DNA of 64,000 bases from positions 62,001 to 126,000 of the forward strand of contig NZ_RYZR01000006.1 of assembly GCF_003977615.1 (NCBI RefSeq), in the 5' to 3' direction. This DNA is from Dyella dinghuensis (GTDB lineage Bacteria; Pseudomonadota; Gammaproteobacteria; Xanthomonadales; Rhodanobacteraceae). Each line of letters begins with the position of its first letter. Positions within the stretch are counted from its first letter, which is position 1. Made by a program: the position numbers and the translations under genes. Below are positions 1 to 64,000 of this stretch, piece after piece. The notes under the pieces were generated by a model. That model ran no database searches. It was given only the letters and a program-made list of their open reading frames with translations, and was not told the origin of the DNA.

Positions 1-1140
1 GGCGCGGGTACCGACGCCGACACCACACTGCTTGGCGGCATTGTTTCCGGTATTACCGATGGCGCGATCACGCGCCTGGTTCGCGGCAACCGCGCGTTCA
101 TGCGCCTGTCGCGTTCGTTGCTGCTTGAGCAGACCGATATCCTTGCGCACACGCCGCGTCTGGGCGTGATCATGGATCCATTCCAGGTTCGCGACGTCGC
201 ACTCGTGCAGCGTCTTCAGCAGCTCGCGCTGCGCAATTGCCCGATGATGCTGGATCTGGGATCGATCGATCCCGCATCGAGCGAACCGCATGGTCCGCTT
301 GAACCGCTCTTGCGTCTTGCCCGCTACGTGCGCATCGACGCAAAGACCATGGATGCCGCGACGCTGGAAAGCCGCTGCAACCAACTCTACGATCGCGGAC
401 TTGGCGTTATCGCAGGCAACGTCGACGATCATCTGACCTACGCGCGCTGCAAGAACCTGCCGTTCCAGGCGATTCAGGGGCGCTATCTGCTGGTGCCTCA
501 GCAGATTGAAGTACCTGTGCTTACGCCCAATCGCCTGAGTCTGTTGCGCCTGATGAAAGCGTTGCAGGAAAGCAGTGCAGGTCCGGTGGAGCTGGGCGAA
601 ATCATTCGCGATGACGCCGTGCTCAGTTACAAATTGCTGGGTTGCGTGAACTCGGCGTACTTCGCACTTCCCCGTCAGCTCAAATCCATCCAGCAGGCCG
701 CGATCTTTTTCGGTCTCGCGCGCATGCGCAACTGGATTCACACGATGACGCTGAGCGGCATGGACGATCGTCCGCCGGAACTTCTACGCGCTGCACTGAT
801 TCGTGCGCACATGTGCGAGAAGCTCGCGCAGGGTATGTCGACCGAGCAGCAGGACATGGCGTTCATGGCCGGCCTGCTGTCGCTGCTCGATACCTTGCTG
901 TGCGCGCCGATGGAATTCGTGTTGAGCCATTTGCCGCTGGCGCCGGAGATTCGCGAGGCGCTGGTGGAGGATCGCGGTCCGTTTGCGCCGATCCTTGGGC
1001 AGATTTATGCCTGGGAATCGGGGGATATGCGCACTAATCAGATGCCGCCGCAGAGTATTCGCAAGATGGCGGGGGCGTATTTTGAGGCGACGCAGTGGGC
1101 GGATCAGGTTTATTCGTTTTCTGAGCAGCGCGCGCACTGA
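1..1140 (+). CDS. EAL-HDOD domain signalling protein (5' partial)
   Basis: The reading frame is open from the first base of the window, so the start lies upstream and the N-terminal EAL part is missing. What remains looks like the end of an EAL-like domain (segments such as MMLDLGSIDP and RYVRIDAKTMD, GRYLL) followed by a HDOD domain from about residue 180 of the visible part (SYKLLGCVNSAYF, IQQAAIFFGLARMRNW). This is the YuxH-like EAL plus HDOD architecture, usually linked to c-di-GMP or two-component signalling; many members have degenerate EAL domains and bind rather than cleave. The catalytic part is outside the window, so activity cannot be judged. It is convergent with a second, stand-alone HDOD gene across a repeat-filled gap. 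Confidence 0.85.
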   Translation, partial: GAGTDADTTLLGGIVSGITDGAITRLVRGNRAFMRLSRSLLLEQTDILAHTPRLGVIMDPFQVRDVALVQRLQQLALRNCPMMLDLGSIDPASSEPHGPLEPLLRLARYVRIDAKTMDAATLESRCNQLYDRGLGVIAGNVDDHLTYARCKNLPFQAIQGRYLLVPQQIEVPVLTPNRLSLLRLMKALQESSAGPVELGEIIRDDAVLSYKLLGCVNSAYFALPRQLKSIQQAAIFFGLARMRNWIHTMTLSGMDDRPPELLRAALIRAHMCEKLAQGMSTEQQDMAFMAGLLSLLDTLLCAPMEFVLSHLPLAPEIREALVEDRGPFAPILGQIYAWESGDMRTNQMPPQSIRKMAGAYFEATQWADQVYSFSEQRAH

Positions 1141-1223
1141 GTCAGTTGTTTATTCGCTGATCTGCGCAACGTGGATCAGCGACTCGCGCGCGCACTCTCC
1201 TTACTCCCTCAGTCTCCAACGCT

Positions 1224-1405
1224 CGTCATTCCGGCGAAGGCCGGAAGCGCTCGACAACAGCGAAGCTGGTCATTCAGTGACCTTGGTTTTCATCTGTGCG
1301 ATATCGCCAGGTTGCCGCTTACGCAGCGGGCGTTTCGTGCCTCTGCCGAGGCCCGAGTCACTTTTCTTTGCGGGCCCAAAGAAAAGTAACCCAAAGAAAT
1401 GGCCT
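1224..1405 (+). repeat. Left arm of a large imperfect inverted repeat
   Basis: This segment matches, imperfectly and in inverse orientation, 1673-1854. Shared blocks include GTCATTCC/GTCATCCC, the GCCGCTTACGCAGCGGGCG block, and ACTTTTCTTTG. At 1360-1387 the arm holds its own perfect 11-base hairpin (ACTTTTCTTTG, 6-base loop, CAAAGAAAAGT). The outer end starts with a CGTCATTCCGGCGAAGGCCGG motif like the REP-type hairpin at 52417-52528. No transposase is present. Confidence 0.8.
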
Positions 1406-1672
1406 GAGAGGCTCACAGCAATGGCTGGATAGAAACCCGGGAGGGCGGTGCCCACATGAGCCGTTACGTTTCAAATACGCCGCGCCGCTACACCGCAACG
1501 CGGTGTGGTCCTGAGGGCTTAGAGCATGCGGCCACCCGTCTTGCGGAGCGACTCGCTTTCGGCCCTCACCGCTTAATAGTCGCGGTTTAGCCGCCCCGCG
1601 GAAGCGGGCACGCGAGATATCTGGCTGGAGGCGATCTGCCATGCTTATTTACGTCAACAACAAAAGCTTTTA

Positions 1673-1854
1673 AGGCCATTTCTTTGGGTTACTTTTCTTT
1701 GGGCCAGCAAAGAAAAGTGACTCGGCTGCCGGCAGGCAGTCGAAACGCCCGCTGCGTAAGCGGCAAACTAGCGACAACGCACAGCTAAACGATAACGACA
1801 CTGGATGACCAGCTCCGCTGTTGTAAAGCGCCTCCAGCCTTCGCTGGGATGACG
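1673..1854 (-). repeat. Right arm of a large imperfect inverted repeat
   Basis: Reverse complement similar to 1224-1405 over its whole length. It carries the same internal 11-base hairpin (ACTTTTCTTTG at 1691-1701, CAAAGAAAAGT at 1708-1718, 6-base loop). A shorter remnant with the AGGCCAT...TTTCTTTGGG core is visible near 6841-6868, so the family is dispersed in this genome. Confidence 0.8.
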
Positions 1855-1940
1855 GTGAGGCGGTGAGCAGGAATGACGAGATAAACGTTGTCGCAAGACG
1901 GTCAATGACACGCGTTCAGCCGCAACGCGAAAACCGCGCA

Positions 1941-2978
1941 TCACCCCGCATAAGCCTCCCGCTGCCGAAACCCCCTCCTCAAATCCTGCAACGCCCGATC
2001 CACCAACGCATCCGGCAACTTATCAACACGCCCACGCGAAGCAGTCATCCCCCGCTCGATCACATGATTGTCCTCAAGCATCTGCACCATCGACACATGA
2101 TCAGCCGCAGCAAGTGCGTTACCCAACTCGCTTACAGGGGGCTTCACGCGCAACTCAAGCTGCTCACGCAAGGCATCGACAACCGGCAACGGTAGCTCCC
2201 AGTGCTTCGCCGCCCGCAACGTAAGGTGATTGGATATCCGCACGAAACTGGCTAGAAATTCACGACTGAATACGTCGAGCGTCGATGGCGCCTCCTGATC
2301 GAGCACGCGAACCATCGCGCCGACACCAGCATTGCTGACCACGCCAGCCAGATAGGCTTCAAAGGGATCGTTGTACCCCTTCGCCAAATACGTACATGCC
2401 TGCGCACAACGTTCCGCATGATCCCAAAGCTGCTGACCGGCCGTGTGGCCAACCGTGCCGGCACTGCCTTTAAGTATCGGCTTCATGACGTGCATGGTGA
2501 CCACGCGACGCAGACCATCATGGCCGAGCAGCACGACGGCATGCTGCAGACTGCTGATCGGCCTGGCCGTGCGGTAATGGGCACTGCGGCTGACCCGCAT
2601 CACTTCGCCCACCAGGACCGGATCCCGGCTGATCAGTTTGGCGACCTTGATGCCGTCGGAATCTTCGCTCTTGAGCAGGCGCAACAACTGCGGCAGCACC
2701 TCGGGCAATCGTGGCAACGTGGTGATGTCGAAACGTTCGCCACCACACAACTCTTCAAACCGCTTGAGCAGCAGCTGTTCCTGCGGCCGCATCTCGGCGA
2801 CGTCGGAATCGGGCATGCCAAGCAGCATGCGATAGAACGCGTCCTGGATGTCGGCGCTATCCGGCGCGGCAGGCAATTCTTCGGGCGACAGCGGTTCGGG
2901 CCATGCAAGCACCACGCCGAGACGTGGCCGCTCTTTTGGCTCATCGCGCCCGAATAGTCGCTTCCAGAATGCCAGCAT
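1941..2978 (-). CDS. HDOD domain protein
   Basis: A 345-residue protein with an acidic/proline-rich N-terminal third (starting MLAFWKRLFGRDEPK) and a HDOD domain in the middle and C-terminal parts (FDITTLPRLPEVLPQLLRL, LISRDPVLVGEVMRVSRSA, LQHAVVLLGHDGLRRVV). HDOD proteins lack the HD metal ligands and act as non-catalytic signalling or scaffold modules, often with c-di-GMP or chemotaxis pathways. The start at 2978 is preceded by a GAGGG site about 9 bases upstream. It has no obvious operon partner. Confidence 0.8.
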   Translation of the reverse strand: MLAFWKRLFGRDEPKERPRLGVVLAWPEPLSPEELPAAPDSADIQDAFYRMLLGMPDSDVAEMRPQEQLLLKRFEELCGGERFDITTLPRLPEVLPQLLRLLKSEDSDGIKVAKLISRDPVLVGEVMRVSRSAHYRTARPISSLQHAVVLLGHDGLRRVVTMHVMKPILKGSAGTVGHTAGQQLWDHAERCAQACTYLAKGYNDPFEAYLAGVVSNAGVGAMVRVLDQEAPSTLDVFSREFLASFVRISNHLTLRAAKHWELPLPVVDALREQLELRVKPPVSELGNALAAADHVSMVQMLEDNHVIERGMTASRGRVDKLPDALVDRALQDLRRGFRQREAYAG

Positions 2979-3110
2979 AGTTACCCTCGACCGACCCCAA
3001 TTGGCTCACATTTCCCGCACATTCCGCTAAAGGAATCGCGGTGGCACCTGCCCGTATTGGGTATCGGCATAAATGGCGGATTCTTGACTTGCCGGTCATC
3101 GGGCACAAAA

Positions 3111-3140
3111 CAAAACGGCCGCCCAAAGGCGGCCGTTTTG
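3111..3140 (-). terminator. Rho-independent terminator of the M61 peptidase gene
   Basis: Perfect 13-base stem (CAAAACGGCCGCC / GGCGGCCGTTTTG) with a CAAA loop. On the minus strand the stem ends in TTTTG. It lies just after the stop codon of the minus-strand gene ending at 3158. Confidence 0.85.
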
Positions 3141-3157
3141 CGATACCTACGCCAACC

Positions 3158-5074
3158 TTACTTTCTGGGAGCGACAATCGCGCCGATCACATCCTTGCCA
3201 TCGCCACGTACCAGATGCGGGTAGCGTGAGCCGCCGTGGTAGTCGATATTCACGGTGCTGTAGACGTCCACGTTCTTGACCAGCAACTGGATGGGAGCTT
3301 GCGAGATCTTGGCCGCGTCGATCGCATCCTTCAAGCTGTCGATCGAGAAATCGCGGCCGTTGACGGCGACGATGGACAAGCCTGGCACCAAGCCTGCCTG
3401 GAACGCAGGCCCGTTCCATTGCACATCGGCGATGCGACCGCTCTGATTGACGACCAGACCGATCGAGTACGACAGATTCGCCGCGTGACGAACACCCTCA
3501 TAGGCTTTTTCCGCTTGCCCTTGCGTGTCGGTGAACACCAGTTTCCAGCCGCCGCGTTCGATACCGTGTTCGGGCAGCTCGCCGCCGGTGTAGTCGAGAC
3601 GATCGCGCAGGAATGTCTTCCAGTCGAACGGTTGCACCTGATTGAGCGTGTTCACGACATCGTCGAAAGTGTACGTCTTGGTGACGTAGCTGCCGTTGTC
3701 CATGCCGTAGAACGCGTGCGCGAAGTCATCGAGCGAATGTTTGCCGCCGCTGAGTTCGCGAATCTTCGTATCGACGTCCAGCCACAACAGCTGACCTTCC
3801 GGATAGAAGTCCGTATCGCGCACCCAGTTGAGCCAGCTGTCGGAGCCGTAATACGTGAGCGGTGCAGCATCGGCAGTATCTTGCAGCGAACGCCATGCGC
3901 GGCCGGTGCGATAGCTCATGTCCGCTGCGATGTTGGCGATGGAGTCGCGGTATTGATCCGGCGTCCAAAGTCCCGCGCGCGCGGTAAGCACGCCACACCA
4001 GTAATCGGTCAGACCTTCGTAGACCCACAGCAGGTCGTCCTGCATGGGTACGTTGAAGTTGGGCGTCCACAGATCCGCCGGGCGACGGAATTTCCCGTTC
4101 CACGAATGCACGAATTCATGCGGCATCAGGCTGGCGGCGAGCAGGTGCATGTCGTCGTCAGTGAAGAAATCGGCAGGCAGGCGATCGTCGCTGGACTGGT
4201 GGTGCTCGAGACCGAAATGTCCGGTGTGATCGGAAAGCGTGAGCAGGAAGTCGTAATGATTGTAGTGATTCGCACCGAACAACAAGTTGGTTTGCTTCAC
4301 GACATCGCGTTGCTGCTGGAGCTGCTTGTCGGTGAGCTTGACGTCTTTCGCCGAATCGCCCACGACATTCAGATGCACGGACGTACCGCCGCTCGGCGTA
4401 AGATCGACGCGATTGAAGTTCGCACCCGCAATCAGCGGCGAGTCGACGAAGTTGTTGAAGCTCACTGGTTTGAAGTGAATCGTGTTGCCCGACTGATTAT
4501 CCACTTGCAGCGCCGAGCCGAATTTCCAGCCTTCGGGCAATTCGACCGTAGGCTGGATCTGAATCTGCCGCGTGTAATAACCGGCGGGATAGAAGGCAAC
4601 CTGATTGAATTCCATGTCGACCAGATCCGGAGTGGCCGACGCACTGGCGCCGAAGTTGCTGCCTTCACCATCGCCTGGCGACAGGAATTCGAATTCCAGG
4701 TCGAGCTGACTTACACCTTCCGGCACGTCCAGATGCAACGTGAACATGTCGCGCAGATCGCGGTGCCACGGCAACTGTTTACCGTTCGCGCGAATGATCA
4801 GGCCAGATACGTTCTGCACCGGACCGGAGGGTGCATGCTCGCCGGGAATCCACTTGGGGTAAAACAGTGTTAGCGCGCCGGGTTTCACCGGGATGGTTTC
4901 GCGTGAGCGGAAGATGCGCTTGCCGGCATCGCTCAAATCCACATTGACCGTCAGCATCCCAGCATACGGTTGATCGACAGGGGGCGTTACATCACCGGTT
5001 TCCGACTGGGCGATTGCTGCAGAGGACAGGGTGATGGCGCCAAAAACAGCTGCAGCGAGAAGGCTCAAACGCAT
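3158..5074 (-). CDS. M61 family metallopeptidase with PDZ domain, secreted
   Basis: Periplasmic or secreted peptidase of the M61 (glycyl aminopeptidase) family. I place the start at 5074, giving 638 residues that begin with a clean signal peptide (MRLSLLAAAVFGAITLSSAAIAQ); the open frame extends 33 codons further but without a signal-like start. The zinc site HEFVH is at about 319-323, and the third ligand is likely the Glu of VYEGLTDYW at about 353. A PDZ domain lies near the C-terminus (VQWNGPAFQAGLVPGLSIVAVNGRDF region), as is typical for the family. The gene stands alone and ends at a strong terminator. Confidence 0.88.
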   Translation of the reverse strand: MRLSLLAAAVFGAITLSSAAIAQSETGDVTPPVDQPYAGMLTVNVDLSDAGKRIFRSRETIPVKPGALTLFYPKWIPGEHAPSGPVQNVSGLIIRANGKQLPWHRDLRDMFTLHLDVPEGVSQLDLEFEFLSPGDGEGSNFGASASATPDLVDMEFNQVAFYPAGYYTRQIQIQPTVELPEGWKFGSALQVDNQSGNTIHFKPVSFNNFVDSPLIAGANFNRVDLTPSGGTSVHLNVVGDSAKDVKLTDKQLQQQRDVVKQTNLLFGANHYNHYDFLLTLSDHTGHFGLEHHQSSDDRLPADFFTDDDMHLLAASLMPHEFVHSWNGKFRRPADLWTPNFNVPMQDDLLWVYEGLTDYWCGVLTARAGLWTPDQYRDSIANIAADMSYRTGRAWRSLQDTADAAPLTYYGSDSWLNWVRDTDFYPEGQLLWLDVDTKIRELSGGKHSLDDFAHAFYGMDNGSYVTKTYTFDDVVNTLNQVQPFDWKTFLRDRLDYTGGELPEHGIERGGWKLVFTDTQGQAEKAYEGVRHAANLSYSIGLVVNQSGRIADVQWNGPAFQAGLVPGLSIVAVNGRDFSIDSLKDAIDAAKISQAPIQLLVKNVDVYSTVNIDYHGGSRYPHLVRGDGKDVIGAIVAPRK

Positions 5075-5241
5075 GGAACGAAACTTCACTAGATGACTCC
5101 GAGGCAAGCACTGTTTTCGCGGATTACCCACGAAAACAGCTAGGGATGACTGGCCGCCCATGTGGCGCGGCACCTACCCATGGTAGAGCCAACGCCCCAG
5201 TCCCCCTCCCCTGCCAGAGGTCACGTGAAAGAGGGTTGACG

Positions 5242-6783
5242 CTAGGGCTTTTCTAAACGGCTATGGCGGATTCCGTATCCGAAATAGATCAGGCAGCCCA
5301 GCGCCATCCAGATGATGAAGCGCTCGAAGGTGATCCACGGCAGGCCGCCGATGCGATGCCAGCCATCGGTATCGGACCACGGCACGCCGAAAATCAGCAG
5401 CAGGGAAAACAGCACGCCGAGTGGGGCGACCACAGCCAAGGCGGGTGCGCGAAAACTCCGTGCAACGTGCGGTTTGCGTACACGCAGCACCAGCACGGCC
5501 GTGCAGATGATGATGAAAGCGCTGAGCGTACCGATGTTGACCAGCTCGGCGACTTCGCCAATCGGCAATAACCCGGCGACGAGTGCAGTGAACACGCCGA
5601 GAATAACCGTGGGCCTTGCCGGTGTCCCGAAACGCGGATGGATATGCGCGTACCACGCCGGCAATAGTCCATCGCGCGCCAGCGCAAACCAGATGCGTGC
5701 CGCACCGAGCATGAAAGCGAAGAGCACACTGGTTACGCCGATAACAGCGGCCGCGGCGATGGTTACGCTCAGCCAGTGCAATCCGATCGACTCGAATGCG
5801 TCGGAAACCGACGCATCGCCACCGAGATGGCTGTAGTGCGTAATGCCCGTCAGCACCAGCGACACCGCAATGTAGAGCACCATGGCGACAGCGAGCGACA
5901 GCAACACTGCGCGTGGCAAATCGCGTTGCGGATGCTTCGCTTCTTCCGCCGCCGTGGTGAGCGTGTCGTAACCGAACACGGCAAAGAACACCACGCTGGC
6001 GCCCGTGAGCACACCGGCCCACCCGAAATGTCCCACGCCTTGTGCATCGACCGTGCGCGCAGGAATGAAGGGATGCCAGTTTTCCGCATGGATATAGAAA
6101 ACACCGACCCCCACGACCAGCAGCACGCCAATCACCTTGATGGCCACCACGACTGTGTTGAAACGCGCACCCCACTCCGTGCGAATGGTCAGCAACGCGG
6201 CGACGAGCAGCGAAATACCGGCGGCGATCACGTTGAAGCGATGACCGTCGCTCGGCCCTGCAATGGCTTGTGTACCGTGCATTCCGAATAACTGTTGCAG
6301 GTAATACTCCATCGTTTGCGCGCTCATGCTTTGCTGCGCCCACTCCGGCAGATGGACGCCTGCCGAGCCAAGCAACACCTGCACGTAACCGGACCAGCCT
6401 ATCGCGACCACGGCAACGACCAGCGCATATTCGAGCAGCAGATCCCAGCCGATAATCCACGCCACGAATTCGCCCAGCACTGCATAGCCGTAGGTATAGG
6501 CGCTGCCTGTCACCGGAATCAGCCCGGCAAATTCCGCGTAGCAAAGTGCGGCGCATGCGCTACCGAAGCCGGCGATGATGAAGCTCAACGCCACAGCGGG
6601 ACCGGCATTCATCGCCGCCTGTTGCCCGGCCAGAACGAAGATACCTACGCCGATGATGCCGCCGATGCCGATCGCCGTGAGTTGCCAGAGGCCCAGCACG
6701 CGACGGAAGTCGCCACGCTGGCCCGCTTCCGCCTGCAACAGCTCGACGGATTTGTGGCGCAGCATCCGGCTCAGAAAACTCAT
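5242..6783 (-). CDS. APC family amino-acid permease
   Basis: A 513-residue integral membrane transporter of the amino acid/polyamine/organocation superfamily, closest in look to the cationic amino-acid transporter (CAT, YhdG-like) group: the first helix carries IGIGGIIGVGIFVLAG and the second region has AGFGSACAALCYAEF and PVTGSAYTYGYAVLGE. About 12 to 14 membrane segments are visible. I chose the start at 6783 because GGGGAGAG lies at good spacing upstream; a start 7 codons earlier is possible. The substrate cannot be read from the sequence. Confidence 0.85.
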   Translation of the reverse strand: MSFLSRMLRHKSVELLQAEAGQRGDFRRVLGLWQLTAIGIGGIIGVGIFVLAGQQAAMNAGPAVALSFIIAGFGSACAALCYAEFAGLIPVTGSAYTYGYAVLGEFVAWIIGWDLLLEYALVVAVVAIGWSGYVQVLLGSAGVHLPEWAQQSMSAQTMEYYLQQLFGMHGTQAIAGPSDGHRFNVIAAGISLLVAALLTIRTEWGARFNTVVVAIKVIGVLLVVGVGVFYIHAENWHPFIPARTVDAQGVGHFGWAGVLTGASVVFFAVFGYDTLTTAAEEAKHPQRDLPRAVLLSLAVAMVLYIAVSLVLTGITHYSHLGGDASVSDAFESIGLHWLSVTIAAAAVIGVTSVLFAFMLGAARIWFALARDGLLPAWYAHIHPRFGTPARPTVILGVFTALVAGLLPIGEVAELVNIGTLSAFIIICTAVLVLRVRKPHVARSFRAPALAVVAPLGVLFSLLLIFGVPWSDTDGWHRIGGLPWITFERFIIWMALGCLIYFGYGIRHSRLEKP

Positions 6784-6903
6784 CGGCGTCTCTCCCCAAG
6801 GCAAAGGCCGATGATAGCGAAAGGTGGACGCCTTACTTCAAGGCCATCGTCTTTTCTTTGGGTAGGCCGCATGCTGCATTGCAGCCAAGACGATGCCGAT
6901 GCA

Positions 6904-8172
6904 TCAACCGAGCGCCGGCGTTCTCGCGTCCGTATGCCGCCGTTCGTAACCGGCCACGCATAGCAGCGCCAGCGCACTAAGGCCGAATACCGAAGCGATA
7001 AGGATCACCGCGCGAGGGTCCAGATGCGCAACACCAAACCATTGCCCGCTCATTCCCACGACAACCGCCGTGCCCGCGGTACGCAGCAGCTCGAGCCATA
7101 CGCCTGCGCTGCGCCCTTCCATCACCACGCCTAGTGTCCACAAACCGAACGTGAGATACGCCGCATAGAGCGCCGCTTGCGAGAGTTCCAGTTTCGGCGC
7201 AGCGCCGAGGAAATGCACACCCATCACCAGCATCACCACGAACTGCACGATGCAATACGTTTTCCACGTGCCTGGTAGTGCCGGGTTGTAACGCGCATGT
7301 CCAATATCGAAATCAGACTTGGGAAAACGCGCCGCGACGTCAACAGGCCGCCAGCCCGGTGGCTTGAACCATACACGCAACTTGTCGAGCCAGTTGCGCG
7401 CATGCCAGCTGTCTTTCAGCATCGCCCAATACACTTCGGCGTTCGCCCACAGCGGGTTCCAGCTTTGCAGCGGCGCACGCGTGCCGTAGATCGGCGGGTC
7501 TTCGTCGTTTTCTTCGACGAAGCTGCCGAATAGGCGATCCCAGATGATCAGGATGCCGCCGTAGTTTCGATCCAGGTATCGATCGTTCACCGCATGATGC
7601 GCGCGATGATTGGACGGCGAACAGAACACGCGATCGAACCAGCCGAGACGATCGATCACTTCGGTGTGCACCCAGAACTGATAGAGCAGATCGATCAGCG
7701 CCACCACCGCGAAGACTTCGGTGGGATAACCCAGCAACGCCATCGGCAGATAGAACAACCAGCCGAGCAGAAAGCCACTGCCGGTCTGACGCAAAGCCGT
7801 GGTGAGGTTGTAACTCTCACTCTGATGATGCACCACGTGCGCTGCCCACAACACGTTCACTTCGTGTCCAAAGCGATGCAGCCAGTAATAGAGCAAGTCG
7901 TACAGCAACACACCGCTGATCCAGACCCACACGCTGTTGGCCGGCAGTGTCCATTGCGCCAGATGACTTGCGCACCAGGCGTAGATGCCGATGGTGAAGA
8001 GCTTGGTGAAGATGCCGACGATCTGCGACACCACGCCAAGGCCGAGGCTGTTGATCGCATCATTGACGTGATAGACATCGCGGCCACGCCACTTCGCGAC
8101 CAGCAGTTCGATACCGATCAGGACGAAGAAGCCCGGAATCGCCCAGGCCATGATTTGTTCCGGCGTGATCAT
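6904..8172 (-). CDS. Fatty-acid hydroxylase / sterol desaturase superfamily membrane protein
   Basis: A 422-residue membrane protein with the histidine boxes of the fatty-acid hydroxylase superfamily (PF04116): HRFGHE, HVVHHQS, and HRAHHAVND, which bind a di-iron centre in known members. Hydrophobic segments precede and follow the boxes; the C-terminal 120 residues add extra helices. The start at 8172 has an AGAGGG site upstream; a longer frame starting at 8211 adds only a charged tail. Members act on lipids (hydroxylation, desaturation or ether cleavage), but the substrate here is unknown. Confidence 0.8.
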   Translation of the reverse strand: MITPEQIMAWAIPGFFVLIGIELLVAKWRGRDVYHVNDAINSLGLGVVSQIVGIFTKLFTIGIYAWCASHLAQWTLPANSVWVWISGVLLYDLLYYWLHRFGHEVNVLWAAHVVHHQSESYNLTTALRQTGSGFLLGWLFYLPMALLGYPTEVFAVVALIDLLYQFWVHTEVIDRLGWFDRVFCSPSNHRAHHAVNDRYLDRNYGGILIIWDRLFGSFVEENDEDPPIYGTRAPLQSWNPLWANAEVYWAMLKDSWHARNWLDKLRVWFKPPGWRPVDVAARFPKSDFDIGHARYNPALPGTWKTYCIVQFVVMLVMGVHFLGAAPKLELSQAALYAAYLTFGLWTLGVVMEGRSAGVWLELLRTAGTAVVVGMSGQWFGVAHLDPRAVILIASVFGLSALALLCVAGYERRHTDARTPALG

Positions 8173-8277
8173 CGCAAGCGTTGCCCTCTTCCCGCCGTGG
8201 CGCCCGCTCACCCGAACGGCCGACCAGCCATGGCTACGCGATCAGTATATATAGCCGGGGCAAGGATAAAGCAGCGC

Positions 8278-8296
8278 AAAAACCGCCTTTGGCGGG
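8278..8296 (-). terminator. Terminator of the GH9-GH20 operon
   Basis: On the minus strand a CCGCC/GGCGG stem with an AAA loop is followed by five Ts. It sits directly behind the stop codon of the GH20 gene. Confidence 0.75.
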
Positions 8297-8313
8297 CGTC
8301 CGCGTTTGAAACG

Positions 8314-10623
8314 TTAACGGCTCGCTAGTGATCCGCGGCCTTCCCCGGCTGTTTTCAGCGAGATGCTTCCCAGCGCATAGAGCGGGCCGTCAATGGGTGC
8401 GGTAAAGGCCAGACACAACGTGTGCTCCCCCTGCGTTTGGGGCAGCGATGCATCCAGTGAGAATTTCCGCGCGCTGACGGCCGGATTGGGCAACGGCATC
8501 GTGGCAAGCGTCGGGCCATCGCATCGATCCAGATGCACCACCAGCTCGCCATAGGGCGTGGTGTGCGGACGTGACACGACCAGCTTCTGATCGTGTGCGA
8601 GCGCATAGTTGCGCTCCAGCCGTACGACATCCGCATGGATCGCATTCACCCCATCAAGCGGCGCCGCCGGAAATTGCTCGCACGAATCGAAAACGTTCAC
8701 GGCATACACCGGCGCCATGCTGGTTGCATCGGGCATCGGTTGAATGCGCAAACGGAAATCGCTGCCGGGGCAATTAGGAAGTTCGACGCCAAGCCGTGTC
8801 AGCAAGCTATCGTGATCGAGCACACGAACACGTTCCGCAGCGAGCACGCTCCCATCCTCGGCAAATGTTTTGGCTTTGATCGTCGCCGGGACGTTGACGA
8901 CAAAGGGACCGCGATAAAGCGGCGCGTGAATATCCGGCGTGCTTCCGTCTTCGGTGTAGTGAATGGCGCCGTAGCCAGCCTGATTCGAAATCGTGACCGT
9001 CGCACGATGCATCTTGAGCGCTTTGTTGGCGTCGAGATGGATGTTTGGCGCAAACGCACTGTCCGCCTGGTCGACCTGCTGATCCGCGTAGCGCTCGAAT
9101 TGCGCGGGTAATCGCGCCACGAAATTTTTCCAATTGCGGGCCGAAGCTGGCGACCAGACTACTTCGCTCAACGCATCGATACGCGGGAGTGCCGCATGTT
9201 CGACATGCTGCATGGTCGGAATATGCTCGGTCCAGATATTAGCTTGTGCGCCGAGCACATGTTTGGCTTGTGTCGCACTCAACTGCGCCGGTATCGGATT
9301 GAAAGCATAGATGCTGGCAAGATCGCGCACGGGAACGCGTCCTGCCGTTTCATCGGGCAGATCGCTTTGCACGCCGTCCAGATAAAGATCGGGCGACGGC
9401 GACATGACTACGTCGTGCCCCATCTTCGCCGCCTTGATCGCACCATCTGTACCGCGCCACGACATCACAGTGGCATCGGCTGGCACACCGCCATCGAGAA
9501 TTTCATCCCAACCGATCATCCGGCGGCCATGCGCCGCGAGATAGCTGCCGACACGGCCGATAAACCAGCCCTGCAATGCATCTTCATCCTTCAGATGCAG
9601 CGCACGAATCTTGGCCTGTATCGCCGGCGATGCCTTCCATTGATCCTTGACGGCCTCGTCGCCACCGACGTGGATGTAGTGCGACGGGAACAACGCCATC
9701 ACTTCGTCGAGCACGTTGTCGACGAACTGGAATGTCGCATCGTCGACGTTGTAAAGATACGGATTGACGCCCCAATCGACGGATACGGGTGGCCGTTTCC
9801 CGGTTACGCCGATCTGCGGATACGACGCGACGGCAGCCTGTGCGTGGCCGGGCATGTCGATTTCCGGTACCACCGTAATGTGTCGCGCGGTTGCATAGGC
9901 AACGACATCGCGAATTTCGTCCTGCGTATAAAAACCGCCGTAACGCAGCGGCTCGCCATCGTGACCGGCATCCGGCGGTGTTCGCCACGCGCCGATGTGC
10001 GTGAGTTCGGGATAACGCTTGATCTCGATACGCCAGCCTTGGTCATCCGTAAGATGCCAATGCAGCACGTTGAGCTTGTGCTGCGCCATTTGATCGATCA
10101 GCAGCTTTACGTCGGAAGCGGATTGAAAATGTCGCGCGGAATCGAGCATGACACCGCGCCACGCAAAACGCGGCCAGTCGCTGATGTGGAGTGCCTGCAC
10201 TTGTACGGCACCCTTCTGCGCATCCGGCGTCAGCAATTGCCAAAGGGTAATGCCACCGTAGAAGAGTCCGGCATCATCACGCGCGTCGATGGTTATGCCG
10301 TGCGAGGTGACATCCAGCTTATAACCCTCGGCTTGTGTCACAGGCGATGCCGGATTGCGCACAAAGGCAATGGCGTTCGCAGCAGACCCGCCTTCGACGA
10401 TCTTCAAATGCAGGCCGCGGGTGCGCGCCAGTGTGTCGACAAGATATTGCGCAGACTGACGCGCCGCTGCGTCTCCGGATGGAATGACGATAGGTGTGTT
10501 GTCATCGACCGTGAATGAGCCTTCCGCGGTTTGCAGCTGCGCCGGCAACGGGATAATGGATACGGGTGACGCTTGCACGAGGCCGCACAGCGCGAAAAAA
10601 AAGATGACGCCTGCCAGTCTCAT
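8314..10623 (-). CDS. Beta-N-acetylhexosaminidase, GH20
   Basis: Removes terminal N-acetylhexosamine residues from chitooligosaccharides or glycans. The 769-residue protein starts with a signal peptide (MRLAGVIFFFALCGLVQA), then a GH20b-like N-terminal domain (about 20-145), the GH20 catalytic barrel (about 150-490) with the diagnostic Asp-Glu pair in HVGGDEA at residues 322-323, and a C-terminal chitobiase-type domain (GYGAIHYTEDGSTPD). The start at 10623 is preferred over an upstream one because of the signal peptide. It follows the GH9 gene by 23 bases and probably shares its transcript. Confidence 0.92.
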   Translation of the reverse strand: MRLAGVIFFFALCGLVQASPVSIIPLPAQLQTAEGSFTVDDNTPIVIPSGDAAARQSAQYLVDTLARTRGLHLKIVEGGSAANAIAFVRNPASPVTQAEGYKLDVTSHGITIDARDDAGLFYGGITLWQLLTPDAQKGAVQVQALHISDWPRFAWRGVMLDSARHFQSASDVKLLIDQMAQHKLNVLHWHLTDDQGWRIEIKRYPELTHIGAWRTPPDAGHDGEPLRYGGFYTQDEIRDVVAYATARHITVVPEIDMPGHAQAAVASYPQIGVTGKRPPVSVDWGVNPYLYNVDDATFQFVDNVLDEVMALFPSHYIHVGGDEAVKDQWKASPAIQAKIRALHLKDEDALQGWFIGRVGSYLAAHGRRMIGWDEILDGGVPADATVMSWRGTDGAIKAAKMGHDVVMSPSPDLYLDGVQSDLPDETAGRVPVRDLASIYAFNPIPAQLSATQAKHVLGAQANIWTEHIPTMQHVEHAALPRIDALSEVVWSPASARNWKNFVARLPAQFERYADQQVDQADSAFAPNIHLDANKALKMHRATVTISNQAGYGAIHYTEDGSTPDIHAPLYRGPFVVNVPATIKAKTFAEDGSVLAAERVRVLDHDSLLTRLGVELPNCPGSDFRLRIQPMPDATSMAPVYAVNVFDSCEQFPAAPLDGVNAIHADVVRLERNYALAHDQKLVVSRPHTTPYGELVVHLDRCDGPTLATMPLPNPAVSARKFSLDASLPQTQGEHTLCLAFTAPIDGPLYALGSISLKTAGEGRGSLASR

Positions 10624-10646
10624 AGTTTTATCCGTATAGAGGTGTT

Positions 10647-12482
10647 TCAGTCGTGCGGAAGGCTGACGGCGTACAGATACCACGCGTCATGCGGCAACCA
10701 CTGTTCGGTCCAGCGCCAATCGTCGTCGCGACCGGTTTGCGCATACCCGAGATTGAAAGCGATACCGTCTTCATCATCAAGACCCGCGGTGATGCCGTTG
10801 ATGATGGCACCCGGTGCGCTGGTGTATTCATACGACTTGAAGAACATGTACTGCGCGTTGCGCTGACCGCTGCCCATCAACATGCTGGTGTCGTAGGGGT
10901 TGCGGCCGAGGATCCAGTGCAGCTGGTTCCAGGCGTAGTTTTCGAGCTGGTTGCGGAAGCCGGGATCATCGGCGAAAAAGGATGCTGCCATGCGTGCCGC
11001 GGCGGCAAGCGACGCCAGGCGTGCATTTTCGCCTTGCCACCAGGGCGCAGCTTCCGAATCGTGCGGGAAGAAGAAGGCGGTGCGTACCGCGCCGTTACCC
11101 ATGCGCACGAGCTGTCGTGCATAACCGAATGGGTTATTTACGTCGCCCGTGACATGCAGCTCATACGCGAGTGAACGACGCACCGTGTCGCGAACAGCCT
11201 TCTGCTGTACGGGAGTCGCGATGGTGGCGTACTCCAGCAACGCCACGACCGGCAGCCCCGCATCGGTGGGATGAAAGAACGGCCGCGTTCCGGCATCGGC
11301 ACGCCAGTAATCCTGCTGACCGTCGTGGGTGGTCAGGCGCGCCATGAGGTTGCCGGCACGTTGATCGGCCGCTTTGCGCCACACGTCATCGTGTGTCGCG
11401 CGATAAAGCTCGGTTGCCGCCAGCAACGCGCAGTAATCGTCGACGATATTTTCCACGCCGTCGTTGATCAGTTCCTTATTGTGCGCATCGAGAAAACGAT
11501 ACGCATCTTCGGCCGTGCGCAGATAATCCTGCCGCTTGAACTCGCCATCGGCATCCATGGTGCTGGCAAGTGCGAGCGCCGCAATGGCCATGCCGCCACC
11601 TGCACGAAAGCTCGCTTCATAGGCATGCGGACCGCGCGCAGGTTTTTCCACTTTCTGCGTCGTGTCGTTGGCGCTCGTCTTGATCTGCGTGCGCCAATTG
11701 GGATCCCCGATCACGCGGTCCTGCGGCAGCTTGCCAATGCCCGGGCCGTCGATGGATTGATAGAAGGAACCATCCGTCCGCTTGTCGCGCACAAGGAAAT
11801 CTGCGCCGAACAGGCCTTCGTCCAGCAGACGTCTTAGATACTGGCTGAAATTCTGATCGTGCCGCGCATCCAGCTGCTGCCAGCTGCGCAGCAGACTCCA
11901 CACGACGAGCGGTACCTGTTGCGTATTGAAATAGGACGTGAGGTTTTGATGCGACAGGTGGATACCGTAGTCACCGGTGGCGTCGTACCAGCCACCGTGA
12001 ATGTCCAACGCGCCGGGTTTGCCGTCGGGTCGCGGCAGGTGACGATCGGCCTCGTCGAGCAAGCCACTCGCGCGCTGACCTTTGAAGTAATAGACGACGT
12101 TGGAGAAGGTGTTGCGCTCCAGCACGTTGTCCTGCACGAGAAATTCGTCGGAACGCACACAGGTTCCGTGATCGAGCACTTGCAGGTAATAGCGCCCCGG
12201 CGTCTTGAGCGCGGAGAAGTCGGCCTGCCAGTAATGTTGATCGCCCCATTTCGCCACGGGGCCGCTGTCCTGCAGCGTGCCGGTCAATACCGGCTTGCCG
12301 TCGCTTGCATCGATGACCTGGAATTGGTGCAGCGATTCGGTTGCGTCGGACGAGACGACAGCCTGTTTCGAAGCGGTGAGTTCATAACCCACCTGGTCAA
12401 CCAGCAGTCTGGGCTCCGTGGCCTGCGCGTGAAGTCCATACATCGCAAGACCAACGGCGATACAGCGCACGGCGAGCTTCAT
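10647..12482 (-). CDS. Glycoside hydrolase family 9 protein, probable exo-glucosaminidase or chitooligosaccharide-active enzyme
   Basis: A 611-residue secreted enzyme: signal peptide (1-21), an Ig-like CelD_N domain (about 24-110) and a GH9 (alpha/alpha)6 barrel. The catalytic base pair of Asp residues is in GGWYDATGDYG (D167, D171); the general acid is probably E593 in WTEQWLPH. Classical GH9 enzymes are cellulases, but members with a DAxGDYG motif in chitin loci of Vibrio relatives are exo-beta-D-glucosaminidases; the setting between a TonB receptor and GH20 supports that reading, as inference. GGAGG lies 6 bases before the start at 12482. Confidence 0.82.
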   Translation of the reverse strand: MKLAVRCIAVGLAMYGLHAQATEPRLLVDQVGYELTASKQAVVSSDATESLHQFQVIDASDGKPVLTGTLQDSGPVAKWGDQHYWQADFSALKTPGRYYLQVLDHGTCVRSDEFLVQDNVLERNTFSNVVYYFKGQRASGLLDEADRHLPRPDGKPGALDIHGGWYDATGDYGIHLSHQNLTSYFNTQQVPLVVWSLLRSWQQLDARHDQNFSQYLRRLLDEGLFGADFLVRDKRTDGSFYQSIDGPGIGKLPQDRVIGDPNWRTQIKTSANDTTQKVEKPARGPHAYEASFRAGGGMAIAALALASTMDADGEFKRQDYLRTAEDAYRFLDAHNKELINDGVENIVDDYCALLAATELYRATHDDVWRKAADQRAGNLMARLTTHDGQQDYWRADAGTRPFFHPTDAGLPVVALLEYATIATPVQQKAVRDTVRRSLAYELHVTGDVNNPFGYARQLVRMGNGAVRTAFFFPHDSEAAPWWQGENARLASLAAAARMAASFFADDPGFRNQLENYAWNQLHWILGRNPYDTSMLMGSGQRNAQYMFFKSYEYTSAPGAIINGITAGLDDEDGIAFNLGYAQTGRDDDWRWTEQWLPHDAWYLYAVSLPHD

Positions 12483-12560
12483 GCACAACCTCCCAGACAG
12501 CGGATACCGTGATACCTGTGGTACGCATCGCGGCTCCCTTCTCAAGCATTCAACTTCCCA

Positions 12561-12594
12561 AAAAAAAGGGACCTGGCAAGAAAGCACCAGGTCC
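12561..12594 (-). terminator. Terminator or attenuator after the TonB receptor gene
   Basis: Eight-base stem GGACCTGG/CCAGGTCC with a 10-base loop, followed on the minus strand by seven Ts. It separates the receptor gene from the GH9-GH20 pair, so the glycosidases may be expressed at a lower level than the receptor or from their own promoter. Confidence 0.85.
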
Positions 12595-12633
12595 TTGGCG
12601 GGGAAGAAGAAAGACCTTCGATTTACATAAGCA

Positions 12634-15438
12634 TCAGAACTTGAAGTGTGCCTCGAGCATGAACTCGCGACCGCTCACGTACTCGTTGAGAAGCATCGTG
12701 TTGTTGATGCCGTCATACTGCTTGTACACCGAGTTCAACAGATTCAGCATGTCGAACGACACGGAGAAGTTCTTGTTGAACGCGTAGGCAGCCGATGCAT
12801 CAAGTTCTTTGTAGCTAGCGGTATAAGCACTCGTCGCACCTGCTACGTAGCCGCCGGCAAGGTACTTGCTGCGGTAGTTGTAGGAAACGCTTGCGCTATA
12901 CGGACCTTGCTCGAAGTAAGGAGCCAACGTATACGAGTTCTTCGAGTTGTACGGCAACCAGTTGGCACCCTGGATCGTCTCGACCGTGCGCGAGTCGGAG
13001 TACGTGTAGTTCGCACGAAGACCGAAACCGCTGTCGCCGAACGCCTGCTGGTAACTAATGGCAGCGCCCTTGACTTTGGCACGGCCGCCGTTAACCGGTG
13101 CGGTGACCTGGTAGGTACATACGCCGGCAACCGTACACATGCCGTTGGCGACCAGCTGCGCACCGGTCGGGCCCGGATAGAGCGTGCCCCACGAACCGTT
13201 TTCATGCGTCTCAGGAGTGGTCTCCTGAGTGACGTAGTTCAACACGTTCTTATAGAAGCCGGAGAACGCAATGACCGACTGATCGTTGAAGTACCACTCG
13301 GCAGAAACATCGCCGTTGATCGAACGATAAGGCTTGATGCCCGGATTGCCGGCGGTCGCTGTGAGCACCGTGTCATTGGCTTCGAAGAACGGTGCCAATT
13401 CGTTATACGGCGCGTAAGCGACTGTCTCCGACGCTGCACCACGCAGGATGAAATCCGGGGTCAGGTTGTAGGCGATATTGAATGCCGGCAGCCAGTTGTA
13501 ACGCGTGGTCTGCACACCAATGTAGCCCGTGCCGTTGGTGAAGTTGCAATCCCAGGGTACGAGTCCATCAGCACCGGCCACCTGGCAGCTGCTGGGAACG
13601 TAATAACCATAGGAGTTGGTCTGGGTTTTCACCCAACGCAAGCCGAGGTTGCCATGCAGATTGTCCGTGCCGAAGTTGGCCTGTCCGTACACGGCCGTGT
13701 TCTGCTGCTGCACGTTGAACGTGTTATCCCAATAGTCGACCGGATCGTTCGCCGACAGCGGGCCGTTGTTCAGCACCGCATTGAAGATGCAGTTGTAACC
13801 GCAGGTCTGCACATGCGACACGGAACTGCCACCGAGGCCAATCGACGAAGCGCCCTGCAGGTTGGTCAGGCCGCCATAACCGATCTGGTTCAGCGTCATG
13901 TTCGGCACGCCGCGGTAGATCAACAGGCTCTGGCTTTCCCAGTGCGAGGCGTAGCGCGCGCCAACCAACAGTTCATTGATGAAGCCGTCGAAATCCTTGC
14001 TGAAATCGATCTGCGCGTAAGAATCACGCGCATGGTACGGCTTGTAGCCAATGTTTCCGCCGAAATCGTTGTCGGCCCAGTAATTGGGATTGTTGGCCGT
14101 GGCGAGATTGGTGAAGTTGAATCCGTTCGGGATGCTCCAGTTGAAGCCACCGCCGTAGTAGATTTCCTTGAACGCCTGGCTGATCACGTTGTTCGACGTG
14201 CTCACACCGATCTGGCCACCCAAGCGCCAGCCGTCACCGTAGTAAGTACCGCGCCAGTCGACACCCTTGGTCCGGATGTAGGACGCACGCGCGTCGTTAT
14301 CCTCGAACGTATCGGCCGTACTGGTGCACGACGTTGCCTCAAAGCAAGGCGTACCGACCTGCGTACCGGAGGTCACGACGCCATTGCCGTTCGCTGTCAG
14401 GTGGGTAATACCCGCATAGTTGAAACCGGCGATCGGATAGAGCGAGGTGTTGATGTTGTTGAGGCTGTCATTCATGTACATCAAGCTGAGCGTGCTATCG
14501 AAATGCTCGTTCGGCTTGTACTGAATGTTGACGAAGATGCTATTGCGCTTTTCGATCTGCTCGAAGTTGGCCGAGTTGATTTCGGTCGGCATCTGGTCGC
14601 TGTTTTTCAGCTGACCGGAGGCCACTTCGGCAGCGATCAACGGGTTCACGGCCGAAATGGCCGACACCGGCGTGTAGCTGAAGATTTCCTGGCCTTGGCG
14701 TGAAGTGTCCTGCTCGTAGTGCTGCGCAGAAACGTCGACACCGAAGGTCTTCGAATCGTTGTGCCAGCTATAGAACACCGAACCGTTCGGACGGTTCTTG
14801 TCCGTCATGTCGTTGTAGTTCGCTCCGAACGTACCGCTGAGCGTGTTCGAAGGGACATCCAACGGCTGCACGGTGTGCATGAAGACGGTGCCGCCGAGAC
14901 TGCCTTCCGGCAGGCGCGCTTCGGGCGTCTTGAAGATTTCGAGCTGACCGAGAATTTCCGCTGGCAGCAACGAATAGTTGAAGCCGCGGTTCGGGCTATC
15001 GCCGTACAACCACAGTGCTTGCGCAACCGGGTGACCATCGAGGTACGACAAGTTCAAGCTCGGGTCGATGCCGTCGATGCTGACGCGCTGTGTGGCACCG
15101 AACAAGTGATCGAGCGTGACGCCCGGCACCTGTGCCAGTGCTTCGGCAACGTTGGTGGCCGGGAACTTGCCGATATCGGTCGCCGTAATGGCATCGACGA
15201 TCGCATCGGCATTGCGCTTGGTATCCATCGACTGCTGCAAGCTGGCGCGGATACCGACAACAGTGACCGTGGACAGCTGCTTGGCATTGGCCTTTTCGGC
15301 CTGTTGCTCGGACTGCTGACTTGCAGGTACAGCTGCTGGTGCAGACGTCGTCTGCGTTGTGTCTTGCGCGTACAAGGTGCCGGCAAAACATAGTCCGGCG
15401 AAGATACTCGCGGCTAGTAGTGTCTTACGATGTGACAT
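12634..15438 (-). CDS. TonB-dependent receptor for amino-sugar oligosaccharides
   Basis: Outer-membrane active transporter of 934 residues: signal peptide (about 1-25, ending LYAQ), plug domain with ATDIGKFPATNVAEALAQVPG at about 88-108, and a 22-strand-type barrel ending in the aromatic C-terminus (EAHFKF). The plug motif is typical of the TonB-Xanth-Caul class (TIGR01782) found in carbohydrate utilisation loci of Xanthomonas and Caulobacter. GGGGAGGAAG precedes the ATG at 15438. Its place between the sugar kinase and two glycosidases suggests GlcNAc oligomers as substrate; the substrate itself is inferred. Confidence 0.88.
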   Translation of the reverse strand: MSHRKTLLAASIFAGLCFAGTLYAQDTTQTTSAPAAVPASQQSEQQAEKANAKQLSTVTVVGIRASLQQSMDTKRNADAIVDAITATDIGKFPATNVAEALAQVPGVTLDHLFGATQRVSIDGIDPSLNLSYLDGHPVAQALWLYGDSPNRGFNYSLLPAEILGQLEIFKTPEARLPEGSLGGTVFMHTVQPLDVPSNTLSGTFGANYNDMTDKNRPNGSVFYSWHNDSKTFGVDVSAQHYEQDTSRQGQEIFSYTPVSAISAVNPLIAAEVASGQLKNSDQMPTEINSANFEQIEKRNSIFVNIQYKPNEHFDSTLSLMYMNDSLNNINTSLYPIAGFNYAGITHLTANGNGVVTSGTQVGTPCFEATSCTSTADTFEDNDARASYIRTKGVDWRGTYYGDGWRLGGQIGVSTSNNVISQAFKEIYYGGGFNWSIPNGFNFTNLATANNPNYWADNDFGGNIGYKPYHARDSYAQIDFSKDFDGFINELLVGARYASHWESQSLLIYRGVPNMTLNQIGYGGLTNLQGASSIGLGGSSVSHVQTCGYNCIFNAVLNNGPLSANDPVDYWDNTFNVQQQNTAVYGQANFGTDNLHGNLGLRWVKTQTNSYGYYVPSSCQVAGADGLVPWDCNFTNGTGYIGVQTTRYNWLPAFNIAYNLTPDFILRGAASETVAYAPYNELAPFFEANDTVLTATAGNPGIKPYRSINGDVSAEWYFNDQSVIAFSGFYKNVLNYVTQETTPETHENGSWGTLYPGPTGAQLVANGMCTVAGVCTYQVTAPVNGGRAKVKGAAISYQQAFGDSGFGLRANYTYSDSRTVETIQGANWLPYNSKNSYTLAPYFEQGPYSASVSYNYRSKYLAGGYVAGATSAYTASYKELDASAAYAFNKNFSVSFDMLNLLNSVYKQYDGINNTMLLNEYVSGREFMLEAHFKF

Positions 15439-15568
15439 GACTTCCTCCCCTCAGAGGCGTTTTCAGCAACGGAAAATGTTCGCGGCATGCCCGTGCTGTG
15501 TGGCGATTGGGCTTGCGCCCGGTTCAATTCAAAAAACGGCGTTTTCCAAACTTGACTCGGCGCGCCCA

Positions 15569-16600
15569 TCACTGAGCATGCTGACTGTCCAAATACAGGC
15601 CAGCAGCGCCGATGACCCCGAGCTGGCCGTGCTCCATCAGTCGTACAGGTACTTGTTGCAAGTAAGGACGCATGACGCCCTTGTTGAAAAAGCGCTCTGC
15701 AAACGTGCTTGAAAGCAGCAAATCGCGGATCTGCGGCAAGATGCCGCCAGCGAGGTATGCACCGCCGCGTGCGCCATAAAGCAGCACAAGATCGCCGACG
15801 AAACTGCCAAGCAAACCGCAGAACACGTTCAAGGCCTCGGTGGCTGCGGCATCGGATTGCTCAACTGCACTGCGCGTAATGTCCGCAGGCAGTTGCAGCG
15901 ACGCCCTCACGCCGCGCAACGAGCAAATCGCGTTGTAAAGATTGACCAGGCCGGGACCTGAGAGCGCGTGTTCGAACGATACGTACGCACGATCGCGCGC
16001 CAGGAAACGCAGAATGTCGATTTCCAGTTCGTTGCCCGGCGCCAGCGCAACCTGTCCGGCTTCAGTGGGCAGCACGGTGGCGTGCGGCTTGCCCGGCAAC
16101 AGCACGGCCGAACCCAAGCCGGTGCCTGGGCCCATGACCAACACGGGGCCAACCATTTGCGGCGCACTGGTTTCGATCACCGGCGTGGTGTCGGCGTGCG
16201 TCATGAACTGCGTGGCGTACGCCACAGCCTCGAAATCGTTGATGACCGCGAGCGTGGAGATACCGAGCGTTTCGCGAATGTCGCGAATCGACACCGGCCA
16301 CGGCAGGTTGTCGTTGACGATGGCATCGCCCAGCACATAGCCCGCACTGGCCACAGCGCAATGATCGACATGCATGCCGGGGCTGAGCTGGGAAACGAAA
16401 TCTTTCAGTACCGCAGTGAGGCTGGGCCATTCGGCGCAGGCATAGCGGCGGTATTCGAGCACCGTGACGGGCCGATGGCCATCCGGACGGGGACTGACGA
16501 GACCGATGCGCGCATGCGTGCCACCGACATCGGCGGCCAAAAAGGCCAGTTCCGGTGACGGCACCGATTGCGCATTGCCACGTATGACAGCCTGAGCCAC
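15569..16600 (-). CDS. Glucokinase-family sugar kinase, probable GlcNAc/glucosamine kinase
   Basis: A 343-residue ROK/glucokinase-type (PF02685) kinase. The phosphate-binding motif LAADVGGTHARIG is at about 21-33 and the second glycine motif is in GPGTGLGSAVLLPG. In Xanthomonas-type loci a kinase here phosphorylates cytoplasmic GlcNAc or glucosamine after uptake through the permease, giving the substrate for NagA/NagB. The start is GTG at 16600, behind GGAGGGGG. It is the first gene of the leftward operon and lies 130 bases from the TonB receptor gene. Confidence 0.85.
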   Translation of the reverse strand: MAQAVIRGNAQSVPSPELAFLAADVGGTHARIGLVSPRPDGHRPVTVLEYRRYACAEWPSLTAVLKDFVSQLSPGMHVDHCAVASAGYVLGDAIVNDNLPWPVSIRDIRETLGISTLAVINDFEAVAYATQFMTHADTTPVIETSAPQMVGPVLVMGPGTGLGSAVLLPGKPHATVLPTEAGQVALAPGNELEIDILRFLARDRAYVSFEHALSGPGLVNLYNAICSLRGVRASLQLPADITRSAVEQSDAAATEALNVFCGLLGSFVGDLVLLYGARGGAYLAGGILPQIRDLLLSSTFAERFFNKGVMRPYLQQVPVRLMEHGQLGVIGAAGLYLDSQHAQ

Positions 16601-16692
16601 GCCCCCTCCTTGCGTTGATATCTCGTGCCTGCCCCTACGACTACGTGGGCGTTACTCCCACGGCACGATGCTGGTGACGGAGTCTGGTCAGG

Positions 16693-16711
16693 AATGACAA
16701 CGCTGTCAACA
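16693..16711 (-). promoter_or_regulatory. Putative NagR operator over the -35 box of the kinase operon
   Basis: TGACAACGCTGTCA at 16695-16708 is a TGACA/TGTCA inverted repeat with a central CG, the form bound by LacI-family regulators and close to the NagR box described for Xanthomonas and Alteromonadales. Read on the minus strand it includes TTGACA (16709-16704), so a bound repressor would block the leftward promoter. The matching -10 (CAGACT, 17 bases on) is weak. Confidence 0.72.
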
Positions 16712-16928
16712 GGGTGTAAAGAACATCTTCAAGACATGTTTGACGCAGTGCGAAAGGCAGTTTTTTGAGGCTGCAGGCCAGAATGTATAAATTAATGATT
16801 AAATTGATGTTTAGTGACGACCACCCATGACCAAAGACCCTCCCTTCAAAGTGCTGCGACGCACCACAAAAAGGTTTCAAATGGGTCAATAATGGCGCAC
16901 GTTGTCGGCGCGCATTCTGTCCTGTCGA

Positions 16929-16958
16929 TTGACAACGTTGTGTCTCAGGGACAATAAA
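16929..16958 (+). promoter_or_regulatory. Putative promoter and NagR operator of the permease operon
   Basis: TTGACA at 16929-16934 and AATAAA at 16953-16958 (18-base spacing) form a plausible promoter. The palindrome ACAACGTTGT (16932-16941), with flanking TG and GTC, overlaps the -35 and resembles the site at 16695-16708. The site is about 80 bases before the permease start. Confidence 0.68.
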
Positions 16959-17018
16959 GCTTGCTACGGTGATGTCGTTCGAGCGTCATCGACATCGGGT
17001 CTGTCACGGGGAATCTTC

Positions 17019-18305
17019 ATGTCGTCCACCACCTATACCGCCGGCGCGCCACGCACGTCGACACTTTTGCCGATGATCATCATCGGCGTGCTGTTTTTTA
17101 TTTTCGGATTTGTCACCTGGCTCAATGGGCCGCTGATCTCGTTCGTCAAAGTGGCATTTACGCTTGACGACATCAATGCATTCCTCGTTCCGTTCGCGTT
17201 CTACGTTTCCTACTTTGTTCTCGCGCTGCCCGCAGGTGTCGTGTTGAAACGCACGGGCATGAAAAAAGGCATGGCGCTAGGCCTTTTCATCATGGCCATT
17301 GGCGCCGCAGTGTTCGGCGAGTTCGTGCGCATGCGCGTTTACTACGGTGCACTCACGGGTCTGTTTACGATCGGTGCGGGCTTGTCGCTGCTGCAAACCG
17401 CATCCAATCCGTACATCAGCATTCTGGGCCCCATCGATAGCGCCGCGCAGCGCATTGCCTTCATGGGCATATGCAACAAGGTGGCTGGTGCGCTGGCACC
17501 GATCGCCTTCGGCATATTGATCATGACGGGCATCGATTCGTTTCAGGATCAAGTCGCAAAAACCGCTATAGGTCCTGCACGTGACGCACTTCTGAACGAT
17601 TTCGCCGCGCGCGTTTTCGTTCCTTATATGGCGATGGCGGCCATTCTCGTGGTGCTGGCAATCTGGATCGTGTGGTCGTCGCTGCCGGAGATCAAACCCT
17701 CCGGCGCCAACAGCGAACGCGCGATTGGCCATACATCGGGCGGCATTTTCAGCTTCCCGCATCTGTGGCTCGGTGTGCTTTGCCTGTTCCTGTATGTCGG
17801 CGTCGAGGTGATGGCGGGCGATGCGATCAACACCTACGGCCAGGGTTTTGGCTTGCCGTTGAAGGTGACCTCGCACTTCACGACGTACACCATGCTCGCG
17901 ATGCTGACCGGGTACGTGGTTGGCTTGTTGATTATTCCGCGCTTCATTTCGCAGCAGCGTTATCTGGCGGTATCGGCCGTCATGGGCGTGATCTTCGCTT
18001 TCGGCGCCTATGTCACGCACGGCTATACGTCGGTAGCGTTCGTCGCTGCGCTGGGCTTCGCTAACGCCATGATGTGGCCGGCGATCTTCCCGCTGGCGAT
18101 CAAGGGCCTGGGTAGCCATACCGAGCTGGGCTCGGCGCTGCTGATCATGGGCATCGTCGGTGGTGCGCTGCTTCCCCAGGTGTTCGTGCATCTGAAGGAG
18201 CACATCGACTTCCAGCTAGCATTCCTGGTTGTCATAGTCCCGTGCTATCTCTACATCCTTTACTACGGCGTACGTGGGCATAGCGTGGGCAACCACGCGG
18301 TCTGA
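17019..18305 (+). CDS. nagP: NagP-type MFS sugar permease
   Basis: A 428-residue, 12-helix permease of the fucose/galactose-glucose (FucP/GluP) group of the MFS. Typical sequences are IIGVLFFIFGFVTWLNGPLI in the first helix and LLQTASNPYISILGP in the fourth. In Xanthomonadales and Alteromonadales the family member in the nag locus, NagP, brings GlcNAc across the inner membrane. The start at 17019 has GGGGA 8 bases upstream; a longer in-frame start at 16902 would run through the operator and lacks a membrane-protein look. It leads the rightward operon. Confidence 0.87.
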   Translation: MSSTTYTAGAPRTSTLLPMIIIGVLFFIFGFVTWLNGPLISFVKVAFTLDDINAFLVPFAFYVSYFVLALPAGVVLKRTGMKKGMALGLFIMAIGAAVFGEFVRMRVYYGALTGLFTIGAGLSLLQTASNPYISILGPIDSAAQRIAFMGICNKVAGALAPIAFGILIMTGIDSFQDQVAKTAIGPARDALLNDFAARVFVPYMAMAAILVVLAIWIVWSSLPEIKPSGANSERAIGHTSGGIFSFPHLWLGVLCLFLYVGVEVMAGDAINTYGQGFGLPLKVTSHFTTYTMLAMLTGYVVGLLIIPRFISQQRYLAVSAVMGVIFAFGAYVTHGYTSVAFVAALGFANAMMWPAIFPLAIKGLGSHTELGSALLIMGIVGGALLPQVFVHLKEHIDFQLAFLVVIVPCYLYILYYGVRGHSVGNHAV

Positions 18306-18409
18306 AGGCATAATTGCGATGTCAGGCGCCGGTGACTCTTACCTGTTGACCACCACTCGACCCGGCGACTGGGCTACGATGCCCACCCGACACCCGGGAG
18401 GATTCCTGT

Positions 18410-19438
18410 TTGCACAGTCCAACCATCAAGGATGTCGCCAAGCACGCCGGCGTCTCGCTCAAGACGGTCTCTCGCGTTATCAACCACGAAGCGGCGGTAC
18501 GTACGGAAACCCGCGAGAAAGTGGAGCGGGCGATCGAGCAGCTCGGCTATCGGCCGGACCCGTCGGCCCGCAGCCTGCGCAGCAGCACGCACTCGTATGC
18601 GATCGGGCTGGTGTACGACAACCCGAACGCGCACTACGTGATCGATATGCAGAACGGCGTGCTGTCCGCATGCCGCGAGCGTGGCTTCGGTCTGCAGATT
18701 TACCCGTGCGACTCGACGGCACCGAAACTGGCGGAGGAACTGGTCTCGCTGGTACAGCGCGCACGTCTGGCCGGCTTGATTCTAGCGCCGCCGATGTCGG
18801 AGCAATCGGCGCTGCTGGCAACGCTGAAAGCACACGATGTGGCGTTCGTTCGCATCATCGCCTCGCGCGAAGATCCGAAAGACGGCATGCCGTGCGTCTA
18901 TGTGGACGACCACGATGCGGCCTACGCGATTACCGAGCATCTGATTCAACTCGGTCACACGCGCATCGGCTTTTTGTGGGGCGAACCGCATCACCGTTCG
19001 AGCCCGGAGCGTTATCAGGGCTACGCGGATGCGTTGAAGGACTACGGCATCGCGATCAATCGCAAACTGATCCTGCCCGGACGGTACGCCTTCGACGACG
19101 GCTTTCGCGGTGCACGCAAATTGCTCGCCTTGAAGGAACCGCCCACCGCGATCTTCGGTTGCAACGACGAAATTGCCGCGGGCGTATTGGCGGCGGCGCG
19201 CTCGGCGGGACTGGACGTACCGTGGGACCTGTCCATCGCCGGTTTCGAGGACAGTCCGTTTTCCAAACAAGCGTGGCCTGCGCTCACCACCGCGCGGCAG
19301 TCGACCAGCGAGATCGGTCGTCACGCCGCATTGCGCTTGATGAGCGGCTTGCAAAACCAGAACGCGGAGCCGACCAACGAAGGCTTCATGCCCGAGCTGG
19401 TCGTACGCGGCTCGACCGCGCCACCACGTCAAACCTGA
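18410..19438 (+). CDS. nagR: LacI-family regulator NagR
   Basis: A 342-residue LacI/GalR repressor: helix-turn-helix at about 5-25 (TIKDVAKHAGVSLKTVSRVIN), hinge, and a periplasmic-binding-protein-like effector domain. The start codon is TTG at 18410, set by GGGAGG 8 bases upstream; the rare start would keep the level low. It lies inside the nag operon and is the natural reader of the palindromes at 16695 and 16932. The effector is probably GlcNAc-6-P, by analogy with other NagR proteins. Confidence 0.85.
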   Translation: MHSPTIKDVAKHAGVSLKTVSRVINHEAAVRTETREKVERAIEQLGYRPDPSARSLRSSTHSYAIGLVYDNPNAHYVIDMQNGVLSACRERGFGLQIYPCDSTAPKLAEELVSLVQRARLAGLILAPPMSEQSALLATLKAHDVAFVRIIASREDPKDGMPCVYVDDHDAAYAITEHLIQLGHTRIGFLWGEPHHRSSPERYQGYADALKDYGIAINRKLILPGRYAFDDGFRGARKLLALKEPPTAIFGCNDEIAAGVLAAARSAGLDVPWDLSIAGFEDSPFSKQAWPALTTARQSTSEIGRHAALRLMSGLQNQNAEPTNEGFMPELVVRGSTAPPRQT

Positions 19439-19571
19439 TGTTGCATGCGACGCGCGCGATGCGCCGCCGCATGCATTCCCTATTCGTCATTTCACGCAGC
19501 GTATGGCGTTGTGCGTCGGCTTCCGATGCGCAGCGCGACATGCTGCGTTTCATTTCTTTTCCGGAGTCCCC

Positions 19572-20606
19572 ATGAAATCCGCTCGCGACACCCTGATGTA
19601 CAACGAGGCGCAGGAAAGCGCCGAAGCGGTTGAACGCCAGCTGGCGCAAAACGCGTCGATACTCAAATCCCTCGGCGAACGTTTGCGCACCCAACCGCCC
19701 AGCTTCATCGTGACCTGCGCGCGCGGCAGTTCCGATCACGCTGCGGTGTATGCGAAATACGTGTTCGAAACGCGTCTTGGTTTGGTCACCGCATCGGCGT
19801 CGCCATCCATTTCGTCGATCTACAACACCGATCTGAAAGTGGACGGCGCACTGTTCATCGCGATCTCGCAATCGGGCAAAAGCCCCGACCTGCTGCGCAG
19901 CGCGCAAGCGGCGAAAGATGCGGGCGCTTATGTGGTGGCGATGGTCAACGTCGAAGATTCGCCACTCGCCGGACTGGCCGATACGGTTATTCCGCTCCGC
20001 GCCGGTCCCGAGCAAAGCGTTGCTGCGACGAAGAGCTATCTCGCCACGCTCGCGGCCGTTCTTCAATTGACCGCGTACTGGACGAACGACGACAAACTGC
20101 ATGCCGCCGTTGCGCGGCTGCCTGATGATCTTCGTCGCGGATGGAATAGCGACTGGGGTGCACTCGAGCGCGGATTAGTCGATGTGCAGAATCTTTATGT
20201 CGTCGGTCGCGGCTACGGTTTTGGCGCAGCACTCGAAGCGGCGCTCAAGTTGAAAGAAACCTGCGGCCTGCATGCCGAAGCATTCAGCGCGGCCGAAGTG
20301 AAGCATGGCCCGATGGCCTTGGTCGGCGCGAATTTCCCCGTGCTGTTCCTCGCACAGGACGATGGCACGCTGGAAAACACCTTGGCCGTCGCTGCCGAAT
20401 TCCGCGCGCGCGGCGTGCGCGTATGGGTAGCCGCGCCCGGTGCGGAAGGTCCTGATGCGCTGCCGCTTCCCAGCGGCGTCGAGGCCATCGTCACACCCTT
20501 GCTCGCCGTGCAGAGCTTTTACCGCGCCGCCAGCGCAGTGTCACTCGCGCGGGGTTACGATCCGGATGTGCCGCCACATCTGCGCAAGGTTACGGAGACT
20601 GTGTAA
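19572..20606 (+). CDS. nagB-II: Glucosamine-6-phosphate deaminase, SIS-domain type (NagB-II)
   Basis: A 344-residue protein with two SIS domains and no glutaminase domain, so it is not GlmS. Motifs include TCARGSSDHAA (about 49-59) and ISQSGKSPDLL, with KHGPMAL in the second half. NagB-II converts glucosamine-6-P to fructose-6-P and ammonia, replacing the classical NagB in Shewanella and Xanthomonas. The start at 19572 has CGGAG upstream. Its stop overlaps the nagA start by one base (TAATG), so translation is probably coupled. Confidence 0.88.
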   Translation: MKSARDTLMYNEAQESAEAVERQLAQNASILKSLGERLRTQPPSFIVTCARGSSDHAAVYAKYVFETRLGLVTASASPSISSIYNTDLKVDGALFIAISQSGKSPDLLRSAQAAKDAGAYVVAMVNVEDSPLAGLADTVIPLRAGPEQSVAATKSYLATLAAVLQLTAYWTNDDKLHAAVARLPDDLRRGWNSDWGALERGLVDVQNLYVVGRGYGFGAALEAALKLKETCGLHAEAFSAAEVKHGPMALVGANFPVLFLAQDDGTLENTLAVAAEFRARGVRVWVAAPGAEGPDALPLPSGVEAIVTPLLAVQSFYRAASAVSLARGYDPDVPPHLRKVTETV

Positions 20607-21766
20607 TGCCGCCGAATCCGCTGATTGCTTTGGTCAATGGCCGCCTCGTAGGCGATCACGGTCCGCGCGAAGGCCAGGTGGTGTTGGTGCGCGGCAAGCG
20701 CATCGTGGCCATCGTGGCCCATGACGATGCGCGTATTGGCGATGCGCAGAAGCACGATCTGCAAGGTCATTTGCTGCTGCCGGGCTTCATCGACGTGCAG
20801 GTCAACGGCGGCGGCGGCCTGCTGTTCAACGACGCCCCGACAGTCGACACGCTACGTGGCATCGCCCAGGCGCACCGCAAGTACGGCACGACCGGCATGT
20901 TGCCGACATTGATCACCGACACGGCCGAGCAGATGCACGCCGCGCTTACCGCCGTGGATGAAGCGATCGAACAACGCGTCCCCGGCATTCTGGGCATTCA
21001 TGTCGAAGGGCCGTTCCTGGCGACTGCGCGCAAGGGTATTCATAACGCCGATCTTTTCCGCTTGCCGGACGCGAGCGACGTCGAAGTGCTCACCGCGCCG
21101 CATAAGGGCGTGGTGATGCTGACGCTTGCACCCGATCAGGTATCGCCAGCCATCATCGCGCGATTGAGCGAAGCGGGCGTCGTGGTTGTCGCCGGACATA
21201 CGGGCGCTGACTACGCGACCACGCGCGCCGCTCTCGATGCCGGTGTTTGTGGCTTTACGCATCTCTACAACGCGATGACGCCGCTAGCCAGCCGCGATCC
21301 TGGCGTCGTGGGTGCTGCCCTGGATGATCCGTACAGCTGGTGCGGACTGATTGTCGACGGTCATCACGTCCACCCTGCCACGCTGCGTGTCGCCATCGCG
21401 GCGAAGGCGCAGGGCAAATGCGTACTCGTGACGGATGCGATGCCGCCCGTCGGCAGCGACAATCCCATCTATGTACTCAACGGACAAACCATCGTCATGC
21501 GCGATGGCATTTGCCAAAGCGAAGCGGGCGTACTGGCTGGCTCCGGCCTCGATATGGCAGGCGCCGTGCGCAACGCGGTGGAGATGCTTGGCCTGCCGCT
21601 GGCCGAAGCGTCGCGCATGGCCAGCAGTTATCCGGCCGCGTGGATCGGCCTCGACCGCACGCATGGACGCATCGCCGCCGGTTATCACGCCGACTTTGCG
21701 GTGATGGACGATTCGTTCACCGTGCGCGAAACCTGGGTCGACGGCGTCGCCTATCCCGTCGTTTGA
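20606..21766 (+). CDS. nagA: N-acetylglucosamine-6-phosphate deacetylase
   Basis: Hydrolyses GlcNAc-6-P to glucosamine-6-P and acetate, feeding the NagB-II next to it. The 386-residue amidohydrolase shows the expected HVEGPFL motif, the metal-binding VAGHTGA and FTHLYNAM segments, VDGHHVHP and the catalytic Asp in LVTDAMPPVG. It is the last gene of the rightward operon; a strong hairpin follows at 21785-21820. Confidence 0.93.
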   Translation: MPPNPLIALVNGRLVGDHGPREGQVVLVRGKRIVAIVAHDDARIGDAQKHDLQGHLLLPGFIDVQVNGGGGLLFNDAPTVDTLRGIAQAHRKYGTTGMLPTLITDTAEQMHAALTAVDEAIEQRVPGILGIHVEGPFLATARKGIHNADLFRLPDASDVEVLTAPHKGVVMLTLAPDQVSPAIIARLSEAGVVVVAGHTGADYATTRAALDAGVCGFTHLYNAMTPLASRDPGVVGAALDDPYSWCGLIVDGHHVHPATLRVAIAAKAQGKCVLVTDAMPPVGSDNPIYVLNGQTIVMRDGICQSEAGVLAGSGLDMAGAVRNAVEMLGLPLAEASRMASSYPAAWIGLDRTHGRIAAGYHADFAVMDDSFTVRETWVDGVAYPVV

Positions 21767-21784
21767 TCGTTCGAATGCCGCGTT

Positions 21785-21820
21785 CGTAGGTTGGGTTGCG
21801 TTGCGCTAACCCAACCTACG
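21785..21820. terminator. Bidirectional hairpin between nagA and the sulfatase gene
   Basis: Perfect 13-base stem CGTAGGTTGGGTT/AACCCAACCTACG with a 10-base loop, sitting between two convergent genes. No T-tract follows. The sequence looks like the GTAGGTTGGGTT-type dispersed palindrome seen in many proteobacterial genomes, which may have been recruited as a terminator. Confidence 0.7.
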
Positions 21821-21825
21821 CATCG

Positions 21826-23538
21826 TTACTGATAGACGCGCAGCCGATTGAAGATCCACGCGTAATACGACTTCACCAGATCCTTGTTCGCACAATCGGC
21901 ATACAGCCCATTGCAGCGCTCGCGCAACGACGTCAGCGCGGTGAAATAAGGATCCATCGGCAAGCCTGACGCTTTCAGAACCATCCCCGGCAGGTGCGCA
22001 ATATCGAGCATCGGATACTTCGGCAACGCCGCACCCGGCACATTGCTCTTGATCATGTAATACGTCAGATAGTCCTGATATGGCACCAGCTCGGATGGCA
22101 ACGTACGCGGCAACGTGCGCATCAGGTCATCGAACGAAGGTTGGTGATCGCCGAAATGCACCAGCACCGTCGGTTGCGCGCGATCGAGGAAATCGTGCTC
22201 GAGGCCCTTCATCGCCACGTCTGAATCATGCAGGCGTTGCAGATAGGTATCGAAGTTCAACGCGGTTGCATCGGGCAAACCCTGCAACAGATTCTGGAAC
22301 TGTTTGGGCAGCGTCGACATTGGATCGTCGTGCGGCCCGTGCTGATTGATCGTCAGGACCATGATGAAGATCGGTTGCCCCGGCTTCTTCAACTGATCGT
22401 AGACACGCTTGGCCGCCGTGAACATCTGTGCGTCGGTTTCGTCCCAGTCGTCCAGCCCCAGTTCGTGCGCACCGTAAAAGTGATCGACGCCATAAGCCTT
22501 GTAGGCATCGTGACCGTTGAGGAAAACACCGTTGGTCGGATAGATCGCAACCGTGGTGTAACCCAGTCGTTTCAACTGCAGCGGCAGCGAGTCGCGCACA
22601 CGCGGCGCGAGCACGTATGGCGCATACATGCCGCCGGGTCCGAAGATGTCCTGCGGCATGCCAGTCAACGCGGCAAATTCGCTGACCCAGGTGCCACCGC
22701 CAAAGGTATGCACGCGCATCACGCCAGTTCCGCGTGTCATTGCATCGGGCTTGAACATGTCCAGGTGACATTCCGGCACGGTGCAATGCATGTATGGCGC
22801 CGGGTCGAAGGTACTTTCTTCCAGTACCTGCACAATGTCCGGGTATTGGCTGGCGTCGGTCGTGCCCGGCGTGGTCGTATTCGTCGACTGCCAGTCGCGT
22901 GCGGCGTCGGCGTCGGAAGCCATGGCGGGCAGATGCACGCTGGAGTCGCGCAGGTTGACGAAGAAATTGGTCAACGCCGCATCGTCGGACATCTTTTCCC
23001 AAGCACCGCGCGCATGCACTTGCGCAAACGGGCCGGCGGGAAGCAGGCACGCCCAGAATGCCAACACGCAAATCGCGATGCCACTCACACGCAGCGCTGC
23101 TTGCGGCAGCAGACGCAGTTTCGCAAACAGACGGCGATCGTAGTGCCATGCAAGCCACAGCACGATCGGCACGGCGATGCCGACGCAGATGCCGACGCTG
23201 TAAATATTGGGATAACGCCGCAAGGTCTCGAACAAACTGGAGTGTATGTAGTACACAAAGTCGGCCGGCATCAGCGGCGATTCGAGGTATTCCTGCTTGA
23301 GCACGGTGATCGCGCGCAACAGCAAAAACAATCCACTACTGAACACCAGCGCGAACGCGAGGCGCGCGAAGACAAAGAGCGCTGCGCCCAGCACGCAGAA
23401 CATCAGCGCGAGCACAAACAGGCGCTGCTCCAGTTGCGGTTCCTGCCACGCGGTAAACCATGCGCAGATGGCAAAGAATGCCCACGCGCAAAGCATAGTT
23501 GTGCGGTCTCGCGAGATGCGAAACGGATTCAACGGCAT
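21826..23538 (-). CDS. LTA-synthase-family membrane sulfatase (phosphoglycerol transferase-like)
   Basis: A 570-residue protein with four or five N-terminal membrane helices (to about 170) and a large periplasmic sulfatase-fold domain. The metal ligand Glu is in VQVLEES (about 240), and the catalytic Thr is probably T283 in HTFGGGTWVSEF; VHFGDHQPS near the C-terminus supplies further ligands. In Gram-negatives such proteins (OpgB/MdoB-like) move phosphoglycerol or phosphoethanolamine onto glucans or lipid A. The start at 23538 has GAGG upstream; a longer frame to 23601 adds only a charged tail. Confidence 0.83.
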   Translation of the reverse strand: MPLNPFRISRDRTTMLCAWAFFAICAWFTAWQEPQLEQRLFVLALMFCVLGAALFVFARLAFALVFSSGLFLLLRAITVLKQEYLESPLMPADFVYYIHSSLFETLRRYPNIYSVGICVGIAVPIVLWLAWHYDRRLFAKLRLLPQAALRVSGIAICVLAFWACLLPAGPFAQVHARGAWEKMSDDAALTNFFVNLRDSSVHLPAMASDADAARDWQSTNTTTPGTTDASQYPDIVQVLEESTFDPAPYMHCTVPECHLDMFKPDAMTRGTGVMRVHTFGGGTWVSEFAALTGMPQDIFGPGGMYAPYVLAPRVRDSLPLQLKRLGYTTVAIYPTNGVFLNGHDAYKAYGVDHFYGAHELGLDDWDETDAQMFTAAKRVYDQLKKPGQPIFIMVLTINQHGPHDDPMSTLPKQFQNLLQGLPDATALNFDTYLQRLHDSDVAMKGLEHDFLDRAQPTVLVHFGDHQPSFDDLMRTLPRTLPSELVPYQDYLTYYMIKSNVPGAALPKYPMLDIAHLPGMVLKASGLPMDPYFTALTSLRERCNGLYADCANKDLVKSYYAWIFNRLRVYQ

Positions 23539-23619
23539 TGAGGGATTCCTCTGATGCGTCCACCGTGTCGAGGGGCGGCGCACCGTTCTTGTGAGTGTCA
23601 AGGACGCGTCATTTTAGAG

Positions 23620-23639
23620 CCTTTTTATCGTCAAAAAGG
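23620..23639. other. Small palindrome in a divergent promoter region
   Basis: CCTTTTT/AAAAAGG, 7-base arms with a 6-base spacer, in the 172 bases between the divergent sulfatase and nucleotidase genes. It could be an operator or a hairpin; nothing decides between them. Confidence 0.35.
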
Positions 23640-23710
23640 GGTCCTCAACCTTCGAACAGTCACCTATATCTGCTAGGTTCATGCTCTTAACGCCCCGCCA
23701 CGGAAGCCCT

Positions 23711-25744
23711 ATGCACCAACGTTCCCGCCGCCTGACTGCCCTGCTTTCCGCCGTCCTGCTTGCCGGTTGCGCCAGCCAGCCACAGCCGCATGCAACCGCC
23801 CAAGCGCCGAAACTGCCGGAAGGTTTGCGGGCGGACGTGGCGGTGCTGGAGACGACGGATATCCATTCGAATCTGCTGAGCTACGACTACTACAAGCAGA
23901 AAGCCGATCCGACGCTGGGCTTCGAACGCACGGTCACCCTGATACGCAAGGCGCGTACCCAGTTCACCAATAGCCTGCTGTTCGACGCGGGCGACACCAT
24001 TCAGGGCAGCGTGCTGGCCGATTACCAGGCGCAAGTACAGAAGATCGGTTGCGGGCAAGAACTTGCGGTCTATCAGTCGATGGACGCCATTGGCTACGAT
24101 GGCGGCACCATCGGCAACCACGAATTCAATTACGGCTTGCCGTTCCTGTCGCAGGTGACGGGTACGCCGATGAACGTCGATGGCGGCACCACGCAACCGT
24201 GCGCCGGCCCGCGTTACCCGCTGGTATTGGCGAACGTCGACAGCATGCGCGACGGCAAACCGATCTTCAAACCGTGGACGATCATCGAACGCAAGATCGC
24301 GGCATTCACGCCGGATGGAAGTCAGCTGAGCGTGCCGCTGCGTATCGCCATCATCGGTTTCACGCCGCCGCCGATCATGCAGTGGGACAAGCAGAATCTG
24401 CAGGGCAAAGTCACCGTCACCGGTGTCGTGGAAGCCGCACAGAAATACATGCCGGAGATTCAGGCGCAGCATCCGGATCTGGTTATCGCGATTCTGCATG
24501 GCGGCATGAACAATTCGCCATACACGCCCGATATGGAAAACGGCGGCTGGTATCTCGCAGGCGTGCCAGGCATCGATGTATTGCTGATGGGTCACGAACA
24601 CGTCGACTTCCCCGGGCCGCGCTTTGCGCACATGCAGGACGTGGACGATCAGCGCGGCTACGTGCGTGGCGTTCCCGCCGTGATGGGTGGCTTCTTCGGC
24701 AAGGACCTCGGTGTCATTCGTCTTGCGCTGGTGCGCCAGCAGGATCATTGGGTGATCGACAAGACGAAAACCTTCAGCCAGGTGTGGCCGATCTGTCCGC
24801 CGATGATGGTGGGTGGCAAGCCGACGATTTCTGCATCGAATTGCGCGCCGGCTGATCCGCAGATCGGGCAGGTTGTCGGCAACGTGCAGCAGCAGGCGAT
24901 CAACTATGTAAACACGCCGATCGGTCAGAGCAAGCTGCGCATGAGCAGTTACTTTGCCGACGAAGGCGACATGAGCGCGCTGGCACCCATCAACGCGGCG
25001 CAAATCGACTACACCAGGAAAGAACTTCCCGCGACACATCCCGAACTCGCCAACACACCGGTGTTGGCCTCCGCCGCAGCGTTCCGCACCGGATTCGGCG
25101 GCCCGGATGATTACACCGATGTGATGCCCGGCGCGCTTACGCTACGCAGCGCAGCCGATTTGTACTTCTATCCGAACACGCTTAGCGCGGTGAAACTGGA
25201 CGGCCAGGGCGTGAAAGCGTGGCTGGAACAATCCGCCGAACGCTTCAACCAGATCGATCCGCATGCGAGCGGGGAACAGCAGCTCATCAACGTCAAATAC
25301 GTCGGCTACAACTTCGATCAGATTCAGGGCGGCATTGCCTACGTCATCGATGTGTCCAAGCCGGTCGGTCAGCGCATCGTGAAACTGACGTATCAAGGCA
25401 AGCCACTATCGCCCACGCAGACATTCATCGTGGTGACGAACAATTACCGCGCCAATGGCGGTGGTCACTTCCCGGGTCTGGATGGCAGCAACGTTGTGCT
25501 TGCCGCGCCGGATGGCACGCGTGAAATTCTTGCCGATTGGTTGAAGGCGCATCCAACACTCGACGCCAAAGACCTGCCGCACGCGTCGTGGCATTTCGCG
25601 CGACTGAAGACACATGGCGCGGTGGTGTTCACATCCGCCAGCGGCAAACAATCCATCGCCGAAGACGATGGTCTGCACGACATCCATCAACTGCGCGACA
25701 ACGGTGATGGCACCGCGGTTTATTCGATCGATCTTTCGCAATGA
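23711..25744 (+). CDS. 2',3'-cyclic-nucleotide 2'-phosphodiesterase/3'-nucleotidase, lipoprotein
   Basis: A 677-residue CpdB-like enzyme that dephosphorylates nucleotides in the periplasm. The N-terminus is a lipoprotein signal with lipobox LLAGC (C20). A metallophosphatase domain follows (LETTDIHSNL, LFDAGDTIQG, GNHEFNYG, LHGGMN, GHEHVDFPG), then a 5'-nucleotidase C-terminal domain with NYRANGGGHFP. Start at 23711 has a CGGAAG site; an upstream ATG at 23681 would spoil the signal peptide. CpdB itself is usually soluble, so the lipid anchor is a small departure. Confidence 0.9.
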   Translation: MHQRSRRLTALLSAVLLAGCASQPQPHATAQAPKLPEGLRADVAVLETTDIHSNLLSYDYYKQKADPTLGFERTVTLIRKARTQFTNSLLFDAGDTIQGSVLADYQAQVQKIGCGQELAVYQSMDAIGYDGGTIGNHEFNYGLPFLSQVTGTPMNVDGGTTQPCAGPRYPLVLANVDSMRDGKPIFKPWTIIERKIAAFTPDGSQLSVPLRIAIIGFTPPPIMQWDKQNLQGKVTVTGVVEAAQKYMPEIQAQHPDLVIAILHGGMNNSPYTPDMENGGWYLAGVPGIDVLLMGHEHVDFPGPRFAHMQDVDDQRGYVRGVPAVMGGFFGKDLGVIRLALVRQQDHWVIDKTKTFSQVWPICPPMMVGGKPTISASNCAPADPQIGQVVGNVQQQAINYVNTPIGQSKLRMSSYFADEGDMSALAPINAAQIDYTRKELPATHPELANTPVLASAAAFRTGFGGPDDYTDVMPGALTLRSAADLYFYPNTLSAVKLDGQGVKAWLEQSAERFNQIDPHASGEQQLINVKYVGYNFDQIQGGIAYVIDVSKPVGQRIVKLTYQGKPLSPTQTFIVVTNNYRANGGGHFPGLDGSNVVLAAPDGTREILADWLKAHPTLDAKDLPHASWHFARLKTHGAVVFTSASGKQSIAEDDGLHDIHQLRDNGDGTAVYSIDLSQ

Positions 25745-25995
25745 CGCAGTAATGCAACGCCGTTCCGAGGGAAGCGACGCACTGATACCATCCCGCGCGC
25801 CCTCCCTCGGAGCATGGCCGCATGTCCGAAACGGCACGCCATCCCCCGATATCGGCACCAAGACGACCGAATAAAGCGCCGCGGGGGCACCCCTGCCGCC
25901 GGTTCAGATACCGACGGTGGATGTAACAGCGACATGCCAATGTTTCATTAGCGAACAGTTGACGCTGGCTCGGAATCGCAACTATCTTCGGAGCC
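25745..25995 (+). promoter_or_regulatory. Region upstream of the thr leader, with a putative promoter
   Basis: No gene is visible in these 250 bases. TTGACG (25959-25964) and TATCTT (25983-25988), 18 bases apart, form a plausible promoter. It would start the transcript at about 25995-25996, that is at the first ATG of the leader peptide. An 8-base inverted repeat (CCGAGGGA 25765-25772, TCCCTCGG 25803-25810) could end transcription from the nucleotidase gene. Confidence 0.55.
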
Positions 25996-26142
25996 ATGTC
26001 GCCACGTAACGCGCCAGCACGCATGTTTTTTGCCCCGGTCAACACCGGGCGCGCTGCCGTTTTGACGACAACGACCACCACGATTACCACCACCACCGGA
26101 ACCGGAACTATCGGCTCTGGGTGGGTAAACGTGCGCGACTAA
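25996..26142 (+). CDS. thrL: Threonine operon leader peptide
   Basis: A 48-residue open frame whose centre reads TTTTTTITTTTGTGTI: twelve Thr and two Ile codons in sixteen. This is the hallmark of transcription attenuation by threonine and isoleucine starvation, as for E. coli thrL, though the peptide has a different length. Starting at 26023 (internal ATG) gives 39 residues and is also possible, since neither start has a well-spaced ribosome binding site; GGAG lies only 2 bases before the first ATG. A hairpin follows, and the homoserine dehydrogenase gene begins 91 bases after the stop. Confidence 0.9.
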   Translation: MSPRNAPARMFFAPVNTGRAAVLTTTTTTITTTTGTGTIGSGWVNVRD

Positions 26143-26157
26143 GGTTTTATACGCAAC

Positions 26158-26183
26158 GGCCCCGCCCTCAGATGAGGCGGGCC
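26158..26183 (+). promoter_or_regulatory. Threonine attenuator hairpin
   Basis: GC-rich stem (GGCCCCGCCCTCA pairing with TGAGGCGGGCC, two bulged C) starting 16 bases after the leader peptide stop. There is no clear run of T after the stem, so it may act with Rho or as part of a larger structure. The TTTTAT before it is on the wrong side for a terminator. Confidence 0.65.
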
Positions 26184-26233
26184 GGCATATCCCCGAACCG
26201 CCAGCGAGAACGGGGCCTCACACGGAGGCCACC

Positions 26234-27379
26234 ATGGACAGCTGTGCATCACTCATCGCCGAACACCCTCACCGACTGCCACCGCTGCAGGCTGCCAGTT
26301 CGCGTCGCCGAACGTTGGCGGTGGGGTTGATCGGCCCGGGACGAGTCGGCAGCGTGCTGCTGAACCAGTTGCGTCATGCGCAGGAACGCCTTGCGCGCGA
26401 AACCGGCCTGGAGCTCAAACTCCGCGGCGTGGCCGCGAGCCGGCGCATGTGGCTCGATTGCGATGATCCGGATCTCAACGCGCGCCACGATGGTGCCCAA
26501 ACATGGCGCCCAACCGACCTGGATGAATTTGCCGCTTACATTCGCGGCGAAGACCGCCATCACGCGATGCTGATCGATTGCAGCGCGAACGATGCGGTGG
26601 CGTCGCACTACGCCGAATGGCTCGCGTCGGGACTTCACGTCGTGACGCCAAACAAGCTGGCGAGCAGCGGCCCGCTGTCGCGCTGGCAGGCCATTCGCGC
26701 AGCCAGCAATCACGGTGGGCGTTTTCGTTATGAAGCGACGGTGTGCGCAGGATTGCCGGTGGTGCAAACCCTGCGCGACCTGCTCGATACCGGCGATCAG
26801 CTGCTGTCGGTGGAAGGCATGTTCTCCGGCACGCTGGCGTGGCTGTGTTGCCAGTACGACGGGAAACGTTCGTTCTCCTCGCTCGTGCGTGAAGCACATG
26901 CACTGGGCTACACCGAGCCTGATCCACGCGATGATCTCTCCGGCATCGACGTCGCGCGCAAGCTGGTGATTCTTGCGCGCGAAGCCGGATGGCCTCTTTC
27001 CCTGCAGGACGTCGCCGTGAAAAGCCTCGTGCCGGCGGAGCTGGCGAGCCTCTCGCGGGAGGCATTCATGGAACGATTGGAAGATATGGACGTCCCCATG
27101 GCCGGCTGGCTGGCCAAGGCGCAAACCGAACAGGGCGTGCTGCGGCACGTCGCCAGCCTGGACCGTGAAGGCCACGCCAAGGTCCAGTTGCATGTGCTGC
27201 CCGCCGCTCACCCGTTCGCGCACACGCGCCTTACGGATAACATCGTGCAATTCCGTACACAGCGTTACCGCGATAATCCGCTGCTTGTGCAAGGCCCCGG
27301 CGCCGGCCCGGAAGTGACGGCGGCTGGGGCTTTCGCCGATCTGCTGCGCATTGCCGAATCGCTGGAGGTACGCGCATGA
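26234..27379 (+). CDS. Homoserine dehydrogenase (monofunctional)
   Basis: Reduces aspartate semialdehyde to homoserine in the threonine branch. At 381 residues it has only the dehydrogenase part: a Rossmann fold ([15 protein letters not shown] at about 33-47) and the catalytic domain ([62 protein letters not shown]). Like the C-terminal half of ThrA/MetL it lacks an ACT domain; no aspartokinase domain is fused and none is visible in the operon. GGAGG stands 5 bases before the ATG. It overlaps thrB by 4 bases (ATGA). Confidence 0.9.
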
Positions 27380-28365
27380 ATGCTCCGCTCGCTGTAAAGG
27401 TCACGATGCCCCCGCAACGCCTTCTATCTGCTTGTGCCGTCGCCTATGCCAGCGTGGGTAACGTCGGTGTGGGCTTCGACATTCTCGGGCACTGCGTCGC
27501 GGGCGCATCGGATCAGGTGGAAGTGCATCGCATCGATACTCCCACCGTGCGCATCGCCGCCATCAAGGGTTGCGTCGAAGTGCTGCCGATGGATGCCGCC
27601 CAGAACACGGCCGGCGCTGCGTTGATGGCACTGCGCAAGGCGCTCGGTTTGCAACACGGCTTCGAACTTACGTTGCACAAAGGCATTGCGCTCGGTTCGG
27701 GCATGGGTGGTTCGGCGGCCTCCTGCGTTGCTGCCTTGGTGGCAGCGAATGCCTTGCTGGAACGCCCGTTGTCGCGCGAATCGCTGTATGGCTTCGCGCT
27801 GGAAGGCGAAGCCGTGGCAAGCGGCGGACGTCACGGCGATAACGTCGGCCCGATGCTGCTCGGCGGCTTGGTGCTTGCGACGCGCGACCGGCTGTTGCGT
27901 ATCCCCGTTCCTCCGACGTGGCATTGCGCACTGGTGCATCCACATGTCGTGCTCGAAACACGCAAGGCACGCGCTGCGCTGGCCGGCGATTACGCGTTGA
28001 GCGAGTTCGTCGCGCAATCGGCCAATCTCGCACTGGTGCTCGCCGGTTGCTGGCAAAACGATGCGGAGCTGGTACGCGAAGGTTTGAAAGACGTGCTGGT
28101 GGAACCGCGCCGCGCACCGCTCGTACCGAACTTTGCGCGCGTGAAACAAGCCGCGATGGACCACAACGCATTGGGTGCCAGCATTTCCGGCGGCGGTCCC
28201 AGCGTCTTCGGCTGGTTCGAACATCACGCCGATGCCGAAGCCGCAGCGCACGCGATGCGCAGCGCGTTCAACGAAGTGGGACTGGATAGCGATACGCTCG
28301 TCGCGCCTGTCGAAGGGCCGGCCGCACAGTTGATTCCATGCATCGAGGGAGAGCGACAGGCATGA
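27376..28365 (+). CDS. thrB: Homoserine kinase
   Basis: Phosphorylates homoserine. A GHMP-family kinase of 329 residues with the N-terminal [17 protein letters not shown] and the ATP loop [14 protein letters not shown] (about 107-120), and the C-terminal [15 protein letters not shown] motif. Overlaps both neighbours by 4 bases, so the three thr genes are translationally coupled. The order dehydrogenase-kinase-synthase matches the classical thrABC operon. Confidence 0.93.
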
Positions 28366-29696
28366 GTGTGCCGTTACGGTATCCGAGCACGCGTGGCGCA
28401 AGCCCCGCCGCGACGCTAAGCGAAGCGATTGCAGCAGGCCTTGCACCGGACGGCGGTCTTTACGTGCCCGATCATTTGCCGACGCTGCATCCGGACAGTT
28501 TCGATCCAGAAGGAACGCTGGCCAATACCGCAGCGACGTTGCTCGCACCGTTTTTTGCCGGCGACAAACTCGCCCGCGAACTACCCGCGATCTGTGCTGA
28601 GGCACTGACATTCGTCACTCCGTTGCGCCCTTTGCAACGCCATCCCAAGACATCCGTGCTCGAACTTTTCCACGGACCGACCGCCGCATTCAAGGACGTT
28701 GGCGCACGTTTTCTTGCCGCGTGCCTGCGACGCTTGCGTGATGGCAACGACCAACCATTGACGATCCTGGTAGCCACCTCCGGCGATACCGGCGCAGCCG
28801 TTGGCGCCGCATTTCACCAGCAGCCCGGCGTGGAAGTGGCGATCCTTTATCCCGATGGCCGCGTTTCGCCACGGCAGGCGCATCAACTCGAATGCTTCGG
28901 CGACAACGTGCGCGCGTTACGTGTGCAGGGACGTTTCGACGACTGCCAGCGCATGGTGAAGGCCGCCTTGAACGATACGGGCCTGCAATCCCAAACGGCA
29001 TTGTCTTCAGCCAACAGCATCAGTCTCGGACGCCTGTTGCCGCAGATGAGTTACTACGCCCATGCGTCGCTGGCCTGGTGGAGAGAGCATCGTGAACCGC
29101 TGAATTTTGTCGTGCCGACGGGCAATCTGGGCAACGCGCTCGCGGCTGTTTGGACGCGGCAGATGGGCCTGCCGATTGGCCACATACGCTTGGCGTGCAA
29201 TGCCAACGCGACGCTGCCCGATTTCTTTGCGGGTGCGAACTATTCACCCCGGCATGCCGTCGCAACGCTTGCCAACGCCATGGACGTGGGCGCACCAAGC
29301 AACTTCGAACGGCTGCAATGGACATTCCCGCAACCCGATACGCTGCGCGCGCAACTCATTGCACAAAGCGTGGACGATCGCACTATCTGCACCACCATTG
29401 CGATGCATGCGCATGAGCATGACGAGGTGTTCTGCCCGCACACGGCAACGGCCATGCATGTGGTGGATGAGTTGCGTGCAGCGGGTGACGAACAAACCTG
29501 GGCCGTCGTTGCGACCGCGCATCCCGCCAAATTCGAAAACGTGGTCGAGCCGCTGGTAGGTCACTCAGTCGACGTACCGTCGTCACTCGCAGCGATGTTG
29601 CAACGCCCAGCCAGTGCAGAAACGCTATCTGCCGAGGACCATGCGCTGCGTCAGTGGTTGCTCGAACGTACGGCGCAGAGCGCTACCGTAACCTGA
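28362..29696 (+). CDS. thrC: Threonine synthase
   Basis: Converts O-phosphohomoserine to threonine with pyridoxal phosphate. 444 residues; N-terminal RYPSTRG...[10 protein letters not shown] is typical of ThrC, the PLP lysine is in [15 protein letters not shown], and [12 protein letters not shown] is the phosphate-binding loop. The start at 28362 overlaps thrB (ATGA) and has GAGGGAGAG upstream. Its stop touches the stop of the convergent GH1 gene with no bases between. Confidence 0.94.
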
Positions 29697-31049
29697 TCAG
29701 TCACCCAGCGACGCACCATGCGTCTGGATGACGTTTGCGTAGAACTTTGCCGAGGCCTTTGGCGTGCGTTTCTGCGTGGCAAAATCGACGTGGTACAAAC
29801 CGAATCGTTTGGAAAAGCCTAGCGACCACTCCAGGTTGTCCAGCAGCGACCACGCGTAATAGCCCTTTACGTTCACGCCCGCCTCGATGCTCTCATGCAA
29901 AGCACGCAAGTGCTTGCGCAGGTAATCGATGCGTAAAGGATCCTGCACTATGTCGCTTTCGGCCACAGGCGGATCGTAAAACGCTGCGCCGTTTTCGGTC
30001 ACGTAGATCGGTACGTCGCCATAGCGATCCTTGAACCACACGAGCGTGTCTTTCAGGCCCTTTTCGTAGACTTCCCAGCTGGTTTCGGTATGCGTGGTGT
30101 TGCGCTGATACACCCGCTTGCCGATCTGCGGGTACGCGCGCCTGTCATGCCGCACAACCGAGCGCGTGTAGTAGTTGATGCCGACGAAGTCGACCGGCTG
30201 TTTCGTGAGCGAGAAATCGTCCGACGGAAAGTCGGGCCACGCATCCTCGAAAATGTCCTTCAGCTCCGGCGGATAAGACCCAAGCAGCGCAGGGTCGGCG
30301 AACTGTTCGTTCATGTATGCCTGCGCGCGCCGCGTAGCGGCAAGATCCTTCGGATTATCGGATGCGGGATATTTCGGCTCGATATTGAAGACGACACCGA
30401 TCTGATGTTTTCCGACCGCGCGATAAGCCTGAATACCCGCGCCGCTGGCACGCATGATGTTGTGCGCGGCAATCGGTGCTTCGTATTTGTTGCGATGCCC
30501 CGGGGCCAGCACACCGTGCAGGTAACCGCCATCGGTCACCACCCACGGCTCGTTGATCGTCGACCACAGCTTTACCCGGCCATCGAGTGCCTTGAAGACA
30601 ACGCTGGCGTATTCGGCAAACCAATCGGCGCTATCGCGATTCAACCAGCCACCGCGATCGTCGAGTGCCGCCGGCAAATCCCAATGGAACAGCGTGGCAT
30701 TCGGCTCAATGCCGTTTTCCAGCAACTCATCGACCAGACGCGAATAGAAATCCAAGCCCTTTTGATTGATGCGCCCTGTGCCTTCAGGCAATACACGCCC
30801 CCAGGCGAGACTGAAGCGATAGCTCTTCAACCCGAGCGCGCGCATCAGCTGCACATCGTCTTTGTAACGGTGGTAGTGATCGCAGGCGACGTCACCCGTG
30901 TCGCCATTAGCCATCATGCCGGGCGTGTGTGCGAAACGCTGCCAGATACTTGGCCCCGCGCCATCGGCCAGCGGCGAACCTTCGATCTGGTACGCGGAGG
31001 TGGCGGCACCCCAGACGAAATCCGCGGGGAAACGATAGCTGCGGCTCAT
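29697..31049 (-). CDS. Beta-glucosidase, GH1
   Basis: A 450-residue cytoplasmic GH1 enzyme (no signal peptide) that would split beta-linked glucose disaccharides or short oligosaccharides. Signature FPADFVWGAATSAYQIEGS at 7-25, acid/base E167 in TINEPWV and nucleophile E352 in YVTENGAA. Start at 31049 was chosen for the family-typical N-terminus; the upstream frame to 31127 has no homologous look. It diverges from the ATPase gene and probably acts on the sugar imported by that transporter. Confidence 0.93.
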   Translation of the reverse strand: MSRSYRFPADFVWGAATSAYQIEGSPLADGAGPSIWQRFAHTPGMMANGDTGDVACDHYHRYKDDVQLMRALGLKSYRFSLAWGRVLPEGTGRINQKGLDFYSRLVDELLENGIEPNATLFHWDLPAALDDRGGWLNRDSADWFAEYASVVFKALDGRVKLWSTINEPWVVTDGGYLHGVLAPGHRNKYEAPIAAHNIMRASGAGIQAYRAVGKHQIGVVFNIEPKYPASDNPKDLAATRRAQAYMNEQFADPALLGSYPPELKDIFEDAWPDFPSDDFSLTKQPVDFVGINYYTRSVVRHDRRAYPQIGKRVYQRNTTHTETSWEVYEKGLKDTLVWFKDRYGDVPIYVTENGAAFYDPPVAESDIVQDPLRIDYLRKHLRALHESIEAGVNVKGYYAWSLLDNLEWSLGFSKRFGLYHVDFATQKRTPKASAKFYANVIQTHGASLGD

Positions 31050-31192
31050 GATGCGAAACTCTCGATGCCGCAGTGCGGCTTGATGTAACACAGTGTGTAA
31101 CGAGAATAACCTGATACTGTTGCCCAACGCAGTACTTCAGCATGCTTTGCATGTTGCACGACGCGATTAATTCCATGGAGCGATGCATTTCG
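31050..31192. promoter_or_regulatory. Divergent promoter region of GH1 and the sugar ATPase
   Basis: Contains the partly symmetrical motif TGTAACACAGTGTGTAACG (31084-31102), with ACACAGTGTGT at its core, a possible regulator site. No CG-centred LacI operator like the one at 41229 is present here, so this part of the locus may be under another control. Confidence 0.4.
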
Positions 31193-32281
31193 ATGGCCAC
31201 CGTCCGCCTTAACCGAGTGCGCAAGATCTACCCTAACGGTCATGTGGCAGTGGACGATGCCAGCTTCGATATTGCCGAAGGTGAGCTGCTGGTATTGGTG
31301 GGGCCTTCCGGCTGCGGCAAGACGACGTTGTTGCGTATGATCGCCGGGCTCGAAACGATTTCGTCCGGCACGCTGAGCATCGGCGGCCAGGTGGTGAACG
31401 ATGTTGCGCCGAAAGATCGCGACATCGCGATGGTGTTTCAGAATTACGCGCTGTATCCGCACATGACTGTTGCCGAGAATCTCGGCTTCGGTTTGCGCTT
31501 GCGCGGCAAGAAGCCGGATGACATTGAGCGACGCGTGCGCGATGCCGCGCGTCTGCTGGAGCTGGAGAATCGGCTCGATGCCGTACCGGCCGCACTTTCC
31601 GGCGGACAACGTCAGCGCGTCGCGTTGGGACGTGCGCTGGTGCGCGAACCGAAGGTGTTTCTGCTCGACGAGCCGCTGTCCAATCTCGATGCGAAGCTGC
31701 GCTTGTCTATGCGCGTGGAGATTGCCCGGCTGCACCGGCAACTCGGCACCACGACGATTTATGTGACGCACGATCAGGTCGAGGCCATGACACTGGGGCA
31801 GCGCATCGTGGTGCTGGATGGCGGCAAGATTCAGCAGATCGACACCCCGATGAATCTTTACGATAAACCGGCCAATCTCTTTGTGGCGGGATTTCTTGGA
31901 TCGCCAGCGATGAACCTGTTGCGCGGTACGCTGCAACAGCAAGATGGCTGGCACTTGGTGATGCCGAACGGCACCGTGCCGCTTGGCACCCTGGATACGA
32001 ACCCGACGACGCTGGCGCAGTGGCTTGGCCGGCAGATCGTCGTGGGTGTCCGCCCCGAAGACCTCCAACCCACATCGCATGCGACGGCCTTGAGTGCCGA
32101 TGTCGAAGTGGTGGAGCCGATTGGCAATGAGGTATTTCTCAATCTGCGTTTCGGCGATCAGGCACTCGTTTCGCGCGTTGCACCGTCGCAACATGTCACG
32201 CCCGGCAGCCAGCTGTCTTTTCACATTGACTCCGACCGCATTCACTTCTTCGATCCTGAAGGCGGCGCACGCATCATCTGA
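31193..32281 (+). CDS. Sugar ABC transporter ATPase (MalK/UgpC type)
   Basis: A 362-residue ATPase of the carbohydrate CUT1 class: Walker A GPSGCGKTT (37-45), Q-loop QNYALYPHM, signature LSGGQ (135-139), Walker B VFLLDEP, switch His in YVTHDQ, and a C-terminal TOBE-type regulatory part with GVRPEDL. It energises the permease pair encoded on the opposite strand, with which it is convergent (54 bases apart). Starts upstream (31142, 31175) are possible; 31193 gives the family-typical N-terminus. Confidence 0.92.
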   Translation: MATVRLNRVRKIYPNGHVAVDDASFDIAEGELLVLVGPSGCGKTTLLRMIAGLETISSGTLSIGGQVVNDVAPKDRDIAMVFQNYALYPHMTVAENLGFGLRLRGKKPDDIERRVRDAARLLELENRLDAVPAALSGGQRQRVALGRALVREPKVFLLDEPLSNLDAKLRLSMRVEIARLHRQLGTTTIYVTHDQVEAMTLGQRIVVLDGGKIQQIDTPMNLYDKPANLFVAGFLGSPAMNLLRGTLQQQDGWHLVMPNGTVPLGTLDTNPTTLAQWLGRQIVVGVRPEDLQPTSHATALSADVEVVEPIGNEVFLNLRFGDQALVSRVAPSQHVTPGSQLSFHIDSDRIHFFDPEGGARII

Positions 32282-32335
32282 TAACGGTTGCGTTCTGGGT
32301 GTCGTGCGAAGAGCGCGAATCGTCATGATCTGTAC

Positions 32336-33154
32336 CTATCCCTTCACACTGCCGATAAGCAGCCCTTCCAGGTAATAGCGCTGCAACGCCAGGAAAAGCA
32401 CGAGCACAGGCAGCACCGTGACGACGGAGCCGGCCATCATCAACTCGGTATCGGTTGCATGTTCGCGCGCCAGCGATGCGAGGCCCAGCGGCAAGGTGTA
32501 ATGCCCCTGCCCTGTCAGCACAATTAGCGGCCACATGAAATCGTTCCACGCGGTGAGAAAGGTGAAGATCGCCAGGGTCACCATGATCGGCTTAAGTAAC
32601 GGCAGCACGATCTGCACGAAGATGCGGAATTCCCCTGCGCCATCGATGCGCGCGGCCTCCATCAATTCATCGGGTATACCGCGCGCGTACTGGCGAACCA
32701 GGAAAATGCCAAACGCCGTGGACATGGCGGGCACGATCACACCACCATAATTGTTCACCAGTCCGATGTACTTCAGCATCAGGAACAACGGCAACATGGC
32801 GACCTGTGCTGGAATGACAAGCATCCCGATGACTGTCTTGAACAACTGTTGTCGACCGGCAAAGCGCAGTTTGGCGAACGCGTAACCGGCCATCAGATTG
32901 ATGGCCAGCGACAGCACGGTAATCGCCGTTGATACAAACAAGCTGTTGAGCAAGTAACTGCCTACACCCGCACGCAGGAAGAGCAGCTCGTAGTTGTAGA
33001 AAGTAGCGTGCGCAGGCAGTAACGGCGGCGGCAGTGCACTGGCCGCGCTGGGCTGCATGAAGGACACCGAGAGCATCCATAGCAACGGAAACAACGCAAC
33101 GATCGTGCCGCCGATCAGCAGTCCGTTAATGATGACCTTGGCCATGCGCGGCAT
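32336..33154 (-). CDS. Sugar ABC permease, MalG type
   Basis: A 272-residue inner-membrane permease with six helices and the EAA loop (EAARIDGAGEFRIFVQIVLPLL) that docks on the ATPase. GAGGAGG precedes the start at 33154, which overlaps the stop of the upstream permease gene by one base. Last gene of the leftward operon. Confidence 0.9.
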   Translation of the reverse strand: MPRMAKVIINGLLIGGTIVALFPLLWMLSVSFMQPSAASALPPPLLPAHATFYNYELLFLRAGVGSYLLNSLFVSTAITVLSLAINLMAGYAFAKLRFAGRQQLFKTVIGMLVIPAQVAMLPLFLMLKYIGLVNNYGGVIVPAMSTAFGIFLVRQYARGIPDELMEAARIDGAGEFRIFVQIVLPLLKPIMVTLAIFTFLTAWNDFMWPLIVLTGQGHYTLPLGLASLAREHATDTELMMAGSVVTVLPVLVLFLALQRYYLEGLLIGSVKG

Positions 33155-34032
33155 CACGCCTCCTCTCCACGGCGGCCAAGGCGCAGCATAAGAACCGTCA
33201 CGACGAACATGATGATGAACAGCAGAAACGCAATCGCCGAGGCGGAACCCATGTTCCACCATTTGAAACCTTCGTCGTACATCATGTAGAGCACGCTCGT
33301 CGTACTTTCCAGCGGGCCGCCTTCCGTCATCACGTACGGTTCTGCAAACAACTGGAAATAACCCGATACAGTGAGGATGCCAACCATCAGCAAGGTCGGT
33401 CCCAGCATGGGCAGCGTGATGTGACGGAACTGCTGCCAGAACGATGCGCCGTCGATGCGCGCCGCCTCATACAGTTCGACGGGGATCGCCTGCAAACCCG
33501 CGAGAAAGATGATCATGTTGTAACCGAAGTTCTTCCACACCGCGAAAAGAATGATCGCTGGCATCGCCCAATGCGGATCGCCTAGCCAATCGACCGGATG
33601 GATACCGACCCAACTGAGCGCGACGTTGATCAATCCGTACTTGGTGTTAAAGAGGTAACGCCAGACCACGGCGACCGCGACCACGGTAGTGACCACAGGG
33701 GCAAACAATGCCGTGCGAAAAAAAGGTTTGCAGCGTGCGAGCGGCGAATTGAGCAGCAACGCGGCGCCCAGCGAGACGAGCATGGACAAAGGCACACCTA
33801 CCGCCACGAAGTAAAGCGTGTGCCCGAGTGCGGACCAGAAAAGTGGTCTGTGCAGCAACTCGATGTAGTTATTCAACGCGATGAATCGCAAGTTGTGGAT
33901 ATCGGCCAGCGCATACAGATCGTAGTCGGTGAGGCTGAGAAACAACGCGGCAATAACGGGAAGTAGAAAGAACACGCCAAGGATCACCATCGCCGGCGCA
34001 AGAAACAGCCATGCAGCGCCATGACGAATCAC
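33154..34032 (-). CDS. Sugar ABC permease, MalF type
   Basis: A 292-residue permease with six predicted helices and an EAA motif (YEAARIDGASFWQQFRHITLP). The start is GTG at 34032 behind GGAGGG; it overlaps the binding-protein gene by 4 bases (GTGA). Partner of the MalG-type subunit. Confidence 0.9.
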   Translation of the reverse strand: MIRHGAAWLFLAPAMVILGVFFLLPVIAALFLSLTDYDLYALADIHNLRFIALNNYIELLHRPLFWSALGHTLYFVAVGVPLSMLVSLGAALLLNSPLARCKPFFRTALFAPVVTTVVAVAVVWRYLFNTKYGLINVALSWVGIHPVDWLGDPHWAMPAIILFAVWKNFGYNMIIFLAGLQAIPVELYEAARIDGASFWQQFRHITLPMLGPTLLMVGILTVSGYFQLFAEPYVMTEGGPLESTTSVLYMMYDEGFKWWNMGSASAIAFLLFIIMFVVTVLMLRLGRRGEEA

Positions 34033-35345
34033 CGGCGCCCTCCTATCGCAACCTGATTGTGATCGAGAATCCAGCGGCGCTTTTCGAGAATGCGATCGGT
34101 GCGCCGATCCATCTCTACAGCCGCCTGATCGACCGTCAACTCACCTGCAGCAGCCTCGGCCGCCACCAGTTGCATCTCGTTGGCAATGCGCTCCCACTCG
34201 GGAACGGGCGGCGTCGGTTTGACGTCTTCGAGTTGTTCGCGAAAAGCGGACGCCTTGGGATCGTCGTGCAGATTGCCGCCTTCCCAGGAGCTGCGGCGCG
34301 GCGGCATATCGCCTAGCAGTGCGTAGAGTTGCTCCTGCACCGCAGGACGCGAGAGGTATTCGATCAATTTCCACGCCGCGTCCTTGTGCGTGGAGTTGCG
34401 GAAAACGACAAGACTGGAGCCACCTGCCACCGATGCACCGGGACCATCGGGTCCGGGCAATGGCGCAGTGTTCCAGTCGTCCTGTTCCGACGCAGGAAGA
34501 CGTTTGCGAAATTCACCGATGTTCCAGGGGCCGGAGAAGTAAAAGTCGTACACACCGCTCCCGAATTCCGACCACGGATTGCCGGCTTCGACGTTTGTAA
34601 TGTCGGGTGCTTCGTGCAATCGGAAGGTATCCACGTAAAACGCCAATGCGCGCTTGAAGCCCTGACTTTCGAAGTTGCCGTAGCGACCGCCATCGCGCAA
34701 CAACGGATCGGGCTGCTGCAACGCCAGCGACATGAGTTGCTCGTATTCGTTGGTCGGCAGAAGAATGCCGTAGACGCCACGATCCGGATGACTCGTCGCG
34801 GCAAGCATGCGGCGCCACTGCGCCCAGTCATGAGGCGGCGTATCGAAACCGGCTTGTTTCAGAAGGTCGTTGCGATAGAAGAGCAGACGCGTATCGACGT
34901 ACCACGGCACGCCGTACAGACGGCCATCGTAAACATTCGTATTCCAGATGCTGGTGAAGTAGTCGCTCGGTTTCACAACCGCCGACTGAGCGACACGCGT
35001 TTGCAACGGTTCCAAGGCATTCAACGTGACGAACTCGGGCATCCATGTGTTGCCGAGTTGCGTCATATCCGGAATGGAATCGCCGGCGAATGCCGTGAGC
35101 AGCTTCTGATGCGCTGCAGATAATGGCAGCTGCTGCAGTACGACGTGGATGTTCGGGTTCTCGCGTTCGAATTGCGGCAGCAATTGCGTGATCGCTTCGC
35201 CTTCGCGCCCGAACGTCCAGAACGTCAACGTGTTGGGATCAACGCGATGCGTACAGCCCATCAGCAACGACGCCATCACACACGCCATAGCCAACGCCCA
35301 GAGCGACATCATGATGAGGCCATCTCGCAGGCGGCGTTGGCGCAT
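34029..35345 (-). CDS. Sugar-binding lipoprotein of an ABC transporter
   Basis: A 438-residue extracellular solute-binding protein (family 1, MalE/UgpB-like). The N-terminus is a lipoprotein signal ending in LLMGC (C31). LTFWTFGREGEAITQLLPQFERENP is the usual first strand. The start at 35345, two bases after the preceding stop, is preferred over 35372, which would overlap the upstream gene by 25 bases. Binds the sugar in the periplasm for the MalF/G-type permease. Confidence 0.9.
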   Translation of the reverse strand: MRQRRLRDGLIMMSLWALAMACVMASLLMGCTHRVDPNTLTFWTFGREGEAITQLLPQFERENPNIHVVLQQLPLSAAHQKLLTAFAGDSIPDMTQLGNTWMPEFVTLNALEPLQTRVAQSAVVKPSDYFTSIWNTNVYDGRLYGVPWYVDTRLLFYRNDLLKQAGFDTPPHDWAQWRRMLAATSHPDRGVYGILLPTNEYEQLMSLALQQPDPLLRDGGRYGNFESQGFKRALAFYVDTFRLHEAPDITNVEAGNPWSEFGSGVYDFYFSGPWNIGEFRKRLPASEQDDWNTAPLPGPDGPGASVAGGSSLVVFRNSTHKDAAWKLIEYLSRPAVQEQLYALLGDMPPRRSSWEGGNLHDDPKASAFREQLEDVKPTPPVPEWERIANEMQLVAAEAAAGELTVDQAAVEMDRRTDRILEKRRWILDHNQVAIGGRR

Positions 35346-35347
35346 GG

Positions 35348-36823
35348 CTAGTTCGTCGCCTGGCTCAACCATCCACCCGTGAAACCGGCGCGCTCAAGAC
35401 CCTTACGGATATAGGGATTCTTGCGCATCACGCGCCACACCAGTCCGCTGCGCCAGTTCTCGATCATCAGCACGATCGGCCCCTGGTCGATACCAATCTG
35501 CATGGTTTCGAACCAGCCCTTGCCGGGGACGTAACGGCCATGTTCCGGCTTGGCAGCGCCGTCGAAACTTGGGTCGAAGGCGTCAACAAATCCGTACTTG
35601 TCGTAGACGTAATCGCCATACTGCTCCTTCATCGCCTGCAGGGCAGGAATCACGATTTCCGGTGCAAACGCGATGGAGCCACCGGCCGCTGCGGGCGCGA
35701 TGGTGCCGTCGTCTGAAATATAGTCGAGTCCGGCGCCGCGTGCCGAATAGCCGAAAAACTCCCGCGTTTTGCCGTCGGCGGTCTTGAAGGTGAAATCGCC
35801 CGGACCGTTACACGCCGTCAAACCCCAGATGTTTGCGCCGTAGTCTTTCCAGTGCGCGGGATTGGCGATGGCATACGCGCGCTGCGCATAGGTGGCGCGA
35901 CGGCTATTCTCGAAATAATCCAGGCCGTGTGCGCGGCTCCATGCGTCGCGAATGCCGCGAAAATCGACCCACGACTCGCTGAATTGATGGCCGAACAACG
36001 GCGCGAAGTTCAGGAAGGTTTGACCCTGAAAGCTGCCCCAGTCGCGCGGATAGGTTGCCGTCCACGCGTTCCATCCGTCGCCACCGATTGCGTGAGTGGG
36101 CGAGCCCATTGCCAGGACGTAGACCAGCATGCCTTCGTCATAGCCCTGCCAGTCCGAAGGAATGAACTTTCCGCCAGGCGTCCAGCCCATGCTGATGAGT
36201 GGCGCACGCGGTTGCATCCATGTCCAATCGACACGCCGGTAGATCGCATCACCCAGCGCGCGGATTTCTTTCTCTTTCGGCGTATCGCGGTCGTAGTAGG
36301 ACTGCGCAAACAACACGCCGCCCAGCAGCAACGTGGTATCGACACTGGACAACTCGGTTGCACGCACAAACCGCTTGCCGGTCTGCGCGTTGAGGAAGTG
36401 GTAGAAAAAGCCGTGATAGCCCGACGCATTGTCCTCGCTATCGTCCTCTTCTGCGTTGGCGAAGAAGCGCAAGGTGGTCAGCGTGCGATCGATCGCTTGA
36501 TCGCGCGTGATGTAACCGCGCTCCGCACCGATGCCATACGCCGTCAACCCAAAGCCCACGGATGCGATGCTCGAAAACCGATCGTCATCGGTGCCTCCCG
36601 GCCAATGATCGGGAATCAAACCATTGGACGGATTGGCGCTATCCCAGAACCAATGGAATGTGCGCTTTTCCAGATCCGCCACCATCGCCTGCTGGTTTGC
36701 AGGCAATGTGTTGAAACTTTCGTTCTGGGTGCGCGCGCGTACTGGCGACGACCAGCTACCGCCGACGACCAACGCAGCAATCAGGACGCTTGTGAATGCA
36801 TGTCGAAAAACGTGAGTGACCAT
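35348..36823 (-). CDS. Glycoamylase-family protein, probable GH144 endo-beta-1,2-glucanase
   Basis: A 491-residue secreted enzyme with signal peptide (MVTHVFRHAFTSVLIAALVV...). The body matches the look of the glycoamylase-like family PF10091: FHWFWDSANPSNGLIPD, SIASVGFGLTAYGIGAERGYI, GYHGFFYHFLN, GWTPGGKFIPSDW, GYDEGMLVY, GLTACNGPGDF and IDQGPIVLMIENWRSGLVWR. Characterised members (GH144) are endo-beta-1,2-glucanases. The next gene, the binding protein, starts 2 bases later, so hydrolysis and uptake are tightly linked. No good ribosome binding site is visible before 36823. The glucan linkage is inference from family. Confidence 0.82.
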   Translation of the reverse strand: MVTHVFRHAFTSVLIAALVVGGSWSSPVRARTQNESFNTLPANQQAMVADLEKRTFHWFWDSANPSNGLIPDHWPGGTDDDRFSSIASVGFGLTAYGIGAERGYITRDQAIDRTLTTLRFFANAEEDDSEDNASGYHGFFYHFLNAQTGKRFVRATELSSVDTTLLLGGVLFAQSYYDRDTPKEKEIRALGDAIYRRVDWTWMQPRAPLISMGWTPGGKFIPSDWQGYDEGMLVYVLAMGSPTHAIGGDGWNAWTATYPRDWGSFQGQTFLNFAPLFGHQFSESWVDFRGIRDAWSRAHGLDYFENSRRATYAQRAYAIANPAHWKDYGANIWGLTACNGPGDFTFKTADGKTREFFGYSARGAGLDYISDDGTIAPAAAGGSIAFAPEIVIPALQAMKEQYGDYVYDKYGFVDAFDPSFDGAAKPEHGRYVPGKGWFETMQIGIDQGPIVLMIENWRSGLVWRVMRKNPYIRKGLERAGFTGGWLSQATN

Positions 36824-37022
36824 CGTGGGGACGACTTGAAGTAGGGAAATAGCGGTTCGATTCGATGGTTCGGTTTTGCACCGGGGCGCGCTGCGGTCCG
36901 CGAAACACACAGCGCGCCCTTATCCGGGGCAGAACGACATCCTTGCAGTCTTGCTCCTTCTCCGCTCCGGTCATGAGCAACCGGCGAGGGGATGAAACGT
37001 TGCTTGCCTATCAGAGGACAAA

Positions 37023-37039
37023 GCTCGCACGAGGCGAGC
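37023..37039 (-). terminator. Weak hairpin after the Oar-like receptor gene
   Basis: GCTCGC/GCGAGC stem with a 5-base loop, followed on the minus strand by TTTGTCC. It could partly end transcription between the receptor gene and the GH144-transporter genes. Close by, ATGAAACGTTGC (36992-37003) resembles the LacI-type site at 41229. Confidence 0.4.
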
Positions 37040-37057
37040 CCTGTTCGTTTTCAAACA

Positions 37058-40000
37058 TCAGAATTTGATGCCGAGCGTTACCTTCACCTCACGCGGCGTA
37101 CCCAAAATGTTGCCGATGGTGTTGTAGGTCACGGGTGTGCTGTTAAGTACTCCGTTGGCACCGTAATTGGTGTTGTAGTCGCTGTAGTTGTTCCAGTTGA
37201 ATGCGTTCAGCAGATCCATACGCACGTAACCATCAAAGTTGCCGTAGATCTTGAAGTTCTTCGTTACCTGGAAATCGATCGAACGGTAACCCCAAATCGG
37301 ACCACCGATCAGGAAATGGGACCCGGGTGGTGTCGCGGAGTAAGGAAGACATCCGCTCGGCGTACTGGTGTCGTTGAAGCACGCAAGTCCCAAGCCGGGA
37401 ATCGGCGTGGAGAGGGTCAGCTTCGCGCCGAACAGCAAGCCCCATGGACCATCCAGCGACGCGGTACTTACCAACCGATGCCGCGCTACCGCAGAACCAA
37501 TGAACGGATAATCGCCGATGGTTTCTTCGTCAAACGCATACTGGTCCGTGACGTCCTGACTATCGTTGTTTTGCAACGCATGCGAGTACGTGTACGCAAT
37601 CGTGACACCCCAATGCGATTCTGGCGTGTACGGCTTTTCTGCAGAAATCAACAACTGCGTAGTCTTTGTTTCGAGACCGTTGTTGGCAATGATGAGGTTG
37701 CCCCACCCCGGAATGCCGTCTCCCCATGGCTGACTGCCGTTTTCCCAGAACGCGCCATTGGGATAGCGATTGCCGAGTTGGTATACCAAGCCATTGAAGC
37801 TGTTGACGCGTGCGACGGTGACGTCGGTATTCCACTCACCGATCTGATTGCGCATGCCTAGGCTCACCTGGTCTGAATATGGTGTCTTCAGATTATTGGT
37901 GACCATGTCAACTTCGCGACCCGTACTACTGGCGGCGAGCAGGCCCTGCAAAACACTTAAACCGCCGTAGTAGGCGGGATTCCACGGAATACATGTGGGG
38001 CCGGGATTGCACGTCGAATACGGCGTTTCAAAACCCAGTGTCGGCTGACCAAGCGCAATCTTGGTCTGTTCGAGCTGCAACAACTCGTAAAGATTGCGAT
38101 CGTACGAACGCCCTGCGCCGCCATGGATAACGTGCGCCTGGTCGCCGTTGATGTCATAAGAGAACCCAAAGCGCGGCATGAACTGGTTATCTTGCGGATG
38201 ACGATTGTTGCCTGTGCTTATGTAGTTCCCGACGTTGACGCCACCCAATGCAAGTGACTGCGCATAAGTTTGACCAGGCGCGGCTCCGGGCCACGGGTTA
38301 GGCGCGTTAAGCGCGTTGATCACCGCCTGCGGCGTCACCCAATTGAGATAGGAGGGTGTCCACTCATAGTCCCAACGAAGGCCTAGATTCAAGGTCAAAT
38401 GGTCATCGACGGTCCAGTCGTCCTGAATGTACGTGCCGAGCTGCCTGTCTGATGTGCGGACCATCGGGTTGGTCCCCGGCAGTTGTGAGGGAAATACAAC
38501 TTGATACGGGTCCGGCTCTGTCCCTGCGGGTGTTACGTAGTAGTAGAACTGAGGGTTGTAGTTAAAAGCATCCTGCGCAGTCAGTGTCACAACTTTGTAG
38601 CTGACACCCATCTTGATGACGTGATCGCCATGCCATTCAAAATCGTTGAACGTAAGGTCGTCTGAAATCGACGGACCTTTCTGACCTTTGTCTTGCCCGG
38701 CTAGCGGTGTGGCAGGGCCGACGTCCAGAATTGTCTGTTGGTTTTCAGATGGGATGGTGGTGTAAACATATCCATTGCCGAACTGGACCGGCGTTGGTTT
38801 GTAGAACGCGTTTTCGTAGGTCGCCTGTAGGCGATTGAACCAACTGTCGCTGCTGTGATCCCAGCGAATGTCGAAGCGCCGGTCGTAATTGACCACGTTC
38901 ACCGCCGTGGATGCAGCCTGCCCGGTTCCGGGACCGCTGATCGCCGACTCATCGCGATATTTACCGCTAAATTCGATGCGATCTCGATTGCTTGGCTCCC
39001 AGTCGAGTTTGGCAAAGTAGAGATCTTCTTTGAACGGCAGGCCTGTCGGCCCGAGTTGCGCCAGCGCGCTGGGCGGTAGTTGAGCAACGACCTGTGCCTG
39101 CTGGTTAACGGAACCTGGCACAACCGTGATCGGCGTGTCGTATTCCTTGCCCTCATAGGCTATGAAGAAGTGCGCCTTGTCTTGAATAATCGGACCGCCG
39201 AACGAGAAGCCGTATTCCTTATCGTGCGAGGGAGTCTTCTTGTCGGCGGCGATTTCGGAAGGTGTTTCGGCACGCATCCAGGTATCGGTCCAGTCCCCGA
39301 ATAACTCACCATGGAATTCGTTGGTACCAGACTTGGTTTCCGCCGTTACGGCCGCACTGGAAATCTGGTCGTACTCGGCCTTGTAGTTGGACGTAATGAC
39401 TTTGTATTCGCCAATTGCCAACTGCGGAAACGGATTACCCTGACTGTTGCTTTGCCCAGTGATGCCGCCGGGTAGCACATAATTCTTTTGTCCCACGCCG
39501 TCGATGTAGACATTAATCGCCGTGGGCGCCTGGCCACCCGACTGCAAACTGGCCTGTCCGTTTTGCTGCACGGTGAACACCATGCCCGGCACAGTGTCCG
39601 CGAATTCGAGGAAGTTACGCGTGATCTGCGGAACGGTCGCGATCTGCCGCTGCGACACGGTGTTGCCGACTTCCGACGTCGTCACTTCGGTTAGCGTATT
39701 GGCATTGACGGTGACAGCACCAAGATTCTGCGCGCTGACGGCATTACCCGTCGGCGCCGCTTTCGCAGCAAGATTGAGTGTCGCGGTGGAAGCCACCGTC
39801 AACGTAACCGTCTGCTCGGTACCCGGACCGGCGTCGACTTTGTAGGTACCCGGCGGCAGGCTGACCAGTGCATACGTACCGTCTGCACCGGCTTTGGTGA
39901 CGCGTGTGTAACCGGTGGCGGTGTTGGTTGCCGTGATGGTGGAACTGGGTGCCGCCATACCGCGCAGGTTGGCATCAGCGCTTTGCGCGTAAGACACCAC

Positions 40001-40081
40001 CGGCGATGCGACGGTAGCGATCACTGCAGCTGCGATAAGCCGCGCCAGCAGTAGTTTCTTGTAATTCGATACAGCGTTCAT
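37058..40081 (-). CDS. TonB-dependent receptor, Oar-like, with carboxypeptidase-regulatory-like N-terminal domain
   Basis: Outer-membrane receptor of 1007 residues. After a signal peptide (about 1-33, ending VVSYAQ) comes an Ig-like carboxypeptidase-regulatory domain (about 38-105, with YALVSLPPGTYKVD), then a plug (VSQRQIATVPQITRNFLEF, INVYIDGVGQKNYVLPGGITGQ) and a long barrel ending VKVTLGIKF. This build is typical of the Oar-like class in Xanthomonadales carbohydrate loci. GGAGGGGAGAGC precedes the ATG at 40081. It follows the LacI gene by 36 bases and likely brings glucan fragments into the periplasm. Confidence 0.88.
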   Translation of the reverse strand: MNAVSNYKKLLLARLIAAAVIATVASPVVSYAQSADANLRGMAAPSSTITATNTATGYTRVTKAGADGTYALVSLPPGTYKVDAGPGTEQTVTLTVASTATLNLAAKAAPTGNAVSAQNLGAVTVNANTLTEVTTSEVGNTVSQRQIATVPQITRNFLEFADTVPGMVFTVQQNGQASLQSGGQAPTAINVYIDGVGQKNYVLPGGITGQSNSQGNPFPQLAIGEYKVITSNYKAEYDQISSAAVTAETKSGTNEFHGELFGDWTDTWMRAETPSEIAADKKTPSHDKEYGFSFGGPIIQDKAHFFIAYEGKEYDTPITVVPGSVNQQAQVVAQLPPSALAQLGPTGLPFKEDLYFAKLDWEPSNRDRIEFSGKYRDESAISGPGTGQAASTAVNVVNYDRRFDIRWDHSSDSWFNRLQATYENAFYKPTPVQFGNGYVYTTIPSENQQTILDVGPATPLAGQDKGQKGPSISDDLTFNDFEWHGDHVIKMGVSYKVVTLTAQDAFNYNPQFYYYVTPAGTEPDPYQVVFPSQLPGTNPMVRTSDRQLGTYIQDDWTVDDHLTLNLGLRWDYEWTPSYLNWVTPQAVINALNAPNPWPGAAPGQTYAQSLALGGVNVGNYISTGNNRHPQDNQFMPRFGFSYDINGDQAHVIHGGAGRSYDRNLYELLQLEQTKIALGQPTLGFETPYSTCNPGPTCIPWNPAYYGGLSVLQGLLAASSTGREVDMVTNNLKTPYSDQVSLGMRNQIGEWNTDVTVARVNSFNGLVYQLGNRYPNGAFWENGSQPWGDGIPGWGNLIIANNGLETKTTQLLISAEKPYTPESHWGVTIAYTYSHALQNNDSQDVTDQYAFDEETIGDYPFIGSAVARHRLVSTASLDGPWGLLFGAKLTLSTPIPGLGLACFNDTSTPSGCLPYSATPPGSHFLIGGPIWGYRSIDFQVTKNFKIYGNFDGYVRMDLLNAFNWNNYSDYNTNYGANGVLNSTPVTYNTIGNILGTPREVKVTLGIKF

Positions 40082-40117
40082 GCTCTCCCCTCCCAGACAA
40101 TTTCACTGTGGATGTCG

Positions 40118-41173
40118 TTATGTACTCGGCGGTCGTTTCGGCTTGCGCGGCGCAGGGGCCGCACTCGCATTACCCCCGCAGGTTTCGCGTACGACGATGT
40201 CGCATCCCAGCGTCTGCACCGATGCCGGCGTCGTGTCGGTCGGGTCCAGCAAGGCCGCAAGACGCTCCAGCGCAATGCGGCCGAGATCCGCGATACGCAC
40301 CTGCACCGTGCTGAGCGGCGGCGTGACGTATCGAGCAATGAGAATGTCGTCGAAGCCGGCCAGTGCGATGTCCCCCGGAACATCGACACCGGCTTCTTTG
40401 AATGCGTAGAGGCAACCCACGGCCATCATGTCGTTGGCGGCGAAGACGGCATTGGGGCGTTTTTTCTGCGCGAGCAATTCGCGTCCCGCGCGATAGCCCG
40501 ATTCTTCGCTGAAGTCGCCGGCCACGATATTGAGCGGCGCATCGGGCGCGTGTTTGGCCATCGCCGCGCGATAACCCTTATCGCGTTGCTGCGCGTCGAA
40601 GTTGCTTTTTGGACCAGCGATGAAGGCGACGTTTTGGCGGCCCTTCTCGATGAGGTGCTGCACCATCGCCAGCGCGCCAGCGCGGCTGTCGATGTTGAGC
40701 ACAGGGAAACGTGTACTTTTGACCGGGCTGTCGAGCAACACTGCCGGCAGACTGGCAGGCAGATTTTCCTCGAGAAATTTTTCGTCGACGTGCTCGGAAA
40801 GAATCAGCATGCCGTCTACGCGGCCACGCATGGCGCGAACCGCAGCAGCCGCTGCATCCACGCCGTCGTGTGAACTGGATACCAGCAGATGCAGGCCACG
40901 TGCACGCGCGGCCAGATCGATGCCGCGGATGAGTTCCGAGAAGAACTCGCCATAGAGATCCGGCAACACGGCACCGATGGTGTGGGTGCGTCCGGTGATC
41001 AGGCTGCGGGCGGCATTGTCCGGGACGTAGTGCAGGCGTGCGGCCACTTCGCGCACGATGCGTTGGGTTTCGGGCGTGACGCCGCCGGTACCGTTCAGCA
41101 CGCGGGATACCGATGCGACGGAGACTTTTGCCTCGCGCGCGACATCCCGGATGGTGGTGTTTTTCGTAGCCAT
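40118..41173 (-). CDS. LacI-family regulator of the glucan locus
   Basis: A 351-residue LacI/GalR regulator with helix-turn-helix at about 6-27 (TTIRDVAREAKVSVASVSRVL) and a sugar-binding effector domain (IGAVLPDLYGEFFSELIRGI). The start at 41173 has AGGAAG 5 bases upstream; frames to 41227 add an unlikely tail. It leads the leftward operon, and a CG-centred palindrome about 55 bases upstream suggests self-regulation. Confidence 0.87.
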   Translation of the reverse strand: MATKNTTIRDVAREAKVSVASVSRVLNGTGGVTPETQRIVREVAARLHYVPDNAARSLITGRTHTIGAVLPDLYGEFFSELIRGIDLAARARGLHLLVSSSHDGVDAAAAAVRAMRGRVDGMLILSEHVDEKFLEENLPASLPAVLLDSPVKSTRFPVLNIDSRAGALAMVQHLIEKGRQNVAFIAGPKSNFDAQQRDKGYRAAMAKHAPDAPLNIVAGDFSEESGYRAGRELLAQKKRPNAVFAANDMMAVGCLYAFKEAGVDVPGDIALAGFDDILIARYVTPPLSTVQVRIADLGRIALERLAALLDPTDTTPASVQTLGCDIVVRETCGGNASAAPAPRKPKRPPST

Positions 41174-41715
41174 CTGAGCTTCCTGCATTGAGTGGTGGTA
41201 CCGCCCTGAACCCCAGCTGCGGCGCAAACGTAAACGTTTTCATGGAAGCTTGTAAAGGGACCCCTGAGCACCGTTTTCGCTGCACTGCAATAACCTGTCG
41301 CGACACTTTGCGTGCCCGTCGATGATTCCGCAGCGTCCGGCTGCTTATGTTGTTAAGTGCAAACCGACACGGCAGTGCAGCAGAAGCGATGCGCTTCGCC
41401 GGATGAAGCAAACGAATTTGTCTGGCAAGAGGGCGTGAAAAGCTCGTCGGTCGGGTGTGAGGTCAAACGAAGACGCAAAACAAGCATGCTGTTGCCTGCT
41501 TGCGCGCGAACTCATCCCCACAAGCCGCATGGCGTAAGTCGACAAAAGCTTTCAACGGCTTGATGCGAAAATCCAGGCACATCGCAACGCGCACAACCGT
41601 CGTGCTTGTTGCACGCATGCATTCGAATACTCCACAGATCTAGGCACGATGCGCCTTCGTACACACTGGCCTATAGGTGCAAGTGGGATGCGAACGGTAC
41701 GATAGGCGCCTGCCG
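41174..41715. other. 540-base intergenic region between divergent LacI and TetR genes
   Basis: Apart from the operator at 41229-41240 I see no gene, repeat or clear hairpin. It is less GC-rich than its surroundings and must hold the promoters of both regulator genes. Confidence 0.5.
41229..41240. promoter_or_regulatory. Putative LacI-family operator
   Basis: GTAAACGTTTTC has the perfect 8-base core AAACGTTT with the central CG expected for LacI-family operators and outer G/C symmetry. It is placed in the promoter region of the adjacent LacI-type gene. Confidence 0.6.
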
Positions 41716-42357
41716 ATGGATGAGAACAGGCGCAGTCATTACATGCCCCCGCAAAAGCCCACTGAAGCACGTCGCTTGCCGCAACGTCAGCGCGGTTACG
41801 AGCGCGTCGCTGCGCTGCGGGAAGCGGCCGCCGCGTGCTTTGTCGAAAAGGGCTACGAAGGCGCGACCATGACTGAAATCGCGGCGCGTGCGGGCGCGGC
41901 GATTGGTTCGCTGTATCAGTTCTTCCCCACCAAGGAAGCGTTGGCGCACGCGCTGATCGAAGACTACGCGCAAGCGCTGTTCGGCGAAGTGGCAAAGCTC
42001 GCCGAACGTTCGGACGATCTGGATACCAACGAGCTGGCCGCTCGCCTGAGCGCGTTTTTGATTACCTTCCGCAGAAGGCATCCGGCCTTTGTGATGCTGG
42101 TGGAATCGGGTCCGGTGCCTGCGGCCGATGGCATGTCCATTCGCCGCCGTCTTCGTGCCGAATTGCAGGCGTTGCTGACGCGTCGCGCACCGCATCGTTC
42201 GACGGAAGACATGTATGCCGTGGCCGTTACCGTGCAGCAGATGATGAAAGCCGCGGTGGCGATTCAAGCCGAGCCCGGCATGCCCGGCCGTCAGAAAGCG
42301 CTGTCGCAATTGCAACACGCCATGCAGCTGTATCTGCATGACGTGTTCAGCGAATGA
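41716..42357 (+). CDS. TetR-family regulator
   Basis: A 213-residue repressor: basic N-terminus, a TetR DNA-binding domain at about 25-75 (ALREAAAACFVEKGYEGATMTEIAARAGAAIGSLYQFFPTKEAL, quoted here only as the source of the call in short parts: GYEGATMTEIAARAG, SLYQFFPTKE), and a helical ligand domain. The start is uncertain: 41716 or 41743 (nine codons later) are both possible, neither with a strong ribosome binding site. Target genes and ligand are unknown; no transporter or enzyme is divergent to it. Confidence 0.82.
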   Translation: MDENRRSHYMPPQKPTEARRLPQRQRGYERVAALREAAAACFVEKGYEGATMTEIAARAGAAIGSLYQFFPTKEALAHALIEDYAQALFGEVAKLAERSDDLDTNELAARLSAFLITFRRRHPAFVMLVESGPVPAADGMSIRRRLRAELQALLTRRAPHRSTEDMYAVAVTVQQMMKAAVAIQAEPGMPGRQKALSQLQHAMQLYLHDVFSE

Positions 42358-42372
42358 CCGGAAATCCAGCGG

Positions 42373-42804
42373 TTAGTGCGTGGGATACGTCTGGAACCCG
42401 CCACCCTGTTGCGGCGGGGGTGGCGCTGCCTGCGGTTGCTGCGCAGACGCACCCTGGATCGGCGGCGGAGGCGGCTGATTCGCGACCTGATTACCGCAGA
42501 AATAGGCTTCCCAAGGCTGCGAACCGTCGACCGGATCGGTCAGCGGCTTGATCGTGTCGGCCCTCATGTCGACGGCGCTATTGCGTGCCTGCACCTGCAG
42601 TTCGTCGCGCACTTTGATGTCATTGCGATCATACGGTCCGACATGATCGGTCACCGACACGGTGATCTTGCCCAGATCGCGGCAACCGGAAACGTCGCCG
42701 GTCCACACAGTACGAACGTTTGCCGAGCCCGGTGTGGGGTTGATGCCCCAGGTACAACCGCCGAGCAGCACGATAGGTGCGAGCAGCAGCAGGGTCTTGC
42801 GCAT
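42373..42804 (-). CDS. DUF4156-like small lipoprotein
   Basis: A 143-residue lipoprotein: signal MRKTLLLLAPIVLLGGC with lipobox (C17), then a compact domain that starts VRTVWTGDVSGCRDLGKITVSV, the layout of DUF4156 lipoproteins, and a Pro/Gln-rich tail (QPPPPPIQG, PPPPQQGGG). GGAG stands 6 bases before the start at 42804. Function unknown. It is divergent from the small-protein pair, and the GTCCG palindromes lie between them. Confidence 0.75.
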   Translation of the reverse strand: MRKTLLLLAPIVLLGGCTWGINPTPGSANVRTVWTGDVSGCRDLGKITVSVTDHVGPYDRNDIKVRDELQVQARNSAVDMRADTIKPLTDPVDGSQPWEAYFCGNQVANQPPPPPIQGASAQQPQAAPPPPQQGGGFQTYPTH

Positions 42805-42900
42805 GAGTAGCTCCATGTAGGCGATGAAATCGAACGTTGTTGCGTCTGCGTCGCATCGTAACGCGTTGCTGTCGCCAATCGCCGAACGCAGGCTTACCGC

Positions 42901-42968
42901 GCGGACGATTTGTCGTCCGCTGCCTGTCCGGACACTGTCCGGCGGCCGATGTCCGGTGTCCGCGGACA
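42901..42968. promoter_or_regulatory. Cluster of GTCCG palindromes, putative enhancer
   Basis: Three perfect inverted repeats in 68 bases: GCGGACGA/TCGTCCGC with a 4-base spacer (42901-42920), TGTCCGGACA (42925-42934) and TGTCCGCGGACA (42957-42968), plus extra TGTCCGG half sites at 42936-42942 and 42950-42956. The cluster lies 70 to 135 bases before a sigma-54 promoter, the usual distance for sites of a NtrC-type activator. It could also serve the divergent lipoprotein gene. Confidence 0.7.
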
Positions 42969-43035
42969 ACCTGAGTGCCGGTCAGCCTCATCCATTAATA
43001 CATATCTATCAATGACTTGATGAGCATCTCCGCAC

Positions 43036-43051
43036 TGGCACGCGGATTGCA
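43036..43051 (+). promoter_or_regulatory. Sigma-54 promoter (-24/-12)
   Basis: TGGCACG (43036-43042), four bases, TTGCA (43047-43051): an exact match to the sigma-54 consensus TGGCACG-N4-TTGCA. The transcript would start near 43062, about 38 bases before the first small gene. Confidence 0.85.
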
Positions 43052-43099
43052 CCGTAAAAGGCGAGACCTCTTCCCGGTCCATCACTCGGAGATACGGAT

Positions 43100-43279
43100 A
43101 TGAAACTGACCGACAGCAAATTCAAATTGGAAACGGCACTTCTGAACGGCCTGTTCGTCGTGTGCATGGTGATTTGCGGACTGTTCCTGGCATCGATGGT
43201 CACGATTAAACCCGCACCGGTCCAATTGGCATCCAATGCTCACACCAGCGCCACGGTGACACACGCGCCGTCAGCGTGA
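43100..43279 (+). CDS. Small single-span membrane protein, first of a tandem pair
   Basis: A 59-residue open frame with GGAG 8 bases before the ATG. N-terminus MKLTDSKFKLET, one membrane helix at about 14-34 (LLNGLFVVCMVICGLFLASMV) and a short polar tail after KPAPVQLAS. Two Cys (22, 26) lie inside the helix. I do not recognise the family. It is very like the next gene, including the DNA around the start codon, so the two arose by duplication. It is the first gene after the sigma-54 promoter. Confidence 0.75.
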   Translation: MKLTDSKFKLETALLNGLFVVCMVICGLFLASMVTIKPAPVQLASNAHTSATVTHAPSA

Positions 43280-43310
43280 GTACTGACTCATTCATTCGGA
43301 GATTAGGGAT

Positions 43311-43541
43311 ATGAAACTCACCGAAACCAGGTTTGAAAACTTCATTCTGCATACGCTGTTCGTGGCATGCATGGTGGTCTGCGGCCTGATTCTCACGGCG
43401 ATGGTGGCAAGCAAGCCCGCACCGGTGGAACTGGCCACGAAGATGACGCTCAGCAACCCCGTCAGCACGCTGCTGGCCTCGGCACCCTCGGCCTGCATGC
43501 TGCCGGTCAGCAACACGATTTGTCTGCGCACGGCGGGTTGA
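43311..43541 (+). CDS. Small single-span membrane protein, second of a tandem pair
   Basis: A 76-residue paralogue of the preceding protein: [11 protein letters not shown], helix at about 12-33 ([19 protein letters not shown]), then KPAPVELAT and a longer tail holding two more Cys (62 and 71). Cys 20 and 24 match the helix Cys of its partner. GGAG with the same GGATATGAAACT context leads the start at 43311. It is 31 bases after the first gene, with no promoter between, so both likely depend on the sigma-54 promoter. Function unknown. Confidence 0.75.
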
Positions 43542-43581
43542 TCGCGAGACACGATCAGCCCCGCCGTCTGATAATGGCGGC

Positions 43582-44052
43582 ATGCTACATGTCATCCTGT
43601 TTCGCCCCGAAATTCCGCCCAACACCGGCAACGTGATCCGACTGTGCGCCAACACCGGCGCCGGACTTCACCTGATCCGCCCCTTGGGCTTTGAGCTTGA
43701 CGATACACGTCTGCGACGCGCCGGCCTGGATTACCACGAATACGCGCGCGTCGCGGTACATGACGATCTCGATACCTGCCTTGCGGCGTTGAATCATCCG
43801 CGCGTCTTCGCCTTCTCCACGCGCGGCCGCACCATGCATGCCGACGCACGCTTCGCCGATGGCGATGCGCTGCTGTTCGGTTGCGAAACGGCGGGCCTGC
43901 CCGACGCGGTGCTCCAGGGATTGCCGCCGGAGCAGCGTTTGCGACTGCCGATGTGCGCGGACAGCCGCAGTCTCAACCTGTCCAACAGCGTGGCGGTGGC
44001 GGTGTATGAAGCATGGCGTCAGCTTGGATTCCCGGGTGCCGTGGCGCTCTGA
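43582..44052 (+). CDS. trmL: tRNA (cytidine/uridine-34-2'-O)-methyltransferase
   Basis: A 156-residue SPOUT methyltransferase that modifies the wobble base of tRNA-Leu. Typical features: [22 protein letters not shown] at the start, [20 protein letters not shown] and the knot segment [17 protein letters not shown] at the end. Length is as in E. coli TrmL (157). The ribosome binding site is weak. Confidence 0.92.
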
Positions 44053-44100
44053 TCGCGACGATCACGACAGGCGCAAGGCCCGGGCGGCTACAATCCGGGT

Positions 44101-44751
44101 ATGAATGCCGCCTCTTCTACGTCATTGCTCCCGCAGCCCTTGCGCAAATTGGCAGGCCGCGCGCTGGAAACTGCGCTCAATCACGCCCTGTCACTCGATC
44201 CGGATACCCAGTCCAAACTGGCCGCCCTGAATGGGCGCTCGGTGCAATTGCATCTGCGTGGCGCGGATCTGGCGCTGGCGATCACCGTTGCGGATAGTCG
44301 ACTGAAAGTCGGCCCCGCGCCGGAAACCAGCGATCTGCGCGTGGCGGCAACGCCCGGCAGTCTGCTGTCGATGATCTTCCGCCGCCACGGCGACAGCATG
44401 GCGCCGGGCAAGGTGGAAATTGCGGGTGACGCCGATCTCGCCCGCCGCCTGGAAAAACTGGCGAGCGGTTTCGCGCCCGATTTTGAAGAAGCCTTCGCAC
44501 GCACCTTCGGCGACGTGATTGGCGTGCCGCTGGCCAAAGCCGTGCGCGAAGGATTGGCGCACGCGCGCGAAACCTCCTCGCATCTCACGCAGGATGGCGC
44601 CGCATGGTTGCGCGACGAGGCACGCATCGCGCTCGCGCCCGGCGAAGTGGAAGGCTTCCTCGATGAAGTCGACGCACTGCGCGAACGCACCGAGCGTCTG
44701 GATGCGCGACTGGCCCGCCTGGAGCGCGCACGCAAAGGATCGACTCCGTGA
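44101..44751 (+). CDS. ubiJ: Ubiquinone biosynthesis accessory factor UbiJ
   Basis: A 216-residue SCP2-type protein that binds ubiquinone precursors in the cytosolic Ubi complex. The SCP2 region covers about 15-115; the C-terminus is a basic coiled-coil-like helix ([21 protein letters not shown]). It overlaps ubiB by 4 bases (GTGA), the usual order ubiJ-ubiB; ubiE is not adjacent here. Confidence 0.88.
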
Positions 44752-46394
44752 CGCCGCTGCGAGCTGTGCCGGGACTGCTACGCATTGCCGTGGTGCTGTT
44801 GCGCTATCGGCTGGATGAAGTCGTCGATGCGACGCATCTCTTTCGTCCGCTGAAACTCGTTCGTCCATTTCTGGGCCGGCCCATCGTTGACGTGCGCCCA
44901 CTTTCCCGCGGTGCGCGACTGCGCATGGCGCTGAACGAACTGGGCCCGATCTTCGTCAAGGCCGGCCAGGTGCTGTCCACACGGCGCGATCTGGTGCCGG
45001 AGGACATCGCCGATGAACTGGCGCTTCTGCAGGATCAGGTGCCGCCGTTTCCGGGTGAGCAAGCGCGCGAGATCGTACAGCGCGAGCTGAAACAGCCGAT
45101 CGAGCAGCTTTATGCGAGCTTCGATAACGTTCCGCTGGCGTCGGCTTCGATCGCGCAGGTGCATGCGGCCACGCTTTATGACGGCCGCGCCGTCGTCGTA
45201 AAAGTGCTGCGCCCGCGCATCGACGAACGCATCGACCGCGATGTTCGGCTGATTCGTTCGCTCGGCGAACTGGCACAACGCTGGCACCCCAATGCGGACA
45301 AGATTCGCCCGCTCGATGTGGTCAGCGAAGTGGAGAAAATGCTCGAGCACGAGCTGGATCTGCAGCGCGAAGGTGCGAATGCCAGTCTGCTACGCCGCAA
45401 CTTCATAAGCGGCGTCGACATGTACGTGCCGGAAGTGCACTGGGAACTGACCGCCGCGCGCGTGCTCACACTGGAGCGCGTGTCTGGTGTGAGTTGCGAT
45501 GACATCGCTGCCATCGACGCAGCAGGAATCGATCGCAAGGTGCTCGCCGCCAAGGGTGTGCGTCTGTTCTACGAACAGGTGTTCCGCGACAACTTTTTCC
45601 ATGCCGATGCGCACCCGGGCAACATCTGGGTCGATCCGACGCGCGTGAGCGAGCCGCGCTTCATCGCGCTGGATTTCGGCATCATGGGTTCGTTGCCGGA
45701 AGCCGATCAATATTGGCTCGCGCAGAATTTCATCGCGCTGTTCGAACGCGACTACGCACGCATTGCCAAGCTGCACATCGATGCGGGCTGGATGCCGCCG
45801 AGCGTTCGCCTCGACGAACTGGAAGCAGCAGTACGCACCGTTTGCGAACCTTATTTCACGCGTCCGCTCTCGCAGATCTCGCTCGCCGAACTGGTTGTGA
45901 AACTATTTCAGACCGCACGCCGATTCGAGCTCACCTTGCAGCCGCAACTGATTCTGCTGCAGAAGACGCTACTCAATATCGAAGGTGTGGGTCGCATGCT
46001 CGACCCGGACATCGATATCTGGGCGGTGGCGCATCCCGTGCTTAAACGCATTTTGCGCGAGCGCTACAGCCCGCTGCGTACCTTTCGCGAAATTCGCAAG
46101 CGCGTGCCGGAATGGTTCCACAATGCGCCGTTATTGCCGGAATTGGTACGCGATGCGTTGCGGCAAGTCGCTATCGGCGAGCAACGTCTTCTTGCCGACG
46201 CGGAAGAATTGGGTCACCAACGTCATCTCGTGCGCCGGATACTCGGCATGATCGGTGGCGGCTTGCTCGGTGCCACGCTGATCATGAGCGCTACGCTGAT
46301 GTTTACGTTCGGAACGCAGCACAGCATCTGGGTACCGATTGGCGTCGGCACAGCGGGCTTGCTCTCGTTTGCGTGGGGCTGGTGGCACCGATGA
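44748..46394 (+). CDS. ubiB: Ubiquinone biosynthesis kinase-like protein UbiB
   Basis: A 548-residue atypical kinase/ATPase of the ABC1 family needed for ubiquinone synthesis. The KxGQ motif is at 71-74 ([14 protein letters not shown]), followed by [16 protein letters not shown], and the catalytic-loop-like [13 protein letters not shown] with LDFGIMG. Two membrane helices close the C-terminus. The start is GTG at 44748, coupled to ubiJ. Confidence 0.93.
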
Positions 46395-46402
46395 TGCTTT
46401 CG

Positions 46403-46504
46403 CCCCTCCCCCTGCAAAGCAGGGGGAGGTTGGGAGGGGGTCAAGGCTCTTTCGCAAGATTGCTTTACCCCACCCCAACCCTCCCCTGCGTGCAGGGGAG
46501 GGAG
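46403..46504. repeat. Pair of G/C-run hairpins between ubiB and truC
   Basis: Two hairpins in inverted order: CCTCCCCCTGC-AAA-GCAGGGGGAGG (46405-46429) and CCCTCCCCTGC-GT-GCAGGGGAGGG (46479-46502). They are linked by inverted GGTTGGGAGGGGGT/ACCCCACCCCAACC stretches, so a larger cruciform is possible. A REP-like dispersed element; may dampen read-through from ubiB. Confidence 0.75.
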
Positions 46505-46529
46505 TCAGTGGCGCTTCGGCGATTTATCG

Positions 46530-47252
46530 ATGCTTGAAATTCTTTATCAGGACGATGCACTCATTGCGGTCAACAAGCCTGCAGGCTTGGCTGTGCATCG
46601 CTCGAAAATGGTCGGCAACGCCGAAACATTTCTCATCGACGTATTGCGTGAGCAGGTTGGCGGCACGGTGTATCTCGCACATCGTCTTGATCGTGCGACA
46701 AGCGGCGTGTTGCTGATCGCCCGCTCCAGCGAGGTCGCCGCAGCACTAGGCGAACAGTTCATGGGCCGTGACGTGCACAAGCAGTATCTCGCCGTCGTAC
46801 GTGGCTGGCCGGAACCGACGGAAGGCATCATCGATTACCCATTACCCGGCTCACGCGAGACCGGCCCGCGGCGCGATGCACGCACCGACTACCGTCGACT
46901 GGCCACCATCGAAGTACCCATTGCGCTGGGTCGTTACCCGCAACAACGTTACGCACTCGTGCTGGCCGAACCGCAGAGCGGGCGGTTTCGGCAGATCCGC
47001 AAGCACATGGCGCATATCCACCATCCGGTGATCGGCGATTGCCAGCATGGACGCGGCGATCACAATCGTCTCTACAAGCAATATTTCAGCTGCCATCGCA
47101 TGCTATTGCATGCATGGCGCCTGCGTTTTCGGCACCCGGTAGACGGACGGCCGATGGCGCTGGAAGCACCGCTGGATGAGGCCTTCACCGGGCTGCTCTC
47201 ACGCTTTGGCTGGTCGCTGCCGGCCGACGAAATAAGCATGCCAACCAGCTAA
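46530..47252 (+). CDS. truC: tRNA pseudouridine(65) synthase
   Basis: A 240-residue RluA-family pseudouridine synthase. The catalytic Asp is in AHRLDRATSGV (about 51-61); ILYQDDALIAVNKPAGLAVHRS is the usual N-terminal strand pair. The size and lack of an S4 domain fit TruC, which modifies U65 of tRNA. Exact target is inferred. Confidence 0.88.
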   Translation: MLEILYQDDALIAVNKPAGLAVHRSKMVGNAETFLIDVLREQVGGTVYLAHRLDRATSGVLLIARSSEVAAALGEQFMGRDVHKQYLAVVRGWPEPTEGIIDYPLPGSRETGPRRDARTDYRRLATIEVPIALGRYPQQRYALVLAEPQSGRFRQIRKHMAHIHHPVIGDCQHGRGDHNRLYKQYFSCHRMLLHAWRLRFRHPVDGRPMALEAPLDEAFTGLLSRFGWSLPADEISMPTS

Positions 47253-47262
47253 ACTGCGCGGC

Positions 47263-47685
47263 ATGCTACCCGTGAGTCGATCCATCGTCCTGCCGGAATC
47301 GGAGCTGGTCGTGCGCTTTCTGCGTGCCGACGGCCCCGGTGGCCAGCATGTCAATCGCACTGAAAGCGCCGTCGAATTGCGCTTCGACGTGGCGCATTCG
47401 CCATCGTTGCCGGACGATGTTCGCGAGCGACTGCTGGCGCGAAGCGATCGTCGACTGACCGACGAGGGCGTGCTGGTGATTCAAGCACGCCGCTTCAGAG
47501 ATCAGGGCCGCAATCGCGAAGATGCACGCGAACGTCTGGTCGAGATCGTGCGCGGCGCACTGGTCGCACCCAAGAAGCGCGTTGCGACGAAACCCACGCG
47601 TGCATCGAAGTTGCGCCGCCTCGAAGGCAAGCAGCAGCGTGCGAAAATCAAACAAAACCGATCGCGGTCCTGGAGCCACGAGTGA
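47263..47685 (+). CDS. arfB: Alternative ribosome-rescue factor ArfB
   Basis: A 140-residue peptidyl-tRNA hydrolase that frees stalled ribosomes. The catalytic GGQ is at 26-28 (RADGPGGQHVNRTESAVELRF region), and the C-terminal tail is basic (KLRRLEGKQQRAKIKQNRS), as needed to enter the mRNA channel. It overlaps the acyltransferase gene by 4 bases. Confidence 0.93.
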   Translation: MLPVSRSIVLPESELVVRFLRADGPGGQHVNRTESAVELRFDVAHSPSLPDDVRERLLARSDRRLTDEGVLVIQARRFRDQGRNREDARERLVEIVRGALVAPKKRVATKPTRASKLRRLEGKQQRAKIKQNRSRSWSHE

Positions 47686-48275
47686 GCGAACCCGTTCTGC
47701 CGCCCATTCCACCCCAGGCGCCCCTACTCAACAGCCGCTTCTGGCCATGGCTAATGCGCAGCCTTCTGCGTTTGTCGGGCTGGCGATTGCTCGGCGAACT
47801 GCCCGATGTGCCCAAGGTGATCATCATCGGCGCACCCCACTCCTCCTACTGGGATGGCGTGTGGGGATTGATGATGAAGATTGGACTCGGCATCAACATC
47901 AACGTCATGATCAAGCGCGAAGTGCTGGATGGACCGTTGGGCATCATCCTGCGTCCCATTGGCCTGATTCCCATCAATCGCAGCGCTGCGCTGAATGTCG
48001 TCGGCCAGATGGTCGAGCGTTTCCACACGCACGAGAAGATGTGGTTGGGCATTACACCGGAAGGCACGCGCAAAAAAGTGCAGCAGTGGAAATCGGGTTT
48101 TCTTCGCATCGCCAACGAAGCGAGGGTGCCGATCCAGCCCGTGTTTATCGATTATCCGACCAAGACGTTTACGCTTGGGCCACTCATCCACGCCAGCGAT
48201 GACCCGGAAGCCGATATGGCTTCGATACGCGCGCTATTTCGTCCGTATCGCGGCAAGCATCGCAATACGGAATAA
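47682..48275 (+). CDS. Lysophospholipid acyltransferase-family protein
   Basis: A 197-residue 1-acyl-glycerol-3-phosphate acyltransferase-like (PlsC) protein. The HX4D motif is HSSYWD at 53-58, and TPEGTR is the second substrate motif. Small for the family, without added domains. GTG start at 47682, coupled to arfB. Probably a membrane-lipid acyltransferase; acceptor unknown. Confidence 0.85.
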   Translation: MSEPVLPPIPPQAPLLNSRFWPWLMRSLLRLSGWRLLGELPDVPKVIIIGAPHSSYWDGVWGLMMKIGLGININVMIKREVLDGPLGIILRPIGLIPINRSAALNVVGQMVERFHTHEKMWLGITPEGTRKKVQQWKSGFLRIANEARVPIQPVFIDYPTKTFTLGPLIHASDDPEADMASIRALFRPYRGKHRNTE

Positions 48276-48281
48276 CGGCGC

Positions 48282-49325
48282 TTAACGCTCGGAATGGCCT
48301 GATTCGTCGTAATCGCGATGAGTCAGCAAACCCGGGCGAATCAGATCGATAAACGCGCGCGCTTCGGCGCTGAGGAATTTTCCCTTGCGCATCACCACGC
48401 CGTAGCTGCGTTGCGGAAAGTATTGCCGCATGTTGCGCACAGCCAGTCGCGCACGATCCGCGTCGGAAATACAAATGCCCGTGACGATGGAAATGCCAAG
48501 ACCCATCGCCACGTATTCCTTGATCACTTCCCAACCACCGACTTCAATCGCGACGTGGTAAGGCACCTGGTTCTGTTGAAACACCAGATCGACGAGCCGA
48601 TACGTCGACAGACGTTGCGGCGGAAGAATGAGCCCGTAAGGCGATAGATCCTGCAGCGTAACGTTTTCCTTGTGCGCCAGCGGATGATCCAGCGGCATGA
48701 TCAGCATCGGGTCGTAGTGATAGACCGGTGCCCACGCGATGTCGTTCGGCACATCGAGCATCGAACCCACCGCGAAATCCGCACTGTCTGCACGCAGCAA
48801 CGCCATGCCGTCCTTGCCGGTGACGTTGGCGAGCTGCAACTGCACGGCAGGAAAGCGTTCGCGATAGCGGCGCACCAGCTCGGGTAGCAAATACTGGATG
48901 GTCGAGCTGCCCGCCGCGATGGTCAGCTTTCCCGCCTGCAGGCCTTTGATCTTGGTCTGGAAGTCGCGATCGAGGTTTTCCCATCCCTCGATCAAGGGGC
49001 GCGCGAGGGCATACAGCGCCTCGCCCGCATCCGTCAGATTGATGCGGCGCCGGCTGCGCTGCAGCAGTTCCACGCCCAGTTCGCGCTCCAGCGCCTGCAA
49101 CTGCAGGCTGATCGATGGCTGGGAGAGATAGAGCGATTCGGCGGCCCGACTGAGCGTTCCGAGCTTCACCGTGGCCACGAAAGCACGTATCTGCTTCAGG
49201 CGGTTGCCCTTGTAGTAGTAGCGGCTGGCGTCGCCGGGCGCAGGCGTGTCCTTGCCCACCCGTTTCCGCTTGGTCGCGGCGGGCGCCTTTTTGGCCACGT
49301 TTGGCTTTCGGACGGGATCTTTCAT
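48282..49325 (-). CDS. LysR-family regulator, CysB-like layout, divergent from aceBA
   Basis: A 347-residue LysR regulator with an unusual 40-residue basic N-terminal extension (KKAPAATKRKR), then the winged helix-turn-helix at about 42-100 (LKQIRAFVATVKLGTLSRAAESLYLSQPSISLQLQALERE region) and a substrate-binding effector domain. Its position suggests control of the glyoxylate shunt genes next to it, and the inverted repeats in the shared promoter fit a LysR box. No direct evidence of the effector. Confidence 0.85.
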   Translation of the reverse strand: MKDPVRKPNVAKKAPAATKRKRVGKDTPAPGDASRYYYKGNRLKQIRAFVATVKLGTLSRAAESLYLSQPSISLQLQALERELGVELLQRSRRRINLTDAGEALYALARPLIEGWENLDRDFQTKIKGLQAGKLTIAAGSSTIQYLLPELVRRYRERFPAVQLQLANVTGKDGMALLRADSADFAVGSMLDVPNDIAWAPVYHYDPMLIMPLDHPLAHKENVTLQDLSPYGLILPPQRLSTYRLVDLVFQQNQVPYHVAIEVGGWEVIKEYVAMGLGISIVTGICISDADRARLAVRNMRQYFPQRSYGVVMRKGKFLSAEARAFIDLIRPGLLTHRDYDESGHSER

Positions 49326-49336
49326 GGCAGCTGACT

Positions 49337-49358
49337 CAATACGTTAGCGTATGTATTG
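49337..49358. promoter_or_regulatory. Putative LysR box
   Basis: CAATAC-N10-GTATTG, a perfect 6-base inverted repeat with inner ATACG/CGTAT symmetry, 12 bases before the regulator start and about 90 bases before aceB. Fits the T-N11-A style of LysR sites and probable self-repression. Confidence 0.65.
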
Positions 49359-49377
49359 ATAAAGATAATACTAAAGA

Positions 49378-49398
49378 TTGACATATTTGTTTTGTCAA
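49378..49398 (+). promoter_or_regulatory. Putative aceB promoter with second inverted repeat
   Basis: TTGACA (49378-49383) could be the -35 box of aceBA. Together with TGTCAA (49393-49398) it forms a 6-base inverted repeat with 9-base spacer, so a regulator may bind here too. The -10 is unclear. Confidence 0.5.
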
Positions 49399-49448
49399 AA
49401 TGGATGTTCGTAACTAGCTTCTTCCCCAAGCCCTAGGTGGAGAAGCAC

Positions 49449-51044
49449 ATGGCAGTACCCAGCGAAAAGTTCGTCAGCACGCCCGCCCAGATTCATGCGG
49501 AGACCCGTGGTTACGAGGACATCCTGACCCCGGAGGCCCTGGCCTTCCTGGCCCGGCTGCACCGTTATGCCGAGCCGCGCCGCCAGCAATTGCTGAAGGC
49601 CCGAGCCCAGCGGCAGGCCCGCTATGACGCCGGCGCGTTACCGGACTTCCGGGCCGACACCAAGGCCATTCGCGAATCCGATTGGAACGTTGCCACCATT
49701 CCCGCCGCCCTGCAGGACCGTCGCGTGGAAATCACCGGGCCGGTCGAGCGGAAGATGATCATCAACGCGCTGAACTCGGGTGCGAAGGTGTTCATGGCGG
49801 ACTTCGAGGATTCGTCTGCACCCAGCTTTGCCAATCAGCTGGACGGTCAGGTCAATCTGCGCGACGCGGTGAGCGGCACGCTGGAATACCGCTCGCCTGA
49901 CGGCAAGGACTATCGCGTGGACGCCAATCCCGCCGTGCTGGTCGTACGCCCGCGCGGCTGGCACCTGCCCGAACGTCATGTGTCGGTCGATGGCGAAACG
50001 ATGGCGGGCGCCCTGGTCGACTTCGGCCTGTATGCCTTCCATAACGCGCACGCGCTGCACGCACGCGATCTGGGTCCGTACTTCTACCTGCCCAAGCTCG
50101 AAGCGATGGAAGAAGCCGTATTGTGGGATGACGTGCTCGCGCTGGCCGAAGACGATCTCGGCCTGCCGATCGGCACGATAAAAGCGACGGTGCTGATCGA
50201 GACACTGCCCGCGGTGTTCCAGATGCACGAAATTCTGCATGCATTGCGCAACCGCGTCGTCGGCCTGAACTGCGGCCGCTGGGATTACATTTTTTCGTAC
50301 CTGAAGACACTGCGGCGTCATCGCGATCGTTTGCTGCCGGATCGCGGCCAGGTCGTGATGACAGTGCCGTTCCTCAAGACGTATTCGGAGCTGCTGATCC
50401 AAACCTGCCATCGCCGAGGCGCGTTTGCGATGGGCGGCATGGCCGCGCAGATTCCGATCAAGGGCGACGATGCAGCGAATGAAGCCGCGATGGCGAAAGT
50501 TCGTGCCGACAAGTTGCGCGAAGTGCAAGCCGGACATGACGGCACATGGGTGGCGCATCCTGCATTGGTCGCGGTAGCGAAAGATATTTTCGACCGTCAC
50601 ATGCCATCGTCGAATCAATTGCACATCAAACGCGAAGATGTCGTTGCAGATCGCGATACGTTGATCTCGCCATGCGGCGGAACGATCAGCCGCTCCGGCT
50701 TCGACAACAACGTCGAAGTTGCGCTGCGTTACACAGCAGCGTGGCTCGAAGGATTGGGTTGCGTGCCGATTCACAACTTGATGGAAGACGCCGCCACCGC
50801 CGAAATCGCACGTGCGCAGTTATGGCAATGGGTGCATCACGGCAGTCTGGAATTTACCGATCACGCGCCGATCGATATCGCACTGTTCGATCACGCACTC
50901 GCCACGCACACACATCGTCTACGCGAAAGCACATTGCCTGGCGCCAAGCGCGCCGACGATGCAGCGCACCTGCTTGCCTCGCTAACGCATGCCGAACAGC
51001 TCAGCGACTTCCTCACCCTTCCCGCTTACGAAAAGCTCGCCTGA
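49449..51044 (+). CDS. aceB: Malate synthase A
   Basis: Joins glyoxylate and acetyl-CoA to malate in the glyoxylate shunt. A 531-residue form A enzyme: [25 protein letters not shown] (cofactor/substrate region), [13 protein letters not shown] and the late catalytic Asp in [19 protein letters not shown] is 6 bases before the ATG at 49449. The isocitrate lyase gene follows after 37 bases. Confidence 0.95.
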
Positions 51045-51081
51045 GCGCGTGCATCCAGCGTATTCCAAGGAGTCAATCATC

Positions 51082-52377
51082 ATGAAAAACACACTGCCTA
51101 CCACCGAACAGATGTCGCTCGACTGGAAGAACAACGCTCGCTGGGCTGGCATCCAGCGCAATTACAGTGCTGACGATGTGGTGCGCCTTCGCGGCACTGT
51201 GGGTGTCGAACACACGCTTGCGCGCCGTGGCGCCGAACGCTTGTGGAAATCGCTGCACAAAGAAGATTTCGTCAATGCGCTCGGCGCACTGACCGGTAAC
51301 CAGGCCATGCAGCAGGTGAAAGCCGGTTTGCAGGCGATCTATCTCAGTGGCTGGCAGGTCGCCGCGGATGCGAATGTCGCGGGCGAAATGTATCCGGATC
51401 AATCGCTGTATCCGGCCAATTCCGTGCCGCTGGTCGTCAAGCGCATCAACAACACCCTGCTGCGCGCGGATCAGCTGCATCACGCGGAAGGCAAGGACGA
51501 TACCGACTGGATGGTGCCGATCGTTGCCGATGCTGAGGCCGGTTTCGGCGGCGTGTTGAATGCGTTCGAGCTGATGAAAGCGATGATCGAAGCGGGCGCC
51601 TCAGGTGTGCACTTTGAAGATCAGCTCGCGTCGGTGAAAAAGTGCGGCCACATGGGCGGGAAAGTGTTGGTGCCGACGCGCGAAGCCGTCGACAAACTCA
51701 ACGCCGCTCGCCTGGCAGCCGATGTGCTTGGCGTTCCGACACTGGTCATCGCACGCACCGATGCGGACGCGGCTGATTTGCTGACGTCCGATATCGACGA
51801 CAACGACAAGCCGTTCGTCACCGGAGAGCGCACGCCGGAGGGCTTCTTCCGCGTTCGCGCCGGCCTCGATCAAGCCATCAGTCGAGGCTTGGCCTACGCG
51901 CCTTACGCCGATCTGATCTGGTGCGAAACCAGCAAGCCGAATCTGGAAGAGGCGCGCAAGTTTGCGGAAGCGATTCATGCGAAGTTTCCGGGCAAAATGC
52001 TTGCGTACAATTGCTCGCCGAGCTTCAACTGGAAGAAAAATCTGGACGATGCGACCATCGCGACATTCCAGAAAGAACTGGGCGCGATGGGCTACAAATT
52101 CCAGTTCATCACGTTGGCGGGCTTCCACAGTCTCAACTACGGCATGTTCGATCTGGCGCATGGTTATGCACGTCGTCAGATGAGTGCGTTTGTTGAACTG
52201 CAGGAGCGGGAATTCGCGGCGGCCGATCGCGGCTTCACTGCCGTGAAGCATCAGCGCGAAGTTGGCACCGGTTACTTCGATGCGGTGACGCAGGCTATTC
52301 AGCAGGGGCAGTCGTCAACCACGGCGTTGAAAGGCTCGACGGAAGAAGCGCAATTCCATCAGGCTTCTGCTGCTTGA
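51082..52377 (+). CDS. aceA: Isocitrate lyase
   Basis: Splits isocitrate into succinate and glyoxylate. 431 residues, with the catalytic KKCGHMGG at 186-193 and [16 protein letters not shown] lies 9 bases before the start at 51082. Co-transcribed with aceB; a clear terminator follows at 52386. Confidence 0.95.
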
Positions 52378-52385
52378 TGACTTAT

Positions 52386-52411
52386 ACCCTCACGTATCCG
52401 TGAGGGTTTGT
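52386..52411 (+). terminator. Terminator of aceBA
   Basis: Perfect 9-base stem ACCCTCACG/CGTGAGGGT with a TATC loop, followed by TTGTT. Confidence 0.85.
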
Positions 52412-52416
52412 TCCCT

Positions 52417-52528
52417 CTCACCGTCATTCCGGCGTAGGCCGGAATCCAGTGACGAAAGGCTATGTACGTGTCCGTACTTCCGACAGTTCTCGCTACTGGA
52501 TTCCGGCCTACGCCGGAATGACGGTGAG
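52417..52528. repeat. Perfect 34-base inverted repeat (REP-like element)
   Basis: Arms 52417-52450 and 52495-52528 are exact reverse complements; each arm holds its own short hairpin ATTCCGGC...GCCGGAAT. The 44-base centre is unrelated. The CGTCATTCCGGC motif also opens the repeat at 1224. Between two convergent genes, a typical place for such elements. Confidence 0.88.
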
Positions 52529-52541
52529 GTAAAACTAGGCG

Positions 52542-54338
52542 TCACGGCGGCGTCGGTGCTTCCGGCGGAACCAGCACAATCACCGTCCAACCGGGGCGCG
52601 GCTCTAATTCGCGCTTAGCCAAAGCGACACGCAACATCTGCTTTTCTTCCACACCGAACAGCAATATCGATGAGGAACCGTACTGCTCGATGAAGTGCGG
52701 CCAGTCGAATGTCGGTGTGAGTCCGGTGGATTTGAGGCGCCAGCCACGCGCCAGCAATTCCGCAAAGCGCGCGTGCGTCATGGTGTCTTCGAACAACACC
52801 GGCACGGATAATCGATCGGCCAGCGCCGAGCGGTTGCTTGTTTCCTGCGGCGCGAGATTACGCAAGCGGTAAACCTTGTCGCGACCGAATTCCTGCTGAT
52901 AGTGCAGACACGCCAGCGAATTGCGTTCGCGGTGCGTCGATAGTCCAAGCATCAATCCGATACCTGTCAGATCCAGATTGCGCTCAGCATGCGCTGAGGC
53001 CGGGCTGCCATAAAACGTCGTCAGCCCTTCCATGCGGGCGCGGCGAATGCCATCCCAGTCATCGTCGGACAGCAGCACATGAAAACCCGCTTCGTTCAGT
53101 GCACTGCCGATGGCGCGAGCCACCGCATCGGAGCCGAAGATCAACACGCCATGCGGCTCGGGTTCGGCAACCTTTAACCAGCGCGCGAGAGGGCGTGATG
53201 TTGCGCTCTGCAAAACGACCGTGCCGATGATCAAGATGAACACGAGCGGCACCAGCACATCGCTACCTGCCACACCCAGACGTTCCAGCCGCAGCGCAAA
53301 GAGCGCCGAGACCGACGCTGCAACGATGCCCCGCGGCGCCACCCAGGAAATCAACGCCCGCTCGCGCCACGTCATGCCGCTACCGGCGCTGGAAACCATC
53401 ACCGTGATGGGGCGCACGACAAATTGTGCGGCGAGGAAAATGGCGATACCGGCCCACAGCATGCCGGGTGGCAGCGGCCAGCTCAGTCGTGCAGCCAGCA
53501 GGATGAAAAGCATCGACACAAGGAGCACGGTGAGGTGTTCCTTGAAATCGAGAATGTCGTCGATGTGTACGTCGCGCATGTTGGCGAGCGCGATACCCAT
53601 GATGGTGACTGTGAGCAATCCCGAATCATGCGCGATCTCGTTGGAGAGCGTGAACGATAGAAGCACGATGGCCAGCGCGCCGAAATTCTGCAGATATTCC
53701 GGAATCAGCTGACGGCGCAGCAGAAGGCCCAGCACGATGGCGGCAACGCCACCGATAACGACGCCGGCAATCACGGTAGTGAGAAACACGCCAATTGCGT
53801 GGCCCTGATGCCGCGACACGATGGCTTCGTAAATCAGTACCGCGAACAGCGCGCCAAGCGGATCGATCACGATGCCTTCCCAGCGCAACGTGTTGGCAAT
53901 GCGCGCGTTGGGCCGCAGCGTACGAAGCATCGGAACAATGACGGTCGGCCCCGTCACGCATGTCAACGCGCCAAACAACAGCGCGATATCCCAGCTCATG
54001 CCTGCGAGATAATGCGCCGCAGCGGCAAGCAGCAGCAACGCGACGATCGCGCCGTAACTCACTAGTCCTCGCACCACATGTCCAATGCCGCGCAGCTCCT
54101 GGAAGCGCAGCGTGAGGCTGCCTTCAAACAGAATCAGCGCCACGGAAAGCGAGACCACCGGGAACAGCAGCGGCCCGAGCAGCTTGTCCGGATCGAGTAC
54201 GTGAAAGACGGGCCCTAGCAGAATGCCGGCCAGCAACAGAAACAGGATGGCGGGCAGCTTCACGCGCCAGGCCAGCCATTGTGCGAAGAAGCCGATGGCC
54301 AGCATGCCGGTCAGCATCAGGCCGAGTTCGATGCTCAT
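52542..54338 (-). CDS. Cation/proton antiporter (CPA1/NhaP-like) with cytosolic nucleotide-binding-like domain
   Basis: A 598-residue membrane antiporter. About 12 helices fill residues 1-400, with LILFEGSLTL, FGALTCVTGPTVIVPML and LRWEGIVIDPLGALFAVLIYE typical of CPA1 sodium/proton exchangers. The C-terminal part (HGVLIFGSDAVARAIGSAL..., about 410-590) looks like a RCK/TrkA-N fold with a changed nucleotide loop. Ion choice is unknown. GAGGG precedes the start. Confidence 0.85.
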   Translation of the reverse strand: MSIELGLMLTGMLAIGFFAQWLAWRVKLPAILFLLLAGILLGPVFHVLDPDKLLGPLLFPVVSLSVALILFEGSLTLRFQELRGIGHVVRGLVSYGAIVALLLLAAAAHYLAGMSWDIALLFGALTCVTGPTVIVPMLRTLRPNARIANTLRWEGIVIDPLGALFAVLIYEAIVSRHQGHAIGVFLTTVIAGVVIGGVAAIVLGLLLRRQLIPEYLQNFGALAIVLLSFTLSNEIAHDSGLLTVTIMGIALANMRDVHIDDILDFKEHLTVLLVSMLFILLAARLSWPLPPGMLWAGIAIFLAAQFVVRPITVMVSSAGSGMTWRERALISWVAPRGIVAASVSALFALRLERLGVAGSDVLVPLVFILIIGTVVLQSATSRPLARWLKVAEPEPHGVLIFGSDAVARAIGSALNEAGFHVLLSDDDWDGIRRARMEGLTTFYGSPASAHAERNLDLTGIGLMLGLSTHRERNSLACLHYQQEFGRDKVYRLRNLAPQETSNRSALADRLSVPVLFEDTMTHARFAELLARGWRLKSTGLTPTFDWPHFIEQYGSSSILLFGVEEKQMLRVALAKRELEPRPGWTVIVLVPPEAPTPP

Positions 54339-54398
54339 GCACGCACCCTCAACGGCAGCCGCCGATATCTGTATCGCAACATAGGTGACCGACTTCGT

Positions 54399-55913
54399 CT
54401 AGTCGGAAATCAGCGAAAGGCGCCGATATTGGAGGGCTTCGGCAAGATGCGTGCGGTCGAGCGCCGCGGCGCCGTTGTCGATGTCGGCAATGGTGCGCGC
54501 GACACGCAAGGTGCGATGGTAGGCGCGGGCTGACAGCCCGAGGCGTTCCAGCGCCGCATCGAACCAGCGCCGTTCGGCTGGACCCAGTGCGCAGTCTCGC
54601 TCCAGTTCACGCGTACTGATTTCGGCGTTGGGCCTGCCTGCGCGTGCCAGCGCGTGCTGGCGTGCGCGCATCACACGGCGACGCACGGTGGCGGAATCTT
54701 CGTCCTTATCCGTGGGCGGCACGCCGAGTTCGGAGAGCGGTACACCCGGTACTTCGACACACAGATCGATGCGGTCCATCAGCGGACCGGAAATACGCGA
54801 ACGATAGCGTTGCACCTGATCGGGTGTGCAACGGCAACGCTGGCGTGCATCGCCTGCGTAGCCGCAAGGGCAAGGATTCATCGCCGCAATGAGCTGGAAC
54901 TGCGCCGGGAAACTCAGCTGACGGGCAGCGCGCGAAATGAGGATGGTTCCGGACTCCATCGGTTCGCGCAGCACTTCGAGCACGTGCCGCGTGAATTCGG
55001 GAAATTCATCGAGGAACAACACGCCGTTGTGTGCGAGCGAAATTTCGCCCGGCCGTGGCTGCGTGCCGCCGCCGACCAACGCCACCGCCGACGCGGTGTG
55101 GTGCGGCGCACGGAACGGACGACGACGCCAGCGCGCGGGATCGACGATATGACCCGCCACCGACATGACCGCGCAGGTTTCCAGCGCCTCGGATTCGGAC
55201 ATGGGCGGCAGGATGCCCGGCAGGCGTTCGGCCAGCATGGTCTTGCCAGTGCCCGGCGGTCCCATCAGCAACACATGGTGACCGCCGACAGCGGCAATCT
55301 CCAATGCTCGGCGTGCCTGCAACTGGCCACGCACATCGGCCAGATCCGGACCGTTATCGTCATGGCTCAGCGCGAGCGATGCAGCGGGCGGCAACAACTC
55401 CTGCGCACCGCGCAACCAACCACAGACTTCTGCCAGCGAGTCGGCAACCAACACATCGACTTCAGGAATCAGCGCGGCTTCTTCGGCATTTGCGCGCGGT
55501 ACCACGACGCGGCGCCCACGCGCACGTGCGCGAATCAACGCCGGCAACACGCCTGAGACCGCACGCAGCTGACCGGAGAGCGCCAGTTCGCCAAGAAATT
55601 CGCAATCGTCGAGTTTTTCGCGCGGCACCTGATGACCGGCGGCAAGAATGCCCAGCGCGATGGCGAGATCGAAGCGACCGCCATCTTTGGGCAATTCGGC
55701 GGGCGCCAGATTCACCGTGACTCTGCGATTGGGGTATTCGAACGCGGCGTTCTGAATCGCCACGCGGACACGATCGCGCGCTTCGCGCACCGCCGCTTCA
55801 GGCAGTCCGACGATGTTGGTACTTGGGAGGCCGCCGGAAAGATGTACTTCCACCATCACCTGTGGTGCAGCGACCCCTTCCTGGGCACGGCTTAGCGTGA
55901 CGGCAAGACTCAT
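54399..55913 (-). CDS. comM: YifB/ComM-family Mg-chelatase-like ATPase
   Basis: A 504-residue AAA+ protein; ComM in Vibrio and Haemophilus is a helicase that extends heteroduplex during natural transformation. N-terminal Lon-like domain (SGGLPSTNIVGLPEAAVREARDRV region), Walker A GPPGTGKTM (about 220), zinc-like MNPCPCGYAGDARQRCRC, and a C-terminal Mg_chelatase_C domain. Start at 55913 chosen for MSLAVTLSRA, usual in the family. Confidence 0.92.
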   Translation of the reverse strand: MSLAVTLSRAQEGVAAPQVMVEVHLSGGLPSTNIVGLPEAAVREARDRVRVAIQNAAFEYPNRRVTVNLAPAELPKDGGRFDLAIALGILAAGHQVPREKLDDCEFLGELALSGQLRAVSGVLPALIRARARGRRVVVPRANAEEAALIPEVDVLVADSLAEVCGWLRGAQELLPPAASLALSHDDNGPDLADVRGQLQARRALEIAAVGGHHVLLMGPPGTGKTMLAERLPGILPPMSESEALETCAVMSVAGHIVDPARWRRRPFRAPHHTASAVALVGGGTQPRPGEISLAHNGVLFLDEFPEFTRHVLEVLREPMESGTILISRAARQLSFPAQFQLIAAMNPCPCGYAGDARQRCRCTPDQVQRYRSRISGPLMDRIDLCVEVPGVPLSELGVPPTDKDEDSATVRRRVMRARQHALARAGRPNAEISTRELERDCALGPAERRWFDAALERLGLSARAYHRTLRVARTIADIDNGAAALDRTHLAEALQYRRLSLISD

Positions 55914-55993
55914 GCGCCGGAGTATACGAAGACGAGCGGGGAGTCGCTGTGAGGCAGGTCCATCAGGCGACTCCATCTGTCAGAGGCGGAAGA

Positions 55994-56043
55994 AAACGGC
56001 CGCCCCCGATTCCTTGGGGTGATGGTGACAAATCGGGGGCGGC
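55994..56043 (-). terminator. Terminator of ubiK
   Basis: Perfect 13-base stem GCCGCCCCCGATT/AATCGGGGGCGGC (55999-56011 and 56031-56043) with a 19-base loop; on the minus strand the stem is followed by CGTTTTCTT. Confidence 0.8.
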
Positions 56044-56055
56044 TACCGGAACTGG

Positions 56056-56313
56056 CTATGTACCTGAAGGTGACACGCCGGCTTCCAGCTCCGCCACGCG
56101 CTTTTCGAGTTCTTCGACCCGGGCGCGGGTACGCGCCAGGACTTGGGTCTGAACGTCGAACTCCTCCCGGGTAACTAGCTCGAGATGGCGCATTCCCTGC
56201 GCCAGGATATCGCGAAAATTGGCGCGCAAATCCTTATGCGCGTCTGCCAGCCCTGGCGGTACCAACGAGACAAGTCGTTGGGCAATTTGATCGATATCCT
56301 GCCTGCCCGTCAT
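56056..56313 (-). CDS. ubiK: Ubiquinone biosynthesis accessory factor UbiK
   Basis: An 85-residue protein of the YqiC/BMFP family: an amphipathic N-terminal helix and a C-terminal coiled coil (VLARTRARVEELEKRVAELE). UbiK pairs with UbiJ, which is encoded 12 kb away in this window. Start at 56313 with GAGG 8 bases upstream; a GTG three codons earlier is possible. Confidence 0.88.
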   Translation of the reverse strand: MTGRQDIDQIAQRLVSLVPPGLADAHKDLRANFRDILAQGMRHLELVTREEFDVQTQVLARTRARVEELEKRVAELEAGVSPSGT

Positions 56314-56380
56314 GGTAGGCACCTCGAACTCGTCGGGGATGAGTCTAAGTAGAAGTCAAAAATGTGCGCCATCGGCTTGA

Positions 56381-57372
<992 letters not shown>

Positions 57373-57461
57373 AGCCTTACCTTGCATCCGGAAGATAGGG
57401 CCAGCTTAGCAACCGCACGCATGACAGGCGACTGACGTCCGTCATGCATTTTCGATCGACG

Positions 57462-58205
57462 TTATTTGGCTTTGCCCTGGTTCGCCACGGCGGCCATCTT
57501 TGCCGCGATCGCGTCGGCGTCGCCCAGGTAGTAGTGGCGTAGCGGCTTGAGGTTATCGTCGAATTCGTACACCAGCGGCACGCCGTTGGGGATATTCAGC
57601 TCCACGATATCGTCGTCGGAAATGCCGTCGAGGTATTTCACCAGCGCGCGGATGGAGTTGCCATGCGCCACCAGCAGTACGCGTTCACCGTTACGAATCG
57701 CGGGCGCCAGCATGTCGCTCCAATACGGCGTGACGCGGGCGACGGTGTCCTTCAGGCATTCGGTGTCGGGAATCAGCGCAGGATCGAGATCGGCGTAGCG
57801 CGGATCGCGCAGGGATGGATTCTTGTCGCGCTCCAAGGCCGGCGGCGGAATGTCGTAGCTGCGGCGCCAGACCTTCACCTGGTCCTCGCCGTACTTGGCG
57901 GCGGTTTCCGCCTTGTTGAGGCCGGTGAGCGCACCGTAATGACGCTCATTCAGGCGCCACTCCGTCACGACCGGAATCCACATCAGATCCATTGCATCCT
58001 GCACGTGCCACAGCGTGCGCACCGCGCGCTTGAGCACCGAGGTATGCGCCACGTCGAAGTGATAACCCGCCTGACGCAGCAGCTCGCCCGCTTCGCGCGC
58101 CTCGGCGGCACCCTGCTCGGTGATATCGACGTCGGCCCAGCCGCTGAAGCGGTTTTCGAGGTTCCACTGGGATTGGCCGTGGCGGATCAGTACAAGCTTA
58201 TGCAT
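57462..58205 (-). CDS. gpmA: 2,3-bisphosphoglycerate-dependent phosphoglycerate mutase
   Basis: Interconverts 3- and 2-phosphoglycerate in glycolysis. 247 residues; catalytic His in [10 protein letters not shown] (residue 9), [14 protein letters not shown] and [10 protein letters not shown] are diagnostic of the cofactor-dependent form. Single gene. Confidence 0.95.
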
Positions 58206-58353
58206 GGCGTGAATTCGATCGAGTGCGGGGCAAGTGCGAAATGGTGAGGCCCGCCAGCACCTCCGTCAATCGCGCGGACCCTGCCAGGAGTCACGGTAAA
58301 CGTCTGGGTGAGTTCTGGCATCAAAGGCGATAACCCCATCTGGAGCTCGTCTC

Positions 58354-58995
58354 ATGCGTCTTCTCGTCCCCGCCCTCGCCCTCGCTCTATCCCTGCCACT
58401 GGCCGTGGCGGCCCAGGATATCGAGAAGGTCAATGGAGAAATCAGCGTGGATGCCGGCCAGCATGCCGGGGACCTCCACAGCGTCAACGGCGGCATTCAA
58501 GTCGGCGCCAACGCCGTTGTACAAGGCGCCAGCACCGTCAATGGCTCCATTCACCTTGGCGATAACGCACAAGCCTCGTCCCTGCACACGGTCAACGGCA
58601 GCCTCACGCTGCGCACGGGCAGCCGCGTCACCGGTGAAGTGGAAAGCACGAATGGCGACATCTCGCTCGATTCGCGCGCCGAAGTCGGCGGCAACTTAGC
58701 CAACGTGAATGGAACGATCACGCTCAATCATGCGCACATCGGCGGCGGCGTGGCGACAAGCAACGGCGACGTCACCATCGGCGAAGGTTCTCGCATAGAC
58801 GGCGGACTCGTCGTCAGGGAAGTGCATGGACGGAACTGGCCCAATCGCGATCCGGAAATCATCATCGGCCCGCACGCGGTGGTGAATGGTACGCTGGAGT
58901 TCCGCCGCGACGTGGTGCTTGAAGTCAGCGACTCCGCACAGATCGGCGCCGTGCGTGGCGCCACGCCAAAACATTTCAGCGGCGCGACGCCCTGA
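58354..58995 (+). CDS. Secreted VNG-repeat protein (DUF4097/adhesin-like beta-solenoid)
   Basis: A 213-residue protein with signal peptide (MRLLVPALALALSLPLAVAAQ) and a run of about 15- to 20-residue repeats centred on VNG or TNG (KVNGEISV, SVNGGIQV, TVNGSIHL, TVNGSLTL, STNGDISL, NVNGTITL, TSNGDVTI). This predicts a small right-handed beta-solenoid as in DUF4097 or bactofilin-like proteins. Function unknown. TGGAG stands upstream of the ATG. Confidence 0.72.
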   Translation: MRLLVPALALALSLPLAVAAQDIEKVNGEISVDAGQHAGDLHSVNGGIQVGANAVVQGASTVNGSIHLGDNAQASSLHTVNGSLTLRTGSRVTGEVESTNGDISLDSRAEVGGNLANVNGTITLNHAHIGGGVATSNGDVTIGEGSRIDGGLVVREVHGRNWPNRDPEIIIGPHAVVNGTLEFRRDVVLEVSDSAQIGAVRGATPKHFSGATP

Positions 58996-59004
58996 TCTTC
59001 CCCA

Positions 59005-59913
<909 letters not shown>

Positions 59914-60077
59914 TCATCCTGTCCGTCAACGTGGCGTTGGGAAAGCTTAGCAAGGCGGCGCTCGCAAACCGATGCATCGCGGCGACCTGCGGCATCGGCT
60001 GCGGCTGCATGAACGCCAGCTAGAAGGCCGAATGAGCCCTTCTAGGCAAGCCATGGAGCGGTCGCTAGGCTCATGAC

Positions 60078-61292
60078 ATGAGTGTGACAACCCTCCCTCT
60101 CGCGGTAACGGCGTACACCGCCACGTCCGCGCTTGGCCTCGGCCTAGACGCTCACCTGCATGCGCTCGACCAGCAGCGCAGCGGGCTGCGCATCAACGAT
60201 TTTGGCGATGCGCCGCTGCCGTGCTGGATCGGCCGCGTCCCCGGCCTCGAAACTGCCGCCGTACCCGACGACTACGCCCAGTGGGATTGCCGCAACAACC
60301 GCCTCGCCTGGCTGGGCCTGAATCAGGACGACTTCTTCACGCAGGTTCAAGCGGCGCGCGAGCGCTATGGTTCAGCACGCGTCGCGCTGTTCTTGGGCAC
60401 ATCTACCGCCAGCATTCGCGCCACGGAGGAAGGCTATCGACGCGTGGATGCTGCCGGTCGAATACCGGCCGATCTGCACCGCCCGGCGATTCACACGCCG
60501 CACTCGCTGACGGCTTTCGTCGCGGCGGCATTGGGTATCGAAGGACCGTGCCTGACGATTTCCACGGCGTGCTCATCCAGCGCCAAGGTCTTCGCCAGCG
60601 CCGAGCGGCTGATGCGACTGGGCATCGTTGACGCGGCCGTAGTGGGTGGTGTCGATTCCTTGTGCGACAGCGTGCTGTTCGGATTCAACTCGCTGGAACT
60701 GGTGTCGCCCGATCCCTGCCGACCGTTCGACGCCACGCGTCGCGGCATTTCCATTGGCGAAGCAGCCGGATTTGCGTTGCTTGAACGCATCGATGCAAAT
60801 CCAAAGGCTTCGCTGCGATTGCTTGCATGCGGCGAATCCAGCGATGCGCACCATATGTCTACACCCGATCCGAATGGCCGCGGCGCGGAACTTGCGCTGC
60901 GCGATGCACTGGATCGCGCACAGATCGATGTCACGCAGGTGGGTTACATCAATCTGCACGGCACCGCGAGCCAGAAAAACGATGCGATGGAAGCGGCGTT
61001 GGTCGCTCGGCTTTTTCCGACCAGCACACGAATCAGCTCCACCAAAGCACTTACCGGTCACACACTGGGTGCTGCCGGTATTGTCGAAGCCGTTATCACG
61101 CTGCTCGCGTTGCGCGAAGGGTTTGTTCCCGGCAATGCAGGCGCGATCTCGCCCGACCCCGCATGCACAGCGCATTTTGCGTGGGAAAATGAAGATCGTC
61201 CTGCACGCATCGCGCTGAGTCATTCCTTCGGTTTTGGCGGTAGCAATGCGTGTCTCGCCTTTGGCCATGTGCGCGCGGGAGCAAGCCCATGA
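60078..61292 (+). CDS. Beta-ketoacyl-ACP synthase of an aryl-polyene-like cluster
   Basis: A 404-residue FabF/FabB-type condensing enzyme with the full Cys-His-His triad: C165 in STACSSS, H294 in NLHGTAS and H328 in TGHTLGAAG. It overlaps the next gene by 4 bases, a shorter ketosynthase-like protein. With the dehydratase, glycosyltransferase and acyltransferase that follow, it fits aryl-polyene or xanthomonadin pigment clusters. Confidence 0.87.
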   Translation: MSVTTLPLAVTAYTATSALGLGLDAHLHALDQQRSGLRINDFGDAPLPCWIGRVPGLETAAVPDDYAQWDCRNNRLAWLGLNQDDFFTQVQAARERYGSARVALFLGTSTASIRATEEGYRRVDAAGRIPADLHRPAIHTPHSLTAFVAAALGIEGPCLTISTACSSSAKVFASAERLMRLGIVDAAVVGGVDSLCDSVLFGFNSLELVSPDPCRPFDATRRGISIGEAAGFALLERIDANPKASLRLLACGESSDAHHMSTPDPNGRGAELALRDALDRAQIDVTQVGYINLHGTASQKNDAMEAALVARLFPTSTRISSTKALTGHTLGAAGIVEAVITLLALREGFVPGNAGAISPDPACTAHFAWENEDRPARIALSHSFGFGGSNACLAFGHVRAGASP

Positions 61293-62080
61293 CCGAACTG
61301 CGCGTTCAAGTCGAAGGTATTGGCCTATGGTCGCCGCAATTGACCGATTTCGATGCGCTTCGCCGATTACTCGACGGACACGCACTTGCAGAACCCGTCG
61401 CGCGGCCGCCAACAGCAACACTGTCGATCAATGAACGCCGCCGTGCACCCGAAAGCGTGCTCGTGGCCATCGAAGCAGCCTCGCAAGCAGTAGCGATGAG
61501 CAACCGCAACGCCGACAGTCTCGCATGTGTCTTCGCATCGGCTTATGGCGATCAAGCTACAACGGATTACATGTGCCGCGTACTGGCCAATGCGCCGACC
61601 GAACTTTCGCCCACACGCTTCCACAATTCCGTCCACAATGCGTCAGCGGGTTATTGGACCATTGCCACGGACTGCCGCGCACCGTCGACTGCTGTCTGTG
61701 CGGGGCATGCCAGTTTTGGCGCCGCGCTGTTGGAAGCGGCCGCACAGGTGTGTGCAGACAATCGTCCCGTCCTACTGGTCTGCAGCGACACCGCCGGCAT
61801 GGGCCCGCTGGGCGAACTGATCGACTGCCGCATCGCCTTTGGCTGCGCATTGGTGTTGTCACCTTTTTCCGATGGTGCCGCGTTACCACTGCATCTCTCG
61901 TTGATTCCGGAAACATCCGGCGAGACGCAACTTCCCCAGCCTTGCAAGGCATGGATGCGCGACAACCCTTCGGCAGCGTGTCTGCCGCTTCTGGCGATGT
62001 TGGCTCGCGGCGTCGGTCAATGTGTTTTGGCAGCTTCCGAAAAGCTGGGGCTGCGTGCACAGATGGAGGTCACTGCGTGA
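61289..62080 (+). CDS. Ketosynthase-like N-terminal domain protein (Ketoacyl-synt_2)
   Basis: A 263-residue protein resembling the N-terminal half of ketosynthases: SVHNASAGYWTIATD and a pseudo-active-site STAVCAGHASFGAALLEAA. It lacks the later His residues, so it is probably not a condensing enzyme alone but a partner (chain-length-factor-like) as in aryl-polyene clusters (PF13723). Overlaps both neighbours by 4 bases. Confidence 0.8.
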   Translation: MTELRVQVEGIGLWSPQLTDFDALRRLLDGHALAEPVARPPTATLSINERRRAPESVLVAIEAASQAVAMSNRNADSLACVFASAYGDQATTDYMCRVLANAPTELSPTRFHNSVHNASAGYWTIATDCRAPSTAVCAGHASFGAALLEAAAQVCADNRPVLLVCSDTAGMGPLGELIDCRIAFGCALVLSPFSDGAALPLHLSLIPETSGETQLPQPCKAWMRDNPSAACLPLLAMLARGVGQCVLAASEKLGLRAQMEVTA

Positions 62081-62841
62081 ATGAGATGACACGGTGGTGT
62101 GTGCTGATTCCCTGCCTCAATGAAGAAAAGGCGATTGGCACGGTGGTGAAATCGGCGCTCACGCTGGGCGTTCCGGTCATCGTGATCGACGACGGCTCGG
62201 ACGATCGCACACCCGATATCGTCGGCACATTGCCGGTGACCTTGCTGCGCCACACGCACCGTCGCGGCAAAGGCGAAGCGTTGCGCACAGGTTTTCGCGA
62301 AGCGCTGGCCCAGGGATTCGACGCCGTCGTGACGATGGATGGCGACGGTCAGCATCTGGCCGAAGATATTCCACGGCTCGTCGATGTCGGCAAACGTTTC
62401 CCCGATCACATCGTCATCGGCGCGCGCCTGCTTCATCGCGAGCAGCAACCCAAGAGCCGCCGCCGCGCGAACGCCCTCGCCGACTGGGGCATCTCATGGG
62501 CGTGCGCGCAACCGGTGGCGGATACGCAAAGCGGTCAACGCTGGTATCCGCGCAGCGCCCTGGAACTGGTGGAGCTTGATGCACAGAATTTCGTGTTCGA
62601 AGCGGCGATGCTTATCGCTGGCTCGCGCGAGAAGGGGTTGGGAATCGTCTCGGTGCCGATCGCTTCGCGTTATGAAGGCTCGTTCCGTCTGAGTCACTTC
62701 AGCCCGATCCGCGACGTTATGCGAATCACGGTGTACACCGTCGGCCGCATGTTTCATTACGGCCAGTGGCGCGCCAGTTATCGTCGTTCGCGGGCGGAAC
62801 CGTTGGTTATCGACGATACGTTTTCGCGTCACGCTGCGTAG
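62077..62841 (+). CDS. Family 2 glycosyltransferase
   Basis: A 254-residue GT2 enzyme: CVLIPCLNEEKAIGTVV, VIDDGSDDRT and the DxD-like MDGDGQH, then QSGQRWYP. The start is GTG at 62077 with GGAGG 7 bases upstream, coupled to the ketosynthase-like gene; the same frame is open far upstream, but that part overlaps the known gene and has no start signal. Xanthomonadin-type clusters often carry such an enzyme, which may link the pigment to a lipid. Confidence 0.87.
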   Translation: MNEMTRWCVLIPCLNEEKAIGTVVKSALTLGVPVIVIDDGSDDRTPDIVGTLPVTLLRHTHRRGKGEALRTGFREALAQGFDAVVTMDGDGQHLAEDIPRLVDVGKRFPDHIVIGARLLHREQQPKSRRRANALADWGISWACAQPVADTQSGQRWYPRSALELVELDAQNFVFEAAMLIAGSREKGLGIVSVPIASRYEGSFRLSHFSPIRDVMRITVYTVGRMFHYGQWRASYRRSRAEPLVIDDTFSRHAA

Positions 62842-62854
62842 CGCACGCCTTGCA

Positions 62855-63289
62855 TCAAGCGTCTGTGTGCATCACCGCCGCGCGGCCTGATGCGAGTAGC
62901 TGTCCGCCCTGTTCTACGCTAAACCTGTATTGCGCGCCGCTTTCGTCAGCGGACAAGCATTCTGCGTGCACATCGAGGCGACCTTTCGACAGGTCGACGT
63001 ATTCGACCATCAGACGCAGGTCGCGCAGACTTACCAGTCGACCGGGACGCATTTTTGCCTGCGCGCGCGATATCGCCCGAAGTGCGCCGTGCACCGCAGT
63101 CGCCTGGGCACCGTATTCGGCCAGATGCACGGCGTGCAGCCCTGACGCACCGCGTAGCGGATGATCGTTCTGCGTATGCCGATCACTGACAGCGTGGATG
63201 CTGGTGTCATCCCACGCGTGCACCGCATCGATCAGCGCCATATCTCCCGCATGCGGAATATAAGCCGCCCACTCCTTTTGCGTGAGCAC
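62855..63289 (-). CDS. 3-hydroxyacyl-ACP dehydratase-like (ApeP/hotdog) protein
   Basis: A 144-residue hotdog-fold protein: YIPHAGDMALIDAVHAWD and HPLRGASGLHAVHLAEYGAQA match the thioester dehydrase of aryl-polyene clusters. GTG start at 63289, two bases after the stop of the acyltransferase gene, so both are in one operon. It converges with the glycosyltransferase gene (13 bases apart). Confidence 0.8.
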   Translation of the reverse strand: MLTQKEWAAYIPHAGDMALIDAVHAWDDTSIHAVSDRHTQNDHPLRGASGLHAVHLAEYGAQATAVHGALRAISRAQAKMRPGRLVSLRDLRLMVEYVDLSKGRLDVHAECLSADESGAQYRFSVEQGGQLLASGRAAVMHTDA

Positions 63290-63291
63290 CG

Positions 63292-64000
63292 TCAGACCTC
63301 TCGCAAGGTGTCGGCGCGGGGCAATGACACAGCTTCGCGATCGGTGTCCTGCCGCCAGAAGTCGTAGAAGTTGAACCAGTTATACGGATAGGCGCGCGCG
63401 TAATATTCCAGGCGTTCGGCGTAACGACTTAGCACCTCGTCGAGTGCCTGATTGCGCGCATCGCGTGGAATCTCGATGCGATCGGCAAAAGGCTCGAACG
63501 TGAGTGCGTAACGGGAACCGCCGCGGTAGATGCCGAAGCAAAGTATCACCGGCACCTGTAACGTGCTGGCAAGCAGCCACGGTCCAATCGGAAACGGCGC
63601 GGGCTCGCCGAGAAAATTCACGCTGCGCAGCACTTCATGCGAACGCCCACGGTCGGCCAGCAACGCGACCATGCCGCCGTTGCTGCACGCTTCCGCAACG
63701 GCGAGCGTGATCGCCGCGCCGCCCTGCGACACATCGATCACCGCCTCACCGACTTCGGGTGCCAGCGATTCGAACAGCTCGGTCATCGCGGGTGTCTTTT
63801 GCTTGTCGAGCAGCACGCGCAATGGCACTTCCGGGCAGCGTGCGCTGAGCGTGCGCAACACTTCAAAACTGCCCTGATGCGAACCGACCAGCAACACGCC
63901 GCGCCCTTGCGCAAGACGTTCCTGCAACAGCTCGACGCCCGTTACATCGATCTCGAATTCCCGTTCGCCATGGGCAAGCAGGAAGATGCGGTCGGACAAT
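63292..64000 (-). CDS. LpxL-like acyltransferase (5' partial)
   Basis: The frame runs to the window edge, so the start is outside; the first codon seen is not a start. The visible 236 residues look like a LpxL/HtrB-type lysophospholipid acyltransferase: HX4E motif HQGSFE, ALLADRGRS and PVILCFGIYRGG. In aryl-polyene clusters an acyltransferase of this kind is thought to attach the polyene to a lipid. Confidence 0.83.
   Translation of the reverse strand, partial: LSDRIFLLAHGEREFEIDVTGVELLQERLAQGRGVLLVGSHQGSFEVLRTLSARCPEVPLRVLLDKQKTPAMTELFESLAPEVGEAVIDVSQGGAAITLAVAEACSNGGMVALLADRGRSHEVLRSVNFLGEPAPFPIGPWLLASTLQVPVILCFGIYRGGSRYALTFEPFADRIEIPRDARNQALDEVLSRYAERLEYYARAYPYNWFNFYDFWRQDTDREAVSLPRADTLREV

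Follow-up and report, generated by a model that had tools for sequence, protein, structure and literature searches.

A candidate sigma-54 regulon of one-helix membrane proteins and an ABC-transporter/two-component operon in Dyella dinghuensis and related genomes

Many small membrane proteins lack a known function or regulator. AcrZ and KdpF are one-helix proteins that act through the helix on a transporter or kinase. MacB transporters are defined by an ATPase fused to the permease, and the definition of Bce-type modules includes an OmpR-type response regulator. In Bce-type modules (BceRS-BceAB; Ysa/TCS-G; VraDEH), as described in passages of PMC7438565, the kinase depends on a co-encoded ABC transporter for sensing, and VraH, the small membrane protein of such a module, is needed for high-level resistance. 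MgrB is a small protein that acts on a kinase through its helix and is itself a member of the regulon that it brakes (PMC8404706, in part). The PEP-CTERM (PrsK-PrsR) regulon is made of scattered short units with a shared activator site and a sigma-54 element, attributed to an NtrC-type two-component regulator (passages of PMC1569441). Sigma-54 has also been linked to FtsX-like permeases by promoter prediction, in what the available part of PMC12316311 calls the first evidence. Here, we report on a locus of Dyella dinghuensis that is predicted to be one output of a sigma-54 regulon whose controlling two-component system is encoded on another contig, C8; taken as a whole, the comparisons below make it probable that this system runs the regulon and that the small proteins serve as membrane accessories of an envelope-stress module.

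The window, the whole stretch of DNA that was analyzed, is 64 kb long. The features of the locus are as follows.

42901..42920, no strand assigned: upstream palindrome 1, GCGGACGA-TTTG-TCGTCCGC, with perfect 8+8 arms
42925..42934, no strand assigned: putative activator site TGTCCGGACA, a decamer common to all three peptide promoters of the genome
42936..42955, + strand: two extra TGTCCG half-sites starting at 42936 and 42950, from the sequence
42957..42968, no strand assigned: main putative activator site TGTCCGCGGACA, 67 bases 5′ of the -24 element
43007..43019, + strand: IHF-like site TATCAATGACTTG, from the sequence, between the palindrome and -24
43036..43051, + strand: sigma-54 -24/-12 element TGGCACG-CGGA-TTGCA, from sequence match and promoter comparison
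43100..43279, + strand: one-helix membrane protein of 59 amino acids, from ORF and alignment, with a hydropathy peak of 2.7
43311..43541, + strand: one-helix membrane protein of 76 amino acids with a two-cysteine tail, from ORF, alignment, and AlphaFold2 model

The elements that the original prediction had read from the letters are all present. The exact -24/-12 element at 43036-43051, with GG at -24 and GC at -12 at fixed spacing, is the sole exact match in the window; the three perfect palindromes start 135, 111, and 79 bases from the -24 element; and the two duplicated ORFs, 54% identical, are each preceded by a CGGAGAT stretch as ribosome binding site. The site at 43007-43019 is called IHF-like by comparison with WATCAANNNNTTR, which we take to be the IHF consensus. 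Palindrome 1 shows no consensus at the corresponding place in the promoters collected.

Exact TGGCACG-N4-TTGCA occurs five times in the 4.2-Mb genome. With up to two mismatches, 16 elements were observed in the window versus 17.9 expected, and with up to one mismatch, 73 were counted in the genome versus 63 in the reversed control. Since the mismatched element is thus near chance, it convinces only together with the upstream sites; the element by itself was given up as evidence, and the argument was moved to the combined pattern. The decamer TGTCCGGACA alone was likewise dropped as a regulon marker: it occurs at seven places in the genome versus four in the reversed control, and at the four remaining places, the 100 bases downstream contain no strong sigma-54 element (one place has a fair element at 249 bases).

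The combined pattern, GTCCGCGGACA-N56-86-TGGCA-N6-TTGC, has four matches in the genome and none when reversed. Three of these matches lie at peptide loci, and the remaining one lies at an operon of about 18 kb. Three of 30 sampled strong sigma-54-like sites in the genome have at least two half-sites within 140 bases upstream, and these are the window locus, the peptide locus on contig C1, and the operon on C8; the third peptide locus (C8:345632) lies outside the 30-site sample, its element score of 14.0 being below the threshold of 14.4. Across the window's family, 113 of 147 genomes have the combined pattern, and none of the 147 has its reverse. Counted by genome, the strict pattern is present in 83 of the 85 peptide-bearing genomes (missing from G041 and G099) and in 30 of the 62 peptide-free ones.

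Loss of the promoter motif or the palindromes upstream of orthologues would have counted against the original prediction, and both were retained. At all 30 best-match loci (a single locus from each genome, that of the window among them), the palindrome [CT]GTCCGCGGAC[AG] lies 66 to 69 bases 5′ of the -24 element, with two to six half-sites (median, five) within 140 bases; L075 and L084 were matched through the second gene of a pair, and the promoter counted there is the one ahead of the first gene. Among 21 further loci picked by hand, all 20 recognized lead genes carry the palindrome, 18 at 66 to 69 bases and 2 at 57; L142 and L154 have no recognized gene and stand outside this count, and two second-of-pair genes share the promoter of the first gene. 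The putative enhancer-binding-protein sites are thus kept in the orthologues.

Ratios of nonsynonymous to synonymous polymorphism (pN/pS) were calculated from ungapped comparisons in seven orthologue groups, in which the pairs are not independent. They range from 0.08 to 0.52 over the first 36 codons and from 0.14 to 0.61 over the full length. Judging by these ratios, the window ORFs evolve as protein-coding genes under purifying selection. A spurious promoter beside unexpressed ORFs, an explanation that could draw on the near-chance frequency of the -24/-12 element alone, is hardly credible when the reversed control gives 0 matches against 113 positive in 147 genomes, the palindrome-to-element spacing is fixed, and pN/pS is below 1 in seven of seven groups.

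The two peptides belong to a family of 28- to 76-residue one-helix membrane proteins that occurs in soil bacteria related to Dyella. Two more paralogues are present in the genome, one of 51 to 53 residues on C1 and one of 28 residues on C8, and a family profile was built from these four members. A profile search of the window's family shows relatives in 85 of 147 genomes and 19 of 26 genera, with up to 10 matches per genome; at the threshold used, the peptides are absent from the other 62. At the order level, 62 of 299 genomes match, every one in the window's family, and the peptides are absent from the other families of the order sampled in those 299. Tandem pairs as in the window recur in other loci. 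The original prediction knew of no named family for the peptides, and none emerged: no match exceeded the cut-off in Pfam (28 members scanned; best E value, 0.017), NCBIfam (28 members; best E value, 0.047), or PHROGs (2 members; no match), and each weak family in Pfam and NCBIfam was matched by one member. A search for plasmid spread of the 76-residue peptide gave no match.

In a 28-member alignment, E, L, L, and F never vary, and one C and one M hardly do; these residues all fall within or beside one hydrophobic helix with the pattern FETxxLxxLFxACxxxC...AM. The AlphaFold2 model of the 76-residue protein has a single helix at residues 3 to 33 and a low-confidence tail. Tails vary, and many members of the alignment have a two-cysteine stretch like APSSCALPPDGVVCPR. 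Such tails, about 20 to 40 residues long after the helix, together with an adaptor/ABC operon that appears to be co-regulated, are what one would look for if the peptides were exported signals, pheromones, or small toxins, in which case a Sec-type helix would be cut off after ..VTA/KP.. and that ABC system would carry the released tail out of the cell. We consider this unlikely: the conserved part is the helix, and a tail-less version of exactly 28 residues, helix only, was found behind the same type of promoter at all 18 of the short Dyella loci fetched. All 18 genes have the palindrome 67 or 69 bases 5′ of the sigma-54 element; these places were fetched because their matches looked short, and a stricter gene-finding expression found 8 of the 18, a looser one all. 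The 28-residue version, the purifying selection, and the invariant helix residues together make the helix the unit of the family.

The fourth match of the combined pattern lies outside the window, at the operon on C8 (about 90 to 108 kb; L024 and L059). It encodes, in order, a HlyD-like adaptor, an ABC ATPase, ten FtsX/MacB permeases in five A/B pairs, an NtrC-type regulator, and a histidine kinase. By Pfam matches over curated cut-offs, the regulator has receiver, sigma-54 interaction, and Fis-type helix-turn-helix domains, as a two-component regulator of the NtrC type does. The operon promoter has a perfect sigma-54 element with TGTCCGCGGACA at 66 bases.

Seventeen regions around the regulator were fetched from relatives, nine from the window's own family and eight from three other families of the order, each stretch ending at the regulator. 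The order adaptor, ATPase, one to five A-B permease pairs, regulator is present in 15 of them, and it looks from these gene orders as though the permease pair is the unit that multiplies. The other two, L132 (G008) and L139 (G025), both of the window's own family, have the regulator with no operon genes in the stretch read, which at L139 stops at a contig end; regulator and transporter can therefore be separate. Sixteen operon promoters (those of the 15 regions, 8 of them from the three other families, plus the window genome's) all have a sigma-54-like element with at least one half-site nearby, and 14 have at least two; L162 and L165 have a single one. The palindrome-to-(-24) spacing in the operon promoters of 15 of 16 related loci from a collection of named records is 66 (12 loci) or 56 (3 loci); the sixteenth, with a remote adaptor of 21% identity, lacks the promoter layout.

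The prediction of a dedicated NtrC-type activator reading TGTCCG(CG)GACA gains support here, in that a candidate is encoded in an operon preceded by these very sites. All 17 regulator copies read share one recognition helix, LG[LM]SRQALYRR (L160 and L166 being identical in this part). Because the sites occur at its own operon, also in three other families, and the recognition helix is constant, the operon regulator is the candidate activator, and we infer that it binds the sites. Of the 147 family genomes, 139 have an orthologue at 65% identity or more, and outside the family the regulator is found in many further genomes of the order; it accompanies the peptides in 84 of 85 peptide-bearing genomes and is present in 55 of the 62 peptide-free ones.

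The exception among the peptide-bearing genomes, G023, has a peptide gene with CGTCCGCGGACG and a sigma-54 element (L137; G023:C1:2503500-2505500) and no regulator orthologue, the best-scoring match having 40% identity. No other result weighs as heavily against the view that one regulator alone governs all sites. It would fit another enhancer-binding protein (FleQ-, PilR-, or NtrC-like, or one on C11) as the activator, with the ABC operon merely a fellow target; the sigma-54 interaction domain is matched strongly at five places in the window genome, and PilR sites are TGTC-based in other genera. We regard such an arrangement as quite improbable, given that the sites go with the operon in other families that lack the peptides, that the 12- to 18-kb regions of the other four activators contain no cluster of three or more half-sites, and that the recognition helices of those four, read in one copy each, differ from that of the operon regulator.

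The candidate regulator falls short of two described classes, with 347.3 bits against a cut-off of 502.6 for PEP_resp_reg, so the PEP-CTERM/PrsR system was rejected as an assignment, and 255.3 bits against 443.55 for PspF of the phage-shock response. The regulon resembles that of PrsR in its scattered short units with a common activator site and sigma-54 element and differs from it in that no family match makes the peptides PEP-CTERM proteins.

The operon shares with Bce-type modules, as far as the passages on them go, ABC permeases co-encoded with a kinase in one module and the possibility of a small membrane protein such as VraH. Unlike those modules, it has an NtrC/sigma-54 regulator in place of an OmpR-type one, the regulator carrying sigma-54 interaction and Fis helix-turn-helix domains; an adaptor of the HlyD type; as many as five permease pairs; and small proteins encoded apart and in several copies. 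The likeness to VraH is one of description. With the MacAB-TolC efflux pump (PMC5985334, in part), the operon shares a HlyD-type adaptor and permeases with MacB periplasmic core and FtsX domains. It differs in that the ATPase is a separate protein, encoded by its own 240-amino-acid ORF and not fused to the permease, and in that the permeases come as A/B pairs. The main text of PMC12316311, on sigma-54 and FtsX-like permeases, lacks the words MacB, Xanthomonadales, Rhodanobacter, Lysobacter, and small membrane.

The kinase, seen adjoining the regulator in the window genome only, has HAMP and HATPase domains and hydrophobic stretches at about residues 5 to 31 and 50 to 79, approximately 18 residues apart. 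Judged from hydropathy, the outer loop of the kinase is short, and an FtsX-type ABC permease is encoded next to it, also seen in the window genome only. By analogy with Bce-type modules, such a layout would suit a kinase whose sensing depends on an ABC transporter. Of the two settings that the original prediction had suggested, envelope stress and surface growth, the neighboring transporter and kinase genes favor the first.

The mechanism that we propose is the following. Upon envelope stress, the phosphorylated regulator would bind TGTCCG(CG)GACA sites at a fixed distance upstream and drive sigma-54 transcription of its own operon, as feedback, and of several genes for one-helix proteins of 28 to 76 residues. 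These proteins would most likely sit in the inner membrane with the N terminus inside, and the helix itself would act as an accessory subunit or a brake of the transporter/kinase complex. Their most likely role, argued from the described systems, would be that of membrane accessories of an envelope-stress ABC/two-component module. Like MgrB, AcrZ, and KdpF, they would act as one helix on a kinase or transporter; unlike these, the Dyella peptides have no family match and several paralogues per genome. Four or five permease pairs are also found without peptides (L138, L160, and L166), and since permease pairs and regulator occur without them, the peptides cannot be indispensable to the transporter and would be optional modulators.

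The small proteins might instead act on the membrane itself, stabilizing it under stress as phage-shock small proteins do and needing no specific partner. The several copies per genome, the variable tails, a single helix with small residues suited to self-association, and sigma-54 control, under which the phage-shock response also stands, agree with this idea. The strong constraint on helix positions E, F, C, and M suggests a specific contact, and we think action on the membrane itself rather unlikely. Under the accessory role that we prefer, the strong variation of the tails is not predicted by a single binding role. A tentative extension is that bare transmembrane helices, as short as 28 residues, have multiplied and spread across the chromosome as plug-in modulators, each docking on one of the permease pairs, or on the kinase, of a single co-regulated ABC/two-component machine and tuning its sensing or export; this is possible, if doubtful. 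If it is true, sigma-54 would here govern an envelope-stress response of a previously undescribed kind that puts out mainly helices, not enzymes or pumps.

What the original prediction treated as a single unit is one site of a regulon with several loci. No component is of a novel kind in itself; within the reach of our searches, novelty lies with the peptide family, the site, and their combination. The literature searched (titles and abstract starts, with few subscription journals) yielded no description of the peptides, of a bacterial TGTCCGCGGACA site, or of the regulon, and among the matches listed, as judged by title or abstract start, no paper containing the site letters dealt with a regulon of bacteria. 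Such an operon goes unmentioned in passages of a paper on RpoN in Xanthomonas (PMC7280030). In a Luteibacter/fungus transcriptome (PMC9040847, in part), 5 of 15 efflux-pump genes, names not given, are upregulated, as is a two-component pair that clusters with a sugar epimerase and so is not the FtsX/MacB operon, as far as that text goes. A whole unannotated family would gain a coherent regulon, a specific candidate activator whose DNA code can be read, and a co-regulated transporter/kinase machine as its likely partner, and sigma-54 would be linked with an ABC/two-component module of the envelope that several families of one order possess. The regulon can be tested directly, as a single regulator deletion should silence all peptide copies at once.

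Among 105 distinct promoters selected for the palindrome, in which only spacing and blocks are informative, 65 lie before peptides, 30 before the operon adaptor gene, and 10 before something else. An IHF-like match between palindrome and -24 is present in 18 of the 65 peptide promoters and 2 of the 30 adaptor promoters, and a block AAATGGC...GCGG takes its place in 13 of the 65. Thirty loci returned for the combined pattern comprise 15 with peptides, 9 with the adaptor gene, 3 with FtsX-type permeases, and 3 (L093, L094, and L100) with another or no clear target.

Several minor observations concern these and neighboring sequences. Window positions 43582-46394, directly 3′ of the peptides, hold genes that we presume to be trmL-like, SCP2/UbiJ-like, and UbiB-like; a gene starting MLHVIL, 3′ of the peptides in the window, is also present in L084, L113, L114, and L115. 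A block like GAAATGGCTT....ATGCGG.TTTTCcA lies between palindrome and -24 in L003, L069, L070, L077, and L087. Blocks of the GAAATGGCTT type occur in standalone-peptide promoters, where they replace the IHF-like site, and are possibly a second regulator site. Further putative targets of the palindrome site are FtsX-type permease units (L090, L091, and L116) and, at L093, a 324-amino-acid secreted-looking protein. Two other exact sigma-54 elements of the genome, L031 (C9:18916) and L032 (C9:26223), which have no clustered TGTCCG sites, are of an ordinary sort and adjoin flagellar-looking genes, FliL-like and FliE-like as judged by eye.
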